Positions 1 through 64,000 of a DNA stretch of 64,000 bases are shown here, one piece after another; the first letter of the stretch is position 1; each line of letters begins with the position of its first letter. The notes beneath the pieces were generated by a model, which saw only the letters and a program-made list of their open reading frames with translations, searched no databases and was not told where the DNA came from. The DNA comes from Acetonema longum DSM 6540. GTDB taxonomy: Bacteria > Bacillota > Negativicutes > Sporomusales > Acetonemataceae. The translations under genes and the position numbers were made by a program. Where the stretch lies: contig NZ_AFGF01000280.1 in the NCBI RefSeq assembly GCF_000219125.1, forward strand, positions 1-64,000, read 5' to 3'.

Positions 1-1
1 G

Positions 2-217
2 ATCGAAAAGCAGGTGGACTACACTAAGTCCCGCAATCTGATTCTGACCTCGGTCGTGTTAATCAGCGGCATCAGCGGCGCAGCCGTTAAGTTCGGGACG
101 ATTGAATTGAAAGGCATGGCGCTGGGAACCATTGTTGCCATTGTCGTGAGCCTGGTATTTGAAGCCTTTACCCGGCTGCATATCGCCAACGATCTGGACA
201 ACTCCCGGGGCAAATAA
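2..217 (+). CDS. Uracil/xanthine permease, C-terminal end (partial)
   Basis: This is the last 71 codons of a membrane permease whose start lies before the window; the frame is open from base 2. The visible part has two hydrophobic helices (around VVLISGISGAAVKFG and GTIVAIVVSLVFEAF) and the motif DYTKSRNLILTSV, which resembles the last transmembrane hairpin of the uracil permease/nucleobase-cation symporter-2 family (UraA/PyrP type). Such proteins import uracil or xanthine by proton symport. A hairpin terminator follows directly. The neighbouring genes for selenium-dependent molybdenum hydroxylase maturation fit a purine-related locus, but that link is inference. Confidence 0.75.
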   Translation: MEKQVDYTKSRNLILTSVVLISGISGAAVKFGTIELKGMALGTIVAIVVSLVFEAFTRLHIANDLDNSRGK

Positions 218-231
218 TGAAATGAGTTTAA

Positions 232-254
232 ATGCCCGCGTTGCGGGCATTTTC
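232..254 (+). terminator. Rho-independent terminator after permease
   Basis: A perfect 8-bp stem, ATGCCCGC/GCGGGCAT, with a 3-nt GTT loop is followed by a short T run. It starts 14 bases after the permease stop codon and ends the upstream transcription unit before yqeB. Confidence 0.8.
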
Positions 255-296
255 CTTACTAAGACGGTGTTAAACTTTCTGTACCGGAGGGTTCAT

Positions 297-1089
297 ATGG
301 GACGACTGGTTATTGTGCGGGGAGGCGGCGATCTGGCCAGCGGTATCATTCACCGCCTGTTCCGAGCCGGATATGATATTATCGTTACCGAAACCGAATT
401 TCCTACCGTAATCCGCCGGACCGTGGCCTATGCCGCGGCGGTATATGCCGGCAGTGTGACAGTGGAAGAATTGCAGGCAGACTATTGTCCAATGAATGAG
501 GCGCTTCAGAAAATAAGAGACGGGATCATACCAGTTATTGCCGATTCCGGCGGCGAGAGCATCCGGCTGTATAAACCGGCTGCTGTGGTAGATGCTATTC
601 TGGCCAAGAAAAATTTGGGCACAACCCTGAATGCGGCGTCCGCTGTTATCGGAGTGGGGCCGGGATTTACCGCCGGCCGGGATGTCCATGCCGTTATCGA
701 AAGTATGCGGGGCCACGATTTAGGCCGCGTGTATTTATGAAGGACAGGCTTATCCTAATACCGGCAGGCCGGGTGATATCGGCGGCTATACCTTGGAGCG
801 CCTTTTACGGTCGCCAGCTGCCGGCCGGTTTCAAGGGACCAGGCATATCGGCGATGTGGTTTCAGCCGGTGAGACGGTGGCTTATGTGGACGGGCGGGCG
901 GTTACGGCGCAAATTACCGGAGTTTTGCGGGGACTGCTGCAAGACGGGCTTACGGTCACAGCTGGTATGAAGGTCGGCGACATAGATCCCCGCTGTAAGC
1001 GCGAACATTGCTACACCATTTCCGATAAGGCCCGGGCCATCGGCGGCGGAGTGCTGGAGGCGCTCTTGTCCTTGGGGGTATGTCCGTAA
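297..1089 (+). pseudogene. yqeB: YqeB-family selenium-dependent molybdenum hydroxylase accessory protein, frameshifted
   Basis: The ATG at 297 follows GGAGG and opens a frame beginning MGRLVIVRGGGDLASG, typical of the YqeB (EF2563-type) family found with selenium-dependent molybdenum hydroxylases. The frame ends at TGA 738-740 after 147 residues. Family homology continues without a gap in the +1 frame from GAA 739-741 (EGQAYPNTG, then GGYTLERLLR, then VTAGMKVGDIDPR and GGGVLEA) to the TAA at 1087-1089. Removing one T near 735-738 restores a 263-codon protein, the usual family length. It could be a true mutation, a draft-sequence error or recoding. The next gene, yqeC, is the usual partner and starts 11 bases later. 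Confidence 0.85.
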
Positions 1090-1100
1090 GGAGAGCAAGC

Positions 1101-1895
1101 ATGGATCAGACAAGAAGACTTTGGACGGCGCTTGTCAGAGACTGGCGATGCCGCACTATTGCCTTGATCGGCGGCGGGGGCAAGACCAGTCTGATGTATT
1201 ATCTTCTAGCAGTTCTGGGAGATCAGAATCTGCCGGTCATCGCCACTACCACCACTAAATTGTGGCTGCCGGCAAGAGAGGGGCCGTCGTTGGTTTATGC
1301 TGCTGATTACGCTGCCTGTCAGGCCGCCGCAGCTGGTATGATGACTAAGTCTCAGGCCTTGATTCTCGCCAGGGAGCCGGATCGGCAGGATCATCGCAAA
1401 ATTGCCGGCGTGCCGCCTGAATGGCTGGACAGTTTGCAGCAGGAATTTCCGGACCTGATTTGCCTGGTGGAGGCAGACGGATCGGCGGGAAAATCCCTGA
1501 AGGGACACTTGCCCCACGAACCGGTGATTCCAGCTGGCTCCGACTTGGTTATTCCGGTGATTGGCATAGATTGTATCGGCCAATCCATTCAAACGGCTGC
1601 TCATCGCCCGGAACGTTTGGCGGAGATTTTGCAGGTTGCCGCTGCCGGTCCGGTCAGCGTTGAATCGCTTTTGGCCATATTGTTTCATCCTGCCGGGTAT
1701 CTGGCAAAGGCTCCCGCTGCCGCCAGAATCCTGCCTTGCATTAATAAGGTGGAAACGCCGGAAAATATCCGGCAATGCCGGGAATTGACCCGGGCTATAT
1801 TACACTATGGCGGTGACCGGCGGCTAGTAGGCGTCATGGCGGGCAGTCTGCGGCAAAATCATTTTTGGTACTGCTCCGCCGCCTGTGCGCAGTAG
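1101..1895 (+). CDS. yqeC: Selenium-dependent hydroxylase accessory protein YqeC
   Basis: This 264-aa protein has an N-terminal P-loop, GGGGKTSLMYYLL, at about residues 22-34, followed by TTTTKLW and a central LVEADGSAGKSLKGH segment. These are hallmarks of the YqeC family, putative NTPases that co-occur with YqeB and MocA in clusters for molybdenum hydroxylases carrying labile selenium. The exact reaction is not established. I chose the ATG at 1101 because AAGGAG at 1088-1093 sits at correct spacing; an upstream in-frame ATG at 1080 would overlap yqeB. The gene is almost certainly co-transcribed with yqeB. Confidence 0.88.
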   Translation: MDQTRRLWTALVRDWRCRTIALIGGGGKTSLMYYLLAVLGDQNLPVIATTTTKLWLPAREGPSLVYAADYAACQAAAAGMMTKSQALILAREPDRQDHRKIAGVPPEWLDSLQQEFPDLICLVEADGSAGKSLKGHLPHEPVIPAGSDLVIPVIGIDCIGQSIQTAAHRPERLAEILQVAAAGPVSVESLLAILFHPAGYLAKAPAAARILPCINKVETPENIRQCRELTRAILHYGGDRRLVGVMAGSLRQNHFWYCSAACAQ

Positions 1896-1938
1896 ATATT
1901 GGATAGAGTAACTTAACGAGCCTTTCTGTGAAAAAGAC

Positions 1939-1967
1939 TTTGGGATTTCTCCGTTTTTGTGTATAAT
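1939..1967 (+). promoter_or_regulatory. Possible sigma-A promoter upstream of ACT gene
   Basis: A perfect -10 TATAAT at 1962-1967 lies 17 bases after a weak -35 TTTGGG (1939-1944). It lies between the yqeC stop and the ACT-domain gene, about 65 bases before the latter's start codon. The weak -35 keeps confidence low. Confidence 0.4.
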
Positions 1968-2031
1968 AAATATTATTGCTTTTTGTCCTTGTAAGAAAAG
2001 CAACGATTACAAAGAAAGGAGTGTGGCCGGA

Positions 2032-2301
2032 ATGAAAATCGTGGTAACAATTGTGGGACAGGACCGGGTTGGTATCATTGCGATGGTCAGCACTATCTTA
2101 GCTGAGAACAATATCAATATCCTGAATATCAATCAGAATATTTTGGATGGCTTTTTCAATATGGTGATGATTGCCGATATGACCTTTTCTAAAATGGCGC
2201 TAAAGGACCTGCAGCAGTTTTTAAAGGAAAAAGGGAAGGCGATTGGCCTGGATATTAAAGTACAGCATGAGGGAATTTTCCAGAGCATGCACCAGATTTA
2301 G
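2032..2301 (+). CDS. ACT domain protein, UPF0237 family
   Basis: This 89-aa protein is a single ACT domain. It starts MKIVVTIVGQDRVGI and continues with the strand-helix pattern of amino-acid-binding regulatory domains (ILAENNINILNINQN). In many Firmicutes UPF0237 is encoded directly upstream of a UPF0210 protein, as here (2561-3919), and the two are thought to act together, possibly with ACT sensing a small ligand. The ATG at 2032 has AAAGGAG about 10 bases upstream; the longer frame from 1957 lacks such a site. The TAG stop at 2299-2301 coincides with the end of an interspersed repeat that now separates the two genes. Confidence 0.85.
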   Translation: MKIVVTIVGQDRVGIIAMVSTILAENNINILNINQNILDGFFNMVMIADMTFSKMALKDLQQFLKEKGKAIGLDIKVQHEGIFQSMHQI

Positions 2302-2536
2302 CGGGAATCCGTTGAAAAGGCCCATCTGCGTCACTTCAGCCTCTGGCGAACGTAAAGTCTCACGCCCGTCCTCGTCGCGCTGTATCAGAATTTGTGACTT
2401 TTCGGGAGATAGGTAGTAGCGAATAATTTCTTATAAGCCGAAAAGTCACCTGAATTCTTCACTAGTTACGGCAACGCAGGCGTTTCTCTTACCTAGCATA
2501 TGAACCTTTTGAACGGTTCCCAATTCAGATTTCCTT
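2299..2536 (+). repeat. Interspersed repeat, copy A (diverged, internally deleted)
   Basis: This is a diverged copy of the element also found at 50342-50628 (opposite strand) and 62742-63021. Shared blocks include GCCCATCTGCGTCACTTCAG, CGTCCTCGTCGCGCTG, GACTTTTCGGG, GCCGAAAAGTC, GCGTTTCTC and TTTTGAACGGTTCCCA. Compared with the other copies it lacks about 22 bases after CAGCCTC. The first three bases are the TAG stop of the ACT gene. Near-matching subterminal inverted repeats (CCGTTGAAAAGG and CCTTTTGAACGG) close the element. It lies between two genes that usually form an operon. Confidence 0.85.
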
Positions 2537-2560
2537 AAAGGTTAACGGAGGAGGCCTATC

Positions 2561-3919
2561 ATGCTTTCATTGCAACATATTCTGGAAACCAACCGGATGA
2601 TTGAGGAAAATAAACTGGATGTGCGGACGATTACGCTGGGGATCAGTCTACGGGACTGCGGGCATCCGGATATGTCTGTTTTTTGCCGCAATATCTATGA
2701 TAAAATCACCAAGACTGCTGAAAAATTAGTGCGGGTGGGTGAAGATATCGAAGCCGAATATGGCATTCCCATCATTAATAAGCGTATTTCCGTCACCCCC
2801 ATGGCCATTGCGGCGGAAAGCTGCCGGACCGATACGTATGTACCGGTGGCCCAGGCTATGGATGCGGCGGCGAAACAAGTGGGGGTCAATTTTATCGGCG
2901 GTTTCTCCGCTCTGGTGGAAAAAGGTTACACTAACGGCGATAAGATTCTCATTCGCTCGATTCCGGAGGCTCTGACCGTCACCGAGCGAGTCTGCTCTTC
3001 GGTGAATTTGGCATCCACCAAAAGCGGCATTAATATGGACTGCGTCCGGGAAATGGGCGAAATTATTAAACGTACGGCGGAACTGACCGCTGACCGGGAT
3101 GCCTTGGGCTGCGCCAAGCTAGTCGTGTTTGCCAATGTACCGGAGGATAATCCGTTTATGGCCGGCGCTTTTCATGGGGTTGGCGAACCGGAAACAACCA
3201 TCAATGTGGGGGTCAGCGGACCGGGAGTGGTCAAACGGGCCCTGGAGGAAGTACGGGGCAAGGACTTGGGGGCTGTCGCTGAAACCATCAAAAAGACGGC
3301 TTTTAAGATCACCCGAGTGGGCCAATTAGTGGCCCAGGAAGCCTCCCGCCGCATGGGAGTACCCTTTGGCATCATTGATTTGTCCCTGGCGCCTACGCCG
3401 GCGGTGGGCGACAGCGTGGCTCATATTTTAGAAGAGATCGGTCTGGAGAGTTGCGGTGCGCCGGGCACTACCGCTGCTTTAGCCATGCTCAACGATGCGG
3501 TGAAAAAAGGCGGACTGATGGCGTCTTCCTATGTAGGCGGATTAAGCGGCGCCTTTATTCCGGTCAGCGAAGATGCCGGGATGATCGCGGCGGTGGAGCG
3601 GGGCAGCCTGACCCTCGAAAAGTTAGAAGCCATGACTTGTGTCTGCTCGGTAGGGCTGGATATGATCGCCGTTCCCGGCGCCACGCCGGCTGCCACCATC
3701 GCGGCGATTATCGCCGACGAGGCAGCCATTGGCATGATTAACAATAAAACGACCGCAGTGCGCATTATACCGGTTCCCGGTAAATCGGTCGGCGACCGGG
3801 TAGAGTTTGGCGGTTTGTTAGGGCATAGCCCGATTCTAGCTGTTAATCCCTTTGGTTCCGGGACCTTTATCGCCCGTGGCGGCAGAATTCCCGCCCCTAT
3901 CCGCAGCCTGACGAATTAG
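2561..3919 (+). CDS. UPF0210 (DUF711/PFL) family protein
   Basis: This is a full-length 452-aa member of UPF0210. It begins [20 protein letters not shown] and contains the family's glycine-rich blocks ([84 protein letters not shown]). The fold is related to anaerobic glycyl-radical-type barrels, but no reaction is firmly assigned. A strong ribosome site, CGGAGGAGG, precedes the ATG. The usual upstream partner, UPF0237, is present but separated by repeat copy A, so transcription may now depend on read-through or on a promoter inside the repeat. Confidence 0.88.
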
Positions 3920-3996
3920 CCGGCCATAGGCGGCTTCACCTGTATGCGTATTGATTTATAACGTTCAATTGTAAATTGCAAGTATCGTTTAAATCT

Positions 3997-4025
3997 TTGC
4001 GCAAATCATCCGGATAGCGTATAAT
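3997..4025 (+). promoter_or_regulatory. Sigma-A promoter of the riboswitch-led molybdopterin gene
   Basis: TTGCGC (3997-4002), 17 bases, then TATAAT (4020-4025) form a good vegetative promoter. Transcription would start near 4032 and give a leader of about 270 nt that contains the structured element at 4083-4192 and the hairpin terminator at 4216-4260. Confidence 0.65.
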
Positions 4026-4082
4026 ACAAGCAGGGGTAGAACAGGTTGCTTTCTCTGTTATACTCAACTGCTTCATATCGTT

Positions 4083-4192
4083 GTTTTCCGAGCCGTATTG
4101 TCTAAGGAGCCTGCTGATGGGCTCTATGATGGGACGGCCGATTCGGGTACGGAAGGAAACGCCCGTGCCTCCGCGTGATTGGAAAGGAAAAC
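4083..4192 (+). promoter_or_regulatory. Probable Moco (molybdenum cofactor) riboswitch
   Basis: The 384-base gap before the MoeA-like gene holds a structured leader. A closing stem pairs GTTTTCC (4083-4089) with GGAAAAC (4186-4192). Inside are CCGAGCCG at the 5' side, GCCGT able to pair with ACGGC, a GAGCC/GGCTC hairpin, a CGGG/CCCG hairpin and a terminal CCTCC...GGAAAGG block. This multibranched layout, with conserved-looking CCGAGCC and GGAAAGG segments, resembles the Moco RNA motif, which controls molybdopterin genes. A transcription terminator follows 24 bases later as an expression platform. Assignment rests on layout and context; a covariance search was not possible. Confidence 0.7.
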
Positions 4193-4215
4193 GTATGACG
4201 GCTTCAGGTGATTTA

Positions 4216-4260
4216 GCCGCTTCCTGTCCATTTTTCGCACAGGAAGCGGCTTTTATTTTT
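4216..4260 (+). terminator. Leader terminator (riboswitch expression platform)
   Basis: A perfect 12-bp stem, GCCGCTTCCTGT/ACAGGAAGCGGC, with an 11-nt loop is followed by TTTTATTTTT. It lies after the putative Moco aptamer and 43 bases before the MoeA-like start codon, the position expected for ligand-controlled premature termination. Confidence 0.88.
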
Positions 4261-4303
4261 ATAGAGTACGGTTGACCCACAAGTCGGAGCTGGAGGAGAT
4301 AGG

Positions 4304-5329
4304 ATGACGATCAGGCAGGTACGGGTTGAAGACGCTGTAGGGATGGTTTTGGGACACGATATGACGAAGATTGTTCCCGGCGAATATAAGGGGCCGGCAT
4401 TTAAAAAGGGACATCTGATTCGCGCTGAGGATATTCCCTATCTAAAGGACATCGGTAAAGAACATATCTATTTAATTGATCTGCAGCCGGGTCAGGTGCA
4501 TGAAAATGACGCCATCAGCCGGATGGCCGGGGCAGTGGCCGGAGACAATGTTACTCTCAGTGAACCGTCGGAAGGAAGAATCAATATTCGGGCTGGGATT
4601 GACGGGTTGCTCAAGGTGAACGAAGCGGCGGTACAAGCGGTAAACCTGGTTGAGCATGCCGTATTATCCACCCGCCACAGCAACACAATCGTAAAAGCCG
4701 GCGAGATCCTTGCCGGCGTGAAAGTCGTTCCGCTGGTTGTAGAGGCAACAACCGTCCAAACTGTGGAGCAGATTGGACGAAACTGTCCGGGCATGATTTC
4801 AGTGCACCTCCTCAGGAATCTGCGGGTAGGCGTGATCATTACCGGCAATGAGGTGTTTTACGGCCGCATCCAGGACCGTTATGCGCCGGTTTTCACCGAA
4901 AAAATAAAGCAATATGGAGCAACTTTAGCCGGGATCATATTCTGTCCCGATGATGCCGCGAAGATCCGGGAAGCGATTCTGGACTATGCAGCCCAAAAGG
5001 TGGATGTGATTATTGCTGCCGGCGGCATGTCGGTGGATCCGGATGACGTGACTCCGGACGCGATCCTTGCCAGCGGCGCCTCGCTGGTCAGCTACGGTTC
5101 ACCGGTGCTGCCGGGAGCCATGTTCATGCTGGCCTATTTGGGCGATATCGCCGTGATGGGTATGCCGGCCTGCGGCATGTATGACAACATAACAGTGTTT
5201 GATATGATCTTTCCCCGGGTATTAGCCGGAGAAAAAATAGGCAAACCGGATATTGCGGCTATGGGGTATGGCGGTCTCTGCCTGCGATGCGGCGAGTGCG
5301 CCTATCCTGTCTGCCCTTTTGGCAAGTAA
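4304..5329 (+). CDS. MoeA-like molybdopterin-binding protein with C-terminal cysteine cluster
   Basis: This 341-aa protein belongs to the molybdopterin-binding (MoCF/MoeA-like) group found with selenium-dependent molybdenum hydroxylases. The N-terminus (VEDAVGMVLGHDMTKIVPGEYKG) matches the SAF-like domain. The MoCF core follows at about residues 170-320, with VGVIITGNEV, IIAAGGMSVDPDDVTPD and the loop GSPVLPGAMFMLAYLG. The C-terminus ends in a four-cysteine pattern, CLRCGECAYPVCPFGK, which may bind a metal or an iron-sulfur cluster. It probably handles molybdenum insertion or cofactor delivery. Its leader carries the probable Moco riboswitch. mocA follows within 20 bases. Confidence 0.82.
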   Translation: MTIRQVRVEDAVGMVLGHDMTKIVPGEYKGPAFKKGHLIRAEDIPYLKDIGKEHIYLIDLQPGQVHENDAISRMAGAVAGDNVTLSEPSEGRINIRAGIDGLLKVNEAAVQAVNLVEHAVLSTRHSNTIVKAGEILAGVKVVPLVVEATTVQTVEQIGRNCPGMISVHLLRNLRVGVIITGNEVFYGRIQDRYAPVFTEKIKQYGATLAGIIFCPDDAAKIREAILDYAAQKVDVIIAAGGMSVDPDDVTPDAILASGASLVSYGSPVLPGAMFMLAYLGDIAVMGMPACGMYDNITVFDMIFPRVLAGEKIGKPDIAAMGYGGLCLRCGECAYPVCPFGK

Positions 5330-5345
5330 TGCCGGGTATGATGCT

Positions 5346-5978
5346 ATGATTGCCAGTGTGATTTTAGCGGCCGGGTCAGCCAGCCGAATGGGCAAACCTA
5401 AACAGCTGCTGCCCCTCGGCGGACGTCCGATGGTTTGGTGGGCAGCCAATGCCGCCTGCCGCGCTGCTTTGGGACAGGTGATCGTCGTGACCGGGGCCTA
5501 TGGCGAGGAAGTTTCCCGGGCTCTTGCTGATCTTGCCGTTTCTGTTGCGGTTAACCCTCATTGGCAGTCCGGCCAGGCTGCCAGCCTGAAGGCGGGATTG
5601 GCGACGGTAGACCGGCAGGCCGTGGCCGTCATGTATTTATTAGCGGATCAACCCTTGATCCCGGCTGCCGTCCTTCAGGACATCGCCCGGGCTTATTACG
5701 CCGGACAGGGCAGCATAGTGGCGCCGGTGTTTCAGGGACAGCGCGGCAATCCTGTATTGTTTGACCTGAACCGGTGGAGGGAGGACCTCCTGACTCTACA
5801 GGGTGACTGCGGCGCCAGGGAAATCCTGCGCACGCACCCGACTGAACTGGGATGCGTACCGGTGGATGCCCCCCATTATTTTCTGGATGCTGACACAGAG
5901 GAAGACTATCAGACTATTTTACGGCACTGGCAAGACGATTTGATAGATGAGAGAAACGCTTCGCGTTTCTGCAAATGA
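5346..5978 (+). CDS. mocA: Molybdenum cofactor cytidylyltransferase (MocA-like)
   Basis: This 210-aa nucleotidyltransferase starts MIASVILAAGSASRMGKPKQ, the NTP-binding signature of the MobA/MocA family, and has LLADQPLI (metal-binding Asp) and RGNPVLFD further on. MocA transfers CMP to molybdopterin to form the cytosine-dinucleotide cofactor used by xanthine-dehydrogenase-type enzymes, which fits the yqeB/yqeC context. Start choice is uncertain: the ATG at 5346 gives the family-typical N-terminus but has a weak ribosome site, so translation may be coupled to the gene ending at 5329. The last residues (RNASRFCK) appear to be encoded by a fragment of the interspersed repeat. Confidence 0.85.
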   Translation: MIASVILAAGSASRMGKPKQLLPLGGRPMVWWAANAACRAALGQVIVVTGAYGEEVSRALADLAVSVAVNPHWQSGQAASLKAGLATVDRQAVAVMYLLADQPLIPAAVLQDIARAYYAGQGSIVAPVFQGQRGNPVLFDLNRWREDLLTLQGDCGAREILRTHPTELGCVPVDAPHYFLDADTEEDYQTILRHWQDDLIDERNASRFCK

Positions 5979-5985
5979 AGAATTT
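5951..5985 (-). repeat. Fragment of interspersed repeat inside mocA 3' end
   Basis: GAGAAACGCTTCGCGTTTCT followed shortly by GAAGAATTTAAAC matches the internal hairpin and flank of the long repeats (in copy B, GAGAAACGCTCGCGTTTCC, then GAAGAATTCAAG). It covers the last codons and the stop of mocA. It is short, so chance similarity is possible, but both blocks match in the same order and at similar spacing. Confidence 0.5.
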
Positions 5986-6015
5986 AAACGGCTATTTTGA
6001 TACGGAGGGCATCAG

Positions 6016-6645
6016 GTGAGAACAACCAAAGCGATGAAAGAAAAAATCCTCAGCCTTTTGGCTGAAGAATACCGGGATGCCGTCACGGCGTTGCATTACT
6101 CAAACCCGTTTGAAATGCTGGTGGCGGTAGTACTGTCTGCTCAGTGCACTGATACCCGGGTGAATTTGATTACAGCCCGGCTGTTTCCCCGCTATAATAC
6201 CCCGGAGAGCATGCTGGCCCTGTCTCAGGGCCAGCTGGAAGAACTGATCAGAGACTGCGGCTTATATCATGCCAAGGCTAAAAATATCCTGGCAGCCAGT
6301 CAAATACTGGTTGACCGCTATCAGTCCCAGGTGCCTGCCGCGTTTGACGATCTGATTCAATTGCCGGGCGTAGGCCGTAAGACCGCCAATGTGCTGTTAA
6401 GTCAATTGTTCGGGCAGCCGGCCCTGGCGGTTGATACCCACGTGTTCCGGGTCGCTAACCGTTTGGGTTTGGCTAAAGGAGACACGCCGTTAGCAGTGGA
6501 ACAAGGACTAATGAAAGCCATTCCCAAAGAAAAGTGGGGCCAAGCCCATCATTGGCTGATCTGGCATGGCCGCAAAGTTTGTAAAGCCCGCCAGCCTCTG
6601 TGCGGGCAATGCATCCTGGCCGAACTGTGTCCTTCACGGCAATAG
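6016..6645 (+). CDS. nth: Endonuclease III (DNA glycosylase/AP lyase)
   Basis: The 209-aa protein is a full-length endonuclease III, which removes oxidised pyrimidines from DNA and nicks the abasic site. It shows the helix-hairpin-helix LPGVGRKTANVLLSQ (about residues 115-129), whose Lys is the catalytic nucleophile, the catalytic Asp in AVDTHVFRV, and a C-terminal 4Fe-4S loop with four cysteines (CKARQPLCGQCILAELC). Translation starts at GTG 6016 after GGAGGGC. It is not functionally tied to the molybdenum genes around it. Confidence 0.95.
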   Translation: MRTTKAMKEKILSLLAEEYRDAVTALHYSNPFEMLVAVVLSAQCTDTRVNLITARLFPRYNTPESMLALSQGQLEELIRDCGLYHAKAKNILAASQILVDRYQSQVPAAFDDLIQLPGVGRKTANVLLSQLFGQPALAVDTHVFRVANRLGLAKGDTPLAVEQGLMKAIPKEKWGQAHHWLIWHGRKVCKARQPLCGQCILAELCPSRQ

Positions 6646-6684
6646 ATCTGCTGCCTGCTCCGGATGTGTCGCCAGGGATGGGCA

Positions 6685-7352
6685 TTAGCCAATGGCGAGA
6701 GTGGTTCCCGGTATCATGATTTCCACAGGGATGGAGAAACGCTGTTCGACCTTTTCTTTGAATGCATCCGGTGACTGAGCAATGAGAGGCCAGGTATTAT
6801 AATGCATGGGAATGACTTTCCGGGCTTGAGCATGCCCACGGCCTCAACGGCGTCGTCCGGCCCCATGGTATAGTTGTCGCCAATGGGCAGCAGGGCATAA
6901 TCAATGGATTCCAGCCGTCCCAGCAAGGCCATATCGCCGAACAGCCCGGTATCGCCGGCGAAATAGAAGGTTTTCCCATGAAATTTCACAATGAAACCGC
7001 AGGCATGACCTCCCGGTACCCCGGCGCCATGAAAGGCTAAAGTCAGGCGGACATAACCGAACTCAAAGGCATGCTTGCCACCCAGATGCATGGCGTGGGT
7101 GGCGCAGCCCTGCTCACTGCAAAGATGGGCAATTTCGGCGGTGGATATGACAGTGGCCCCATTACTTTTAGCGATGGTTACTGTATCACCCAGGTGATCG
7201 GAGTGCCCGTGGGAGACCAAGACATAATTGCAATGAATATCGTCCGGCTGGGCGATTTGAAACGGATTGTCGCTTAAAAACGGGTCAAATATCAGAGAAA
7301 CATGATCTCGCGTCAATTGAAAGCAAGCATGGCCGAGAAAACGCAATTGCAT
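6685..7352 (-). pseudogene. UPF0173 metal-dependent hydrolase, frameshifted near its C-terminus
   Basis: The start (MQLRFLGHACFQLT), the zinc motif SHGHSDHLGD and the later FAGDTGLFGDM and LLPIGDNYTMGPDDAVEAV identify a beta-lactamase-fold hydrolase of the UPF0173 family. After MLKPGK the original frame drifts into unrelated residues and stops at 6714. One frame over, the expected ending appears (IPMHYNTWPL, then FKEKVE, IPVEIMIPG, stop at 6685-6687). Adding one G in the AAAG run near 6815-6820 restores a normal protein of about 222 residues, including the HYNTWP metal-ligand histidine. The cause is either a real deletion or a homopolymer sequencing error. The family's substrate is unknown. 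Confidence 0.85.
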
Positions 7353-7492
7353 GGAAATTACCTCCTTGTCCCAAGTCAGGGACGGTTATATTTTGGCTCC
7401 TGTCACTCATACTATTCGTTGTTTTCAATATCTTTCCTTTTTCCCGGAAGGGTCAGCAGACAGTATAAAGTCATCTGGAGAGGGATGATGCT

Positions 7493-8470
7493 GTGAGAGA
7501 TGGTTTTAACCGCAACATTGAATATATTAGGGTCTCGGTGACGGATCGCTGTAATTTCCGCTGCTTATATTGCATGCCTGCTGCCGGTGTGAGGCTGCTG
7601 GAACATGCCGATATTCTGACCTATGAAGAAATCCTGCGCCTGCTCAGTCTGTTGGGGCGGGCCGGCTTCCGGCGGGTGAGGCTGACCGGCGGTGAACCGC
7701 TGATCCGTAAAGGATTTGCGGATTTCGTCAGAGAAGTGGCTGCTCTAAGATACTTTGAGGATATTGCAGTCACTACCAATGGCAGCCTGTTGGCTGAGAT
7801 GGCCTTTCCGTTAAAAGCTGCCGGACTTAAACGGGTGAATATCAGTCTGGATACTGTAAATGTCAATCGTTTTAGTCATATCACCGGCGGCGGAAAACTG
7901 TCCCGGGTTATCGAGGGAGTGGAAGCCGCTTTGTTGGCCGGACTCTCTCCGGTGAAGCTGAATGTGGTCCTGACGGATATCTTACAGCAAAGTGATATTT
8001 CCTATTTTGTCGATCTGGTGCAGACGTCGCCGGTTTCAGTTCGGTTTATCGAATATATGCCCATCAGTCAGTGTGATGTCTCCGCCGGTATGAGTATTCC
8101 GGCTCTCAAACAGACTATTGAAACCCTGGGCGGCCTGCTGACGCCGACATCTATGAGTTACGCTAACGGGCCGGCTAAATATTTCCGCCTGTCCGGCAGC
8201 AAGGGAACCTTTGGCTTTATTACTCCCATCAGTGAACATTTCTGCGGTTCCTGTAACCGTGTCCGGCTGACAGCTGACGGCAAGATCAAACCCTGTCTGC
8301 TGTCCAACCAGGAATACGATATCAAAACCGCCCTAAGAGGCGAGATCAGTGATAAAAATTTGCTGCGGCTTTTAGAGAGGGCCATTACCGCCAAACCGGC
8401 CGGGCATGATCTGGTGGACCGAATGAATGCCCCTGGTTTTTGCCGCAACATGTCTCAAATTGGAGGGTAA
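7493..8470 (+). CDS. moaA: GTP 3',8-cyclase MoaA (radical SAM)
   Basis: MoaA converts GTP to the cyclic intermediate at the first step of molybdopterin synthesis. The 325-aa protein has the N-terminal radical-SAM cysteines in CNFRCLYC (residues 20, 24, 27), the SAM-binding RLTGGEPLIRKGF segment, and the second cluster in CGSCNRVRLTADGKIKPC. It ends in Gly-Gly, as needed for activity in this family. Translation begins at GTG 7493 after GGAGAGGG. moaC follows 3 bases after the stop, so the two are co-translated. Confidence 0.95.
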   Translation: MRDGFNRNIEYIRVSVTDRCNFRCLYCMPAAGVRLLEHADILTYEEILRLLSLLGRAGFRRVRLTGGEPLIRKGFADFVREVAALRYFEDIAVTTNGSLLAEMAFPLKAAGLKRVNISLDTVNVNRFSHITGGGKLSRVIEGVEAALLAGLSPVKLNVVLTDILQQSDISYFVDLVQTSPVSVRFIEYMPISQCDVSAGMSIPALKQTIETLGGLLTPTSMSYANGPAKYFRLSGSKGTFGFITPISEHFCGSCNRVRLTADGKIKPCLLSNQEYDIKTALRGEISDKNLLRLLERAITAKPAGHDLVDRMNAPGFCRNMSQIGG

Positions 8471-8473
8471 CGG

Positions 8474-8953
8474 ATGGAACTGACTCATTTTGATCAGTCT
8501 GGCAAGGCCCGCATGGTAGATGTTACTGAAAAAAATGAAACCAAACGAGTGGCGGTTGCCACAGGCCGCATCGTCATGCAGCCCGAGACTCTGGCCCTGA
8601 TCCGGCGCGGCGAAATGGGCAAGGGCGATGTGCTGGGGGTAGCCCAGGTGGCGGGAGTTATGGGGGCCAAGAAGACATGGGAATTGATTCCCATGTGTCA
8701 TCCGCTGCTATTAACCGGTGTGAAGCTTGACTATACGCTGAATGATACGGAAAACAGCATTACTGTCCAAGCGACTGTCTCCACCACCGGTAAAACCGGC
8801 GTGGAAATGGAAGCCCTGACCGCAGTATCGGTTGCTGCCCTGACCGTTTACGACATGTGTAAGGCCGTAGATAAATCCATGACCATTGAATCCATTCAGT
8901 TGCTCCACAAGAGCGGCGGCAAAAGCGGGATCTATTCGAGAGGAGATAAATAG
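8474..8953 (+). CDS. moaC: Cyclic pyranopterin monophosphate synthase MoaC
   Basis: MoaC rearranges the MoaA product into cyclic pyranopterin monophosphate. The 159-aa protein is full length and shows the active-site blocks [33 protein letters not shown] and MCKAVDKSM. The ribosome site TGGAGGG overlaps the end of moaA. The MOSC gene begins two bases after the stop, continuing the moaA-moaC-MOSC-mogA operon. Confidence 0.95.
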
Positions 8954-8954
8954 C

Positions 8955-9392
8955 ATGGGTAAAGGAACTGTAGTCGCGGTATGTACCAGTGTCAACAAAG
9001 GCGAACGCAAGAAAAATGTCGGTGCAGCCATGCTGTTGCCCAATCTGGGGCTGGAGGGCGATGCTCATGCCGGCTTCCAGCACCGGCAGGTCAGTCTGCT
9101 GGCTTTGAAAAGTATTGAAAAGATGCGCAACATGGGACTGGATGTGAATCCGGGGGACTTTGCCGAAAATTTGACTATCCAGGGCATGGAGCTGATCTCT
9201 CTGCCGGTCGGAACCCGGCTTCGCATCGGAAAATCCTTGCTGGAAGTCAGCCAGATCGGAAAAGAATGTCACAACCGCTGCGCTATCTACTATCAGGCCG
9301 GCGACTGTGTCATGCCCAAGGAAGGTATTTTTGCCATTGTCAGGCAGGGCGGTCCGATCAAAGTCGGCGATGAAATTGAGGTGATCGACTGA
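8955..9392 (+). CDS. MOSC domain protein
   Basis: This 145-aa protein is a free-standing MOSC domain (YiiM/EF-type). The family signature Gly-Asp-Ala-His-Ala (LEGDAHAG), VNPGDFAENLTIQG and the conserved cysteine in IGKECHNRCAI are visible. MOSC domains bind sulfur or pterin groups and serve in molybdenum-cofactor sulfuration or transfer. In anaerobes such single-domain forms lie beside moaC and mogA, as here. ATG 8955 was chosen because AGAGGAG sits 8 bases upstream; the longer frame from 8886 runs inside moaC. The stop overlaps the mogA start (ATGA). Confidence 0.9.
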   Translation: MGKGTVVAVCTSVNKGERKKNVGAAMLLPNLGLEGDAHAGFQHRQVSLLALKSIEKMRNMGLDVNPGDFAENLTIQGMELISLPVGTRLRIGKSLLEVSQIGKECHNRCAIYYQAGDCVMPKEGIFAIVRQGGPIKVGDEIEVID

Positions 9393-9880
9393 TGTACAGC
9401 ATCGGCATTATCACTGCCAGTGATAAGGGCTCCCGTGGCGAGCGGGAAGATGTAAGCGGCCAGGTCATCAAAGAAATACTGACTGACCTGGGTGAGGTAA
9501 AACACTATATCGTTGTACCGGATGAAAGAATGGCCCTGGAAGAACAAATGAAATTCATGGCTGACCGGATTCATATCGACCTGATCCTGACTACTGGCGG
9601 CACAGGCCTGGGACCTCGGGATGTAACCCCCGAAGCCACTCTTGCCGTCATCGACCGGCTGGTTCCCGGCATCCCCGAGGTCATGCGGGCCAAATCCCTG
9701 GAGAAAACCTCCAGGGCTATGCTGTCTAGGGCAGTAGCCGGCATAAGAGGCAGCACTCTGATCATCAACTTGCCGGGCAGTCCCAAAGGCGTGAGGGAGT
9801 GCCTGGAATTCATCCTGCCGGCATTGGATCATGGATTAGCGATTATGAAAGGGGAGGCTGGGGAATGCGCTCGGCCATAA
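9392..9880 (+). CDS. mogA: Molybdopterin adenylyltransferase (MogA/MoaB family)
   Basis: The 162-aa protein activates molybdopterin by adenylation before metal insertion. The MoCF-fold motifs SDKGSRGEREDVSG, LILTTGGTGLGPRDVTPEAT and INLPGSPKGVREC are intact. Its ATG overlaps the TGA of the MOSC gene, which implies coupled translation. MogA and MoaB are close relatives; the name is by family similarity only. An MFS transporter gene follows after 27 bases. Confidence 0.9.
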   Translation: MYSIGIITASDKGSRGEREDVSGQVIKEILTDLGEVKHYIVVPDERMALEEQMKFMADRIHIDLILTTGGTGLGPRDVTPEATLAVIDRLVPGIPEVMRAKSLEKTSRAMLSRAVAGIRGSTLIINLPGSPKGVRECLEFILPALDHGLAIMKGEAGECARP

Positions 9881-9907
9881 GATCATTTTACCGGGGGATG
9901 ATCATGC

Positions 9908-11068
9908 GTGTTTAACTGGGAAGTTTATACTCCTGCTTTTATCAGTCTCATTTTTGCCAATATGTTTTTTTGGATGAGCACCAATTTTTTCCTGCCAGTA
10001 TTGCCGGTATATTATCATGGCCTAGGAATGAACGATTCCCAGGTGGGGCTGGCGATAGGAGCTTTCGCAGTAGGGGCGGTTAGTTTCCGGTTGTTTGCCG
10101 GAAAAGCGGTGGACCGCTACGGCAGTGTGCGAATTATTGCTGTCGGGATTGTTCTGTCGATTGGGGCCATTATCAGCTACCGGTTTAGCCATGGCCTGGA
10201 ATCGGCTGTTCTATCGCGGTTTCTGCACGGCGTGGGTATTTCCACCTATGCCGGCGCTGCTTTGACGATGGCTTCTTTAATGCATGAAGAAAAGCATACG
10301 GCGGAAGCCGTGGCAGCATATACGCTGTTTTCCATGATCGGCGTGGGCATCGCTTCATCTACTGCTAATATATTGTATCAGGCAGGTGGAATTTTGTGGG
10401 TGATCGTGGCCGGAGTGACGGCGACCTTTATGTCGCTGTTACTATTTCCCAAAGAGGCGAAATTAAAAATAAAACCGGTTGCCGCTGACAGCCTGCCAAT
10501 ACGGACAGTGATTGCCAATCCGGGAATTTATGTGCCTACGGCCAGCCTGCTGGCGGTATCTCTGTGCTTTGGCACGGCCATGACCTTTCTGCCTCTGTTG
10601 ATGATCAGCCGGGGCATCTACGGGCTCAGTGCTTTTTATGCGTCCTATGCCGTCGCTGTTGTTGTTTCCCGTTTCTGGGTAAAAAGCCTCTGTGACCGGC
10701 TTACGGCCCAGAGGCTGTCACTGTACATATTAGGTTTGTTCGCGGTGATCATGCTGCTGATCGAATTTTCGTCTTCACCCTGGATGCTGGTTATAGCAGG
10801 AATTGGGTTAGGTATCGGCTATGGTTTGGCCTTCCCGTCCATGGCCACGATTATCACAGCCTCCACTCAACCGGCTAATCGCGGTACAGCCTTTGGCTTC
10901 TACACCATGGCGGTAGATGTGGGGTTTGCGGCGGGGGCGATGATCATGGGCAACCTTGCGTCCCATTGGGGGTATGAGACGGTTTTTGCCGCGGCGGCGT
11001 GCTACACGCTGACCTATATGATTTTGTATCAAGTTTCATTCCGGCGGCTGCTGGCGGTTAAGGGCTAA
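9908..11068 (+). CDS. MFS transporter
   Basis: This 386-aa protein has about twelve hydrophobic helices and the MFS inter-helix motif in VGAVSFRLFAGKAVDRYGSVR (residues about 55-75). It resembles drug/sugar efflux-type members; the substrate cannot be told from sequence. Translation starts at GTG 9908 behind GGGGGATG; the nearby ATG at 9904 leads to an immediate stop. Closeness to mogA suggests co-transcription, but a role in molybdate or pterin traffic is only a guess. The gene converges with the next one: the stop codons overlap at 11065-11068. Confidence 0.85.
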   Translation: MFNWEVYTPAFISLIFANMFFWMSTNFFLPVLPVYYHGLGMNDSQVGLAIGAFAVGAVSFRLFAGKAVDRYGSVRIIAVGIVLSIGAIISYRFSHGLESAVLSRFLHGVGISTYAGAALTMASLMHEEKHTAEAVAAYTLFSMIGVGIASSTANILYQAGGILWVIVAGVTATFMSLLLFPKEAKLKIKPVAADSLPIRTVIANPGIYVPTASLLAVSLCFGTAMTFLPLLMISRGIYGLSAFYASYAVAVVVSRFWVKSLCDRLTAQRLSLYILGLFAVIMLLIEFSSSPWMLVIAGIGLGIGYGLAFPSMATIITASTQPANRGTAFGFYTMAVDVGFAAGAMIMGNLASHWGYETVFAAAACYTLTYMILYQVSFRRLLAVKG

Positions 11069-11802
11069 ACGGGGTCCTGCGGGGGTACATAGCAATCGGC
11101 GATTTCCCGGTAATTATTTAAATCCGCCGCGCCTTGGTCGCTCAGGGCATATACCCCTCGGGCAATTCTTTGAAACCAGAGATAATGGTTATCCCGCAAA
11201 ATTCCGGCTGTTTTTTCAGTATCGGCGCCTCTTTCCTTCAGTTGTTTTATACTTAAGGGTCCGTGCTTGGCCAACAAGGCGGCAATGTGAATGGCCATTT
11301 CCCGATAAACGGTTATCAGTTTTTTTCTTCTGGTACCGCCGGGGTTTAAATCGCCATGCCGTCGGTTGAACTCAGCTAGCAGTTTCTTCCTTTGCCGGCT
11401 GTCGGTTTTTTTTCCGGACTCCCGTCCGCAGAGTTCAGGCTCCAGCCATTCTTCCACTGCGGACGTTTTGCCTCTGAAGGTGACTAACAGCATTCCGATT
11501 CCCAGCCGGCGCAAAAGGTGACAAATGCTCTTCCATTTTTTCGTCAGGATGCTTTTGCTGTTTTTGGGTACGGCGATGTAGACCAGGTCTGCGACTTTCT
11601 GCCGGAGCGCCGCCTGCAAAATCACCTCCAGATTTACTCTTACTTTCATTTCTACCACCAAGACTGTTCCCGCCTGATTTACAGCAACAACATCGCACTG
11701 GTTGACCTCGCCTTTTACCGTACAATTCCGGCTGATGAGATAGTCGCGTACCGCCGGATACAGATCTTCTTCCCGCAGGGAGAAGGTTCTCTTTTCTTTC
11801 AC
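11065..11802 (-). CDS. DUF2161 putative PD-(D/E)XK phosphodiesterase
   Basis: The 245-aa protein matches the DUF2161 group. Near the N-terminus the PD-(D/E)XK nuclease-like core is visible: NQCDVVAVN (Asp), then VLVVEMKVRV (Glu-x-Lys), then an LQAALRQK helix. The C-terminal half looks like a winged helix (IKQLKERGADTEKTAGILRDN). It may be a DNA-acting enzyme of unknown role. GTG 11802 is preferred, with GAGGTG 5-6 bases before it; an in-frame GTG at 11829 would start inside a 15-bp palindrome and has no good ribosome site. Confidence 0.75.
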   Translation of the reverse strand: MKEKRTFSLREEDLYPAVRDYLISRNCTVKGEVNQCDVVAVNQAGTVLVVEMKVRVNLEVILQAALRQKVADLVYIAVPKNSKSILTKKWKSICHLLRRLGIGMLLVTFRGKTSAVEEWLEPELCGRESGKKTDSRQRKKLLAEFNRRHGDLNPGGTRRKKLITVYREMAIHIAALLAKHGPLSIKQLKERGADTEKTAGILRDNHYLWFQRIARGVYALSDQGAADLNNYREIADCYVPPQDPV

Positions 11803-11828
11803 TGATGCACCTCGATCGTTACTATTCA

Positions 11829-11865
11829 CGTAAATTCCCTGCCGGTGGAGGGCAGGGAATTTACG
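11829..11865. repeat. Perfect 15-bp inverted repeat between divergent genes
   Basis: CGTAAATTCCCTGCC (11829-11843) and GGCAGGGAATTTACG (11851-11865) are perfect inverted arms around a 7-base loop. The site lies in the 268-base gap between the DUF2161 gene and the cheY-like gene. There is no T run, so it is more likely an operator or RNA structure than a terminator. A second small perfect repeat, TTGGCT/AGCCAA, lies at 11900-11916. Confidence 0.75.
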
Positions 11866-12070
11866 CCGTGAAATTTATTCCTAATGCCAGCAGGATTTTT
11901 TGGCTGTTTTAGCCAATTAAGTTGATAGCACATTTATTTTTGCATGGTCATTACCTTATGGTCCAGGGCAAAGGAAGTGTATAAAGGCGGGGATTTATGG
12001 GAGCAATTGGGCGATGCTGACATCAGGGACGATGAAAGTAGTGCAAATGTAGTAATAATAGGAGGCAATT

Positions 12071-12433
12071 ATGGCTAGGGTTGTGATTGTGGATGATGCC
12101 GCTTTTATGCGGATGATGCTTAAAAACATTTTAACCCAGAACAATTTCGAGGTGATCGGCGAAGCGGATACCGGTGCCAAAGGCGTTACGCAATACCGGG
12201 ACCTGCGTCCGGATATTATTACCATGGATATTACCATGCCGGATATGGATGGCATTACCGCAGTAAAGGAAATTAAAAAACTGGATGCCACAGCTAAGAT
12301 TATTATGTGCAGCGCTATGGGACAGCAGGAAGTGGTTTTGGAAGCTGTCAAGGCCGGGGCGGTTGATTTTATTGTAAAGCCTTTTCAGCCGGAGCGGGTT
12401 TTGGAGTCTTTCAATCGGGCTCTTTCGAAGTGA
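12071..12433 (+). CDS. cheY: CheY-like single-domain response regulator
   Basis: The 120-aa protein is a lone receiver domain. It carries the acidic pair in IVDDAAFMR (residues 7-9), the phospho-acceptor Asp in ITMDITMPDMDG (about residue 53), the Ser/Thr position in IIMCSAMGQQ and the conserved Lys in IVKPFQPER. It is closest in pattern to CheY of the flagellar motor system. No histidine kinase or chemotaxis operon lies next to it, so the partner must be elsewhere. AGGAGGC precedes the ATG. Confidence 0.9.
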   Translation: MARVVIVDDAAFMRMMLKNILTQNNFEVIGEADTGAKGVTQYRDLRPDIITMDITMPDMDGITAVKEIKKLDATAKIIMCSAMGQQEVVLEAVKAGAVDFIVKPFQPERVLESFNRALSK

Positions 12434-12482
12434 GGGCGGAATGGCGCTGTTGCCAGTCCGGGACGAATGGCAGCTTAGCATG

Positions 12483-13904
12483 TTAAAAATACAGATCCCT
12501 AGTCCCCGTCTCTAATTTATCCAGTTCTCTTTTGGTCTGTTCCCGGGTTTTTTGATTCGGGATACAGGCCAATTGTTGTTTTAAAAGGGTTTTACCGACT
12601 GCCCGGGTGGCCGGGTCGGCGTAATCCAGCAGGTATTCCTTCAAAGTCAGCAGGGCATTCGGAAGACAGACATTCTGGATGTCACCGCTTTTGGCCAAGG
12701 CCATAAACCGGTCGCCGGTGCGACCCTGACGGTAGCAGGCTGTACAGAAACTAGGGATATAGCCGGTTTGACACAGCAGACGAATGATTTCATTGGGGGA
12801 GCGGCTGTCGCCGACTTCAAATTGAGCGGTATCTTCTGACGTTATCGCCTGGGATGCCTGATAGCCGCCGACACCGGTGCAGGAACCGGCACTGATTTGC
12901 GATACGCCGCAGACTAACAACTCGTCCCTGAACTCAGCATTTTCCCGGGTAGAGAGGATGAGACCGGTATAGGGAACGGCCAGCCGGATGATAGCAATGA
13001 TTTTTTTAAAGGCCGCATCATCCACCAGATAAGGGAACTCATCCAGGGTGACTCCGCCAGCTGGGCGCAGCCGGGGCACGGAAATGGTATGAGGTCCTAC
13101 GCCGAATGTTTTCTCCAGGTGCTCGGCATGCAAAAACATGGCCACGGTTTCATATTTATAGTCATACAAGCCGTAGAGAACGCCGATGCCCACATCGTCA
13201 ATACCGGCTTGCATGGCCCGGTCCATGGCAGTGGTATGCCAGTTGTAATCCCGTTTGGGACCGGTAGGATGCAGCTGCTGGTAAGAAGGCCGATGGTATG
13301 TTTCCTGAAACAAAATATAGGTGCCGATGCCGGCTTCTTTCAGCTGGCGGTAGTCTTCAACCGTGGTGGCGGCGATGTTCACATTGACGCGGCGAATCTG
13401 GCCGGCGCCGTCTCTGACGCTGTATATGGCCCGAATACAGTCGATAACATAGTCAATCGGGCAATTCAACGGGTCTTCACCGGCTTCCAGGGCCAGGCGC
13501 TTATGTCCTAGGGATTCCAGGATTTCGACTTCCTTCTTGATTTCCTCCGGGCTCAGACGGTGGCGGCGCTGGGTCCGGTTGCCGCTGCGGTAGCCGCAGT
13601 ATTTGCAGTTGTTGACGCAATAGTTGGAAATGTATAGAGGGGCAAACAGCACAATTCGATTGCCATAGATGGTCTTTTTAATGTCAGCGGCCGATTGATA
13701 CAGGAGCTGTTCCAGCTCCTGGTCGTCTGATTCAAGCAGAACGGCGACCTCTGCGGCGCTTAATCCCTTAGCTGCCCTGGCTTTTTCGATAATGCCCTTC
13801 ACCAGGGGCTTGGACTGAGCCGTGATTTTGGCCTCAGCCAGCAACTTAATAATTAAACTGTTGTCGATAAAGCTGTCGGTAGAACGCTGGTGTTCATTGA
13901 TCAT
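12483..13904 (-). CDS. hydG: [FeFe]-hydrogenase maturase HydG (radical SAM tyrosine lyase)
   Basis: HydG cleaves tyrosine to give the CO and cyanide ligands of the hydrogenase H-cluster. This 473-aa protein has the radical-SAM cysteines in CVNNCKYC (residues 96, 100, 103) and the C-terminal second-cluster cysteines in FCTACYRQGRTGD, which separate HydG from ThiH. Length is normal. The start codon overlaps the end of the TM1266-type gene, so both are in one operon. HydE and HydF are not in this window. A hydrogenase that it could mature lies at 59757-61256. Confidence 0.95.
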   Translation of the reverse strand: MINEHQRSTDSFIDNSLIIKLLAEAKITAQSKPLVKGIIEKARAAKGLSAAEVAVLLESDDQELEQLLYQSAADIKKTIYGNRIVLFAPLYISNYCVNNCKYCGYRSGNRTQRRHRLSPEEIKKEVEILESLGHKRLALEAGEDPLNCPIDYVIDCIRAIYSVRDGAGQIRRVNVNIAATTVEDYRQLKEAGIGTYILFQETYHRPSYQQLHPTGPKRDYNWHTTAMDRAMQAGIDDVGIGVLYGLYDYKYETVAMFLHAEHLEKTFGVGPHTISVPRLRPAGGVTLDEFPYLVDDAAFKKIIAIIRLAVPYTGLILSTRENAEFRDELLVCGVSQISAGSCTGVGGYQASQAITSEDTAQFEVGDSRSPNEIIRLLCQTGYIPSFCTACYRQGRTGDRFMALAKSGDIQNVCLPNALLTLKEYLLDYADPATRAVGKTLLKQQLACIPNQKTREQTKRELDKLETGTRDLYF

Positions 13905-14178
13905 TCAGGGGTTCCTCCTTCACGATGGATTTTTTGCCGGTAAGGGCGGATTTAACCGTGACGCCGGGAAGGAGCCCCAGTTTACCGGTCAGGGCGCCGA
14001 TTTCATCGGTAGAACCTTCGACGATCAGAGAAATAATACCTACGCTTTCTTCCGGACGGGGAATGCCCATCCTGCCGATAATCATGTGACTATAGCCGCT
14101 AATGAGCAAATTGACCTTGTCGGATATCGTTTGGGGATTATGCACTACGATGCCGATGACACCTAAACGCCTGGACAC
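13894..14178 (-). CDS. TM1266-type iron-only hydrogenase system regulator
   Basis: This 94-aa protein starts VSRRLGVIGIVV and has ISGYSHMIIGRMGIP and ISLIVEGSTDEIGAL, matching the small NikR/ACT-like family (TM1266) found in [FeFe]-hydrogenase maturation operons. Its regulatory role is assumed from context, not proven. GTG 14178 is chosen because AGGAGGTG stands 7 bases before it; the frame open to 14238 has no comparable site. It overlaps hydG by 11 bases. Confidence 0.85.
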   Translation of the reverse strand: MSRRLGVIGIVVHNPQTISDKVNLLISGYSHMIIGRMGIPRPEESVGIISLIVEGSTDEIGALTGKLGLLPGVTVKSALTGKKSIVKEEPLNDQ

Positions 14179-14205
14179 GGTAAAACACCTCCTGTAAGTA
14201 AAATG

Positions 14206-14256
14206 GCCTTTTTCTGTCCGGCGCACACCGGCGCACAAAAAGGGACAGAAAAAGGC
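14206..14256 (-). repeat. 14-bp inverted repeat with tandem 10-mers in the TM1266-hydG leader
   Basis: GCCTTTTTCTGTCC (14206-14219) and GGACAGAAAAAGGC (14243-14256) are perfect inverted arms. The loop and arm edge hold CCGGCGCACA twice in tandem (14218-14227, 14228-14237). On the minus strand the hairpin ends just before the AGGAGGTG ribosome site of the TM1266-type gene. No T run follows, so it is not an ordinary terminator. The rest of the 365-base gap (14257-14543) is AT-rich with TATAAT-like stretches; I see no gene in it. Confidence 0.75.
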
Positions 14257-14543
14257 AGATTGGACTACAGCTCCTACATCCTTTACGCAGGCCCCGCCCT
14301 TGCTGTCAGATACAGAACAGACAACTTATCATCCTTTGGAAGATCTATAAAATACCTCCCGTCAGACTTATAGTTTATTATACAATATTTTCTGCCAAAA
14401 GAAAATTATAATTGTCATCGCCGCCGGCTGATGTCCGCAGGCATACCCGAGAAACACAGCTAAACAGACAGCTGAGTTAAAATTATCCATAAGGTGCATA
14501 CTAAGCCTGTATATTGACAGAGGTAAATTCTCCGGGAGGTTCT

Positions 14544-15719
14544 ATGACTGGAATACAGGAATTAGTGAGAAACCATGAGACGGAAATCATTGAACTGAGG
14601 CGTTACTTTCGGATGTATCCGGAACCGGCGGACGAAGAATACAATACCCAGCGCAAGATCAAGGAAAAATTGACGCAATTGGGCCTGGAGCCGGTTTCTG
14701 TGGCGGGGGCCGGCGTCATGGCGGATATTCGGGGGCAGAGACCCGGGGCGTCCGCCAAAATTATTGCTTTACGGGCGAATATGGACGCCATGCAGGTTGA
14801 AGATGAAATCGACCGGCCCTGTCAGTCGCAAAATTATGGTTGGTGCCATGCAGCCGGCCATGACGGGCACATTGCTATATTGCTGGGGGTAGCTAAGGTC
14901 CTGACGGAAATGCGCCGGGAATTTTCCGGCGTTGTACGATTGCTGTTTCAGCCGGGCCGGGAGCCGTTGCCGGGAGGGGCGCAAGGCGTGATTGAAGACG
15001 GGGCATTGCGCGATGTGACGGCCATTTTCGGCATGCACCTCCGGTCTGACTTGCCGGTAGGTGCCCTTGGCTACAGCCGGGGCCGAATGATGGCTGAGTC
15101 GGACGAGTTTACCGTTCAGGTTCGGGGAAAAGAAGGGGATAGTTCGGCGCCCTGCCAGGCGGTCAGCGCTTTGACGGCGGCGGCTCAAATCGTAGCGGCA
15201 TTGCCCCAGGTTGCGGGACAATATACCAATCCCTTGGAACCGTCTGTTATATCGGTGGGAATGCTGCAGGCCGGCGAATCTTTTCATACCATCCCGGCAA
15301 CAGCGGTCATTCGGGGAACGGTCCGTACCTTCGATCAGGCTACTCGCGACCAAATCTTTGCGGGTCTTGAGCGACTGTGCCATGCGCTGTGCGGCGCAAT
15401 TAGCGCTGAATGTACCGTTAACAAAACTTTCGGTTGTCCGCCGGTGATTAACGACAAACAGTTTGCATCTGTGGCTGCGGCGGCGGGAGCCGCCGTTTTG
15501 GGACAGGAAGCGGTGCGGGAAATACCGCCGGTCATGGTGGGAGATGATTTTTCAACCTATCAGCAACTTATCCCGGGCGTAATGATTTTTATCGGAGCAG
15601 GCAACCGTGACAATGCGATCTATCCTCAGCAGCATCCCCGGTTTGACATTGATGAAGCTGCCTTGCGGATGGGAACAGGAGTGCTGGCGGAAACGGTTGT
15701 CCGGGCGCAAAATTCTTGA
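14544..15719 (+). CDS. M20-family amidohydrolase-like protein with altered active site
   Basis: The 391-aa protein aligns along its length with M20D amidohydrolases (IAA-amino acid/hippurate hydrolase type): an N-terminal helix, RANMDAMQV near residue 82, a GHDGH metal motif, FGMHLRSDLPVG and a DDFSTY block near the end. Several key residues differ. The usual HACGHD is HAAGHD, so the metal-binding Cys is Ala; RADMDA is RANMDA; and the FQPxEE motif reads FQPGRE, replacing the catalytic Glu by Arg. It may bind rather than cleave its ligand. GGGAGG precedes ATG 14544. An SSS symporter follows after 83 bases and may share its substrate. Confidence 0.75.
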   Translation: MTGIQELVRNHETEIIELRRYFRMYPEPADEEYNTQRKIKEKLTQLGLEPVSVAGAGVMADIRGQRPGASAKIIALRANMDAMQVEDEIDRPCQSQNYGWCHAAGHDGHIAILLGVAKVLTEMRREFSGVVRLLFQPGREPLPGGAQGVIEDGALRDVTAIFGMHLRSDLPVGALGYSRGRMMAESDEFTVQVRGKEGDSSAPCQAVSALTAAAQIVAALPQVAGQYTNPLEPSVISVGMLQAGESFHTIPATAVIRGTVRTFDQATRDQIFAGLERLCHALCGAISAECTVNKTFGCPPVINDKQFASVAAAAGAAVLGQEAVREIPPVMVGDDFSTYQQLIPGVMIFIGAGNRDNAIYPQQHPRFDIDEAALRMGTGVLAETVVRAQNS

Positions 15720-15802
15720 CGCTTGGCAGGTAATAAGGTATTTTTGGCGTAATAAAAATTTAAGAGGAGGGGACCACAAAAATCAGGATAAGGTGATATA
15801 GT

Positions 15803-17200
15803 ATGCAATTTACAGCTGGTCATATGGCAAGTCTGATTGCGACCCTGGTCATCGTGACCGGAATTGGCTTGAGCGCGGCCCGCAAGGTGAAAACTGCCGC
15901 CGATTTTACCCTGGGCGGTAAATCCTCCGGCGTTGTCTTGATCACCGGCACCATTATCGGGACGATTGTGGGTGGCGCATCCACTGTCGGGACGGCACAG
16001 CTGGCGTTTAGCTACGGATTTTCGGCATGGTGGTTCACTTTGGGAGCAGGTATTGCCCTGGGGCTGTTATCGGTTTTTTATGCCGGACCGCTGCGTTCTT
16101 CCGGATTGCAAACCATTCCGCAATTTTTGACGGCAAATTATGGCCGGGCTGCCGGTCCTATTACCAGCCTGACCTCGTCCGCCGGTATTTTTTTTAGCAT
16201 TGTGGCCAATATCATGTCTGCCATACCGCTGGTGGCCGCTATTTTCAGCTTCAATCTTCATCAATCCGCAGGTCTGGTCTTTCTGCTTATCGTGGCATAT
16301 GTCTTTTTCGGCGGCGTATGGGGAACCGGCCTGGTTGGGGTTGTTAAAACTCTATTGATATACCTGACTCTGTTGACGGTTACCGTTGTATGCTGGCAAG
16401 GCATGGGCGGAATCGGCGGCTACCTGGATGTCTTTCCCCCGTATCCCTGGTTCAGCCTGATGGGGAGGGGATGGTTGGTTGATCTGGCCAGCGCTCTGTC
16501 GCTGATCGTAGGGACGCTGAGCACTCAGACATACATCCAGGCGGTATATGCCGCCCGGGATGTGCAAACTGCCCAAAAAGGCGCACTGGCGGCGGCTCTG
16601 ATAACCCTGCCCACCGGTATCCCGGCAGTTCTGGCCGGCATGTACATGCGGGCGCATCACCCCGCTATCGCGCCGATTGATGCGCTGCCTTTATTTATTT
16701 TACACTACCTGCCGCCCTGGATCGGGGGTATAGGAATTGCCGCCCTGCTGCTGGCGGCGGTGGGATCGGCGGCCGGCCTGGCTCTGGGAGTGGGGACTAT
16801 GCTTTCGAGGGATATCATCCTGCCTCTGCGGAAAACCGCCGGCGAACAGACCATGCTTTGGATCAACCGTCTGATGGTACTGGGCATTACGCTCTTGGCG
16901 GCGGTTTTTACCTTTGGCAATCTAAAATCCCTGGTTCTGGAGTGGAATTTTTTATCGATGGGCCTGCGAGGCGCCGGGATTTTTTTACCTCTGACGTTTG
17001 CGGTGCTTTTCCCCGGGCGGGTGAAAAAGCAGGCGGCTATTTTATCTATGATCGTCGGCGCTGGTGTGGCACTTGTCTGGAAAGGCGTTTTCCCGGAAAG
17101 CATTGACCCCTTGTATGCCGGGCTGCTGGCCAGCGGGCTGGCGATTGTTCCGGGATTGTGGCGGGGGACCGCAGACAGTAAAGATAAATCTTCCGGATGA
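15803..17200 (+). CDS. Sodium:solute symporter (SSS family)
   Basis: This 465-aa protein has about twelve to thirteen hydrophobic helices and typical SSS segments: DFTLGGKSSG after the first helix, GTIIGTIVGGASTVGTAQLAFSYG spread over helix 2, and SALSLIVGTLSTQTYIQ in the middle with the Na-binding region. Such proteins import small organic acids or amino acids with sodium. The substrate cannot be read from sequence. AGAGGAGGGG lies about 25 bases before the ATG and a weaker site nearer. Co-location with the altered amidohydrolase suggests a shared physiological role, which is inference. Confidence 0.85.
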   Translation: MQFTAGHMASLIATLVIVTGIGLSAARKVKTAADFTLGGKSSGVVLITGTIIGTIVGGASTVGTAQLAFSYGFSAWWFTLGAGIALGLLSVFYAGPLRSSGLQTIPQFLTANYGRAAGPITSLTSSAGIFFSIVANIMSAIPLVAAIFSFNLHQSAGLVFLLIVAYVFFGGVWGTGLVGVVKTLLIYLTLLTVTVVCWQGMGGIGGYLDVFPPYPWFSLMGRGWLVDLASALSLIVGTLSTQTYIQAVYAARDVQTAQKGALAAALITLPTGIPAVLAGMYMRAHHPAIAPIDALPLFILHYLPPWIGGIGIAALLLAAVGSAAGLALGVGTMLSRDIILPLRKTAGEQTMLWINRLMVLGITLLAAVFTFGNLKSLVLEWNFLSMGLRGAGIFLPLTFAVLFPGRVKKQAAILSMIVGAGVALVWKGVFPESIDPLYAGLLASGLAIVPGLWRGTADSKDKSSG

Positions 17201-17279
17201 TCATGATTTTGGGTGTATATCGTCCGGGAAGAATGTTTTATAATAGGATGTATGGTCCATATTGGGGAGTTGGGGAGAA

Positions 17280-17738
17280 ATGCATATCGTCTTGGTTGAA
17301 CCGGAGATTCCCGGTAATACAGGAAATATTGCCCGGCTGTGCGCGGCGACTCGCGCCGAGCTGCATTTGGTAAAGCCGCTGGGTTTTTCGGTGGATGATA
17401 AATCGTTGAAACGAGCCGGATTGGATTATTGGCACTTATTGCGAATTCATTACCATGACAGCATTGGCGAGGTCATAGAACAATATCCTGGGAAAACTTT
17501 TTACTTTAACACGACTAAGGCTCATAAACACTATGCCCAGGTTGGCTTCAGCCCGGATGATTTTTTGGTATTCGGCAAAGAAACAGCCGGATTGCCTGAA
17601 ACCCTTCTGGCGGAGCATCGGGACTATTGCATCCGCATTCCGATGATCAACGATGCCAGATCGTTGAATCTCTCTAATGCGGTGGCTGTGGTCATCTATG
17701 AAGCGCTGAGGCAAAACGGTTTTCCTGATTGCAGATAG
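17280..17738 (+). CDS. trmL: tRNA (cytidine(34)-2'-O)-methyltransferase TrmL
   Basis: The 152-aa SPOUT methyltransferase modifies the wobble ribose of tRNA-Leu species. It begins MHIVLVEPEIPGNTGNIARL and contains the trefoil-knot SAM-binding segments VFGKETAGLP and IPMINDARSLNLSNAV. The length fits the minimal TrmL/CspR form. ATG 17280 is preceded by GGGGAG. The gene is followed 18 bases later by an endonuclease IV-like gene on the same strand. Confidence 0.93.
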   Translation: MHIVLVEPEIPGNTGNIARLCAATRAELHLVKPLGFSVDDKSLKRAGLDYWHLLRIHYHDSIGEVIEQYPGKTFYFNTTKAHKHYAQVGFSPDDFLVFGKETAGLPETLLAEHRDYCIRIPMINDARSLNLSNAVAVVIYEALRQNGFPDCR

Positions 17739-17756
17739 AGGGGCCTGTTAAAATTG

Positions 17757-18650
17757 ATGAAAGAATTGGGTGAAACAATGGAACTGGCAAAATTTGGACC
17801 GGCGGGGAATCCGGATGCTTTTTATGAAGCCGGGTTTAAGGCGTCGGTTGATATACCAGGCTGGCTAAGCCGGTTGCGGCTGGCGGCATATGAGTATCAG
17901 TGCGGACGCGGCGTGAATGTAGGAGAGAAGACGGCTGGGGCAATTGGTAAAGCCGCGGCGGAGCAAAACATCGCTCTGAGTATTCATGCGCCCTACTATA
18001 TTAATTTGGCTACAGAAGATGAGTCTCTGGCGGCAAATACTGAAAATCACATCCTTAAATCACTGCAGGCCGCCCGCTGGATGGGAGCTGACCGGGTTAT
18101 TTTCCATATGGGCAGCCCCGGAAAAAGCAGTCGCCAGGCTGCCATGGACCGGGCCAAACATCGTCTGTCCGGTGTTTTAGACAAAATTGAACGGCTGGGT
18201 TTGTCGGACATTATACTGGCGCCGGAAACCATGGGCAAAGTCAATCAGCTGGGATCTTTGGAGGAAGTAGTTCAGTTGTGCAAGCTGGCGCCGAACTTGT
18301 TGCCGGCAGTGGACTTTGGCCACCTTCACGCCGTTACCAGGGGAAAATATACCGACAGACAGGAATTTGAGGCAGTTTTTGATTACGTGCAGGCTGAATT
18401 GGGCGAAGCAGCTGCCTGTTCTTTACATATTCATTTTAGTCGCATAGAGTATACCAAAGCCGGTGAAAAACGGCATTGGACTTTTGCCGATGAGTATGGC
18501 CCGCCTCATGAGCCTTTTATCGCTGTGATTGCTGACCGGAAACTCCAACCGCGCATTATTTGCGAGTCAGCCGGCACTCAAGCCCGGGATGCTTTGATTA
18601 TGCAGGAATTGTACCTGCGTTTATTGAATAAGGATTCGGTGGCAGGATAA
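17757..18650 (+). CDS. Endonuclease IV-like TIM-barrel protein
   Basis: This 297-aa protein has the AP endonuclease 2 (xylose isomerase-like TIM-barrel) fold. Zinc-ligand candidates appear in order: SIHAPYYINLA, VIFHMGSPG, LAPETMGK, VDFGHLHA, LHIHFSRI and ICESAG. Endonuclease IV cuts abasic sites, but this branch is diverged and its activity is not certain. Start is ambiguous: ATG 17757 is taken; ATG 17778 gives MELAKFGPAGNPDAF and has GGGTG just upstream, so either may be used. Confidence 0.78.
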   Translation: MKELGETMELAKFGPAGNPDAFYEAGFKASVDIPGWLSRLRLAAYEYQCGRGVNVGEKTAGAIGKAAAEQNIALSIHAPYYINLATEDESLAANTENHILKSLQAARWMGADRVIFHMGSPGKSSRQAAMDRAKHRLSGVLDKIERLGLSDIILAPETMGKVNQLGSLEEVVQLCKLAPNLLPAVDFGHLHAVTRGKYTDRQEFEAVFDYVQAELGEAAACSLHIHFSRIEYTKAGEKRHWTFADEYGPPHEPFIAVIADRKLQPRIICESAGTQARDALIMQELYLRLLNKDSVAG

Positions 18651-18765
18651 GATTTCAATCTCAAACCCCAAAGCCAAAAGCATGGAACGTTTCTGTTTCG
18701 AATATATTATGAATGGCCGATATTGAAAATGGTTGGCGAATCGGTCGCAGAAGGATTGAATATGT

Positions 18766-19698
18766 TTGCAGACAATAAATAAAGAACAAAAAACGAAAAT
18801 TTATAGCCAATTGCGGGCGGTTATACCGTCGGAAAGAATCTTGCCGGATGAACCTATGCGACGGCATACAACCTTCCGTATTGGGGGACCGGCGGATTTT
18901 TTGGTATTGCCGGCCAACACCCAGGAAGTAGCGGCAATCTTGCCTGCGGCCAGGAAGATGCATCTGCCGGTAACCCTTTTGGGGCGCGGATCCAATGTAC
19001 TGGTCTCGGATAAAGGCATCCGCGGACTGGTCATCCGGTTTGGCAAAAATATGAGTGGGATTTACCATGAAGGCCATACTATTACTGCCGGCGCCGGTGC
19101 GACTTTGGGAGATGTGTCGCGCTACGCCGCTAAACTGGGACTGACGGGAATGGAATTTGCGGTGGGTATTCCCGGAAGTATCGGCGGCGCCGTGTTTATG
19201 AACGCCGGCGCTTATGGCGGTGAGATGAGTCAAATCGTCAATGCCGTGCTGGCAGTCAGTCCGGAAGGCGATTTAAAGCGCTTTGAACATGAGAATATCG
19301 GATTTCAGTACCGTCACAGTGCTTTTTATGATAACCACTATTCCATATGTGAAGTGGAACTGATTCTACAGCCCGGTATTGCCGAAGAAGTCGGTAAAAA
19401 AATGGAAGAATACACCCTCATGCGCAACACCAAGCAGCCGGTGGAGATGCCTAGCGCCGGCAGCGCGTTTAAAAGGCCGCCGGGCCATTTTGCCGGTACC
19501 TTGATTGAACAGGCCGGATTAAAGGGGTACACGGTAGGCGGAGCGCAGATATCGCCAAAACACGCCGGGTTTATTGTCAATATCGGCGATGCCACGGCCC
19601 ATGATGTTTTAGAGTTGATTCAGACGGTGCAGAACCGGGTCTATGAAAAGTTTCAGGTGACGCTGCAGCCGGAAGTTCGGTTAATCGGTGAACAATAA
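18766..19698 (+). CDS. murB: UDP-N-acetylenolpyruvoylglucosamine reductase MurB
   Basis: MurB reduces UDP-GlcNAc-enolpyruvate to UDP-MurNAc in peptidoglycan synthesis, using FAD and NADPH. This 310-aa protein has the FAD-binding block LLGRGSNVLVSDKGIRG, the glycine-rich GIPGSIGGAVFMNAGAYGGE, the catalytic Ser in PSAGSAFKRP and the terminal Glu in QPEVRLIG. The short spacer between domains marks the type II MurB of Gram-positive bacteria. The only suitable start is TTG 18766 behind AGAAGGA. A terminator follows the stop. Confidence 0.95.
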   Translation: MQTINKEQKTKIYSQLRAVIPSERILPDEPMRRHTTFRIGGPADFLVLPANTQEVAAILPAARKMHLPVTLLGRGSNVLVSDKGIRGLVIRFGKNMSGIYHEGHTITAGAGATLGDVSRYAAKLGLTGMEFAVGIPGSIGGAVFMNAGAYGGEMSQIVNAVLAVSPEGDLKRFEHENIGFQYRHSAFYDNHYSICEVELILQPGIAEEVGKKMEEYTLMRNTKQPVEMPSAGSAFKRPPGHFAGTLIEQAGLKGYTVGGAQISPKHAGFIVNIGDATAHDVLELIQTVQNRVYEKFQVTLQPEVRLIGEQ

Positions 19699-19719
19699 GG
19701 GATGGGATCATGCGGACAG

Positions 19720-19753
19720 GGCAAGACTCGTGAGTGGTCTTGCCTTGCTTTTG
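19720..19753 (+). terminator. Terminator after murB
   Basis: An 8-bp perfect stem, GGCAAGAC/GTCTTGCC (19720-19727, 19737-19744), is followed by TTGCTTTTG. It separates murB from the beta-CASP nuclease gene. Confidence 0.75.
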
Positions 19754-19837
19754 TCAGGAGGGATCAGGACAGGGGATTTGCCCGATTGTGTGGAATATTA
19801 AAAGTATGGCGAACTGCCGAATGGGAGGAGGATATCC

Positions 19838-21454
19838 ATGCAGCTGACGTTTCTCGGCGCCGCAATGATGGTAACCGGATCTGCCTTCCTGCTGGAAACG
19901 GGAAGGCACAGGGGGCTGGTAGATTGCGGCATGTTTCAGGGATCCAAGGAGATTGAGGCATTAAATCGACGCCCCTTTCCCTTTGACCCAAAGACGATAG
20001 ACTTTGTGCTGTTGACCCACGCTCATATAGATCATAGCGGCTTGCTGCCGCGTTTATGCAAGTCCGGCTTTAAAGGACCGATCTATGCCACGCCGGTTAC
20101 CGCTGCCTTGTGCGGCATTATGCTGCCTGACAGCGCTCATATCCAGGAGTATGATGCGGAGGTGGCCAACCGCAAAGGCCAGAGGGCCGGCCGGAAGGCC
20201 TTACAGGAACCTCTCTACACGGTGCAGGAAGCTTATGAGTGCTTAAAGCAGTTTGTTACGGTAGAATATGACCGGGAATTTGCACTGAATGATGAGATTA
20301 TCTTTCAATTTCGCGATGCCGGACATATATTAGGATCTTCCATGATTGAGCTGTGGGTGAATGAGACTAATGATGAAAAAGGCCGGAGTAAGTATTTATT
20401 TTCCGGCGATATCGGCCAGCCGGACCAGCCGATCCTAAAAAATCCGACCTGCATCGACAGCGCGGATTTTGTGATTATGGAGTCTACCTATGGCAACCGG
20501 CTGCATGAGGGGCAGGCCAAAGAAGAGGCCCTGGCCCAAATTATCAATGATACTTACGCGGCCGGAGGCAATGTGGTCATTCCGGCTTTCGCCGTAGGGC
20601 GGACCCAGACGCTGCTTTATTATCTGCGCCAGTTCTTCAAAGAAAAAAAGATACCTGATATGCCAGTGATTGTGGATAGTCCCATGGCAGTTTCAGCCAC
20701 CGATATATTCCTGGGTCATCCCCAGGAATATGATGCGGAATCCCAGGCCATTCTTTCCGGCAATGAGCATCCGTTTAAAATGCCCAACCTGGTCTTTGCC
20801 AAATCCTCCGATGAATCGAAAGCCATTAATTCCATGAATGAACCGGTTATTATCATCTCGGCCAGCGGCATGGCTGATGCCGGACGGATTTTGCATCACC
20901 TTAAGCACAATCTTTGGCGTCCGGAGTCAAGTGTTGTCCTGGTGGGTTATCAGGCCCAGGGGAGCATGGGCCGGAGACTCTTAGAGGGGGTAAGACGGGT
21001 CAAGATCATGGGTGAGCAGATTAGCGTAAGGGCCAAAATTCATAACCTGGACGGATTTTCCGCTCACGCCGACCGGCAGCAGCTGCTGGATTGGCTGTCC
21101 TGCCTGCAATCGCCGCCGGTTAATATATTTATGGTGCATGGTGAACCGGATATGTCCGAGCCGTTTGCCCGTATAGTCCAGGGAAAGTTCGGTTATCCTT
21201 GTTTTGTACCCCGCTACGGCGATGCAGCGGTATGTCAGGGACGCAAGTGGAGTCTGCAGGAATCCGACGCAGCCGTTGTCAATCCTGATATCAGGCGACT
21301 GCAGGAGCAGATCAGTTTGATTGAGGCCAATTACCGGGAATATCGCCGCCGTATCGAACGATTGCTGGTTTCAGACAGCGACAAAGCATCCGATATCGTG
21401 AAACGGCTGGCTAAAGTGGATAGCTTTATCAGACAGACTTTCGACGATTTGTGA
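19838..21454 (+). CDS. Beta-CASP metallo-beta-lactamase RNA nuclease-like protein
   Basis: The 538-aa protein has the metallo-beta-lactamase motif THAHIDHSG (about residues 65-73), DAGHILGS, FSGDIGQPDQP, then a beta-CASP region (ESTYGNR, IPAFAVGRTQ, VDSPMAV, SASGMADAGRILHHL) and the last histidine block GFSAHADRQQLL. This is the CPSF73-like RNA-processing architecture; without a KH domain the natural substrate is uncertain. The last 70 residues form a charged helical tail. GGGAGGAGG gives a strong ribosome site before ATG 19838. Confidence 0.88.
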   Translation: MQLTFLGAAMMVTGSAFLLETGRHRGLVDCGMFQGSKEIEALNRRPFPFDPKTIDFVLLTHAHIDHSGLLPRLCKSGFKGPIYATPVTAALCGIMLPDSAHIQEYDAEVANRKGQRAGRKALQEPLYTVQEAYECLKQFVTVEYDREFALNDEIIFQFRDAGHILGSSMIELWVNETNDEKGRSKYLFSGDIGQPDQPILKNPTCIDSADFVIMESTYGNRLHEGQAKEEALAQIINDTYAAGGNVVIPAFAVGRTQTLLYYLRQFFKEKKIPDMPVIVDSPMAVSATDIFLGHPQEYDAESQAILSGNEHPFKMPNLVFAKSSDESKAINSMNEPVIIISASGMADAGRILHHLKHNLWRPESSVVLVGYQAQGSMGRRLLEGVRRVKIMGEQISVRAKIHNLDGFSAHADRQQLLDWLSCLQSPPVNIFMVHGEPDMSEPFARIVQGKFGYPCFVPRYGDAAVCQGRKWSLQESDAAVVNPDIRRLQEQISLIEANYREYRRRIERLLVSDSDKASDIVKRLAKVDSFIRQTFDDL

Positions 21455-21501
21455 TGATTTCTATTCAAATCCACCGAATAGTGTGACATTTTCTGTTAAT
21501 C

Positions 21502-21531
21502 TTGACTTTTCCTGCCGGAATATACTATATT
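21502..21531 (+). promoter_or_regulatory. Sigma-A promoter of typA
   Basis: TTGACT (21502-21507), 18 bases, TATATT (21526-21531) form a good promoter about 40 bases before the typA start codon. Confidence 0.65.
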
Positions 21532-21569
21532 GAATAGATGAGACGAATTTAGCCTTTTGGGGGATTTGA

Positions 21570-23387
21570 ATGAAACGCACTGATTTACGCAACATCGCTA
21601 TTATTGCCCACGTTGATCACGGTAAGACCACACTGGTAGACGCTATGCTTAGGCAAAGCGGCATATTTCGGGCCAATGAACAGGTAGCTGAACGGGTCAT
21701 GGATTCCAATGACCTGGAGAGGGAGAGAGGCATTACCATCTTAGCTAAGAATACCGCCGTCTCTTATCAGGGCGTTAAAATTAATATTGTAGATACGCCC
21801 GGACACGCCGATTTCGGCGGTGAGGTAGAGCGGGTGCTGAATATGGTGGATGGGGTACTGTTATTAGTCGATGCCTTTGAAGGGCCTATGCCTCAGACCA
21901 AGTATGTACTGCGCAAGGCTTTGGCCCAAAAGCTGCAGCCTATCGTGGTCATCAATAAAATCGACAGGCCTGACCAGCGTGTACACGAAGTATTGGATGA
22001 GGTTCTGGAACTGTTTATGGAGCTGGAGGCCAATGATCAGCAATTGGATTTCCCGGTGATCTACGCTTCCGCCCGAGCCGGCCTTGCGAAACGGAGCATG
22101 GAGGAAAACAGTACAGACCTGAAACCTCTGTTTGATCTGCTGCTGGATGTCATACCGGCTCCTGAAGGGGAAATGGACGGCTCGCTGCAAGCCATGGTTA
22201 CAACCCTGGATTATGATGAATATGTAGGCAGGGTGGCTATTGGCCGGGTTATGCGGGGACGCATTCAAAGCGGGCAGCAGGTCACTGTGATGGCTGAGGA
22301 TGCTCAGACCAAATCCAAGATCAGCCGCTTGTACGCCTATGAGGGACTGAAACGGGTTGAGGTCAGGGAGGCTGCATTAGGCGATATCATTGCCGTCACC
22401 GGACTGGCTGACGTGAATATTGGCGAGACCATCGCCGATCCGGAGAATCCGGAGGCTCTGCCGTCAATAAAGATCGACGAGCCTACCTTGGCCATGGTAT
22501 TTAGCGTGAATAACAGCCCCTTTGCCGGCCGGGAGGGCCAGTTTGTTACTTCCCGCCATTTGCGGGATCGCTTGTTCCGCGAAGTGGAAACCAACGTGAG
22601 TTTGAAGGTAACCGAGACAGGCAGCCCCGATGCCTTCGAAGTGGCGGGACGGGGTGAATTGCACCTGTCTATCCTGATTGAGACCATGCGCCGGGAAGGG
22701 TATGAATTTCAGGTTGGCAAACCCAAGGTCATCTATAAAGAAATTGACGGACAGAAATGTGAGCCGCTGGAACTGTTGACGGTCGACGTAGATCAGGAAT
22801 TCATGGGCACGGTCATGGAATCCCTTGGAACCAGGCGTGCCGAATTGATCAATATGACTGAATTAGCAGGGTATCTCCGCATGGAGTTTGTGATACCTGC
22901 CCGGGGTCTGATCGGTTTCCGCTCGGAATTTTTGACCAACACCAAAGGCAACGGTATTATGAATCATATTTTCCATGGCTACACCCCTTACAAGGGAGAA
23001 ATTCCCGGGCGGACCCGTGGTGCGCTGGTGGCCTTTGAAGATGGTGAAACCACTGCCTATGGCATTAACAGCGTTCAGGACCGGGGGACTATGTTTGTCG
23101 TCCCCGGACAGTCAATTTACGAAGGGATGATCGTCGGCGAAAATACCCGGGAACTGGATATGGAGATCAATCCCTGTAAGAAAAAACATGTAACCAATAT
23201 GCGTTCCAGCAACTCCGAAGAGGCCATTCGGCTGGATCCACCGCGTCTCTTCAGCCTGGAGCAGGCACTGGAATACATCAATGACGACGAATTGGTGGAA
23301 ATCACGCCGAAAAGCATCCGGCTCCGCAAAACGATTTTAAATCGTCAGCTGCGGGCCAGAGATCGGAACCAGAAGTCGGACAAGTAA
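21570..23387 (+). CDS. typA: Translational GTPase TypA/BipA
   Basis: The 605-aa ribosome-associated GTPase has all G motifs: [12 protein letters not shown] (G1), [13 protein letters not shown] (G2), [11 protein letters not shown] (G3), NKIDRPDQR (G4) and SARAG (G5), then EF-G-like domains and the BipA C-terminal domain with [16 protein letters not shown]. TypA assists 50S assembly and stress adaptation. It stands alone with its own promoter and terminator. Confidence 0.97.
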
Positions 23388-23404
23388 TTTCCGGAGCAAT
23401 AATG

Positions 23405-23437
23405 AAGGCGGGCCCTTGTGGCTCGCCTTTATTATTT
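23405..23437 (+). terminator. Terminator after typA
   Basis: The stem AAGGCGGGCC/GGCTCGCCTT (one mismatch) with a 5-nt loop is followed by TATTATTT. The convergent sigma-54 regulator gene ends 14 bases beyond it. Confidence 0.8.
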
Positions 23438-23450
23438 GGCTCGGTTCGGT

Positions 23451-25538
23451 TTATCTCAAACTATATTTTTGCAGTTTCTGATATAAACCTGACCGGTGGA
23501 CCCCCAAAATTTTCGCCGCTTTTGTCCGGTTGCCGCCGGCTGCTTCCAGCGCTTTGATAATGGCTTGCTTTTCGGCGTCGTTTTTGGCTTCCGTCAGATC
23601 TTTGGCGTGATCGTCGTTTTCTCTTGCTTTATAGCTTTTGCGCAGCTGGGGCGGCAGGTGTTCGGGCAGGATGAACGGCTCGTCATCCATCAGGTTTACG
23701 GCTCTTTCCAGGGCATTTTCCAATTCTCTGATATTTCCCGGCCACTGATATTGCAGCAAGAGATCCATGGCATCCGCCGCTATCCCTTCCACTTCGCATT
23801 TTAACTGCATTTTTATCTTTGCTAAAAGCGCCTTGCTGAGAAGCAGTATATCCTCGCTGCGTTCCCGCAAAGGCGGAATTTGCAGTGTTATGACGTTCAG
23901 ACGGTAGTACAGATCCTGCCGGAATTCTCCTTTTTCAATCATAGCTTCTAAGTCCCGGTTGGTGGCAGCAATGACTCTTAAGTCGATTTTAACGCTTTTC
24001 GTGCCGCCGACCCGTTCTATTTCCCGTTCTTGCAGAACTCGCAGCAGTTTGGCCTGCATGCCAAGAGTCATATCGCCGATCTCGTCCAGAAAAATCGTTC
24101 CCCCGTTGGCCAGTTCGAATTTTCCCGGCTTACCGCCTTTACGGGCACCGGTAAAGGCTCCCTCTTCATAGCCGAACAGCTCCGACTCCAGCAAATTCTC
24201 CGGCACCGCCGCGCAGTTCACCTTAATAAACGGAGCATGCCGCCTGAGACTGGCATTGTGGATGGCATGGGCGAAAAGCTCTTTACCGGTGCCGCTTTCT
24301 CCCAGCACTAATACAGTGGATGTGCCGCGGGCGGCTTTTAAGGCGATGGATTTGAGCCATTCGATTTTTTCGCTTGTTCCGATAATGTTCTCCAGAGTAT
24401 AGTTGCCGCCCTGAACTTTTCGCAGTTCCTCTTTATAATATTCCAGTTCAGACTGTAGATGGCTGAATTTCTTGGACAGCATTTTCAGGTCTTTAATGTC
24501 TTCAAACAGGACTTTGCCTACCGCGCCGACCGTTTCGCCGTCTTTCATAATCGGAATACGCGTAACCACTGCGTTGCTGCCCCGGATCTGCTGCATTTCA
24601 GCCACCTCGGATTTTTCGCTGCGGGCAACGATATGCATCCGCGTATTGTCGATCACCTCAGTAACATGCTTGCCAATCACTTCTTTGGCGTCTACGTCCA
24701 GAAACTCGCAGTAGGCCCGGTTGAACATCGTGATATAGCCGTTCCTGTCCACAACTACCACGCCTTCAAAAATACTTTCAAGGGCGCTTTCCAGCGTACT
24801 CTTAAGACCTTGCACAGCTTCAAGCTGTGCCGCCACATTCTCTAGTTCAGTGATATCCTGAAAAGTGGCGACTGCGCCTACAATCCTGTTCCCCTGTTTA
24901 ATAGGAGTGCGATTGGTCAATATTTGGCAGTTCCCTATGTTCTGTTTTTGGTTTAGCTCTGGGATTCCGGTTTGCAGTACCCGTTGCAGCCCGCCGTTGG
25001 AAAGAATTTCATGCAGAGGTCGGCCGATAGCGTTGGCGGCACTGGTTCCAGTCAGGATCTCAGCTCTCTGGTTAAAGAGTATGATCAGGCCCTCTTCATT
25101 AATGGCTATTACACCGCTATGCAGAGAATCGAGAACCGCTCTTAGTTCTTCTGCCAGGAAAAGGGCATGATCCGACAAATATTTCACTAGATCGGTACGG
25201 CTGATTATACCAACCGGTTTACCCTCTGAATCCACGACCGGATATAAACTGTACTTATGAAGCTCACTCATGAAGCGCTGCCGGTTAAGATTCATTGAAT
25301 CCATCAGGGTAAAAACATTGCGAGTCATTACTTCACTGACGGCTAATTGGTCAAAGTCACTTTCAGCTATGGCTTTGATCAAATGGGATTTTGTTATAAT
25401 ACCGGCGATGATCCCCGCATTATTTACAACGATAGCGCCATCAATGCCTCGTTCGTTAATATTTACAGCAGCTTCTCGCAGCTTCATTTGCTCGGTAAAC
25501 GTGATAGGTATTTCACGCATCAAAGTACGAACTAACAT
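23451..25538 (-). CDS. Sigma-54-dependent activator: CBS-CBS-PAS-PAS-AAA+-Fis
   Basis: This 695-aa enhancer-binding protein likely switches on the nearby C4-acid genes. Two CBS motifs fill residues about 1-125 ([24 protein letters not shown]), followed by two PAS domains (about 130-235 and 250-350) and a short coiled coil. The AAA+ domain has Walker [12 protein letters not shown], the sigma-54-contacting loop GAFTGA, Walker [10 protein letters not shown] and [12 protein letters not shown] Fis-type helix-turn-helix ends the protein ([20 protein letters not shown]). CBS pairs bind adenosyl ligands, so an energy or CoA signal is plausible but unproven. AGGAGGGC precedes the ATG. A TTGTCTA-type palindrome lies 30-60 bases upstream. 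Confidence 0.92.
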
Positions 25539-25568
25539 TATAGCCCTCCTCGCTATTATACAACAGTA

Positions 25569-25597
25569 TTGTCTATAGTGTGTATATATTTAGACAA
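25569..25597. promoter_or_regulatory. TTGTCTA/TAGACAA palindrome upstream of the sigma-54 activator gene
   Basis: TTGTCTA (25569-25575) and TAGACAA (25591-25597) are inverted half-sites 15 bases apart. The same half-sites occur beside the sigma-54 promoters at 28114-28352 and upstream of 38334. Here the site would let the activator bind its own upstream region. Confidence 0.6.
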
Positions 25598-25625
25598 GTT
25601 AGGCAAAACACCTTTACGTCTGAAT

Positions 25626-25683
25626 AAAAAGCTAAAGGGGTTATCGTATCAGGCCGGGCGGCTTAATGCGATAACCCTTTAGC
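25626..25683 (-). terminator. Terminator of the CoA-transferase/SDR operon
   Basis: On the minus strand the arms GCTAAAGGGTTATCG and CGATAACCCCTTTAGC (one bulged base) flank a 22-base loop and are followed by TTTTTATTC. It ends the minus-strand operon whose last gene stops at 25745. The 206 bases between that gene and the activator start hold only this and the palindrome at 25569-25597. Confidence 0.75.
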
Positions 25684-25744
25684 AGAAACAAAATCAGCAT
25701 GTCGATCATAAACGGGGCTTAGCTTCTTGTGGAATTTGAGTATT

Positions 25745-26485
25745 TTACAGTGTGCCGGCCCCATCGACGCTCAGTACAGTACCGTTAATATATTTGGCAT
25801 CATCGGATGCGAGGAAGGCAAAAGCTGCGGCGATTTCCTCGGGCTCGCCCAGGCGGCCCTGCGGGATTTTGACAATAATTTTTTCGTTTAATACCTGCTC
25901 GGGAATTTTCTTTACCATTTCTGTGCCAATGAACCCGGGGGCTACGCAGTTAAACCGGAGGCCGTTCTTGGCCATTTCTTTGGCCCAGGATTTGGTCATG
26001 CCGATAACTCCCCATTTGCTGGCGGCATAGTTGGTTTGCCCAAGGTTGCCATAAATACCGACAATCGAAGAAGTGGTCAGAACGACGCCGGATTTTTGTT
26101 CCAGCAAATAGGGCAGTACAGCTGATGTGCAATTGAACACGCCGGTCAGGTTAACGCCAATAACAGCATCCCAGGCGTCTTTGGTCATTTTTCTCATCAT
26201 GGCATCTTTGGTGATGCCAGCGTTATTAATTAATACGTCCACTTTGCCGAAAACTTCAATCGCTTTGGCAACCATAGCTTTAGCCTGTTCTTCACTGGTT
26301 ACGTCTACTTTAACATAAACAGCTTTCACTCCTTTGGCTTCTGCTTCCTGTACTGTGCCGGAACCGTCGGCGAAATCCGCCACAACGATATTGGCGCCCT
26401 CCTCGGCGAAACGAAGCGCCGTGGCCTTGCCAATGCCTCCTGCAGCGCCTGTGATGATTGCAATTTTACCTTTTAATCCTCTCAT
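25745..26485 (-). CDS. SDR oxidoreductase, FabG/acetoacetyl-CoA or 3-hydroxybutyrate dehydrogenase type
   Basis: The 246-aa short-chain dehydrogenase has the Rossmann motif TGAAGGIGKATA, NNAGITKDAM, catalytic Ser in TTSSIVGIYG, and YAASKWG with the catalytic Tyr and Lys. Sequence alone places it with FabG/PhaB-like reductases. It is downstream of a CoA-transferase gene (36-base gap) and near a GntP-type permease, so oxidation of 3-hydroxybutyrate to acetoacetate, or the CoA-ester version, is the likely job. That assignment is inference. Expression should come from the sigma-54 promoter at 28114-28129. Confidence 0.85.
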   Translation of the reverse strand: MRGLKGKIAIITGAAGGIGKATALRFAEEGANIVVADFADGSGTVQEAEAKGVKAVYVKVDVTSEEQAKAMVAKAIEVFGKVDVLINNAGITKDAMMRKMTKDAWDAVIGVNLTGVFNCTSAVLPYLLEQKSGVVLTTSSIVGIYGNLGQTNYAASKWGVIGMTKSWAKEMAKNGLRFNCVAPGFIGTEMVKKIPEQVLNEKIIVKIPQGRLGEPEEIAAAFAFLASDDAKYINGTVLSVDGAGTL

Positions 26486-26521
26486 GTTGCTCTCTTTCTG
26501 CGGGGCGGCCCGCTGTTTATC

Positions 26522-28072
26522 TTATTTCTTTAAACCCATCTTCTCCGCTTTAAAGATGCGTTCATCCATCGTTTTGAGCTTGGGGGAGATAATGGGTTTG
26601 AAATCCATCAAGGCTAGAACGTCCTTCTCCAGATCAGCGCCAGGAGCGACTTCCGTCAGTACCATCCCTTCAGCACTTAGCTCGAAGACAGCGCGCTCCG
26701 TGATATAAAGGACCGGCTGCTTCACCTTTTGGGCATAGTTGCCGCTAAAGGTGATCTGTTCTACATGTTCAAGGAACTTCTTGTTTCTGCCTTCGGTTAC
26801 AATGGTCAGCTTGCCGTTTTCCACCTTAACTTCCAGGCCGCCGGCGGTGAAGGTTCCACAAAAGACAACCCGTTTAGCGTTCTGGGTAATGTTGATAAAA
26901 CCGCCGCAGCCGGCAACACGGCCTTTGAATTTACTTACATTGATATTGCCGTGTTTGTCGGTCTCCGCCAGTCCCAGGAAGGCCAGATCCAGTCCGCCGC
27001 CATCATAGAAGTCAAATTGATAGGGCTGATCCACGAAGCATGTGGCATTGCTAACCGCGCCGAAACTCAGGCCCCCGGCCGGCACGCCGCCAACGCCGCC
27101 TGGCTCCACCGTCAGGGTCATCATATCGCTAATGCCTTCTTCGTTCGCTACGATGGCCACGCCCTCCGGCATGCCGATGCCCAGATTGACGATTGCATTC
27201 GGAATTAGTTCCATAGCGGCTCTGCGACCGATTACCTTACGTTCGTCAAGAGTCAATGGCGCAATAGCCGACAGAGGAATGCGGACTTCGCCGGAATAGG
27301 CAGGATTATACTGTTCGGCAAAAGTCTGGGCATGGAGCGGGGAATCTCCGGTTACGACCACATAATCCACCAGGATTCCCGGCACCTTGACGTCTTTGGG
27401 CTTCAGGGTGCCGCTCTGGACGATGCGCTCTACCTGAGCAATCACAATGCCGCCTGCATTGTGGGCTGCCTGGGCTGTCGGCAGGATTTCCAGAGCTAAG
27501 GCTTCTTTTTCGATGGAAATATTACCGTCTTCGTCGGCGCTGGTGCCGCGGATAAGACCGACATGAATGGGGAATTGCTTATACCAGAGCCATTCTTCGC
27601 CACCAAGCTCAATGACTTCTACCAGATCCTCTTTGGTGGCGCTGTTGAGTTTTCCGCCCTCTACGCGAGGATCGCAAAAAGTATTTAAGCCTACTTTCGT
27701 AATCATGCCAGGCTTATTGCCGGCAATGCCCCGCAGCCACTGGGCCAGTGTTCCCTGGGGGAAGTTATAGGCTTCGATTTTATTTTCCATAGCCAGTTTG
27801 CCGAGTTTGGGGGCCAAATTCCAATGGCCGCCGACCACACGCTTCACCAAACCTTCCTGGCCGAGATGATTTAAGCCGCGATCTTTGCCGTCGCCCTGCC
27901 CGGCGCAATATACCAATGTTAGGTCACGCGGAGCTGATTCTTGTCTAAACCGTTCTTCCAGGGCTGCTGTCAATGCCTCCGGATGCCCGATGCCAACAAA
28001 ACCACTTGTCGCTACTGTTACCCCATTCTTAACAAGCTTTGCCGCTTCTGCTGCTGTGATAAATTTAGCCAT
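26522..28072 (-). CDS. Acyl-CoA:acetate/3-ketoacid CoA-transferase (family I, fused subunits)
   Basis: This 516-aa protein fuses the alpha and beta CoA-transferase domains (YdiF/propionate CoA-transferase type). The N-domain starts [17 protein letters not shown] with [15 protein letters not shown]; the C-domain has [11 protein letters not shown] and the catalytic Glu in [15 protein letters not shown]. It moves CoA between acetyl-CoA and short acids such as acetoacetate, butyrate or 3-hydroxybutyrate. ATG 28072 is chosen: GAGGAGAG precedes it, and the longer frame to 28150 would start upstream of the sigma-54 promoter at 28114-28129. Confidence 0.92.
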
Positions 28073-28113
28073 AGGTTCACTCTCCTCAAATAAATTTTTA
28101 AATGCTATCCACT

Positions 28114-28129
28114 TGCAAATAGCGTGCCA
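28114..28129 (-). promoter_or_regulatory. Sigma-54 (-24/-12) promoter of the CoA-transferase operon
   Basis: On the minus strand the sequence is TGGCACGCTATTTGCA, a perfect match to the sigma-54 consensus TGGCACG-N4-TTGCA. It lies about 45 bases upstream of the CoA-transferase ATG and roughly 90 bases from the TTGTCTA/TAGACAA cluster at 28204-28233. Confidence 0.9.
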
Positions 28130-28203
28130 AATTTTAATGAATCTAAGCATCCTGCCATGTACCGTAAGTAAAATATTTGTTTAGTCAGCCATATCTCTAA
28201 AAT

Positions 28204-28233
28204 TTGTCTTCTGTTTTAGACAATGTTGTCTAA
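28204..28233. promoter_or_regulatory. Putative activator-binding cluster between divergent sigma-54 promoters
   Basis: Three half-sites occur in 30 bases: TTGTCT (28204-28209), TTAGACAA (28216-28223) and TTGTCTAA (28226-28233); the last two form a perfect palindrome around TG. A fourth, TTAGACAA, is at 28283-28290. The cluster lies about 75-120 bases upstream of both the minus-strand (28114-28129) and plus-strand (28337-28352) sigma-54 promoters, the usual place for enhancer sites. This fills the 438-base gap between the CoA-transferase and permease genes; no gene is seen in it. Confidence 0.75.
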
Positions 28234-28336
28234 TTTATTCTGCAATTCTATACACTTAAAAAAATTCGGGAGAATGTTTGCCTTAGACAAAGAGATGTTT
28301 CAAGGGCTTTATACAAATTTTCTTGCATTTTCAATT

Positions 28337-28352
28337 TGGCATGAAATTTGCT
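28337..28352 (+). promoter_or_regulatory. Sigma-54 promoter of the GntP-type permease
   Basis: TGGCATGAAATTTGCT matches TGGCAYG-N4-TTGCW. It lies about 160 bases before the permease start and downstream of the half-site cluster at 28204-28290. Confidence 0.85.
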
Positions 28353-28510
28353 TTATAAAAATGACGATACATTATTTTTATTTTGGGAAGATTTTATTAA
28401 AAGGGGGGAAATTAATACAGGGGGGGAGTGATCCTGCCGGCCGATAATGATATTCAACTGCAAAATAGCACAACTAACAAAGATTGGATAATAAGAAGGA
28501 GGAAATAAGA

Positions 28511-29908
28511 ATGGAAACTTTGGGTATTCTTCTCAGTTTGTTTTTATTGATGTTTTTTGCGTACCGAGGATTTTCCGTTATCCTGTTTGCCCCGATTTTT
28601 GCCCTTATGGCCGCCGCCATGTCCGGTTTGTCTATCATGCCGGCATATACCGAATTGTTCATGGCCAAAGCCGTCGTCTATGTTAAGTCGTTTTTCCCAA
28701 TCTTTATGTTAGGTGCTGTTTTCGGCAAAGTTATGGAAGATACCGGTCTCGCCAAAGGCATAGCTGCCGCGATTATTAAAGGTCTGGGCAAGGAAAGGGC
28801 TATGTTATCAGTGGTTCTCGCCTGCGCAGTACTGACTTATGGCGGTATCAGTCTTTTTGTAGTTGTGTTTGCTGTCTATCCGTTTGCATCTGCGCTGTTC
28901 AGAGAAGCCAACATACCCAAACGCCTCATTCCCGGCACTGTTGCATTAGGTGCCTTTACTTTCACAATGGACTCCTTCCCTGGAACGCCGCAAATCCAAA
29001 ATATTATTCCTACTAATTTTTTTGGCACTACCATTTATGCCGCTCCTATCCTGGGCATTATTGGTGGTTTGATCATTTTCGCCGGTGGCCTCTACTGGCT
29101 GGAAAACCGCCGAAAAGCCGCTGCTGCCGCCGGTGAAGGCTATGGCAACCACAATGAAGCTGTGCAGGAAAAACGTGAAGAAGCCGCTCTGCCGGCTTGG
29201 TATCTTTCGGTACTTCCTCTCGTCACCGTGTTAGTTGTAAATTTTGTTATGACGAATCTCTTTGTCTGGAACCCCAACTTGCTGCAACCTTTCGCAGCGA
29301 TGGACCTGCCGCTGATAGCTGCTTCGGTTAAGAACGTAATCAGTATCTGGGCTCTCATTATCGCTCTGGTGTGCGGCATTGTCGTAGCAATCGCCCTGGG
29401 AATTACCCGCCTGCCCAAGGGCGGTCTGGCTAAGGCCCTCAACGCCGGCGCCATCGGTTCGCTGCTGGCAATCATGAACACGGCGTCAGAAGTTGGCTAT
29501 GGCAACATTATCGCTGCTCTGCCTGGTTTCAAAGCCATTTCCGACGCTCTGATGGGCATCAAGATCGGTGGTACACCGCTGGTATCCGAAGCCGTTACAG
29601 TAACTACTCTGGCCGGTATTACCGGTTCGGCCTCGGGCGGTATGTCGATAGCCCTTGACCTGATGGCTAAAGATTGGCTGGCATGGGCCAATCAAATCGG
29701 TCTTTCCCCTGAAGTGCTGCATCGCGTTGCCTCCATGGCTTCAGGCGGCATGGATACCTTGCCGCATAACGGAGCGGTTATCACATTGTTGGCGGTTTGC
29801 GGCCTGACCCACAGAGAATCTTATCCCGATATTTTCGTCGTTACTATCCTTAAGACAATGACGGTATTTATTATCATTGCCCTTCACTTATTTACCGGTA
29901 TTCTGTAA
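28511..29908 (+). CDS. GntP-family permease, probable 3-hydroxybutyrate/short acid importer
   Basis: The 465-aa membrane protein has about a dozen helices and GntP-family features: FSVILFAPIFALMAAA near the N-terminus, MDSFPGTPQIQNIIPTNFFG in the middle, NTASEVGYGNIIAALPGF and ASGGMDTLPHNGAVITLL near the end. GntP relatives carry gluconate or D-3-hydroxybutyrate. The divergent CoA-transferase and SDR genes and shared sigma-54 control favour a C4 hydroxy- or keto-acid. ATG 28511 sits behind AAGGAGG; the frame from 28484 lacks a site. A strong terminator follows. Confidence 0.88.
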   Translation: METLGILLSLFLLMFFAYRGFSVILFAPIFALMAAAMSGLSIMPAYTELFMAKAVVYVKSFFPIFMLGAVFGKVMEDTGLAKGIAAAIIKGLGKERAMLSVVLACAVLTYGGISLFVVVFAVYPFASALFREANIPKRLIPGTVALGAFTFTMDSFPGTPQIQNIIPTNFFGTTIYAAPILGIIGGLIIFAGGLYWLENRRKAAAAAGEGYGNHNEAVQEKREEAALPAWYLSVLPLVTVLVVNFVMTNLFVWNPNLLQPFAAMDLPLIAASVKNVISIWALIIALVCGIVVAIALGITRLPKGGLAKALNAGAIGSLLAIMNTASEVGYGNIIAALPGFKAISDALMGIKIGGTPLVSEAVTVTTLAGITGSASGGMSIALDLMAKDWLAWANQIGLSPEVLHRVASMASGGMDTLPHNGAVITLLAVCGLTHRESYPDIFVVTILKTMTVFIIIALHLFTGIL

Positions 29909-29930
29909 GAAACTTCCGGGCACGAATTAA

Positions 29931-29977
29931 GGGGTGCCGCCAACGTTTGGAAAAAACGTTGGCGGCACCCCTTTTTG
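29931..29977 (+). terminator. Strong terminator after the permease
   Basis: A perfect 17-bp stem, GGGGTGCCGCCAACGTT with its exact complement, closes a 7-base loop and is followed by TTTTT. Confidence 0.93.
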
Positions 29978-30058
29978 CAATAAGGTCTTTTTGATCAGTA
30001 TATCGCATATAGTGTTGTTGTAAACCAATGCCGAAAACAACGCACGGGAGAGAAGGCT

Positions 30059-30361
30059 ATGACCGCAAAACGTTTATTTCCCAGCAGGATGGGTTCCTTT
30101 GGATCGCTGTTGAGCCTGACTGTGACCACTTTTTTTGGCGCTTTATATTGTTTGGCTTTACCGGGATTTCTGACATCTGCTGTTGGCAAGGTATATGCGG
30201 TGGTCTGGGCTGCCATCGGGCTCACGATTGCTCTGGCCCACGGGCGGCAGTTGCTCCTGGGGTCCAAAAAGAAAAAAAGAGAAATGGCGGTATATGAGAT
30301 GATGGCGCGCCGTCCGGTACGATCGAAAGAAAAGGTTTACCGGAGAAAATTTCAATACTGA
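30059..30361 (+). CDS. Small membrane protein, unknown function
   Basis: This 100-aa protein has two hydrophobic helices (about residues 15-35, LLSLTVTTFFGALYCLALPG, and 40-60, VYAVVWAAIGLTIALAHG), followed by a very basic cytoplasmic tail (SKKKKREM, RRPVRSKEKVYRRK). GGGAGAGAAGG precedes the ATG. I do not recognise the family. The next gene converges on it, with 10 bases between stops, and no function can be drawn from context. Confidence 0.65.
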   Translation: MTAKRLFPSRMGSFGSLLSLTVTTFFGALYCLALPGFLTSAVGKVYAVVWAAIGLTIALAHGRQLLLGSKKKKREMAVYEMMARRPVRSKEKVYRRKFQY

Positions 30362-30371
30362 CAGTAGTTAT

Positions 30372-31670
30372 TTACTGTTTTCCCAGAGCCAGGTCCAGGG
30401 TGTTCAGTAAATAGTTTATGTCTTCCTCACTGATGACCAGCGGCGGCTGGAAGGCCAGAACATTGCGCTCCAAACCGTTCTTTCCGATCAGGATGCCCCG
30501 GTCCTTGCATGATTCCAGCACCTGATCGGTGAGCTCCGGCGCCGGCGACTGATCTGCGTGGACCAGCTCTGCCCCCAGCATCAGTCCAAGGCCCCGCACA
30601 TCACCGATTACAGGGTATTTCTCTTGCAGGCGGAGCAGTCCGTCTTTTAACTTTTTGCCCAGATGTTTCGCCCGGGCCGGCAGATTTTCTTTTTCAATGA
30701 CAGCCAGAGTGGCCAGGGCGGCGGCGGAGGTCACCGGATTACCGCCCAGAGTGGAGGCGCCGGGCCGGGTATACTTGTCGGCGATTTCGCTGCGGGCGAT
30801 GAAAGCGCCGACCGGAGTTCCGTTGCCTAGAGCCTTGGCCATGGTCATGATATCCGGCTCCACGCCGTAGTGCTCGATGGCGAACATGGCGCCGGTACGG
30901 CCAAAACCGGTCTGTACCTCGTCAATCACCAGCAGAATGCCGTGGCGGTCCAGAATTTCCTTCACCCGCTTGAAATAGCCGTATGGCGGGGTAATAATGC
31001 CGCCGTTGCCTTGAATGGTTTCGGCAAAAAAGGCGGCTACCTGGCCGGAGGTGGCTGTCTGGATAACATTCTCCAGTTCATTGGCGCACTGGTAGTCGCA
31101 TTCAGGATGTTTGAGCTTGAAGGGACAACGGTAACAGTAGGCGTTAGGGGCAAAGCTGATGCCGCCGGCAGGGGAAGGGTCGGTGCGCCATAGCCGGAGG
31201 CCGGTGAGCCCCATGGTCAGCTTGGTGCGGCCATGAAGACCCTGGCGCAGGCTGATGAATTCCGAGTGGCCGGTGTACAGGCTGGCCAGCAAGGCAGCCC
31301 CTTCATTGGCCTCGGTACCGCTGGCGCAGAAAAAGGATTTCCGCAGCCGGCCCGGTGTGACTTGAGCCAGCTTTTCCGCCAGACTGACGATTTGTTCGGT
31401 GAGATAAATCGTGCAGGTATGCTGCAGAGTGTTGACCTGTTGGCAAATAGCCGCCGTGATTTCGGGATTGCAGTGGCCGCAGTTCACCACCGATACGCCG
31501 GCAAAACAGTCCAGATATTTTTTACCGGTATGATCGTAAAGATATTGCATTTCTCCTCGTACCAGCTGCATGGGTTGCTGGTAGAAATGATAGACGCAGG
31601 GAATCATGTATTCTTTCTTTTTGCGCAATATTTCCTCGGGTCCGATGAATGAAAATGGGACTGAAACCAT
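30372..31670 (-). CDS. Class III PLP-dependent aminotransferase
   Basis: The 432-aa enzyme is an omega-type aminotransferase similar to alanine-glyoxylate/acetylornithine-like members. It has CASGTEANEGA (phosphate-binding), VIDEVQTGFGRTG with the PLP-pyridine Asp, and the Schiff-base Lys in MTMAKALGNG. An unusual cysteine-rich insert, CYRCPFKLKHPECDYQC, lies at about residues 182-198. Substrates are unknown. ATG 31670 is favoured by GAGGTG seven bases upstream; a GTG lies one codon earlier. A U32 peptidase gene ends 14 bases upstream on the same strand, so they may be one operon. Confidence 0.87.
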   Translation of the reverse strand: MVSVPFSFIGPEEILRKKKEYMIPCVYHFYQQPMQLVRGEMQYLYDHTGKKYLDCFAGVSVVNCGHCNPEITAAICQQVNTLQHTCTIYLTEQIVSLAEKLAQVTPGRLRKSFFCASGTEANEGAALLASLYTGHSEFISLRQGLHGRTKLTMGLTGLRLWRTDPSPAGGISFAPNAYCYRCPFKLKHPECDYQCANELENVIQTATSGQVAAFFAETIQGNGGIITPPYGYFKRVKEILDRHGILLVIDEVQTGFGRTGAMFAIEHYGVEPDIMTMAKALGNGTPVGAFIARSEIADKYTRPGASTLGGNPVTSAAALATLAVIEKENLPARAKHLGKKLKDGLLRLQEKYPVIGDVRGLGLMLGAELVHADQSPAPELTDQVLESCKDRGILIGKNGLERNVLAFQPPLVISEEDINYLLNTLDLALGKQ

Positions 31671-31683
31671 CACATTTCACCTC

Positions 31684-33633
31684 TTACTTCGACATTTTAT
31701 AGCGGAAGGCGCCGAGTCCCAGTTGACGCGGTCCCTTCAGGCGAGTTTCATAGTCGGCGGGAATCGAGTAACCGGCAGGATTTGCCGCCAGTTTGTCCAG
31801 TTCCTGACGGTAATAGGCCGTAACAGCGGCGATATGGGTCGGGGAATAGTGCTGTCCTTCGATCCGAAAACGGGTGATACCATTGGCGAACAATTCCGGC
31901 AGGAAGGCGAACAGACACAAGTCCTTGGCGAACAGAAGATGGTTACGGCCATATTGATCGATGGCAATGGGGTGCTTTTCTCCGGCTGAATCCAGCAGAG
32001 CGTAAGATGATTTGCTCCGGCAGAAAGAGTGGCAGGCCTGGGGCGATGAGGCGGTAAAAGATGCGTTTAACAGGCAGTGATCCAGCACCATGGCTTCCAG
32101 TGGACCGTGAACAATCGGCATAAGCGGCAGGGGGCTTCCCTGGGCTAAAGCCGACATTTGCCCGCAGGAAGATTCAATTGAGGGGGTAATTCCTCTGACG
32201 TCCTGGCCCTTTAAAAATTCTATGGCTTGCTGATTAAAGATATTAAAAGAATAATCAGCGTAAATGGGAAGGTCGGTATATTTTTGGGCCAGCCGCAACG
32301 AGCCCAGGTTGCTGACCATTACTCCATCAGCTGCCGGCAAAGCGGCAAAAAACCGCTCAAGCTCGGCGCATTCCCGTTCGGTGGTAATGCGGGGAGTGGT
32401 GATGAAAAGCTGAGCCCTGGCTGCCTTGACGATTTCCAGCCCTTGCAGGATTTCCGGTACAGTCCAGGGTTTGGCAGGCTGGAAAGCTTCGCCGCCGATG
32501 ATCACCAGGCTGGCGCCGTTTTGACAGGCAGCGGCTATTGAAGGCATATCCGCCACCCGGACGGTTAAAGTTGGTTTGGTTTGAGGTTCAGGAGGGAGAG
32601 ATGCTTCAGGGGAAGTCTTATAGATTGGGGCCAGGCCGGCTTCCACCACTGCCTGGCTGAAAAAGCGCGGTTCCCGTTTGCCGTCATAGCCAATGGAGCT
32701 GGCGCCGGGATTGCCTAAGGCGTAACAGGGGGAGAAGTCCCGGGAACGGTTGTCATACAGATCCTGCCAGTCCACAGGGTCCGGACTGTAACCGACGGGG
32801 TCCGCCAGGTACCGGTCAATCGCCCGGCGGTATTGTCTGACGATCCGGCTGGCAAAATCTGCTGTGCGCATGCGTCCTTCGATCTTAAAGGAACAAACGC
32901 CGGCCCGGATTAATTCGGGGAGATAAAGATATAGGCACATATCTTTCATGGCCAGCTTATAGGGACCTTGCTGACTAGTGACGGGCAATTCCTGGACGGA
33001 AGCGCCGTCAATCAGCCGAAAGGGCCAGCGGCAAGGCTTGAGGCAGCGGCCCCGGTTGGAACTCTGGCCAAAAAGAATGCCGGAATGATAACATTGGCCG
33101 CTCTGCGCGATGCACATATCGCCATGGATGAAGTATTCCAAGTCCACACCGGTGCGTTCTTTCAGCAAGGTCAGTTGTGAGAAAGACATCTCCCGATTGG
33201 TTACTACCCGTTTGATGCCGTACTCCATCAAAGTGCGGACAGCATGCTCATTGTGGGTGTTCATCATGACTGAGGCGTGGAGCTCAAGGTCCAGGCCCAT
33301 TTCCCGCACCAGCTGCAACACCGCCAGGTCCTGTACAATGAGGGCGTCCGGCCGGGCCTCATTGAGGAAGGAAAGATAGGAGCGCATCCGGGGCAACTCC
33401 TGATCGCTGATCAGATTATTAACTGTGATATAAACGCGGGTTTGGTGCCCATGGGCATAGTCGATAACCTTGACCAGACCGTCTTCATCAAAATTGGTAT
33501 CCGCCCGGTGCAGGCGCATGTTGAACAGTTTGCCGCCGAGATACACCGCGTCCGCCCCGGCGGCAACGGTGCTCTCCAGCATATCCCAGGTCCCTACAGG
33601 GGCCAGTAATTCTACAGAATTTTCCCGATCCAT
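31684..33633 (-). CDS. U32 family peptidase-like protein
   Basis: The 649-aa protein matches peptidase family U32 (RlhA/YhbU-like). The N-terminal barrel starts ELLAPVGTWDMLESTVAAGADAVYLGG in outline. The signature region has EYFIHGDMCIAQSGQCYHSG and RGRCLKPCRWPF with clustered cysteines, and a second half repeats a barrel ending with CHSFCRSKSSY. Members act in 23S rRNA hydroxylation or collagenase-like roles; which applies here is unknown. ATG 33633 has GGGGTG at good spacing; a GTG at 33642 is possible. Confidence 0.88.
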   Translation of the reverse strand: MDRENSVELLAPVGTWDMLESTVAAGADAVYLGGKLFNMRLHRADTNFDEDGLVKVIDYAHGHQTRVYITVNNLISDQELPRMRSYLSFLNEARPDALIVQDLAVLQLVREMGLDLELHASVMMNTHNEHAVRTLMEYGIKRVVTNREMSFSQLTLLKERTGVDLEYFIHGDMCIAQSGQCYHSGILFGQSSNRGRCLKPCRWPFRLIDGASVQELPVTSQQGPYKLAMKDMCLYLYLPELIRAGVCSFKIEGRMRTADFASRIVRQYRRAIDRYLADPVGYSPDPVDWQDLYDNRSRDFSPCYALGNPGASSIGYDGKREPRFFSQAVVEAGLAPIYKTSPEASLPPEPQTKPTLTVRVADMPSIAAACQNGASLVIIGGEAFQPAKPWTVPEILQGLEIVKAARAQLFITTPRITTERECAELERFFAALPAADGVMVSNLGSLRLAQKYTDLPIYADYSFNIFNQQAIEFLKGQDVRGITPSIESSCGQMSALAQGSPLPLMPIVHGPLEAMVLDHCLLNASFTASSPQACHSFCRSKSSYALLDSAGEKHPIAIDQYGRNHLLFAKDLCLFAFLPELFANGITRFRIEGQHYSPTHIAAVTAYYRQELDKLAANPAGYSIPADYETRLKGPRQLGLGAFRYKMSK

Positions 33634-33647
33634 TTTTGTCACCCCAG

Positions 33648-34523
33648 CTATTCAAAAATTTCCGCGGTTTGTTTTAGCATTGCCTTGGGCAGGGAAATGC
33701 CCAGAACGGCAGCGACGGCCACATTGAGGTGAATTTCCGGCTGGGTTGCAATATCCACCGGAATATCCCCCGCTGAGACCCCCTGGCTGATTTTCAGCGC
33801 CTTTTCGGCGCATTTCAGACCCAACTGATAGTGGTTGGCAAACAGTCCGCCTAAAGCTCCGGCAGGAACATTCGGCCCATGGGAAGCAATGACCGGAATA
33901 GCCGCTGCTTCGGTATAATAGGCTACAGAGGCGAAATTTTCCTCCACCGCCTTACCGATGGGCAAAAATAAAGCGTCCATATCCTTTTCCAGAAAGCGAT
34001 ACAGCAACGATAGCTCATCTGCTTGCTGGATGGGGATTTCCGTCAGGCGACATCCGCCCCGCTTTCTGATCGCATCGCTGAATAGCCTGGATTCCAGGAC
34101 GGCGTTGGGATCTTTGGCATGATATACCATGCCTAGATGGTTGGCCTGGGGCAATAACCGGTAAATAAACGCCGCTTTTTGGGCGGCATCCACCATACCC
34201 GATACGCCGGTGGCTTTTCCGCCGGGCTTAGCCAGGGATTGGGCCAGGCCGGAACCCACCGGATCGAATACCGGCGTGTAGATGACAGGTATGCTGCCGG
34301 GCAGGTTGACGGCAGCTTTAGCCGCAGGCGTGGAACAGGCGAAGATCATATCCACAGGCAGCGAGGCTAGCCTTTGAGCCAACTCAGGCAACTTTCCTTC
34401 GTTGCCGTCGGCATTGACATAATGGAAGTCGCAGCCGACCGGTTCTTGCGCCAATCCGGCTTTGAACCCCCGGACAGCGTCATCCAGGTGTTGTGTCAGT
34501 TGCAGAATACCAATCGTAAGCAA
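33648..34523 (-). CDS. ABC_sub_bind (DUF534) family protein without signal peptide
   Basis: The 291-aa protein matches the ABC transporter substrate-binding family of the TrpX type: GILQLTQHLDDAVRGFKAGL at the N-terminus, IFACSTPAAKAAV, VIYTPVFDPVGSGLA and GALGGLFANHYQLG. Family members are normally lipoproteins, but here the mature-domain start is preceded by only two residues, and the in-frame sequence upstream of TTG 34523 carries no hydrophobic signal before a stop at 34557-34559. No permease or ATPase is adjacent. It may be a cytoplasmic ligand-binding protein. AGAGGTG stands 9 bases before the TTG. Confidence 0.8.
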   Translation of the reverse strand: MLTIGILQLTQHLDDAVRGFKAGLAQEPVGCDFHYVNADGNEGKLPELAQRLASLPVDMIFACSTPAAKAAVNLPGSIPVIYTPVFDPVGSGLAQSLAKPGGKATGVSGMVDAAQKAAFIYRLLPQANHLGMVYHAKDPNAVLESRLFSDAIRKRGGCRLTEIPIQQADELSLLYRFLEKDMDALFLPIGKAVEENFASVAYYTEAAAIPVIASHGPNVPAGALGGLFANHYQLGLKCAEKALKISQGVSAGDIPVDIATQPEIHLNVAVAAVLGISLPKAMLKQTAEIFE

Positions 34524-34693
34524 ATTGCGGCACCTCTGATCGTTTTTTACTTCGCTTTACAATTCCACAGCCGCTCGAATAATACCTCTCCATAGAAGAT
34601 GTTTTTAACCATTCGGAGGAACTTGCCATTGTCTCACGAAGATATACAGATAACAGCCAAATTGAGTGAAACAGGGGAAGGAGCAGTCTCCAG

Positions 34694-37600
34694 GTGCAAA
34701 ATTTTGTTCATCTTCATCTCCATACGGAATACAGTCTGCTTGACGGCGCCAGCCGCATTGACGGCTTGCTTGCCCGGGTAAAAGAACTGGGCATGCCGGC
34801 AGTTGCCATTACCGATCACGGGAATATGTACGGAGTCATTGATTTTTATAAGGCAGCCAAAAAATACGGTGTAAAACCGGTAATTGGCTGCGAAGTGTAC
34901 GTGGCGCCCCGCTCCCGGTTTGATAAGAGCGCAGTGGAAGGGGAAGCCTATTATCATCTGATTTTGCTGGCGGAGAATAATACCGGCTACAAAAATTTGA
35001 CCAAACTGGTGAGCAGCGCTTACCTGGATGGCTTTTACTATAAGCCCCGTATCGACAGAGATCTGCTGCGGCAGCATTCGACGGGGTTGATCTGCCTGAG
35101 CGCCTGTATTGCCGGGGAAATTCCTTCACTATTGCTAAAAGGGAATATTGCCGGAGCCGAGGACGTGGCCAAGCAGTATTTGGAGATTTTTGGCCCAGAC
35201 CATTTTTTTCTCGAACTCCAGGATCACGGTCTGCCGGAACAGCGCACCGCTAACCGCCTGCTGTCAGAGATAGCCGATAAATACGGAATACAGCTGGTAG
35301 CCTCTAATGATGTCCATTATACCAACAAGGAAGACGCGGAATTCCACGACGTGCTGTTATGTATTCAGACAGGCAAAACAGTCGATGATCAAGGGCGGAT
35401 GAAGTTTCCCAATCAGGAGTTTTACCTAAAGACCCCGGCCGAGATGGAGCAGTTGTTTGCCGCCTTCCCCCGGGCTTTGGCCAATAGCCTGGCTATTGCT
35501 GAGCGCTGCAACGTGGAGTTTGAATTTGGCCATTTGCATCTGCCTGATTTCCCGGTGCCGGCCGGCTTTACACCGGAACAGTATTTGCGGCAACTGTGCC
35601 GGGAACGTCTGCACGGACGCTATCCCCAGGCGGGTGCTGCCGTGCTGGAACGAATGGAATTTGAACTGGCGGTTATTGAAAAAATGGGCTATGCCAGTTA
35701 CTTTTTGATTGTCTGGGATTTCATTAATTTTGCCCGGACCCATCAAATTCCGGTGGGGCCGGGAAGAGGTTCGGCCGCCGGCAGCATCGTATCCTATTTG
35801 CTGGGGATTACCAACATTGATCCCCTGAAGTATGATCTTCTGTTTGAACGTTTTTTGAACCCGGAGCGGGTAAACATGCCGGATATTGACATCGACTTTT
35901 GTTATGAGAAGCGGAGCCGGGTGATTGAATATGTGGTTTCCCGTTATGGCGCCGACCGGGTAGCCCAAATCATTACCTTCGGTACCATGGCGGCCAAAGC
36001 GGCGGTGCGGGATGTCGGACGGGCATTAAATCTTTCCTATGGTGAGGTAGACCGGGTGGCCAAGCTGGTGCCTCACGAACTGGGAATTACCCTGAAACGG
36101 TCCCTGGAGATCCAGGCTGAATTGCGGGCAGCCTACACGAGCGAGTCAACCACAAAAAAACTGCTGGATCTGGCCATGGCCGTGGAAGGCTTGCCCCGGC
36201 ATGCATCGACTCATGCCGCCGGCATCGTTATTGCCAAAGAACCTTTGACCGATTATCTGCCGCTGCAAAACTCGGCGGAAGGATTTGTCACTACCCAGTA
36301 TGATAAAGATAAAGTAGAAGAAATAGGCCTGCTAAAAATGGACTTACTGGGCTTGCGAACCCTTACCGTCATTGGCGATGCCATGGAGCTGATCAGGAGC
36401 AGCCGGGACATTCAGCTGGATATTGAAAGCATCCCCCTGGATGACCCGAAAACCTATGCCATGTTAGCCGCAGGTGATAGCCTTGGGGTTTTCCAGATGG
36501 AGTCCTCGGGCCTGACCAGTCTGATGAAAGAACTGAAACCGGACCGGTTCACTGACTTGATCGCCTTAGTGGCTTTATACCGTCCCGGCCCTTTGGGCAG
36601 CGGCATGGTCACTGACTTCGTTGAACGGAGGCATGGACGAACCAAGGTCAGCTATTTGCATCCCAAGCTGGAGGCTATTTTGGCAGATACTTTCGGCGTT
36701 ATTCTGTATCAGGAACAGGTTATGAAGATCGCGGCTGAGCTGGCGGGATTTTCCCTGGGACAGGCTGATCTCTTGCGCCGGGCTATGGGCAAGAAAAAGC
36801 CGGAAGTGATTGCTGCTCAGCGAGATAATTTTATGACCGGCGCCAAGCAGCGAGGGGTAGAACCGGAACTTGCCGCCGAGATTTTTGATTTGATGGCTCA
36901 TTTCGCCGATTATGGCTTTAATAAATCCCACAGTGCGGCCTATGCTTTGGTGGCTTATCAAACGGCGTATCTGAAAGCCCATTATCCCCAGGAATATATG
37001 GCAGCTCTACTAACCAGCGTCATGGGGGCCAATGACAAGGTAGGCATGTACATTGAGCACTGCAAGCGAACCGGGGTGCCGGTTCTGCCGCCGGATTTCA
37101 ATGCCAGCGCCGCCGGCTTTTCTGTGGACGGGCAAGCCATTCGTTTCGGACTGGCCGGGATTAAAAATGTGGGCGAACAGGCCATTGTCCAGCTGATTGA
37201 GGCGCGAAACACCGCTGGACGCTTCCAATCTCTCCTGGATTTCTGCACCAAGGTGGATATGAGGGTGGTCAACCGCCGGGTCATTGAAAACATGATTAAA
37301 TGCGGCGCTATGGATTCCCTGGGTTGTAAGCGAAATCAACTGCTGGAAGTCCTGGACCAGGCAGTGGATATTGCGGCGAAAAAACAGCGGGATCAGGCCA
37401 GCGGTCAAATGGATTTGTTCGGCAGTCAGGACGTACCGTCAGATGGTGCAATGGCGCTGGTTTTACCGGATGTAGCGGAATTGTCTCAGGAAAAAATGCT
37501 GGCTATGGAAAAAGAAATCATTGGTTTTTATGTGACGGGGCACCCGCTGGACCGGTATCGGCCTAAGCTAGATACGATGATGTCCATAGAAAAGATAATC

Positions 37601-38104
37601 AACGACGAAACAGAAGCGGCAGACGGCGCGGTGGTTAGAACCGGCGGCATGATTGTCAGCGCTAAACGAATAACCACTCGCAATGGGGATATGATGTGCT
37701 TCATAACCCTCGAGGATTTTACCAGTCAGGTGGAGGTAGTCGTCTTCTCCCGGCTGTTCGACCGGGTTCAAAAATTTTTGGCACCGGATTTTCCGGTGCT
37801 CATTATCGGCAAGATCAATCGCAACGAAGAGGCTGTTAAAATTATTGCCGACGATGTCAGAATGCTTGATGACATGAACAAAGAAATCCGCATTACCCTG
37901 TACAAACAGAAACAGACGGCTGAAATCAGGGAACAGCTGGAACGGGTATTCGCCGCTTACCATGGGCAAACTGCAGTATTTTTAAATCTGGCGGACCAAC
38001 AGCGGACGATAAAAACGGAGCCCAAATTTTGGATGAATCCTAGTGCGGAAGCGATTCAGGCGCTTTGCAGTATCGTTGGTAAGGGGAATGTTCAGGTCAT
38101 TTAA
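34694..38104 (+). CDS. dnaE: DNA polymerase III alpha subunit DnaE
   Basis: This 1136-aa replicative polymerase has the N-terminal PHP domain (HLHLHTEYSLLDGASR; ITDHGNM), the polymerase core with VGPGRGSAAGS and the catalytic aspartates in PDIDIDF, the FLIVWDF and YGFNKSHSAAYA blocks, a helix-hairpin-helix/tandem region, and an OB domain (TRNGDMMCFITLEDFT). It is the DnaE1-type enzyme. GTG 34694 follows GGAAGGAG. The 170-base stretch before it, shared with the divergent ABC_sub_bind gene, has no other clear gene. Confidence 0.96.
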   Translation: MQNFVHLHLHTEYSLLDGASRIDGLLARVKELGMPAVAITDHGNMYGVIDFYKAAKKYGVKPVIGCEVYVAPRSRFDKSAVEGEAYYHLILLAENNTGYKNLTKLVSSAYLDGFYYKPRIDRDLLRQHSTGLICLSACIAGEIPSLLLKGNIAGAEDVAKQYLEIFGPDHFFLELQDHGLPEQRTANRLLSEIADKYGIQLVASNDVHYTNKEDAEFHDVLLCIQTGKTVDDQGRMKFPNQEFYLKTPAEMEQLFAAFPRALANSLAIAERCNVEFEFGHLHLPDFPVPAGFTPEQYLRQLCRERLHGRYPQAGAAVLERMEFELAVIEKMGYASYFLIVWDFINFARTHQIPVGPGRGSAAGSIVSYLLGITNIDPLKYDLLFERFLNPERVNMPDIDIDFCYEKRSRVIEYVVSRYGADRVAQIITFGTMAAKAAVRDVGRALNLSYGEVDRVAKLVPHELGITLKRSLEIQAELRAAYTSESTTKKLLDLAMAVEGLPRHASTHAAGIVIAKEPLTDYLPLQNSAEGFVTTQYDKDKVEEIGLLKMDLLGLRTLTVIGDAMELIRSSRDIQLDIESIPLDDPKTYAMLAAGDSLGVFQMESSGLTSLMKELKPDRFTDLIALVALYRPGPLGSGMVTDFVERRHGRTKVSYLHPKLEAILADTFGVILYQEQVMKIAAELAGFSLGQADLLRRAMGKKKPEVIAAQRDNFMTGAKQRGVEPELAAEIFDLMAHFADYGFNKSHSAAYALVAYQTAYLKAHYPQEYMAALLTSVMGANDKVGMYIEHCKRTGVPVLPPDFNASAAGFSVDGQAIRFGLAGIKNVGEQAIVQLIEARNTAGRFQSLLDFCTKVDMRVVNRRVIENMIKCGAMDSLGCKRNQLLEVLDQAVDIAAKKQRDQASGQMDLFGSQDVPSDGAMALVLPDVAELSQEKMLAMEKEIIGFYVTGHPLDRYRPKLDTMMSIEKIINDETEAADGAVVRTGGMIVSAKRITTRNGDMMCFITLEDFTSQVEVVVFSRLFDRVQKFLAPDFPVLIIGKINRNEEAVKIIADDVRMLDDMNKEIRITLYKQKQTAEIREQLERVFAAYHGQTAVFLNLADQQRTIKTEPKFWMNPSAEAIQALCSIVGKGNVQVI

Positions 38105-38116
38105 TAAAAAACAGAG

Positions 38117-38142
38117 ATATTGTCTAAATGCATAGACAATAT
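38117..38142. promoter_or_regulatory. Perfect palindrome with TTGTCTA/TAGACAA, enhancer site of the thiolase operon
   Basis: ATATTGTCTA (38117-38126) and TAGACAATAT (38133-38142) are perfect 10-bp inverted arms around AATGCA. It shares its core with the sites at 25569-25597 and 28204-28233 and lies about 190 bases upstream of the sigma-54 promoter at 38334. It opens the 373-base gap between dnaE and the thiolase gene; a small CTAACCC/GGGTTAG hairpin (38412-38429) lies in the leader. Confidence 0.75.
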
Positions 38143-38333
38143 GTCTCGCTTTGTGTACATTGAGACGGCTATTCCGCTGGATCTATATCATTTTAATGGA
38201 GCGGCAACCTATATTCTCAGTGCCAATCTTGCCGGAAAGATGATGCATTTGCGCTTAACAAAACTTAGAAGATGAGTATTGCTATTCGGCTAATTCATTA
38301 GAATTATAGAATTAAATTATCTGTGGCATGATA

Positions 38334-38349
38334 ATTGCATGTATATCGT
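38334..38349 (+). promoter_or_regulatory. Sigma-54 promoter of the thiolase gene
   Basis: TGGCATGATAATTGCA matches TGGCAYG-N4-TTGCW exactly. The thiolase ATG lies about 130 bases downstream. Confidence 0.88.
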
Positions 38350-38477
38350 AATTGAATTAAGAATGAATTAATAATTTTTGCTAGCGGAAATATTGCGTTA
38401 AAGGTTTATTGCTAACCCAAAGGGGTTAGTGATAAAATGGATGTGCAAAGTATTATTTTGAAGGAGATGGTATTTAA

Positions 38478-39659
38478 ATGAGAGAAGCTGTTATTGCCAG
38501 TGCAGTCCGTACACCTGTAGGGACTTTCAACGGGTCCCTCGCATCCCTGTCTGCCCCGGAACTGGGCAAAATTGTTATTGAAGAGGCTGTAAAGAGGGCA
38601 GGGGTAGCGGGTGAAACCGTCGAGGAAGTCATTATGGGCAATGTGCTGCAGGCAGGACTGGGACAGAACCCTGCCCGGCAGGCTGCGATCAAAGCCGGCT
38701 TGCCGGTGGAAGTGCCTTCCTATACGATTAACAAAGTGTGCGGTTCAGGTCTTAAGGCCGTGAACCTGGCAGCTCAGGCGATTATGCTGGGAGATGCCGA
38801 TATCATCGTAGCCGGCGGTATGGAAAGCATGACCAATGCGCCGTATGTTTTGGACAGCAAGGCTCGCTGGGGATACCGCATGGGGCACGCCAAAGTCCAG
38901 GACGTGATGATCCAGGATGGATTATGGTGCGCTTTTAATGATTATCACATGGGCATTACCGCCGAAAACGTAGCGGCTAAATTCAGTATTACCAGAGAAG
39001 AACAGGACCAACTGGCTGCCGAATCCCAGGAAAAAGCGGTAAAAGCCATTCAGAGCGGCGCTTTCAAAGATGAAATCATACCTGTTACCATTAAAGGCAA
39101 AAAAGGGGACGTTGTATTTGAGACTGACGAGTACCCCAAAGCCGGGACAACCGCTGTCGCTCTCTGCGGCTTGAAGCCGGCTTTTAAGAAGGATGGCGGC
39201 GTTACAGCCGGCAACGCTTCCGGCATTAACGACGGCGCTGCCGCTCTGGTGATCATGTCAGCGGAAAAAGCCAAACAATTGGGCGTGAAGCCGCTGGCCA
39301 AGATTCGCTCCTACGGCGCCGGCGGCGTGGATCCTTCCATCATGGGAATGGGCCCTGTTCCGGCTACGCGCAAAGCTCTGGCCAAAGCGGGATTAACGGT
39401 CAATGACTTAGATCTGATCGAGGCCAATGAGGCTTTTGCCGCCCAGTTCCTGGCAGTCGGCAAGGAACTGGGCTTCCCGAAAGACAAACTCAATGTTCAT
39501 GGCGGCGCTATCGCTATCGGTCATCCCATCGGCGCCAGCGGAGCGCGTATTCTGGTTACTCTGCTGTATGCGCTGCGTCAGCGCAATGCGAAACTTGGCT
39601 TGGCCACACTTTGCATTGGCGGCGGCCAGGGTGTGGCTACTATTGTAGAACGTCTGTAA
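38478..39659 (+). CDS. thl: Acetyl-CoA C-acetyltransferase (thiolase)
   Basis: The 393-aa enzyme interconverts two acetyl-CoA and acetoacetyl-CoA. Cys88 in [11 protein letters not shown] is the acyl-accepting residue; [20 protein letters not shown] (His) and CIGGGQG (second Cys) complete the active site. Length and order are standard. AAGGAGATGG precedes the ATG. It is headed by the sigma-54 promoter and enhancer palindrome and followed by bcd-etfBA, so it joins acetoacetyl-CoA metabolism to butyryl-CoA formation or breakdown. Confidence 0.96.
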
Positions 39660-39752
39660 ACCTGACGCAGCGTTGATTTTTGAAACTTATATACTGCAAA
39701 ATCTCCGGAATTGCGCCAATAGCTTGACTGTTGGCACAAAAAGAAAAAGCAA

Positions 39753-39768
39753 TGTGATAAATTTCACA
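39753..39768. promoter_or_regulatory. TGTGA-N6-TCACA palindrome (Rex- or CRP/FNR-type operator)
   Basis: TGTGATAAATTTCACA is a perfect TGTGA-N6-TCACA palindrome nine bases before a -35-like TTGCCA. The extended form also resembles the Rex redox-repressor site TTGTGA-N6-TCACAA, and Rex commonly controls bcd-etf genes by the NADH/NAD ratio. Which protein family binds it cannot be decided here. Confidence 0.6.
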
Positions 39769-39776
39769 AAAACATC

Positions 39777-39804
39777 TTGCCATTTTGGCCAGATGTACTA
39801 TCAT
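39777..39804 (+). promoter_or_regulatory. Possible sigma-A promoter of the bcd-etf genes
   Basis: TTGCCA (39777-39782), 16 bases, TATCAT (39799-39804) lie about 60 bases before the acyl-CoA dehydrogenase gene and just downstream of the palindrome at 39753-39768. Confidence 0.45.
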
Positions 39805-39861
39805 AGTAACCAGGAAGGGTTATAGTGGCAAAAGGCTTAAACGAAAGGGAGGAAAGTTATC

Positions 39862-41001
39862 ATGGTATTTGAACTGACGGAAGAACAGGTAATGATGCAA
39901 AAAATGGTGCGGGAATTTGCGGAAAAAGAAGTAGCCCCCAGTGTGGTGGAACGGGATGAGAACGATGAGTTTTCCCGTAAACTGTATGACGCTATGGGCG
40001 ACCTCGGATTTACCGGCATTTGCTTTCCTGAAGAGTACGGCGGCGCCGGGTCCGATGTCTTAAGTTACATTCTGGCGATCGAAGAGTTGTCGAAAGTAGA
40101 CGATGGTCTGGGAATTACCCTGTCGGCGACAGTATCCCTGTGCGCCTGGCCAATTTACAAGTATGGCACGGAAGAACAAAAGAAGAAGTATTTAAGACCG
40201 ATGCTGGAAGGAAAACACATGGGCGCCTTCGGCCTGACCGAACCCAATGCCGGTACCGATGCGGCATCGCAGCAGACAGTCGCCGTACTGCAGGGGGATC
40301 ATTATGTCATCAACGGCAGCAAGATCTTCATTACTAATGCCGGTGAAGCCGAAACCTATGTGGTATTCGCTATGACCGACAAAAGCAAAGGGGTCAAAGG
40401 TATTTCGGCCTTTATCATGGAAAAAGGAATGCCGGGATTCACCTTTGGCAAAAAAGAACATAAGCTGGGGATTCACACCTCCCTGACCATGGAACTGGTC
40501 TTCCAGGATGTAAAAGTGCCGGTAGCTAATATGCTGGGCAAAGAAGGGGACGGTTTCAAGATCGCCATGACCACTCTGGACGGCGGTCGGATTGGCGTCG
40601 CCGCGCAAGCCCTTGGCATTGCCCAGGCTGCGCTGGATCATGCTATTAAGTATTCCAAAGAACGGGTGCAGTTTGGCAAGCCTATTGCCACCCAGCAGGC
40701 GATTGCCTTTATGCTGGCAGACATGGCTACCAAAGTGGAAGCATCCCGTTTGCTGGTCTACCGGGCGGCGTATCTGAAGGAAAAAGGCCTGTCCTATTCC
40801 AAGGAAGCAGCCATGGCTAAAATGTATGCGTCCGATGCTGCTATGGCTGTTACGACCGATGCGGTACAGATTTTTGGCGGATATGGCTACAGCCGTGAGT
40901 ATCCGGTTGAACGCCTGATGCGCAATGCCAAAATCACGCAAATTTATGAAGGTACCAACCAAGTTCAGCGCATTGTTGTTTCCGGGGCGATTTTACGCTA
41001 A
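39862..41001 (+). CDS. bcd: Short-chain acyl-CoA (butyryl-CoA) dehydrogenase
   Basis: The 379-aa flavoprotein reduces crotonyl-CoA to butyryl-CoA or runs in reverse. It has [15 protein letters not shown] (FAD-binding), FITNAGEAE, the [16 protein letters not shown] helix, [20 protein letters not shown]-like residues (here MRN), and the catalytic Glu363 in IYEGTNQ. etfB and etfA follow, supplying the electron-transfer flavoprotein; in clostridia this trio can bifurcate electrons to ferredoxin, which is possible but not shown here. Confidence 0.94.
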
Positions 41002-41086
41002 TTCTTTCGGTAGTGTATTTAATTTCGCCCCATTTTGCGATACAATAAACGGTGTGAATGTTAAGTACTAACAGGAGGGCTTGAAA

Positions 41087-41872
41087 TTGGAAATTGTTGT
41101 ATGCGTCAAGCAGGTGCCTGACACCGCTGAGATCAAAGTCGACCCAGAGACGAATACGCTGATTCGTCAGGGAGTGCCCAGCATTGTCAATCCATTTGAC
41201 AAAAACGCAGTTGAGGCTGCTCTGCAGCTCAAAGAAAAGCATGATGGAAAAATTACGGTCATTTCTATGGGACCGCCACAGGCAAAGGATGCCTTAAAAG
41301 AGTGCCTGGCAATGGGTGCCGATGAAGCCATTCTGATCAGCGACAGGGCATTTGGCGGTGCGGACACGCTGGCCACCAGTTATACCCTCGCCAGCGCAAT
41401 CAAAAAGCTGGGCAAGGTTGACCTGGTTATCTGCGGTAAACAAGCCATTGACGGCGATACCGCTCAGGTTGGTCCGGAAATTGCCGAACACCTGGGTATC
41501 CCTCAGGTTACTTATGTATCCAAAGTGGAAGCCGACGGCAATATCCTGCGAGTGGAACGGGAGCATGAAGAAGGCTATGAGGTTCTCGAAATTTCCATGC
41601 CCGCATTGCTTACAGTGGTAAAATCTATCAACGAGCCCCGGTATCCTACTGTTAAAGGTACGATGAAAGCAAACCGCAAGGAGATCCCGGTGTGGACAGT
41701 CAACGACCTGGAGGTCGATGCGGCGAAGCTCGGTCTGAAAGGATCGCCAACTCAAGTCCGCAAGATTTTTGTTCCTCCTTCCCGTACTCAGGGTGAAGTA
41801 ATCCAAGCGGAAACCGCTCGCGAAGCTGTCGGCCTGCTCATACAAAAGCTGACGGAAGCGAAAATTGTGTAA
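41087..41872 (+). CDS. etfB: Electron transfer flavoprotein beta subunit
   Basis: The 261-aa subunit begins MEIVVCVKQVPDTAEIKVD and contains VNPFDKNAVEAAL, MGPPQAKDALKECLAMGADEAILI and the AMP/FAD-binding segment CGKQAIDGDTAQVGPEIAE. It forms the Etf dimer with the next gene to take electrons to or from Bcd. TTG 41087 is chosen: ACAGGAGGG lies 8 bases upstream, whereas the TTG at 41081 is too close to it. Confidence 0.94.
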   Translation: MEIVVCVKQVPDTAEIKVDPETNTLIRQGVPSIVNPFDKNAVEAALQLKEKHDGKITVISMGPPQAKDALKECLAMGADEAILISDRAFGGADTLATSYTLASAIKKLGKVDLVICGKQAIDGDTAQVGPEIAEHLGIPQVTYVSKVEADGNILRVEREHEEGYEVLEISMPALLTVVKSINEPRYPTVKGTMKANRKEIPVWTVNDLEVDAAKLGLKGSPTQVRKIFVPPSRTQGEVIQAETAREAVGLLIQKLTEAKIV

Positions 41873-41886
41873 GGAGGAGAAACAAC

Positions 41887-42903
41887 ATGGCAGAAATTGA
41901 TAAGAACGCTTATAAAGGCGTATGGGTCTATATTGAACAAGTGGACGGGCAAGCCCGCGGCGTCGGTCATGAGCTTTTAGCTCAGGGCCGCATGCTGGCA
42001 GACAAGTTGGGCCAGGAACTGGCCGGGGTTATTATTGGTCATAATGTGGAAGCCTTGGCCAAAGAAGTGTTTGCCAGCGGCGCCGATAAGGTCTATCTGG
42101 TAGATGCTCCGGAACTGGCCCATTACAGTACCGATGGTTATGCCGCTGTGTTTACTGATTTGATTCAGACTTATAAGCCGACCGCCATCCTTTTGGGTGC
42201 GACCAATGACGGACGGGATCTGGGACCGCGGGTTTCCTGCCGGGTTTCTACCGGTCTGACCGCGGATTGCACCGGACTTGATATTGATGAAAAAACCGGC
42301 TTAATTGCCTGGACTCGTCCGGCTCTTGGCGGCAATATCATGGCTACGATTCTTTGCCCGGAGCATCGTCCCCAGATGGGTACGGTACGGCCCAAAGTGT
42401 TCAAGCGTCCGGAACAGGATTTCTCTCGAACCGGTGAGATCGTACGTGTGGCCAGCAAGGTAAAAGCGGAAGATATCCGCACTAAACTGGTTGATGTGAT
42501 TCGCATAGCCACTGCATCCGTCAACCTGGAAGAAGCGGAAGTTATTGTTGCGGGCGGCCGCGGCATGTGCACCCCTGAAAACTTCTGCCTGATTGATCAG
42601 CTTGCCGATGTACTGGGCGCTGCCGTAGGAGCATCCCGTGCCGCTGTTGATGCGGGCTGGAAATCGGCATTGAATCAAGTGGGACAGACCGGCAAGACAG
42701 TCGGACCGAAAATTTACTTTGCCTGCGGCATTTCCGGCGCTATTCAGCATCTGGCCGGCATGTCTTCTTCCGATATCATTATTGCTATTAATAAAGATCC
42801 GGATGCGCCGATCTTTAAAATGGCCGATTATGGGATTGTGGGCGATGTCATGGAAGTACTGCCCATACTCACGGAGGAATTTAAAAAAATAAAAGCCGGT
42901 TAA
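41887..42903 (+). CDS. etfA: Electron transfer flavoprotein alpha subunit
   Basis: The 338-aa alpha subunit has the domain I segment ILLGATNDGRDLGPRVS and the FAD-binding C-domain with VAGGRGMC, GAAVGASRAAVDAGW, QVGQTGKTVGPKIYFACGIS in outline and SSDIIIAINKDPDAPIF. It starts 14 bases after etfB behind AAGGAGG. An N-terminal ferredoxin domain, found in some Etf proteins, is absent. Confidence 0.95.
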   Translation: MAEIDKNAYKGVWVYIEQVDGQARGVGHELLAQGRMLADKLGQELAGVIIGHNVEALAKEVFASGADKVYLVDAPELAHYSTDGYAAVFTDLIQTYKPTAILLGATNDGRDLGPRVSCRVSTGLTADCTGLDIDEKTGLIAWTRPALGGNIMATILCPEHRPQMGTVRPKVFKRPEQDFSRTGEIVRVASKVKAEDIRTKLVDVIRIATASVNLEEAEVIVAGGRGMCTPENFCLIDQLADVLGAAVGASRAAVDAGWKSALNQVGQTGKTVGPKIYFACGISGAIQHLAGMSSSDIIIAINKDPDAPIFKMADYGIVGDVMEVLPILTEEFKKIKAG

Positions 42904-42943
42904 CCCAAGCATGGTTGGCTGGCCCTTGAACGGAGGAATTGGT

Positions 42944-43360
42944 ATGGTCCAGGATATCGCATTCGCTGATATAAAAGTCGGTGACAAGGCCAGTGTCAGT
43001 AAAACAGTGACTGAGTATGACGTGTATACCTTTGCCGGCGTAACCGGTGATTTTAACCCCGTTCATATTAATGCTGAGTTTGCCAAACAAACCATGTTCA
43101 AGGAGCGGATCGCCCATGGCATGTTATCGGCGGGATTCATTTCCGCCGTACTGGGTACTACCCTGCCGGGAGCCAATACCATTTATCTGGGACAGGAACT
43201 TGCGTTCAAAGCGCCGGTCAAGATTGGCGATACAGTAACGGCGACTGTTGAAGTGATCGAGAAAATCGAAGGCAAGAACCGGCTGATTTTAAAAACTACC
43301 GTCACAAATCAAGCAGGAGTCGTGGTTACTGACGGTAAAGCCACTGTAATGAAGAAGTAA
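42944..43360 (+). CDS. MaoC-family (R)-specific enoyl-CoA hydratase
   Basis: The 138-aa hot-dog-fold protein matches PhaJ/MaoC hydratases. The catalytic Asp-His pair is in GDFNPVHINAEFA, followed by RIAHGMLSAGF. It would hydrate crotonyl-CoA to (R)-3-hydroxybutyryl-CoA, while the later crt/hbd pair handles the (S) isomer. CGGAGGAA precedes ATG 42944; the earlier in-frame start at 42911 lacks a site. It is the last gene before an internal terminator. Confidence 0.88.
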   Translation: MVQDIAFADIKVGDKASVSKTVTEYDVYTFAGVTGDFNPVHINAEFAKQTMFKERIAHGMLSAGFISAVLGTTLPGANTIYLGQELAFKAPVKIGDTVTATVEVIEKIEGKNRLILKTTVTNQAGVVVTDGKATVMKK

Positions 43361-43365
43361 TGCAT

Positions 43366-43413
43366 AAAGCCTTTCCTCGCGGCGAAAGCGGTTCGTTGCG
43401 AGGAAGGCTTTCC
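43366..43413 (+). terminator. Terminator between the MaoC and hbd genes
   Basis: AAAGCCTTTCCTCGC pairs with GCGAGGAAGGCTTT (one bulged T) around a 17-base loop; the T-rich side is the end of the stem itself. CCTGTATAAT follows at once and may serve as a -10 element for hbd. Confidence 0.65.
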
Positions 43414-43453
43414 TGTATAATCATACTATTCACATAATGAGGAGGGGTATCAC

Positions 43454-44311
43454 ATGGAATTTAAACGGGTGCTCATCGTCGGAGCCGGCCAAATGGGAAG
43501 CGGCATCGCTCAGATTATGGCTCAGAACGGTGTGGAAGTAGTACTGCGCGATATTAAAGAAGAATTCGTTCAAAAAGGAATCGCCGGCATTGAAAAAAAT
43601 TTGGCTAAATCAGTGGAAAAAGGCAAGCTGACCGCTGAGGAAAAAGAAGCCGCCATGAAACGGATCAGCGGCGTGGTGGACTTCACAGCAGATTCTTGCA
43701 ACGTGGATCTGGTTGTGGAAGCGGCCGTGGAAAATATGGATATTAAGCGGGATATTTTCCAAACATTAGATAAGCTCTGCCCGCCCCACACCATCCTGGC
43801 AACCAATACCTCATCTTTGCCGATAACCGCTGTGGCAGCCACCACCAAACGCCCGGACAAAATCATCGGCATGCATTTTTTCAATCCGGCGCCGGTTATG
43901 AAATTAGTCGAAATCATCAACGGATTGGCCACCGGCACCGAGACCTATGAAGCTGTGAGAGCTTTTGCTGAAAAATTAGGGAAAACACCGGTCAAGGTTT
44001 CCGACTTCCCCGGATTTGTCGGCAACCGGATCATGATACCGATGATTAATGAAGCGGTTTTTGCTCTGATGGAAGGCGTAGCCAGTGCTGAGGATATTGA
44101 TACAGTGGCCAAGCTGGGCTTTAATCATCCTATGGGACCTTTGGCTTTGTCCGACCTGATCGGCAATGACACCATTCTCTATATTATGGAAGTTTTATAT
44201 CAGGGTTATGGCGATCCCAAATATCGTCCCTGCCCGTTATTGAAGAAGATGGTTCAGGCCGGATATCTGGGCCGCAAAACCGGCAGAGGCTTCTACGACT
44301 ACAGTAAATAA
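43454..44311 (+). CDS. hbd: 3-Hydroxybutyryl-CoA dehydrogenase
   Basis: The 285-aa NAD(P)-dependent enzyme oxidises (S)-3-hydroxybutyryl-CoA to acetoacetyl-CoA. It has the Rossmann motif [21 protein letters not shown], the catalytic His in [15 protein letters not shown] and Asn in GFVGNRI, and the C-domain [23 protein letters not shown] precedes the ATG. crt follows after 18 bases. Confidence 0.96.
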
Positions 44312-44329
44312 AATAGGAGGGAAAGGGCA

Positions 44330-45112
44330 ATGGAGTACAGTAATCTCTTGTATGAAAAAGACGGGGGAATTGGATTTGTAACCTTGAACCGCCCCAAAGC
44401 GCTGAATGCGCTGAACGCCGCCCTCATGAAAGAAATCAGCCATCTAATGGATCAGATTGCCGCTGATCCGACCGTGCAAGTGGTCATCATTACCGGCAGC
44501 GGCGAAAAGTCGTTTGTAGCGGGAGCGGATATTACCGAAATGCAGCCTATGTCAGCGGTGGAAGGCCGCAACTGGGGAAAATTCGGGCAGGCTACTTTCG
44601 ATAAGATTGAAAAGCTGCCCCAACCGGTGATTGCCGCTGTAAACGGTTTTGCTCTCGGCGGTGGCTGCGAGCTGGCTATGGCTTGTGATATACGGATTGC
44701 CTCCGAAAAGGCGAAATTCGGCCAGCCGGAAGTTTCTTTGGGGATTACGCCCGGATTCGGCGGTACCCAGCGTTTGTCCCGGCTGGTAGGAAAAGGCCGC
44801 GCCAAGGAACTATTGTTTACCGGAGATCTGATTGATGCCCAGGAGGCTTATCGCATCGGCCTGGTGAATAAAGTGACGGCGCCTGAAGAACTGTTGAATG
44901 CGGCCAAAGCCCTGGCGCAAAAAATAATGTCGAGGGCGCCGGTGGCGGTTCAGGTTTGCAAAGCGGCCGTTAATGAAGGGCTTGATGTGGATCTGGATTC
45001 CGGCGTTGCCTATGAGGCCGAAGTATTCGGTCTGTGCTTCGCTACCGGCGATCAAAAAGAAGGCATGGCCGCTTTTGTGGAAAAGCGGCCGGCCAAATTT
45101 ACCGGCAAGTAG
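44330..45112 (+). CDS. crt: Enoyl-CoA hydratase/crotonase
   Basis: The 260-aa crotonase hydrates crotonyl-CoA to (S)-3-hydroxybutyryl-CoA. The oxyanion-hole segments KSFVAGADITEM and ALGGGCELAMACD are present, with the two catalytic Glu positions in FGQPEVSLGITPGFGGTQRL. Length is typical. It ends the C4 block and is followed by a terminator. Confidence 0.95.
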   Translation: MEYSNLLYEKDGGIGFVTLNRPKALNALNAALMKEISHLMDQIAADPTVQVVIITGSGEKSFVAGADITEMQPMSAVEGRNWGKFGQATFDKIEKLPQPVIAAVNGFALGGGCELAMACDIRIASEKAKFGQPEVSLGITPGFGGTQRLSRLVGKGRAKELLFTGDLIDAQEAYRIGLVNKVTAPEELLNAAKALAQKIMSRAPVAVQVCKAAVNEGLDVDLDSGVAYEAEVFGLCFATGDQKEGMAAFVEKRPAKFTGK

Positions 45113-45124
45113 TTTATTCCGGCA

Positions 45125-45153
45125 AAGGCGTCTGCCACCGCAGGCGCCTTTTA
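45125..45153 (+). terminator. Terminator after crt
   Basis: AAGGCGTCTGC pairs with GCAGGCGCCTT (one G-T pair) across a 4-base loop, followed by TTT. Confidence 0.78.
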
Positions 45154-45204
45154 AATTTTCCGGGACGCAGATGATTCTTTTTCAACAGTCTCCCTGCAGG
45201 AGTT

Positions 45205-45232
45205 TTGTTTATTTTCTGGTATATGGTACAAT
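45205..45232 (+). promoter_or_regulatory. Sigma-A promoter of the isochorismatase-fold gene
   Basis: TTGTTT (45205-45210), 16 bases, TACAAT (45227-45232) lie 35 bases before the start codon. Confidence 0.5.
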
Positions 45233-45267
45233 ATAAGGAAAAATAAAAAAGCGAGGTTGATATAAAT

Positions 45268-45822
45268 ATGGGACATGCTTTTAAACTGGATAGAGGATAC
45301 AGTGCCCTGGTGGTGATCGATGTTCAGGAAAAATTGCTGCCGGCAATTTATGACTGGGAGTCTGTTTTGTCCGCCACAGTGAATATGGTTAAGTTCGCCA
45401 AGATCCTCAATGTGCCTATTGTAGTCACCGAGCAGTATCCCCGCGGTTTGGGGCCGACTCACGGCGACATTGCCTCACTGATTGAACCATGGCAGCCTTT
45501 GGAGAAAACGACCTTCAGCTGCTTTGCGACAGCGGGATTTGAAGCGAAACTCAATGCAGCGGCGGCAAAATCCTTGGTGATCGTCGGCATTGAAGCTCAT
45601 ATTTGTGTGAACCAAACCGCTTTAGACGCTTTAAAACGGGGTTATAATGTACATATTGTGACAGATGCGGTAGGTTCCCGCAGCCCGCAGAATAAAGAGA
45701 TTGGCATCGAGAAGATGCGTCAGGCGGGAGCGATTATCAGCAGCAGTGAGATCGCTTTGTACGAATGGTTGGAACGGGCGGAAGGCAAGGAGTTTAAAGC
45801 GATTTTGCCACTGATAAAGTAA
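45268..45822 (+). CDS. Isochorismatase-fold cysteine hydrolase
   Basis: The 184-aa protein has the family's catalytic Asp in VVIDVQEKLLP, Lys in EKTTFSCF, and the nucleophilic Cys in GIEAHICVNQTALDAL. It resembles YcaC/isochorismatase-like hydrolases that act on amides or isochorismate; the substrate is unknown. It stands alone between a promoter and a weak inverted repeat (TGCCGGC/GCCGGCA near 45834-45866). Confidence 0.87.
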   Translation: MGHAFKLDRGYSALVVIDVQEKLLPAIYDWESVLSATVNMVKFAKILNVPIVVTEQYPRGLGPTHGDIASLIEPWQPLEKTTFSCFATAGFEAKLNAAAAKSLVIVGIEAHICVNQTALDALKRGYNVHIVTDAVGSRSPQNKEIGIEKMRQAGAIISSSEIALYEWLERAEGKEFKAILPLIK

Positions 45823-45971
45823 ATGGATTTAAGGTGCCGGCTGCTTGCCCCTGGTAACCGGCCGGCAATAAAAAAGGATTTTTTATTCTTTCTGTCAAAT
45901 GGGTTAGTATTTGAAAAGCTGGCAGGAGTTTACCGGAGCATTTGAATAAATACATCGCGGGGGGTTGCGCA

Positions 45972-46172
45972 ATGTGGACAGTCGTTTATATTGCAGCCAA
46001 TCGGTTACAATCGGACAATATCAAGAAATTATTGTGTCGGGAAGGGATATTGGCGGACTCCAGACCTGCCGGTGTTTCCATGCTGGGTGACGGATTATAC
46101 GAAATACTTGTTTTAGAATCTGAGGCCGAAGAAGCAACCTCCGTTTTGTGCCACAATATCACTGGGGTATGA
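45972..46172 (+). CDS. Small protein upstream of pyruvate kinase, DUF2007-like
   Basis: The 66-aa protein starts MWTVVYIAANRLQSDNIKKLL and has a beta-alpha-beta pattern ending LYEILVLESEAEEATSVL. The layout recalls small DUF2007-type signalling domains. GGGGGT sits before ATG 45972; the frame open from 45942 is less likely. It is 40 bases upstream of pyk and probably co-transcribed, but no role is known. Confidence 0.6.
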   Translation: MWTVVYIAANRLQSDNIKKLLCREGILADSRPAGVSMLGDGLYEILVLESEAEEATSVLCHNITGV

Positions 46173-46212
46173 TTTTCGTTGTAGATTTACTGAATATTAG
46201 GAGATGATCCGC

Positions 46213-47967
46213 TTGAACAAAAAATCGAAAATTGTTTGTACCGTTGGACCCAGTACGGATAAGCCCGGCATTTTAGAGAGAATGATGCAAGCGGGAATGA
46301 ATGTAGCCCGATTTAATTTTTCTCACGGCAAGCATGAAGATCATGCCCAGAGAATCGCTATGGTCCGCAGTGCGGCAGCCAGCTTAAACAGGCCGATTGG
46401 CTTGATGCTGGATACCAAAGGGCCTGAGATGCGCCTGGGCAAATTTGCTGAGGGGAAGGTGAACTTAGAAAAAGGGCAGCAATTTATTTTAACAGCCAGA
46501 GATATACCTGGAACGGCTGAAATCGTATCGGTAAACCATAAGCTGTTGCCGCGTGAGGTGGCGCCAGGCAATATCATCTTATTGTCGGATGGCTTGATTG
46601 GCCTGGTGGTCGAACGGATTGACGGGGACGATATTATCACACGTGTGCAAAACGGCGGTCCCATCAGTGATAATAAGCGGGTGGCTGCGCCGGGAGTAGG
46701 AGTCAGTTTGCCGCCTATATCGCCGCAAGATGTTGCAGATATTCTTTTTGGCATTGAGCAGGATATGGACTATATCGCTGCTTCCTTCATCCAACGGGCG
46801 GCCGATGTGCTGGCGATCCGCAGAATATTGGAAGAATCCGGCGCGACCATGGAGATTATCGCCAAGATCGAAAATGCCGAAGGTGTAAAAAACATTGATG
46901 AGATTTTGAATGTTGTGGATGGAATTATGGTAGCCCGCGGCGATTTGGGCGTAGAAATCCCCACTGAAGATGTGCCGCTGGTGCAAAAAATGTTGATTGC
47001 CAAGGCCAATAAGGCCGGCAAGCCGGTCATCACTGCCACGCAAATGCTGGAGTCCATGCTTGCCAATCCCCGGCCCACCCGGGCGGAAGCCAGCGACATT
47101 GCCAATGCGATCATGGACGGATCGGATGCCATTATGCTGAGCGGCGAAACCGCTTCCGGCTCTTATCCGGTGGAAGCGGTGGAAACTATGGCCAGGATCG
47201 CGGTCCGGACAGAGGCAGCGTTGAATTACAATGAAATATTACTAACTAAAGGAATGGTTTGTGAGCATTCCACTACCGACGCCATCAGTCATGCTACCGT
47301 TCAAATTGCCCAAAATCTGGGGGCCGCAGCGGTTATTACATCTACGGAATCAGGCTATACGGCCCGCATGGTTTCCAAATACCGCCCCCAAGCTTCGATT
47401 GTAGCAGTGACTCCTCATGCTAAGACTGTACGCCGTATGCTGCTTTTATGGGGTGTCCATCCGGTATTGGGCAGCAGCTCGAAAAATACGGATGAAATGC
47501 TGACCAATTCGGTTAGCGGTGCAATTGCTACCGGTGAGGTAAAGGAAGGCGATCTGGTGGTCATCACTGCCGGTGTGCCGATAGGAACATCCGGCACCAC
47601 CAATCTGATCCGGGTTCATGTAGTGGCCAATGTACTGATGCGCGGCACCGGTATTGGACAGAAGGCCGTCACCGGTAAAGTTTGCGTTGTTCATTCCTTG
47701 GCGGAGATCAAACAAAACTTCCGGCCAGGAGATATACTGGTGATTGCCAGTGTGGATGAAGAAACTGCCCCTTACGCGGCTCAGGCTGCGGCCATTGTGG
47801 CCGAGGAGGGCGGTTTGACATCCAATGCGGCCATTGTTGGCGTCAGTTATGGACTGCCGGTATTGGTCGGGGTTACGGGCGTTGTAGAAAAGTTAGCTGA
47901 CGGAACTGTTGTTACGGTTGATGCAGCGCGTGGCCTGTTGTATCAAGGTGAGATTAACGCCAGATAA
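46213..47967 (+). CDS. pyk: Pyruvate kinase with C-terminal PEP-utiliser-like domain
   Basis: The 584-aa enzyme makes pyruvate and ATP from PEP and ADP. Motifs include KIVCTVGPS, NVARFNFSHG, MLDTKGPEMR, IAKIENAEGV, MVARGDLGVEI and TATQMLESM. About 100 extra C-terminal residues match the PEP-utiliser mobile domain (GDILVIASVDEETAP, GGLTSNAAIVGVSYGLPV). The usual phospho-His (TSH) is Asn here, as in other Firmicute pyruvate kinases with this extension. TTG 46213 has AGGAGA 8 bases upstream; ATG 46204 is too close to that site. Confidence 0.93.
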   Translation: MNKKSKIVCTVGPSTDKPGILERMMQAGMNVARFNFSHGKHEDHAQRIAMVRSAAASLNRPIGLMLDTKGPEMRLGKFAEGKVNLEKGQQFILTARDIPGTAEIVSVNHKLLPREVAPGNIILLSDGLIGLVVERIDGDDIITRVQNGGPISDNKRVAAPGVGVSLPPISPQDVADILFGIEQDMDYIAASFIQRAADVLAIRRILEESGATMEIIAKIENAEGVKNIDEILNVVDGIMVARGDLGVEIPTEDVPLVQKMLIAKANKAGKPVITATQMLESMLANPRPTRAEASDIANAIMDGSDAIMLSGETASGSYPVEAVETMARIAVRTEAALNYNEILLTKGMVCEHSTTDAISHATVQIAQNLGAAAVITSTESGYTARMVSKYRPQASIVAVTPHAKTVRRMLLLWGVHPVLGSSSKNTDEMLTNSVSGAIATGEVKEGDLVVITAGVPIGTSGTTNLIRVHVVANVLMRGTGIGQKAVTGKVCVVHSLAEIKQNFRPGDILVIASVDEETAPYAAQAAAIVAEEGGLTSNAAIVGVSYGLPVLVGVTGVVEKLADGTVVTVDAARGLLYQGEINAR

Positions 47968-47999
47968 TGTGAGCTTGAGCCGTTGAGCGGAGGACAACT

Positions 48000-49415
48000 A
48001 TGAGGTATTGGTGGTTATTGGTTATTATCGTGTTGGGGTATGCAGTTTTCTCTTTCTGGCGCCGCTCCCGGCAATTATCATGGCAAGCCCGTTCCCTGGC
48101 CAAAAAACTCGATAAACTTGCCCGACAGCAGCCAAGAGACGCAAAAGGGGAAACCTCCTTTTTGCGCCGGATTTACCAATTGATTCAGGATAGTCTCATT
48201 ACGAATGACGTAGCAGAAACTTATAAATTGCTTGATCTTCTTAAATTGGCTTACGGCGAGGGGTGCATTCGTCCGGATGAGCCCATCCATTTAATGACAC
48301 TGGCTGTGAGTTTGGTACGCCAGGAAAAGACAGATCTGGCGGCAGCTTTGCTGGACGCGTATCGCAATATGCTGCGCCGTTTACCCGTGGAGTCATCGGT
48401 TATGGCCGCAGAGCAGCTGTTGGTGATCGGTACTGTCGCTGCCCGGGAAAAGCAGCCGTTTCTGGCAACTAAGGCGGCGGAAATACTGTTTGCTATGCTG
48501 GAAAAAGTTGAGTGGACCACCCATAGGCCGGACAGTGTCATTGCCGTAATACGGTCTTTAAAGGTCCTTGGCGGTTATGCTCTCAGGCGGCAGGATACAG
48601 AGTTTTTTCGGGAAATGACAACTCGCTTTGCCGTCTTTGTCATTGCTAAACCCCACAGCATTATTGTCGATGAAATTCTGGCCGCATTATCCGTCTGGAT
48701 GCATCGTATCCTGCAGACGGATAATGAGACGCTGTTTGCGGTCTTAGCGGATTTTGTCTTGCACTTGGCTGACCGCAGGGCATTGCAAGATGAATCCATT
48801 GAGCGGCTGCTGCGGGAATGGCACAATTTAGCCGGCGTGGTAAGCTTGAACCCCAAAAGCAAGCTGGCCGCCGCGGTGGTTGGGCATATCCTGGAGTTAG
48901 GCAAGAGAACCGAAAATGTTGCGAACTGGACTCTGGCGGTAAGCTGCGCCGCCAAACTGGCTAAGTTGGCCGTGGATCAGAGTGGTAGTCAGCAAGCCTT
49001 TCCTTTAATTTATCCCTTATTGGATGCCGGACGAAAATTTTTATTGGCCGAATTGAAATTTGGTGAGAATGTACGCAGTGCGTTCCGTCAAAAGGCCTTG
49101 TTTATTTTGGTAAAAGAATGCATCAGCCTTTTCAATTTTGCCGCCAGACAGCAAATGCTGGCGACGATCTATGATGTGGCGGGAGAATTTTATCAATATT
49201 GGAGCGGAGATCCTGCACGGGCTATCAGCTGTAAATCGGCTAAAAAATTTTTTCAGCTTTTATTGCTCTACTGGAAACAAACTCGTGGACTTCTCCCGAA
49301 AAAAAAGCTGCCGGCAGATTTGCCTCTGATGGACCCGCTGCTTTTTTCCGAAACGGATATCAATCGCATGGTGTTTTTAGATTCTAAAACACTAAAGCTG
49401 GATGATGCGATATGA
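48000..49415 (+). CDS. Membrane-anchored helical protein of unknown function
   Basis: This 471-aa protein begins with one transmembrane helix (WWLLVIIVLGYAVFSFW, residues about 4-20), a basic stretch, and then an almost wholly alpha-helical cytoplasmic body rich in Leu and Ala that looks like helical repeats (HEAT/TPR-like), for example LLDLLKLAYGEG and LLDAYRNMLRRLP. I recognise no catalytic motif or known family. It lies between pyk and the D-amino acid transaminase, each gap under 35 bases, so the three are likely co-transcribed. Confidence 0.7.
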   Translation: MRYWWLLVIIVLGYAVFSFWRRSRQLSWQARSLAKKLDKLARQQPRDAKGETSFLRRIYQLIQDSLITNDVAETYKLLDLLKLAYGEGCIRPDEPIHLMTLAVSLVRQEKTDLAAALLDAYRNMLRRLPVESSVMAAEQLLVIGTVAAREKQPFLATKAAEILFAMLEKVEWTTHRPDSVIAVIRSLKVLGGYALRRQDTEFFREMTTRFAVFVIAKPHSIIVDEILAALSVWMHRILQTDNETLFAVLADFVLHLADRRALQDESIERLLREWHNLAGVVSLNPKSKLAAAVVGHILELGKRTENVANWTLAVSCAAKLAKLAVDQSGSQQAFPLIYPLLDAGRKFLLAELKFGENVRSAFRQKALFILVKECISLFNFAARQQMLATIYDVAGEFYQYWSGDPARAISCKSAKKFFQLLLLYWKQTRGLLPKKKLPADLPLMDPLLFSETDINRMVFLDSKTLKLDDAI

Positions 49416-49436
49416 ATTTTTTAAGGGGGGTATACT

Positions 49437-50297
49437 ATGAAACCACTAGGATTAGTGGATGGAATGATCGTTAGCTTGGATGAACCAATAATATCCATGG
49501 AAGACAGGGGTTACCAGTTTGGGGATGGGGTCTATGAGGTGACCAAGGTCTATAACGGCAGATTGTTTGCGTTTGCACAGCATAGGGAACGCCTGTACCG
49601 GTCGCTGCGCGAGCTCAGAATACCCGCTGTCTGGACTGCGGAAGAATTACAGCAGTTTCATCAGTTGCTTATTGCCGAAAGCGGCATTAAAGACGGCGGT
49701 GTTTACCTGCAAATTACCCGGGGAGTAGCGCCGCGGGCTCATAACTTCCCTGAAAACGTTGTGCCCAAACTGACCATGTCCATCCGTCCCGCTGGTTCCG
49801 CCAATGCCTCTTTGCGGGAAACCGGGGCTAAAATTCTCTTTGCCCCGGATGAACGATGGCTGCGCTGCGATATAAAATCCCTGAATTTGCTGGGCAATCT
49901 TATGGCCAAGCAAAAGGCTAAAGAGGCAGGATGTTTTGAGGCGGTTATGATCCGGGACGGTGTTATTACTGAGGGCTCCAGCAGCAATTTCATGATTGTA
50001 AAAGACGGGGTGCTTTGGACCCATCCTCTGGGAAATCTTATTTTGAAAGGCGTTACCCGCACGCTGATTGTGGAAAAGATAGCGCCGGAACTGGGATTGC
50101 CAGTTATCGAGAAAGCGTTTAACACATCCTTTGCCGGCGGCGCCGATGAGGCGTTTGTCTGCGGCACTAATACCGAAATTGTGCCAGTTGTCACCATGGA
50201 CAACAATCCCGTTGCCAACGGTCAGGTCGGAGCAGTTACCCGCAAGCTGCAGCAAGCTTTCAACAAATTGATTGACATCGAATGTCAACGTAATTAA
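49437..50297 (+). CDS. dat: D-amino acid transaminase (class IV, PLP)
   Basis: The 286-aa protein makes D-amino acids such as D-Glu or D-Ala for the cell wall. It has the fold-type IV N-terminus EDRGYQFGDGVYEV, the PLP Lys in CDIKSLNLLGN, and VITEGSSSNFMIVKDG. Lys spacing and DRGYQFGDGVYEV favour D-alanine aminotransferase over branched-chain forms. AAGGGGGG precedes the ATG. An interspersed repeat in the opposite orientation begins about 45 bases after its stop. Confidence 0.9.
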   Translation: MKPLGLVDGMIVSLDEPIISMEDRGYQFGDGVYEVTKVYNGRLFAFAQHRERLYRSLRELRIPAVWTAEELQQFHQLLIAESGIKDGGVYLQITRGVAPRAHNFPENVVPKLTMSIRPAGSANASLRETGAKILFAPDERWLRCDIKSLNLLGNLMAKQKAKEAGCFEAVMIRDGVITEGSSSNFMIVKDGVLWTHPLGNLILKGVTRTLIVEKIAPELGLPVIEKAFNTSFAGGADEAFVCGTNTEIVPVVTMDNNPVANGQVGAVTRKLQQAFNKLIDIECQRN

Positions 50298-50341
50298 TAA
50301 AAGAAAAAGAGTAAAGCAGGCTATTTAAACTTGCTCTACTC

Positions 50342-50628
50342 TAGTGGGGAGTTTTGTTGCCAGTCTCATCTGCGGCCTCGAAACAGGGAGCGTTCAAAAA
50401 GGTTCAGATGCTAGGTCAGAGAAACGCTCGCGTTTCCGTACTAGCGAAGAATTCAAGAGACTTTTCGGCTCGGGAGAAAGCACCCACTACTGCCACTTTC
50501 CCGAAAAGTTACGGATTCTGATGCAGCGCGACGAGGACGGGCGTGAGACTGTACGTTCGGGGGTACGTCGAACGCCCGCCCGCAGGAGGCTGAAGTGACG
50601 CAGATGGGCCTTTTTCAACGCTCCCCTA
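50342..50628 (-). repeat. Interspersed repeat, copy B
   Basis: This near-complete copy is, read on the minus strand, almost identical to copy C (62742-63021). Shared features include TAGGGGAGCGTTGAAAAAGG at one end, CATCTGCGTCACTTCAGCCT, a CGTTCGACGTAC palindrome-like block, CTTTTCGGG/CCGAAAAG arms, the hairpin GAAACGCGAGCGTTTC, and CCTTTTTGAACG near the other end. Its first bases on the minus strand are the TAG stop codon (50626-50628) of the neighbouring minus-strand gene. No transposase is encoded. The frame 50344-50598 is repeat sequence, not a gene. Confidence 0.9.
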
Positions 50629-50967
50629 CATTTTAATGGCTATGTACTGCTCGACCTGAACCGGACTTTGCTCCAGCGCTCCGGCGGGAAGAATGGAAAA
50701 GTGTCGGAAGAATTTTTTGGCCCCGATATAGGCGCCTTTGGCCGCATAACGCACTGGGAACGAATTGGTATTCCCTTCGGATAAGGGGAGTATCCCCAGA
50801 GCATGATTTTGCTGATCATAGCCGAGCATGCAGAACTGTTGATTTGCTAACAGTTCTGCAGCCTTTTTGTTAAATACGATGCGGCCGTTGGGACTCACTG
50901 TGACTGAAGGTGTATCTTTTGCAATGCGTTCTTTTCGGGGCTGAAATAGCGTAAATGAAAAATCCAT
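50626..50967 (-). CDS. Hypothetical protein, 113 aa
   Basis: The protein begins MDFSFTLFQPRKERIAKD and has TVSPNGRIVFNKKAAELL and LGYDQQNHALGILPL, a beta-rich pattern with no motif I can name. ATG 50967 is chosen because AAGGAGTG stands 6 bases upstream. Its TAG stop is the first triplet of repeat copy B, so the repeat may have supplied the present C-terminus. The 167 bases between it and the divergent gene at 51135 are AT-rich promoter-like sequence. Confidence 0.65.
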   Translation of the reverse strand: MDFSFTLFQPRKERIAKDTPSVTVSPNGRIVFNKKAAELLANQQFCMLGYDQQNHALGILPLSEGNTNSFPVRYAAKGAYIGAKKFFRHFSILPAGALEQSPVQVEQYIAIKM

Positions 50968-51134
50968 GGCATTCACTCCTTTTTCTTTGTTATTATTCAG
51001 TATGTGCAAAAATTTTTAAAAATATAATACAGATAGCTTTTTGTAATATATTTTTTTGAGTGAACGGCAAATGACAGAATGTAAAATAGGCATTATAAAA
51101 TCGTCTTAAAGCAACTTGCAGGGAGGCTAATATC

Positions 51135-51458
51135 GTGAGTCAGGTTTGGCTGGAATTAATTGTGGTCATGTTAGGCAGCAGCGTGATCAAATATGTTTTT
51201 TTGAACCGGCTTGTTTGGGTTGTAATTGATTTGGTTACTCTCGGTATTTGTTATTTGGTGTTACGGCGTTATCCCTATGTGGATATGAAGACCAGCATGA
51301 TCTTTTTGAGCGGACTGACATTTATTAATATATTAGTTGATCTGGGCTGGATCAGCGGTTTGTTTGGTACATTAATCTCTTTGGCGATTGTCATGTGGTT
51401 GTTATGGAAGCGTCGGGGGCCACGGCGCCCCAATATGCGATATAAGTGGCATAAATAA
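51135..51458 (+). CDS. Small membrane protein, unknown function
   Basis: The 107-aa protein has three to four hydrophobic helices (LELIVVMLGSSVIKYVF, LVWVVIDLVTLGICYLVL, MIFLSGLTFINILVDLGW, LFGTLISLAIVMWLLW) and a basic tail (KRRGPRRPNMRYKWHK). GTG 51135 follows GGGAGGC. The next gene starts 15 bases later and also encodes a membrane protein, so the two likely form a small operon. Confidence 0.7.
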   Translation: MSQVWLELIVVMLGSSVIKYVFLNRLVWVVIDLVTLGICYLVLRRYPYVDMKTSMIFLSGLTFINILVDLGWISGLFGTLISLAIVMWLLWKRRGPRRPNMRYKWHK

Positions 51459-51473
51459 AGGAGACCGTTGACG

Positions 51474-51983
51474 ATGGCTTATCGAATTTTGACCAGAACG
51501 GCATTGCTGCTTGCGCTGGCTCTTTTGTTCCAGTCGCTGCGTTTTTACCTGCCTGTGCCGGTGTTCTTTTCCACCGTTTTGATCGGTACTTTGGTAAATG
51601 CTACAATCATTGTAGCGGTTCGAACGGCTGGTGTATGGCCGGGCATGATTGTCGGGGTATTGACCCCGGTTGTTGCTTATTTTCAGCAGCTATTGCTATT
51701 GCCGCTGTTTATCATTCCGGTGGCCGTGGGAAATATGATTTATGCCGGATCCTTTTATAAAATTTTCCGGCGGGGCAATCTGCCGGCAGTAATTATAGCA
51801 GCCATGCTGAAAGCGGCCTCCCTGTACTTTGCCTTTGCCTGGCTGGTCCCTCTGACAGGACTGGCGGCAAAACAGGCGGCGATGATCATTTTTGTCATGA
51901 GCTGGCCTCAGCTTGTGACGGCAATTGCCGGGGGCTTGCTGGCTTTAGTTATTGGCAGGCGCATTCGGCAGTTTCATTCTTGA
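51474..51983 (+). CDS. Membrane protein, ECF S-component-like
   Basis: The 169-aa protein has about five or six hydrophobic helices (LTRTALLLALALLFQSLRF; GTLVNATIIVAVRTAGVWPG; LLLLPLFIIPVAVGNMIYAG). The pattern is like substrate-specific S components of ECF transporters, but no ligand motif is clear. ATG 51474 has AAAGGAGA at 9 bases; TTG 51468 is too close. A bidirectional terminator follows. Confidence 0.65.
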   Translation: MAYRILTRTALLLALALLFQSLRFYLPVPVFFSTVLIGTLVNATIIVAVRTAGVWPGMIVGVLTPVVAYFQQLLLLPLFIIPVAVGNMIYAGSFYKIFRRGNLPAVIIAAMLKAASLYFAFAWLVPLTGLAAKQAAMIIFVMSWPQLVTAIAGGLLALVIGRRIRQFHS

Positions 51984-52017
51984 TGATTCGGTAATTTAAA
52001 CCGGCATTACAAAATGG

Positions 52018-52057
52018 AAAACTCCCGGCCAGTCTAGACTGGCCGGGAGTTTTTTCT
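52018..52057. terminator. Bidirectional terminator between convergent genes
   Basis: A perfect 16-bp stem, AAAACTCCCGGCCAGT and its complement, closes a CTAG loop with T runs on both strands. It serves the membrane-protein gene from the left and the SIMPL gene from the right. Confidence 0.93.
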
Positions 52058-52068
52058 GAGCGGATTGA

Positions 52069-52785
52069 TTATTCGATTTCAAATACAATCACGACGGAAG
52101 CGGATATTTGTATGGAACCGGGCAAGATGGGGGTCGTGGGAATCCCGTCGGCTTTGAGGAGATAGCGGTGCTGGTATTCGGGAACTTGCACTGAGACCCC
52201 TCCTTCCTGGATGGATACTACTTTACCCAGTTTTTTACCGAGGGCTGTTGCCAATGCTTCGGCCTTACCTTTAGCATCCCGGAGGGCGGCCTGCAATACC
52301 TGGCGTTTTAGCTGGGCATCGTCGCTGCGGCTGAAATTCAAGTCCACAATTTGATTGGCGCCGGCGGAGAAAGAGCCGTCAATAATGGCGCCGATTTGAT
52401 TCATGTCATTTACAACAGCAATAACGGTGTGGCTGACACGATAGCCGGCGATCATCGGAACCTTGTTTTCTTTACCCTGTTCCGTGTGTATGGGGGAAAC
52501 TGCGTATTGCACGGTGCGCAGTTTGTCTTTTGCAATTCCCATATCCAATAGTTTTTGTTGTACTGTGGCGGCTAGGCGGGCATTTTCTGTCTGGGCGTCC
52601 TCGGCTGTTTTTCCGGTGGTGACAACGCCGATACCAATAGAAGCCTGGTCAGTCAGGACTTCGATTTGACTGTTTCCCTGAACAGTGATGGTTCCGGCAC
52701 TGGCAACAGGAACGGCAACAGCGCTGGCTCCGAAAAAGGTCATTATGGTCAGAAGGGCAGTCACAATAAGCAATTTGTATTTCAT
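52069..52785 (-). CDS. SIMPL domain (DUF541) secreted protein
   Basis: The 238-aa protein has a signal peptide (MKYKLLIVTALLTIMTFFGA with a likely cut after VASAG-like residues near 30) and a SIMPL domain: GTITVQGNSQIEV, VTTGKTAEDAQTENA, LRTVQYAVSPIH, GYRVSHTVIAVV and DAKGKAEALATALGKKLG. Such proteins sit in the periplasm or cell envelope, often in oxidative-stress or adhesion contexts; the function is not firmly known. Confidence 0.88.
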   Translation of the reverse strand: MKYKLLIVTALLTIMTFFGASAVAVPVASAGTITVQGNSQIEVLTDQASIGIGVVTTGKTAEDAQTENARLAATVQQKLLDMGIAKDKLRTVQYAVSPIHTEQGKENKVPMIAGYRVSHTVIAVVNDMNQIGAIIDGSFSAGANQIVDLNFSRSDDAQLKRQVLQAALRDAKGKAEALATALGKKLGKVVSIQEGGVSVQVPEYQHRYLLKADGIPTTPILPGSIQISASVVIVFEIE

Positions 52786-52896
52786 GCCGGTATTCCTCCA
52801 AGTACAACATTAAAGTATTATTAGATAGTTCGTTAACTGTATTCTTTCGGTAAGCGATATTTCCTGCCGTCAGGCATAATCGGGAAAAAGTCTACA

Positions 52897-53625
52897 TTAT
52901 TTGCCCAAAAGACTCATGATCAGATGTCCGTTTTGCTTGAGCCAGCGCCTCTGTTCCTCATAATCAGGAATATAGCGGGCTAAAAAAGCCCAGTATTGGG
53001 TGGAATGATTCGGAATTCGCAGGTGGCAGAGTTCGTGAACCACCAGATAATCAATAACACATTCCGGCGCCATGATGATACGCCAACTGTAGCTGATAGC
53101 CGCCCTTGCGGAGCAGCTGCCCCAGCGGGTTTTGGGGTCACGGATGGTTATTTTATTGGGGCGGGCGCCGATAATCCCGCCCCAATATTCTGTTTTTTCC
53201 CGCAGAGTCTGGTACGCCATACGCCGATACCAAATTACCAGAATCTTTTTCAGAACATCCTGACCCGTTTGGCCCGGCTGATGCCGTAGGAGAATTCTTT
53301 GATTATCCGCCAAGGTAATGCCTGGATGGTGAGTGGATTCATGCAGGACTACTTGGTGCATCTGACCGTGAAGAGGTAACTCCATTCCCGGCTGTATCAG
53401 CTGACCCGCCGCAGCTTCACAACCCTTTAAGCGTTCGGTGGTACGTGAAATCCAGGCACTCTTTTGGATGAGCAGATGATCGATTTTTTTTGCATCATAA
53501 TTGCTGGGGATGGTAATCTCCAGTGTGGTGGATGAAGTTATTTTCAGACGGGCTGAACTCGTTCGTCTGGTACTGATTATGACGGTATAATCAATGGCGT
53601 GACCGTTGATTGTTTTGCTGGGCAT
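52897..53625 (-). CDS. YgjP-type M48-like metallopeptidase (DUF45)
   Basis: The 242-aa protein has the DUF45 signature RDPKTRWGSCSARAAISYSW, in part, and the zinc motif VVHELCHLRIPNHS (HExxH with His in the third position from HELCH). A third ligand may be in YWAFLARYIPDYEE. The family includes YgjP, predicted metal-dependent hydrolases near UTP-dependent or stress genes. No signal peptide is seen, so it is cytoplasmic. The 150 bases up to the tRNA gene hold a promoter-like AT-rich stretch. Confidence 0.85.
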   Translation of the reverse strand: MPSKTINGHAIDYTVIISTRRTSSARLKITSSTTLEITIPSNYDAKKIDHLLIQKSAWISRTTERLKGCEAAAGQLIQPGMELPLHGQMHQVVLHESTHHPGITLADNQRILLRHQPGQTGQDVLKKILVIWYRRMAYQTLREKTEYWGGIIGARPNKITIRDPKTRWGSCSARAAISYSWRIIMAPECVIDYLVVHELCHLRIPNHSTQYWAFLARYIPDYEEQRRWLKQNGHLIMSLLGK

Positions 53626-53776
53626 TCCTTAAGTCTCCTTTAGCTTTAGATACCTGAATAGTTTTACGAATCAAGGCCCATTTCCTGCGTCTGCTCCAAC
53701 GTTTATTTTTTAAAACTGGTTGACTTTTAGTTGCGGGGATGATAAAATACTCTTTGTCCAATAGGATCATGAATAT

Positions 53777-53864
53777 GCCGAAGTGGCGGAATTGGCAGAC
53801 GCACTTGACTCAAAATCAAGCGTGGTCACCCCACGTGCCGGTTCGAGTCCGGCCTTCGGCACCA
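53777..53864 (+). tRNA. tRNA-Leu (anticodon CAA)
   Basis: A full cloverleaf is visible: acceptor arms GCCGAAG/CTTCGGC, D-arm with GGCAGAC, anticodon stem CTTGA/TCAAG around loop CTCAAAA (anticodon CAA), a long variable arm (GCGTGGTCACCCCACGT), T-arm GCCGGTTCGAGTCCGGC and an encoded CCA end. The long variable arm is a class II feature that agrees with leucine. Confidence 0.96.
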
Positions 53865-53955
53865 GCAAGTAAGCGGCGTTTGATAAAAAATCAGGCGCCG
53901 TTTGTTTATTTTTAACCATAATTGAACTCTGTGGCGAAAATGATTAATTATATCT

Positions 53956-53989
53956 AAAAAAAACCGGCTTTTGGCAAAGTCGGTTTTTT
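53956..53989. terminator. Bidirectional terminator between the tRNA and a small minus-strand gene
   Basis: AACCGGCTTT pairs with AAAGTCGGTT (one G-T) across TGGC, flanked by A and T runs, so it can end transcription from either side. A looser CGGCG/CGCCG hairpin with T-rich tail (about 53873-53911) just after the tRNA may end tRNA transcription. Confidence 0.75.
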
Positions 53990-54010
53990 GTGAATTTATA
54001 GCAGGAGCGC

Positions 54011-54235
54011 CTACTTTGCCTGGCTGAGAAGCATATCCAGATTTAATCCGTTGGCTGCGAAAGTTTTTTCAATAAATAGCTTGTCATATGCCAGTCGTTC
54101 TACGATATGCCGGATATTAGGAAAATTGAAATCAGCTTCGTTCATTTGTTTTAATTTATTGTTGTACATCTGCTCAATATTGGTTATTCTTTCGTACTCT
54201 CTCAGCAATAAGTCGATAACCTTAGAACCTTGCAT
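54011..54235 (-). CDS. Small helical protein, unknown function
   Basis: The 74-aa protein (MQGSKVIDLLLREYERITN..., ending LNLDMLLSQAK) is almost entirely charged alpha-helix and may form a coiled coil (IEQMYNNKLKQMNEAD). AAGGAGGT at 7 bases before the ATG is a strong ribosome site, which supports a real gene. No family is recognised. Confidence 0.68.
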   Translation of the reverse strand: MQGSKVIDLLLREYERITNIEQMYNNKLKQMNEADFNFPNIRHIVERLAYDKLFIEKTFAANGLNLDMLLSQAK

Positions 54236-54432
54236 CTTATATACCTCCTTAAATTTTCGATACCTATACTGTTAATCGTGTTTTATAATAATTGATTAAA
54301 CCTGACAAAAGGAGCCTTTGGGCGTCTTTTGGGATCATTCGACTGAATTCGTCAAAAATCTTTATCATTTGATAAAACTTAAAAAATTACATAAGGGATC
54401 CGGTCAAATATTGTATTATAAACATTTACATG

Positions 54433-54461
54433 TTGTTGTGTTGGAAAAATTAATATATAAT
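54433..54461 (+). promoter_or_regulatory. Sigma-A promoter of the chemoreceptor gene
   Basis: TTGTTG (54433-54438), 17 bases, TATAAT (54456-54461) precede the chemoreceptor start by about 60 bases. Confidence 0.55.
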
Positions 54462-54521
54462 GATTCTAATATATGGTGTTAATGTATGTTTTTATCAATC
54501 AGTGGAGGCGGGGGGATATTG

Positions 54522-56492
54522 ATGCGATTGTCGAATATGCGTATGCGAACTAAGTTGACTCTGTTTTTCATACTGATTACCGCTGTGCCGCTATTGGCTA
54601 CGACATTGATTACATCCTGGTTCAGCCACTCATCTTTGCGCGATGAGACTTTTGAGGCCAATCATCGGACTGCTATTGCCCTGGCCGGTGAGGTCGATCA
54701 GATGCTGGATGCGAAAATCAAACTGTTATTGATTATGTCTCAAAATCCGGCGATCCAATCGATGGATCCGGCGCAGCAATTGCCTGTGTTGCGTAATGTG
54801 GCCAATCAGTATGCGGATATGACCTCGCTGATTGTTGCCGATTCCAGGGGCGTTCAGACTGTCCGCACTGTGGGGCAGCTGGCTAAAATAGATGACCGGG
54901 ATTACTTCCGGGAAATTGTAAGCGGCGCCAATTTTGTGATTTCAGATGTGGTTAAGGCTAAAGGTACGGGATTGATGTCCATTATCCTTGCCGTGCCGTT
55001 AAGGGATTCTTCCAATAGCTTAAAAGGGGTCTTGTTGGGGGTTGTTGATTTAAATTATCTGAGCAATCGCATAGGGCAAACAAAAATCGGCGAAACAGGC
55101 TACGCCTTTCTAGTAGACCGCCAGGGCAAGGCATTGGCGCATCCGGATGCAGCCCTGGTGGAAAAACAAGAGGATTTAACGGCGCTAGAAGCTGTTTCAC
55201 GAGCGATTAAGGGTCAGATTGGCGTGGTCAGTTATCAGTGGCAGGGAGAAGAAAAATTAGCCGGATATAGTTTTGTGCCAATGTCCCGTTGGGGGTTGGT
55301 TGTGCAGCAATCCATGAAAGAAGCCATGGCTGGCGCCAATTGGATCATGTGGACAGGCATTGCCATATCGGTAGCAGCCATTCTGGTAGCAGCTGTGATG
55401 GGAGTGCTGGCGGCAGGTTTTTTTACCAAGCCAGTGACCAAATTGGTTGATGCTATAGGTAGAATATCCCGCGGCGATTTAAGTGTGGTGGTAGATGTTC
55501 AGTCTGGTGACGAGATCGGGCAGTTGGCTGCATCATTTAATCAGATGGCACATAATCTGCGGGATTTGATCCGTCAGATTGCCGGCACAGCTGAACGTGT
55601 GGCCGCATCGGCTCAAGAACTTTCAGCCACGTCGGCGCAAGCCGAAAAGGCTATTGTACAAATTACCGGTACAATTACGGATTTCGTGGAAGATTCTCAC
55701 AAGCAAACCCAAGAGGTGGTCACTACAGTCGGGATCGTGACTGATCTTAATCATACGGCGCAGCTTGTTGCGGAAAAAGCGCGTTTTGCTTCGGGAATTT
55801 CTCAGGAAATGGCTAAGGCGGCGCAAAGCGGGGAAGCTGCTACTGGCAGTGCTGTAAGTAATATCAATGAAATAAAAGAGGTAACTTTAAACACTTCGAG
55901 GGCTGTTAGCAGTTTAGGCGAAAAAAGTACTCAGATTGGGCAAATTGTGGATGTGATTACCGGCATTGCCGGCCAAACGAATTTGTTGGCTTTAAATGCG
56001 GCCATTGAAGCGGCCCGAGCGGGAGACCAAGGACGCGGCTTTGCAGTAGTTGCGGACGAGGTGAGAAAATTAGCCGAGCAGTCCGAGCAGGCCGCCCGCC
56101 GGATTTCTCAGATCATCTATGAGATCAGGGAACAGACCGGACAGACTATTGATGCAATGGAGACCGGTAGTTTAAAGGTAAGCCAGGGTGTAGAGGTCAT
56201 TCAACTGGCTGGCGATACTTTGACGGGCATACTGGCTCAAGTCAACAGCAGCGTACAGGCGATTAAAGAAATTGATTTGGCGGTTATTAAGCAGGTTGGC
56301 GATACGAAACAGGTTCTCACCAGTACCGAGTCTATTGCTGAGATTGCTAAACAATCCAGTTCCAATGCGGAAGGTACTGCCGCTGCTGCTGAGGAAATCA
56401 CTGCCTCCATGGAGGAAATAGCGCGGGCAGCTAAGGAACTGGCCGACTCTGCAACTCATTTGGAAGATGCCATCGAGAAATTCAGACTTTAA
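54522..56492 (+). CDS. Methyl-accepting chemotaxis protein with Cache sensor
   Basis: The 656-aa chemoreceptor has TM1 ([19 protein letters not shown], residues about 13-31), an extracytoplasmic Cache-type sensor ([27 protein letters not shown]), TM2 (about 275-300), a HAMP domain ([20 protein letters not shown]), and the signalling domain with hairpin tip [18 protein letters not shown]. It passes ligand signals to CheA/CheW, which are not in this window. ATG 54522 is behind GGAGGCGGGG; ATG 54486 would place that site inside the gene. Confidence 0.93.
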
Positions 56493-56510
56493 TCGGGTGA
56501 TTCTAAATTC

Positions 56511-56547
56511 TAAGGGCTCCCGCTTTTAACAGTGGGGGCTTTGCTTT
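56511..56547 (+). terminator. Terminator after the chemoreceptor gene
   Basis: GCTCCCGC pairs with GTGGGGGC (two G-T pairs) around an 8-base loop, followed by TTTGCTTTT. Confidence 0.65.
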
Positions 56548-56564
56548 TGGCAAAAAAATAGTTA

Positions 56565-56593
56565 TTGCAGGTTTTTATCTGATACAGTACAAT
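56565..56593 (+). promoter_or_regulatory. Sigma-A promoter of the hydrogenase operon
   Basis: TTGCAG (56565-56570), 17 bases, TACAAT (56588-56593) lie about 60 bases before the first gene of the operon and just upstream of the palindrome at 56613-56628. Confidence 0.6.
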
Positions 56594-56612
56594 TAGCGTA
56601 GCTCAAAAAAGA

Positions 56613-56628
56613 AGTGAAAAAAATCACA
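56613..56628. promoter_or_regulatory. GTGA-N6-TCAC palindrome in the hydrogenase operon leader
   Basis: AGTGAAAAAAATCACA lies about 15-30 bases downstream of the expected transcription start, a repressor-like position. Its core equals that of the site before the bcd-etf genes (39753-39768) and fits Rex- or CRP/FNR-type recognition. Confidence 0.5.
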
Positions 56629-56651
56629 ATTACTTTAGACGAGGTGCGGCA

Positions 56652-56903
56652 ATGATTAGAATATCCATTTGTGTTGGCAGTGCCTGTCATTTGCGTGGCG
56701 CCCATGGAGTTCTGAACGCCTTTATTGCGTTGATTGATAAGTATCAGGTACAGGGGGCTGTGGATTTAGAAGGGAATTTCTGCCAGGGGTACTGCACAGA
56801 AGGCGTCGTCATTAAAATCGGGAACGAAATTATAACAAATGTTTCTCAGGAGAAGGTCTATGACCTTTTTGCTGAAAAAGTACTGGGGCGTGACGGTACA
56901 TGA
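56652..56903 (+). CDS. Thioredoxin-like [2Fe-2S] ferredoxin (NuoE-type), short
   Basis: The 83-aa protein has the four ligand cysteines of the NuoE/HydA-associated fold: CVGSACHLRG near the N-terminus and CQGYCTEGVV in the C-terminal half. Full NuoE is longer; this form keeps only the cluster domain. It overlaps the next gene by 4 bases and probably passes electrons to the sensor hydrogenase. Confidence 0.88.
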   Translation: MIRISICVGSACHLRGAHGVLNAFIALIDKYQVQGAVDLEGNFCQGYCTEGVVIKIGNEIITNVSQEKVYDLFAEKVLGRDGT

Positions 56904-58588
56904 AGCCAATCACTACGCAAAAGGTAAATTGCAAAGATTGCCACCGTTGTGTACGTTCCTGTCCAGTGAAGGCGATCGCCATAGAGAAAGGGCAGGCCAG
57001 ATTAATCGATGACCGGTGTATTCTTTGCGGGGAGTGTGTTGTGGAATGCCCGCAGCATGCTAAGCAGGTGAACGATCAGGTTGCTGCCGTTAAAGAAGCG
57101 ATTGCCGCCGGGAAGCGGGTTCTAGTGAGCTTGGCTCCCTCTTTTATCGCTTCCTTTCCGGAGTATTCTCCCGGGCAGTTGTTGGCAGCATTGAGAAGAC
57201 TGGGGGCAGCGGTGATTGAGGAAACAGCGGTCGGAGCCGAAGTCGTCTCCTCTTTCTATCGTTCTTCTTTAGAAACAAGGGACCAAACGCTGATATCAGC
57301 TTGTTGCCCGGTTATCGTCAATCTCATCGAAAAATATTATCCTGAACTAGTCTCTAACTTAGCACCGGTTGTTTCACCGATGATTGCCCATGGCAAGCTT
57401 CTGAGGGAGAGGTATGGGGACGATAGTTTTGTTGTATTTGCCGGCCCATGTATTGCCAAGATTGATGAAGGCAGTAAAGATGGATCGCCAATTGACGCCG
57501 TCATTACATTTGAACAATTGAACGAGTGGCTGCGTCATGGTGGCGGCGTGACGCAGACGGATACTTTTGACCGGAGGGCTTTTGCCAATGCACGGTATTT
57601 CCCGATCACCGGGGGGATACTGAAATCTTTTGTCGATTGTGAGACCACTGATACTGAAATGATTGCGGTGGATGGGATTCGGCAGTGTATGTCGGTATTT
57701 TCCAGTCTTGCCCATGGCGAGGTCTCGCCGCGATTTATTGAAGCATTGGCGTGTGACGGCGGCTGTATTAACGGACCGGCCTGCGGCAATGCCCAGTCAA
57801 TTGCCGCCAAACGGGTCCAGGTGGCGAAATTTGTCAAGGACAATGGGCTGAAACAGCGAAATCCTGTATCGGACAGCTTGGATTTTACACGCCAGCATCA
57901 GGCAATCCCCCTTGACTATGTGTCCCCCGCTGAAAGTCAGATACGGGAAGTCATGCAGCAATCGGGGAAACTTACAAAAGCCGATGAAAAAAATTGCGGC
58001 GCTTGCGGTTATAATTCCTGCCGCGACAATGCTATCGCCATCTGTCAGGGGATGAGCAGCATTGACACTTGTGTGCCCTATATGCGTTCAAAAGCCGAGT
58101 CCTTTGCCAATATTATCGTTGATAATTCACTGAATGCGATCATTGTTTTGGATGAACGATTGACAGTCCAGTCTTTTAACCCTTCGGCCGCAGGCATGTT
58201 CGGCAGGCGGCAGGACCTTATGAAAGGACGGAGCTTAACCGACTATATGGATTGTGCGGATGTTTTGAGCGCTATGCAGACAGGAAACAAGGTAGGGGGA
58301 CGGCGGGTTGAATTCCCGGAATATGGATTAATTACCGAGGAAATGATTGTCCCTGTGCCGGAACACAACTTGATTTTCTTGATATTTTCCGATGTCACCG
58401 GTCAGGAAAGGCGAAACCGGGAATTGGAAGAGATGAAACAGGAAACGGTAGAACGAGCGAAGCAGATCATTAACCGGCAAATGCATGTAGCGCAGGAAAT
58501 CGCCGGGTTATTGGGCGAAACTACGGCTGAAACCAAGTCCACTCTTTTAGAATTAATTTCTATATTAAAAGAAAAAGGAGTAAGATAG
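56900..58588 (+). CDS. hsfB: HsfB-like sensory [FeFe]-hydrogenase with PAS domain
   Basis: The 562-aa protein has two 4Fe-4S motifs (CKDCHRCVRSC and CILCGECVVEC, residues about 11-50), an H-cluster domain with all expected cysteines in altered loops (SACCPV near 135, GPCIAK, LACDGGCINGP), a third cluster motif CGACGYNSC, a PAS domain (NIIVDNSLNAIIVLDERL) and a C-terminal helix. This is the layout of HsfB, thought to sense hydrogen or redox state rather than turn over fast. A PP2C phosphatase is encoded next, with stop and start overlapping, as the likely output. Confidence 0.9.
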   Translation: MKPITTQKVNCKDCHRCVRSCPVKAIAIEKGQARLIDDRCILCGECVVECPQHAKQVNDQVAAVKEAIAAGKRVLVSLAPSFIASFPEYSPGQLLAALRRLGAAVIEETAVGAEVVSSFYRSSLETRDQTLISACCPVIVNLIEKYYPELVSNLAPVVSPMIAHGKLLRERYGDDSFVVFAGPCIAKIDEGSKDGSPIDAVITFEQLNEWLRHGGGVTQTDTFDRRAFANARYFPITGGILKSFVDCETTDTEMIAVDGIRQCMSVFSSLAHGEVSPRFIEALACDGGCINGPACGNAQSIAAKRVQVAKFVKDNGLKQRNPVSDSLDFTRQHQAIPLDYVSPAESQIREVMQQSGKLTKADEKNCGACGYNSCRDNAIAICQGMSSIDTCVPYMRSKAESFANIIVDNSLNAIIVLDERLTVQSFNPSAAGMFGRRQDLMKGRSLTDYMDCADVLSAMQTGNKVGGRRVEFPEYGLITEEMIVPVPEHNLIFLIFSDVTGQERRNRELEEMKQETVERAKQIINRQMHVAQEIAGLLGETTAETKSTLLELISILKEKGVR

Positions 58589-59739
58589 TGAACCCGTTGC
58601 ATGCAGAAATCGGCGTGGCCCAGCTATCCAAAGTCGGTGAAGAGCTGTGCGGCGATAAACTGGAAATTGCGCGCACGGCAGATTCTACGATTATTGTGCT
58701 TTCCGATGGCTTGGGCAGCGGCGTTAAAGCAAATATACTGGCAACTTTGACGACCAAGATTGCCTGTTCCATGTTGAAGCGGGGGATACCGCTTGATGAA
58801 GTAGTAAACACGATTACCGAAACGCTGCCGGTATGCAGCCAAAGAAAAATTGCCTATTCCACCTTCCAAATTGTAGAAGTGACAAATCAGGGACAGGCTA
58901 CCGTGGTCGAATTCGATAGCCCTTCTGCCTATTTGTTGCGTAACGGTCGGGTATCGCCTTTTCCCACCCAGGTCAAATTGATTGGAAACAAAGTAGTTAA
59001 TATAGGTCAACTGCTATTGCAAACAGATGATATAATAGTATTGGTAAGTGACGGCGTCATACATGCCGGCATCGGAGGCTTGCTGAAACTTGGCTGGAAT
59101 TGGGATGGGATTGCTCACTATCTTGAAAGCGAGTGTTGGGGAACCCCGGATCCGGAAGGTATTGTGCAGAAAATTATGCAGTGCTGTGAAGGCTATTATT
59201 TAGGAAAGCCGGGTGATGACTCCACAGCCGCCGCGATCAGATTGCGCCAGCCCCGGTACCTGACCTTATTTACAGGCCCGCCGTCTGATGCAGCCTTAGA
59301 CGAAAAAGTGGTGAAACGCCTGATGCGTCAGCCGGGAGTTAAAATTGCCGCGGGGGGGACGACGGCTGCCATCATCAGCAAAGTGATCCATAGGCCATTG
59401 CGTGTGGATACTTCTTATTATGACCCGCAGATTCCGCCGATTGGTTTCATCGAGGGGATTGATTTGGTTACGGAAGGTGTCCTGACTTTAAATGCCACAG
59501 TGGAACGGATTAGAGATGCCCAAGGCAACCGAGGGAGTTCGGCTAAAGATGGGGCCTCTTTATTGGCGAACTTGCTGCTGCAGGCAGATATTATTCAGGT
59601 TTTTGCAGGAACAGCTGTAAATCCGGCGCATCAGAATCCGCATTTTCCCCAGAAGATGAACATCAAGACTCAGGTACTGGAAAAATTGCGCACTATATTA
59701 GAAATAAAAGGAAAGCAAGTAACACTGGAATGGTTTTGA
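58588..59739 (+). CDS. SpoIIE-type PP2C serine phosphatase
   Basis: The 383-aa protein has a PP2C-like domain with metal-binding aspartates in IIVLSDGLGSGVKA, IIVLVSDGVIHAG and GKPGDDSTAAAIRL, and a C-terminal part of about 150 residues (TLFTGPPSDAALDEKVVKRL, VEGIDLVTEG-like) that I cannot assign. It starts at GTG overlapping the TAG of the HsfB gene. It probably turns the hydrogenase-sensor signal into dephosphorylation of a target such as an anti-sigma antagonist, which is inference. Confidence 0.88.
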   Translation: MNPLHAEIGVAQLSKVGEELCGDKLEIARTADSTIIVLSDGLGSGVKANILATLTTKIACSMLKRGIPLDEVVNTITETLPVCSQRKIAYSTFQIVEVTNQGQATVVEFDSPSAYLLRNGRVSPFPTQVKLIGNKVVNIGQLLLQTDDIIVLVSDGVIHAGIGGLLKLGWNWDGIAHYLESECWGTPDPEGIVQKIMQCCEGYYLGKPGDDSTAAAIRLRQPRYLTLFTGPPSDAALDEKVVKRLMRQPGVKIAAGGTTAAIISKVIHRPLRVDTSYYDPQIPPIGFIEGIDLVTEGVLTLNATVERIRDAQGNRGSSAKDGASLLANLLLQADIIQVFAGTAVNPAHQNPHFPQKMNIKTQVLEKLRTILEIKGKQVTLEWF

Positions 59740-59756
59740 CAAAGGAGGAGTTAATC

Positions 59757-61256
59757 ATGTCGCAAGTAACGGAAGTCATTAAAATCCAACGGAAAGTATG
59801 GGCTGAAATCACCAGAATGACTTTGGCGGGAGAATTAGAAGCCAATGTGGATGAGATACTGCGTACAGTTGTTACCGAAAACGGGCCCAGGTATCGTTGT
59901 TGCGTGCATAAAGAAAGAGCAGTGCTGCGCGACAGAATCAATATGGCCCTAAGTCAGCCGATCGCCTCGGATATTCAGGTATCTGCCGGCCGGTCCCTGG
60001 AAGGTCATATGGAAGAAGGTCCGCTGGTCCGGGTGTTACCCGAGGCCTGTGATCGTTGCCCGATTGACAAATTTATGGTGACAGATGCCTGTAGAAACTG
60101 CTTGGCGCATAACTGTATCAACAGTTGTCCTAAAAAGGCAATTATGGTGGTTCAGAATCGGGCTTATATTGACAAAACCCAATGTGTGGAATGCGGTATG
60201 TGTAAAAAGTCATGTTCTTATGGGGCAATTATCGAGATCAGCCGTCCCTGTGAACGGGCCTGTGATCTTAAAGCCATCAGCGCCGCTGCGGACCGGCGGG
60301 CTGCGATTGATTACGGCAAATGCGTGCAATGCGGTTCCTGCAAAGTTGCCTGTCCCTTTGGAGCCATTAGCGACCGGAGCTTCATTGTACAGGTGATTCA
60401 AGCTATAAAGGCCCAAAAACCAGTCTATGCGATTATAGCGCCGGCTTTTATTGGCCAATTTGGTCTGAAGGTCAGACCGGGTCAAGTGACCAGTGCTCTG
60501 CTTCAATTCGGATTTGAGGCAGTCAGAGAGGTGGCACTGGGGGCAGATATAGTCACACTGGAAGAGACCAAAGAATTCGTTGCGGCAGTGCCGGCCAAGA
60601 AAAAATATCTGACGACATCTTGTTGTCCGGCTTTTGTGACCATGATTGAAAAGCATCTGCCCGACAGCTTGACTCACGTATCGACAACAGTTTCACCCAT
60701 GATTGCCACCGCTAAAATGATCAAACAGGAGAATCCCTCTGCCGTGGTTGTCTTCCTTGGTCCCTGCATCGCTAAGAAAGCTGAGGGATGGCAAAACCGA
60801 GATATGGTTGACTATGTTTTGACTTTTGAAGAAATGGCGGCGATGCTGGACGGGGCAGGCATTAATATCGCCGAAACGGAAGAACGGGAATATCAGGTAT
60901 CAGCTTCACGGGACGGCTATATGTTTGCCCGGACCGGAGGAGTCATGCAGGCGGTTGCAGATACGGCTGCCCAACTGGCACCGGATGTATCGCTTAAGCC
61001 TTATCGCTGCGAAGGGTTGGCAAACTGTAAAAATGTTGTTGCTCAGCTTGAAAAGGGACAAATCGACGCTAACTTTCTGGAAGGTATGGCTTGCATCGGC
61101 GGCTGCGTCGGCGGGCCTGGCACTTTAGTTGATACCAGGGTTACGACCAGGCTGGTGGATAATTTTGCTGCTGCTTCAGCCCGGAAAACAGCTCCCGATA
61201 ATCAGGAAGCTGTAACCGTTACGAAGCAATTGACGCATTGGCACAAGAATCAGTAG
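59757..61256 (+). CDS. [FeFe]-hydrogenase catalytic protein, group B type
   Basis: The 499-aa protein has an N-terminal domain with CDRCPIDKF and several 4Fe-4S motifs (CRNCLAHNCINSC, CVECGMCKKSC, CVQCGSCKVAC), then the H-cluster loops TSCCPAF, LGPCIAKKAE and GMACIGGCVGGPG with all four cluster cysteines. The loop variants suggest group B, less studied than the bidirectional group A. It may exchange electrons with ferredoxin and the HsfB sensor. ATG 59757 follows AAAGGAGG; the frame from 59730 overlaps the phosphatase gene. HydG at 12483-13904 would help mature it. Confidence 0.9.
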   Translation: MSQVTEVIKIQRKVWAEITRMTLAGELEANVDEILRTVVTENGPRYRCCVHKERAVLRDRINMALSQPIASDIQVSAGRSLEGHMEEGPLVRVLPEACDRCPIDKFMVTDACRNCLAHNCINSCPKKAIMVVQNRAYIDKTQCVECGMCKKSCSYGAIIEISRPCERACDLKAISAAADRRAAIDYGKCVQCGSCKVACPFGAISDRSFIVQVIQAIKAQKPVYAIIAPAFIGQFGLKVRPGQVTSALLQFGFEAVREVALGADIVTLEETKEFVAAVPAKKKYLTTSCCPAFVTMIEKHLPDSLTHVSTTVSPMIATAKMIKQENPSAVVVFLGPCIAKKAEGWQNRDMVDYVLTFEEMAAMLDGAGINIAETEEREYQVSASRDGYMFARTGGVMQAVADTAAQLAPDVSLKPYRCEGLANCKNVVAQLEKGQIDANFLEGMACIGGCVGGPGTLVDTRVTTRLVDNFAAASARKTAPDNQEAVTVTKQLTHWHKNQ

Positions 61257-61269
61257 CTGTTTTTAGCTT

Positions 61270-61298
61270 TTGCCAAAGATAACGAAATATGCTACAAT
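61270..61298 (+). promoter_or_regulatory. Sigma-A promoter of yebC
   Basis: TTGCCA (61270-61275), 17 bases, TACAAT (61293-61298) lie 37 bases before the yebC start codon. Confidence 0.7.
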
Positions 61299-61335
61299 AT
61301 TTCCTGATCATTATGCAGTTTGAGAGGGGATTTTG

Positions 61336-62076
61336 ATGTCTGGACACTCAAAATGGGCCAATATAAAGCATAAAAAAGGCAAGATGGATGCCATCAAAGG
61401 GAAAGTTACCACCAAGATCAGCCGGGAGATAACGATTGCCGTAAAAAACGGCGGTTCTGATCCGGCCGGCAATATGCGTTTGAAACTGGCTCTGCAAAAA
61501 GCCCGGGAAAATAATATTCCCAAAGAAAATATCCAGAGAGCGATTCAAAAAGGCGCCGGGGCTCTCGACGGCAGCAGTTATGAAGAAATTCTCTATGAAG
61601 GGTACGGCCCCGGCGGTGTGGCTATCATGCTGGACATCATGACGGATAACCGCAACCGGACCGCAGCCGACATCCGCCATCTTTTTTCCAAACACGGCGG
61701 TAATCTGGGTGAATCAGGCTGTGTTTCCTGGATGTTTGCGCAAAAGGGAATCATCCGGGTGGAAAAAAGCGCCGCTGACGAAGAAAGCTTGATGCTGCTG
61801 GTCTTGGATGCCGGCGCGGAAGATTTCTCCGCGGAAGATGAGGAAGCCTTTGAAATTATAACCGCTCCGGACCAGTTTGAGGCGGTGCACAATGCGCTGG
61901 AAGCAAGCAAGATTACCGTGGCTTCGTCAGAAATCACGATGGTGCCGCAAACCACCATTGCTCTGGCCGGTGATGATGCCGCGAAGCTTATTAAACTAGT
62001 GGATGCTTTGGAAGAACATGATGATGTGCAGGAAGTATACGGTAACTTTGATGTTCCGGATGATATGCTGGAGTAA
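61336..62076 (+). CDS. yebC: YebC/PmpR family translational or transcriptional regulator
   Basis: The 246-aa protein has the family start MSGHSKWANIKHKKGKMD and the blocks NIPKENIQRAI, YEEILYEGYGPGG and GGNLGESGCVSWMF. YebC-type proteins are now linked to resolving ribosome stalling as well as gene regulation. It is often next to ruvC, as here after bofC. TTG 61333 is one codon earlier, but ATG 61336 is the family start. Confidence 0.95.
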   Translation: MSGHSKWANIKHKKGKMDAIKGKVTTKISREITIAVKNGGSDPAGNMRLKLALQKARENNIPKENIQRAIQKGAGALDGSSYEEILYEGYGPGGVAIMLDIMTDNRNRTAADIRHLFSKHGGNLGESGCVSWMFAQKGIIRVEKSAADEESLMLLVLDAGAEDFSAEDEEAFEIITAPDQFEAVHNALEASKITVASSEITMVPQTTIALAGDDAAKLIKLVDALEEHDDVQEVYGNFDVPDDMLE

Positions 62077-62174
62077 ATAAGAGGAACAGCAGGCAAAAAT
62101 CTTTTGGCTTGGTATAAATTGTATTCTTTTCGGGAATAATGAAAAGAAACACCAAACAAAAGGAGTTGTCTGAT

Positions 62175-62744
62175 TTGTTCCATCCTAAAATGCCATATCG
62201 CTTCGTCTGGCTGTTTGGTATTCTTCTCATAGTGGGGTTATTGGCATATTTTTACCTGCCGGGTCTTTCTTTTTCCGATGGCAGTTCTGTAAAAGAGATG
62301 GAAACCGAATTAGTAAAGCAGGATGCCTCTGTAAAAATTTTTCCCCAGACAGACATTTACCAAAGAATTGTATACTCAAAATGCGGCGACGAAGAATCTT
62401 CGCGTACCAAACCGGCAGACAGCCTGATTGGTATGAACCTGTTACAGTTTCAAAAAGTCTATACAGGCTGGAATATAGATCATTTTGATGCAAGCGAAGT
62501 AAGAATGACCCTGACGATTGACAGTATGTGCCGGGAACACGCAAACAATATATTTATCGGCCAAAAAGACGGTTATGTTACGGTGTTTTATGGCCTGCCC
62601 GGACGAAAGCCCATTGTCAAGGAAGTTACCAAAATTCCGGTGAATCATTTGACCCAGGATGATGTTGCCGAACTGCAGCGAGGTATAGTCGTCCAGTCAA
62701 AGGAGGACATGCTGAAGACCTTGGAAGGAATGCAATCCCGCTAG
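62175..62744 (+). CDS. bofC: BofC-like sporulation protein
   Basis: The 189-aa protein has one N-terminal helix (FVWLFGILLIVGLLAYFYLPG, in part) and an extracytoplasmic domain ending in a BofC C-terminal pattern: NNIFIGQKDGYVTVFYGLPG, then VTKIPVNHLTQDDVAELQRG. BofC acts in the forespore to control sigma-K checkpoint signalling, and its presence supports a spore former. TTG 62175 is chosen because AAAGGAG stands 8 bases upstream; ATG 62139 has no good site. Its TAG stop is the first triplet of repeat copy C. Confidence 0.78.
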   Translation: MFHPKMPYRFVWLFGILLIVGLLAYFYLPGLSFSDGSSVKEMETELVKQDASVKIFPQTDIYQRIVYSKCGDEESSRTKPADSLIGMNLLQFQKVYTGWNIDHFDASEVRMTLTIDSMCREHANNIFIGQKDGYVTVFYGLPGRKPIVKEVTKIPVNHLTQDDVAELQRGIVVQSKEDMLKTLEGMQSR

Positions 62745-63021
62745 GGGAGCGTTGAAAAAGGCCCATCTGCGTCACTTCAGCCTCCTGCGGGCGTGCGTTC
62801 GACGTACCCTGCGAACGTACAGTCTCACGCACGTCCTCGTCGCGCTGCATCAGAATCCGTAACTTTTCGGGAAAGTGGCAGTAGTGGGTGCTTCTCCCGA
62901 GCCGAAAAGTCTCTTGAGTTCTTCGCTAGTACGGAAACGCGAGCGTTTCTCTGACCTAGCATCTAAACCTTTTTGAACGGTCCCAGATTCGAGGCTGTAG
63001 ATGAGTTTTACAACAACTTTT
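62742..63021 (+). repeat. Interspersed repeat, copy C (best preserved)
   Basis: It begins TAGGGGAGCGTTGAAAAAGG and carries the shared blocks CATCTGCGTCACTTCAGCCT, GTTCGACGTACC, CGTCCTCGTCGCGCTGCATC, CTTTTCGGGAAAGTGGCAGT, GAGCCGAAAAGTC, GAAACGCGAGCGTTTC and CCTTTTTGAACGGTCCCAG. GGGAnCGTTnAAAAAGG at both sides, in opposite orientation, forms subterminal inverted repeats. Its TAG is the bofC stop codon. The frame 62626-62850 on the minus strand overlaps it and is not a gene. Confidence 0.9.
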
Positions 63022-63050
63022 TAGGGGGCCGTTGCAAAAGGCCTATCTGG
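63022..63050 (+). repeat. Truncated end of the same repeat, directly after copy C
   Basis: TAGGGGGCCGTTGCAAAAGG followed by CCTATCTGG matches the first 29 bases of the element (TAGGGGAGCGTTGAAAAAGG, CCCATCTGC) with a few changes. It follows copy C with no gap, then runs into the terminator at 63058. Confidence 0.7.
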
Positions 63051-63057
63051 ATATCAG

Positions 63058-63085
63058 AAAAGAGGAGCAGAGACTCCTCTTTTTT
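63058..63085 (+). terminator. Terminator upstream of ruvC
   Basis: AAAGAGGAG pairs with CTCCTCTTT around CAGAGA and is followed by TTTT. It isolates the bofC transcript and repeat from ruvC. The remaining 108 bases before ruvC hold no obvious gene. Confidence 0.85.
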
Positions 63086-63192
63086 CGTTCTGGCAGTCTT
63101 TTATATTTCTTAAGTGGCTTCAGGTGTTTTTATGGTAGGAATTGCAGCAGTTATCGTCGAAATCCTGTTACAGGAAGAAGGAGGCAGAATGG

Positions 63193-63690
63193 ATGTTGGC
63201 ATTGGGCATTGATCCGGGGACTGCCATATGCGGCTATGGCGTTGTCAGACTGGATGGCAGCGCCTTAAAGCCTGTTGACTTTGGCGCGGTATTAACCAGT
63301 CCCGCCAGCTCAACTGCGGATAGGTTGCTTGAGGTACATAGGGGAATTGAAAAAGTGATTCAGCAGTATAAACCAGACGTGATGGGGATCGAACAGCTTT
63401 TTTTCAATAAAAACGTGCGAACGGCTATGGCTGTGGGACAAGCCAGAGGGGTCGTTTTGCTGGCGGCAGCGGCGGCAGGACTGCCGGTTCTGGAGCCTAC
63501 GCCCCTGCAGGTTAAACAGTCGGTAGTTGGATACGGAAAGGCCACCAAGGATCAAGTGACTTATATGGTCCAGCGGCTGTTAGCATTGCGGGAAGCCCCC
63601 CGTCCCGATGATGTGGCCGATGCCCTGGCTGTGGCTGTCTGTACATTGCATACATATAACCTGAGAAATTGGCAGGAGAGCGGACTATGA
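63193..63690 (+). CDS. ruvC: Holliday junction resolvase RuvC
   Basis: The 165-aa nuclease resolves Holliday junctions. Catalytic acids are visible in LALGIDPGTA (Asp7), MGIEQLFF (Glu near 68) and the C-terminal PDDVADALAVA. ATG 63193 follows GGAGGC at 9 bases; the frame from 63142 has no family N-terminus. The stop overlaps the ruvA start (ATGA). Confidence 0.96.
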   Translation: MLALGIDPGTAICGYGVVRLDGSALKPVDFGAVLTSPASSTADRLLEVHRGIEKVIQQYKPDVMGIEQLFFNKNVRTAMAVGQARGVVLLAAAAAGLPVLEPTPLQVKQSVVGYGKATKDQVTYMVQRLLALREAPRPDDVADALAVAVCTLHTYNLRNWQESGL

Positions 63691-64000
63691 TTGGATATCT
63701 GCAAGGCAAGGTTGCTATGCTTGGCCTGGAGTATTGTTATTTGGAAGTAAACGGAGTAGGCTACCGGGTCTTCATCCCCGGTTCCAGCCGTGAAAAGCTG
63801 GCGACAGGCGCCCAGGTGCAATTGTTTACCCATTTGCATGTACGGGAAGATGCCCTGTTGCTCTATGGGTTTTTAACGCAGCAGGAGTATGAAGTGTTTC
63901 TGCTGTTGCTGTCGGTTACCGGCATTGGTCCGAAGGCAGCCTTAGCCATCCTTTCGGTGATGAACCCGGCTCAGTTTATTATGGCGATTGGGCAGCAGGA
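63687..64000 (+). CDS. ruvA: Holliday junction DNA helicase subunit RuvA (partial)
   Basis: The first 104 residues are visible before the window ends. They show the N-terminal OB domain (MIGYLQGKVAMLGLEYCYLEV, in part; THLHVREDALLLYGF) and the first helix-hairpin-helix (LLSVTGIGPKAALAIL). RuvA binds the four-way junction and recruits RuvB. The 4-base overlap with ruvC implies coupled translation. Confidence 0.95.
   Translation, partial: MIGYLQGKVAMLGLEYCYLEVNGVGYRVFIPGSSREKLATGAQVQLFTHLHVREDALLLYGFLTQQEYEVFLLLLSVTGIGPKAALAILSVMNPAQFIMAIGQQ

Follow-up and report, generated by a model that had tools for sequence, protein, structure and literature searches.

A further hfsABCD operon, in Acetonema longum, encodes a hydrogenase-like PAS protein and a SpoIIE-type phosphatase as a putative hydrogen- or redox-responsive unit

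Layout and identity of the operon

Four co-directional genes on the forward strand occupy positions 56652-61256 of the window (the 64,000-nucleotide stretch of Acetonema longum DSM 6540 contig NZ_AFGF01000280.1 that was analysed), encoding in order a NuoE-like [2Fe-2S] protein, an [FeFe]-hydrogenase-like PAS protein, a SpoIIE-type phosphatase and a group B [FeFe] hydrogenase (Table 1). An earlier note on this DNA had placed the four genes at 56613-61256 and described them as coupled through overlaps or short gaps. The gene set and its coupling were borne out (hfsA and hfsB overlap by 4 nt, hfsB and hfsC by 1 nt, and 17 nt separate hfsC from hfsD when ATG 59757, preceded by GGAGG, is taken as the HfsD start), but hfsA begins at 56652 rather than at 56613. 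The arrangement is not due to chance, as it recurs in at least 80 loci from many genera; this operon is a further copy of the published hfsABCD, whose arrangement and proposed signalling from H2 to a Ser/Thr phosphatase were already known, here in a Negativicutes/Sporomusaceae-like anaerobe.

Table 1 Features of the hfsABCD locus (positions are those of the window)
Feature	Position	Strand	Basis or remark
Rex-type operator candidate, palindrome AAGTGAAAAAAATCACAA	56612..56629		22 nt before hfsA
hfsA, thioredoxin-like [2Fe-2S] protein, NuoE C-terminal half, 83 aa	56652..56903	+	PF01257
hfsB, [FeFe]-hydrogenase-like putative sensor, 562 aa	56900..58588	+	PF02906, PF04060, PAS
HfsB post-PAS tail, residues 500-562	58397..58585	+	Column conservation, HfsC pairing
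hfsC, 383 aa, GTG start	58588-59739	+	PF07228
hfsC residues 1-221, SpoIIE-type PPM/PP2C phosphatase domain	58588..59250	+	PF07228, 5ucg match
hfsC residues 222-383 plus stop codon, alpha/beta C-domain of no named family	59251..59739	+	AlphaFold2
hfsD, group B [FeFe] hydrogenase, 499 aa	59757..61256	+	TIGR04105

Thermoanaerobacterium saccharolyticum and T. thermosaccharolyticum carry an hfsABCD operon with the same order and described products (HfsB, a PAS-bearing [FeFe] hydrogenase; HfsC, a serine phosphatase; HfsD, a ferredoxin-linked [FeFe] hydrogenase; PMC5707799, PMC11837493, PMC12288451), a likeness drawn from gene content and order rather than from alignment to GQ354412. The host lineages differ, and HfsA of Thermoanaerobacterium has been described as poorly alignable with known proteins, whereas the window HfsA matches the NuoE-type [2Fe-2S] family (31.6 bits against PF01257, with a cut-off of 24.8) and has four Cys (7, 12, 44 and 48) that are invariant in 65 sequences. 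Bifurcating-type HydA, too, can carry a fused HfsA-like domain or have one encoded beside it. HfsD scored 577.5 bits against TIGR04105 (group B1; curated cut-off 450), and HydF is present in the genome, so H-clusters can probably be assembled.

The operator candidate agrees with TTGTGAAnnnnTTCACAA at 11 of the 14 positions, a level that shuffled upstream regions reach in 4% of cases, and GTGAA-N4-TTCAC stands at the same place in the three nearest relatives (loci L005-L007). Across 66 non-redundant upstream regions, Rex consensuses ranked first among permuted palindromes and were found far above chance before hfsA. A Rex site has likewise been predicted ahead of the hfs operon of T. saccharolyticum (PMC5886521). 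The whole A. longum operon is probably also Rex-controlled. A scan with promoter and terminator consensuses returned promoter-like sites near the shuffled expectation.

Conserved features of HfsB and HfsC

HfsB matched PF02906 (170 bits) and carried Fer4 and FeS (PF04060) motifs, giving an architecture of two N-terminal [4Fe-4S] motifs, the H-domain, a C-terminal Cx2Cx4Cx16C motif, a PAS domain and a post-PAS tail. The PAS domain (residues 406-464) had marginal scores (22.3 bits for PF00989, with a cut-off of 22.6; 20.3 for PAS_8; 18.9 for PAS_4) and a consistent position after the C-terminal cluster. Both the four H-cluster ligand Cys (in L1, L2 and L3) and the C-terminal motif (C366, C369, C374 and C391) were invariant in 70 HfsB sequences, including that of the window, and the proton-relay position (C299 of CpI) was occupied by C in 39 of these, A in 13, S in 13 and F in 5. 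HfsB may therefore be catalytic, since the ligand Cys are all kept and the proton-relay Cys often is. TmHydS-type sensory hydrogenases share with the window HfsB the H-domain, the two N-terminal [4Fe-4S] motifs and Cx2Cx4Cx16C, and TmHydS also has a PAS domain. M2e/M2f-type enzymes are reported without a conserved Cys at C299 (PMC8163306), a loss that the window HfsB does not display and that is a reported trend, not something that HydDB formally demands of the class. The retained Cys lowers the analogy with TmHydS, which is why HfsB is described here as C3-like, after the phosphatase-associated, putative sensory [FeFe] group of HydDB, rather than as a proven member. In Vallitalea guaymasensis L81, too, a C3 hydrogenase gene lies near a group B one (peg.96 and peg.98; HydDB group C3 and group B, respectively; PMC6163223).

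The long post-PAS tail of HfsB (~60 aa), probably a helix judging from its sequence, had a mean column identity of 64% across 41 sequences, whereas the PAS core averaged 27% identity to the window. The tail sequence occurs once in the A. longum genome.

HfsC scored 59 bits against PF07228 (SpoIIE; cut-off 25), its predicted model matched SpoIIE (5ucg) over 214 residues (Z 25.6, 2.8 Å), and its metal-binding Asp (D23, D40, D155 and D211) were invariant in 68 sequences. Phosphatases of the SpoIIE/RsbU type use an N-terminal regulatory domain and a linker helix, and a PAS-type sensing input is known in RsbP. With SpoIIE, RsbU and RsbP, HfsC shares the PPM catalytic fold and the metal Asp, but its PPM domain begins at the N-terminus, without the regulatory domain and linker helix; the PAS domain sits on the separate HfsB protein, and an extra alpha/beta domain follows at the C-terminus. 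Linker-helix control is established for RsbU and has been proposed to be general among SpoIIE-type phosphatases, including PAS-linked ones (PMC12143880). A thiol switch at HfsC Cys21 was considered and rejected: the residue is invariant but not specific to HfsC, since the CGD motif is shared with RsbX and another phosphatase of the genome. Cys83, just after alpha-2, is likewise invariant and was not seen in RsbX or in the other CGD phosphatase.

Roughly 150 C-terminal residues of the phosphatase had been called unassignable in the earlier note, which proposed structure prediction for them. Residues ~222-383 (~160 residues) indeed lacked a Pfam family in the window and a consistent one over 68 relatives. 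Because a first fold search with the whole of HfsC covered residues 1-222 only, the C-domain was modelled separately, yielding a confident alpha/beta module (AlphaFold2 mean pLDDT 88.4, pTM 0.84). The top 20 structural matches all belonged to the NuoG and Fwd/FDH molybdopterin-oxidoreductase alpha/beta superfamily (Z 10.4-7.3, ~10% identity). We give the domain no function, as the best Foldseek match was weak (methylglyoxal synthase, E 0.009) and a PDB sequence search returned no credible match (best, phosphoheptose isomerase, E 0.12). In one genus, the domain also stands alone beside bifurcating-type HydA.

Gene linkage was assessed in the best 80 loci, from many genera, of a scan of genome contigs with HfsC as bait. 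All 75 testable loci had HfsB ahead of HfsC (74 identified by script; in L056 the two overlap) and HfsA was found in 73 of the 75, whereas hfsD followed hfsC in only 39 of 72 testable loci and was absent there in 33; the conserved unit is A-B-C, with hfsD as an optional partner. Of the phylum's genomes, 299 were searched; 92 encoded the HfsB tail and 95 the HfsC C-domain, every genome with the tail also having the domain (92 of 92), and an independent search starting from the tail placed the C-domain directly after it in 106 of 108 cases. In locus L182, HfsC stands without HfsB in that genome and its phosphatase domain is eroded; in L180, the C-domain and the HfsB tail have both diverged. Nearly all HfsC matches lay in frames of about 380-530 aa, among which no natural HfsB-HfsC fusion was seen. 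Such perfect linkage of tail and C-domain could reflect operon inheritance instead of contact.

A proposed redox-responsive phosphatase and its alternatives

We consider it reasonably probable that HfsB reads the H2 or redox state and steers, through its tail in trans, the HfsC phosphatase, which would help to direct fermentation, with HfsD optional and the operon under Rex control. The H-cluster of HfsB would read H2 or the ferredoxin/NADH redox state, with HfsA as a putative [2Fe-2S] electron partner, and the signal would run from the C-terminal [4Fe-4S] motif through PAS to the conserved tail. By a presumed contact, the tail would replace the absent N-terminal domain and linker of HfsC and so control, in trans, the dephosphorylation of a Ser/Thr phosphoprotein. 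HfsD, optional to the module, would be the enzyme that produces or cycles H2, and Rex binding before hfsA would set transcription of the operon.

A hydrogen/redox switch with dephosphorylation as its output, as the earlier note had it, thus agrees with the anatomy, the strict HfsB-HfsC linkage and published proposals (PMC6776011, PMC11837493), although the phosphatase may not carry the ethanol effect described below. The sensory cluster of Ruminococcus albus (PMC6776011) combines a PAS sensory hydrogenase with a Ser/Thr phosphatase subunit, as the window does; it differs in also having a group A1 hydrogenase, an alcohol/aldehyde dehydrogenase and regulation by H2 level. Published genetics supports regulation by hfsA and hfsB, in that deletion of either alters adhE expression and ethanol yield, whereas deletion of the whole operon does not (PMC5707799). 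The main evidence against control of HfsC by the HfsB tail is that, in T. thermosaccharolyticum ΔhfsABCD, hfsD alone restores the high-ethanol phenotype, so that HfsC is not needed for this effect in that species (PMC11837493). It also counts against the mechanism that, in TamHydS, a related group D sensor, the redox state of the C-terminal cluster was unchanged with H2 (PMC13104023), and that gene clustering over the 80 loci tied no substrate, kinase or STAS gene to the operon.

The bypass by hfsD would suit a set in which HfsA, HfsB and HfsD serve mainly as electron-transfer and hydrogenase proteins, HfsB restraining or tuning HfsD directly and HfsC being minor or separate, as would the dependence of the high-ethanol phenotype of T. 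saccharolyticum on hfsD (PMC12288451) and the retention in HfsB of every H-cluster ligand Cys and, in 39 of 70 sequences, of the proton-relay Cys. This account is unlikely, however, given that hfsD is missing beside hfsABC in 33 of 72 loci while HfsC (the bait there) stays, and that the bait-independent tail search returned an adjoining HfsC in 106 of 108 cases. We regard as similarly improbable that the input is reduced ferredoxin or the NADH/NAD ratio, received through HfsA and the [4Fe-4S] chain with the H-cluster as a mere relay: the invariant HfsA Cys, the association of HfsA-like domains with bifurcating-type HydA, the variation of HfsB position 299 among C, A, S and F and the link to NADH through Rex-type operators are consistent with it, but the H-cluster ligands are invariant in 70 of 70 HfsB and regulation in R. 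albus tracks the H2 level (PMC6776011).

Classical partner switching, with HfsC dephosphorylating a STAS anti-anti-sigma protein, appears very unlikely despite the SpoIIE-family sequence and predicted fold of its phosphatase domain. SpoIIE and RsbU dephosphorylate such proteins, and a STAS substrate is typical of the family. However, clustering of neighbouring genes (935 ORFs from the 80 loci and the window) revealed no STAS, anti-sigma or kinase family linked to hfsC, and the co-occurrence of phosphatase and anti-anti-sigma factor that the earlier note suggested looking for was not found. Whole-genome STAS and HATPase searches recovered two STAS domains only, neither of them clearly a partner of HfsC: one protein, presumably SpoIIAA, is encoded next to the top-scoring SpoIIAB-like kinase, and the other has FDHNG where SpoIIAA-type proteins have the phosphorylated Ser. 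In favour of partner switching, a second hydrogenase locus of the genome has a STAS gene (L097:10192-10464) three genes beyond hydA. The clustering revealed no shared gene of unknown family among the neighbours; next in frequency came an ABC transporter ATPase (11 loci) and NuoF/HydB-like proteins (10 loci). The chemotaxis gene upstream (54486-56492) was rejected as part of the system because it recurs in only 4 loci.

To the known operon the analysis adds the A-B-C unit, the co-occurrence of tail and C-domain, the C-domain fold, the enrichment of Rex operators and the absence of a linked STAS or kinase family. How fermenters sense H2 and choose among ethanol, acetate and H2 is an old question, relevant to biofuels and rumen methane, and deletion of HfsB is already exploited to increase ethanol yield. 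The pairing of tail and HfsC, the HfsC C-domain and its stand-alone form beside HydA offer specific pieces to delete or purify; as the operon was already known, the value of the finding lies in such testable details. Beyond the favoured control of HfsC by HfsB, we tentatively raise the somewhat unlikely possibility that HfsC is a two-input redox phosphatase, receiving the HfsB tail in trans while its Rossmann-like C-domain binds a redox metabolite or docks onto a hydrogenase. Such a hydrogen-sensing phosphatase would be split between two proteins, one contributing the sensor and the linker, the other the catalytic domain.

Layout, identity and conservation of the hfsABCD operon

The four genes, all on the + strand, span 56652-61256 of the window and are tightly coupled, with overlaps of 4 nt (HfsA/HfsB) and 1 nt (HfsB/HfsC) and a 17-nt gap between HfsC and HfsD, where AAAGGAGG precedes the HfsD ATG. 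The operon of hydrogenases and a phosphatase joined by overlaps or short gaps that the earlier note described is thereby borne out; of the span it gave (56613-61256) the gene set stands and the start does not, as 56613 falls on a Rex-like palindrome ahead of the first gene.

Features of the hfs operon and of related sites and loci
Feature	Location	Strand	Description
HfsA	window, from 56652	+	83 aa; PF01257, thioredoxin-like [2Fe-2S] ferredoxin family
HfsB	window, overlaps HfsA	+	562 aa; iron-only hydrogenase domain PF02906 (170 bits)
HfsC	window, overlaps HfsB	+	383 aa, GTG start; SpoIIE domain at residues 32-219 (59 bits, cut-off 25)
HfsC Cys83	window 58834-58836		just past alpha-2 in the switch element of the phosphatase
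HfsD	window, ATG at 59757	+	499 aa; group B1 model TIGR04105 (577.5 bits, cut-off 450)
Candidate Rex operator AAGTGAAAAAAATCACAA	window 56612-56629		upstream of hfsA
Rex-like palindrome ATGTGATAAATTTCACAA	window 39752-39769		before butyryl-CoA dehydrogenase and etfBA-like genes (39862-42903)
HfsA paralogue	L097:9329-9610 (own genome, C25)		immediately after hydA of a second hydrogenase locus
STAS protein	L097:10192-10464 (own genome, C25)		90 aa; FDHNG at the usual phospho-Ser site
hydABC cluster	L098:5225-14192 (own genome, C56)		with PAS-less HydS-like hydrogenase
Rex-like regulator	L098:14383-15021 (own genome, C56)		named by eye from sequence
Stand-alone C-domains	L177:7623-8102, L178:7945-8415, L179:7599-8075		directly downstream of bifurcating-type HydA
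Orphan HfsC	L182:5587-6726		HfsB absent

By gene content, order and domains, the operon is hfsABCD: the four genes and their order are the same as in Thermoanaerobacterium, in which HfsB is an [FeFe] hydrogenase with a PAS domain, HfsC resembles serine phosphatases and HfsD is a ferredoxin-linked hydrogenase (PMC11837493, PMC5707799). A C3 hydrogenase paired with a group B hydrogenase is reported from Vallitalea (PMC6163223). The window HfsB carries two N-terminal [4Fe-4S] motifs and, on its C-terminal side, a Cx2Cx4Cx16C motif followed by a PAS domain of low score (residues 406-464) and then a long tail.

Searching proteins with HfsC as the query gave 306 relatives, from which 80 loci, mainly of Clostridia-type anaerobes, were retained; the closest relatives (59-62% identity) belonged to Selenomonadales/Sporomusaceae and a Bacillota MAG. 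Because HfsB lay immediately upstream of HfsC in 75 of 75 testable loci (74 by script, plus L056, with near-abutting genes) and HfsA in its expected place in 73 of 75, with HfsD downstream in 39 of 72, the operon core is A-B-C and HfsD is optional. Beyond the hfs genes, no neighbour family occurred in more than 11 of the 80 loci, the most frequent being an ABC transporter ATPase.

Among 70 HfsB sequences, the H-cluster ligand cysteines were all invariant and the Met353 equivalent was Gly in 67. Characterised sensory hydrogenase classes are reported to have lost the proton-relay residue C299 (PMC8163306), whereas the window HfsB retains Cys there, as do 39 of the 70 overall (the remainder have Ala, Ser or Phe). 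The genome also encodes HydF. At C25, a flavodoxin-like gene separates the HfsA paralogue from the STAS gene. The C56 cluster comes with two HATPase proteins and with DRTGG-like and PHP genes, and a Rex-like gene lies downstream of it; its HydS-like hydrogenase (L1 SSACP, Cys299 to Ala) thus gives the genome two kinds of putative sensory hydrogenase.

The HfsC phosphatase and its C-terminal domain

The predicted full-length HfsC model (pLDDT 88.1, pTM 0.82) matched the SpoIIE phosphatase domain 5ucg over residues 1-224 (Z 25.6, 2.8 A, 214 residues). Catalytic activity is expected, since Asp 23, 40, 155 and 211 were invariant in 68 sequences. Cys83 was also invariant in these 68, while SpoIIE, RsbX and the further phosphatases used for comparison lack it; it could possibly act as a thiol switch.

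The earlier note had left about 150 C-terminal residues of the phosphatase unassigned, and this agrees with our searches, in which the final 160 residues had no Pfam family and no credible PDB sequence match. Modelled alone, they formed a confident alpha/beta fold (pLDDT 88.4, pTM 0.84) whose invariant residues (GPP, D, GG, PP, TEG, N..H) lie mainly in loops around the strands, a predicted arrangement resembling a ligand-binding site. The top structural matches were alpha/beta domains of NuoG, formylmethanofuran dehydrogenase and formate dehydrogenase (Z 10.4 to 7.3, approximately 10% identity), above the next unrelated matches (Z 6.8); this modelled likeness may reflect no more than a common Rossmann-like arrangement. 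Stand-alone C-domains (156-159 aa) were found in three genomes of one genus, all also encoding full-length HfsC, beside a HydA with an HfsA-like domain at its C-terminus; the C-domain's association with hydrogenases therefore extends beyond HfsC.

Pairing of the HfsB tail with HfsC and the phosphatase target

Mean identity to the window HfsB was 27% across the PAS core and 46% across the 60 residues after it, a tail that contains a conserved block (consensus of 27 residues) and is single-copy in the genome. Across 299 genomes spread over the phylum, the tail was present in 92 and the C-domain in 95, with all 92 tail-bearing genomes also encoding the C-domain. A C-domain lay within 2 kb downstream on the same strand for 106 of the 108 tails, and the other two sit in many-contig assemblies. 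Where both proteins are present at locus L180, tail and C-domain have both diverged. At L182, the phosphatase lacks the segment following the second metal Asp, and this orphan resembles decay following sensor loss.

In RsbU-type phosphatases, control runs through an N-terminal regulatory domain or linker (PMC12143880), whereas HfsC has neither; because of this, we propose that the HfsB tail would supply the missing control in trans. The adhE transcript and ethanol rise when hfsA or hfsB is deleted but not when hfsC, hfsD or all four genes are (PMC5707799), which fits HfsB restraining something dependent on C and D. The weak point is that in T. thermosaccharolyticum a strain lacking hfsABCD regains its high-ethanol phenotype with hfsD alone (PMC11837493), so the phosphatase may not be what carries that effect. 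The earlier reading of an H2/redox sensor acting through a phosphatase is plausible and already in print: for R. albus and further members of that enzyme class, a PAS-bearing hydrogenase with a Ser/Thr phosphatase was read as H2 sensing that leads to modification of downstream regulators (PMC6776011). Its suggested anti-anti-sigma link, the classical SpoIIE target, found no support, as neither of the two STAS proteins in the genome is a clear partner, one adjoining the SpoIIAB-like kinase (C102) and the other lacking the usual Ser. The genome encodes one Ser/Thr kinase.

Rex-type sites upstream of hfsA

The candidate operator upstream of hfsA agrees with the Rex consensus at 11 of 14 positions, and its counterparts in the nearest relatives are AAGTGAAATATTTCACAA, ACGTGAAACAATTCACAA and AAGTGAAATTGTTCACAA. 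In 20 of 66 non-redundant upstream regions, a site agreed at 12 or more of 14 positions with either of two Rex consensuses, which ranked 1st of 210 and 1st of 105 letter-permuted palindromes (permuted means, 0.17 and 0.6 regions).

The operon itself is already known; less so are the pairing of the HfsB tail with HfsC and the HfsC C-terminal domain, which has no named family. To the Rex site predicted before hfsABCD in T. saccharolyticum (PMC5886521), these comparisons add a broad conservation of putative Rex sites before hfsA.
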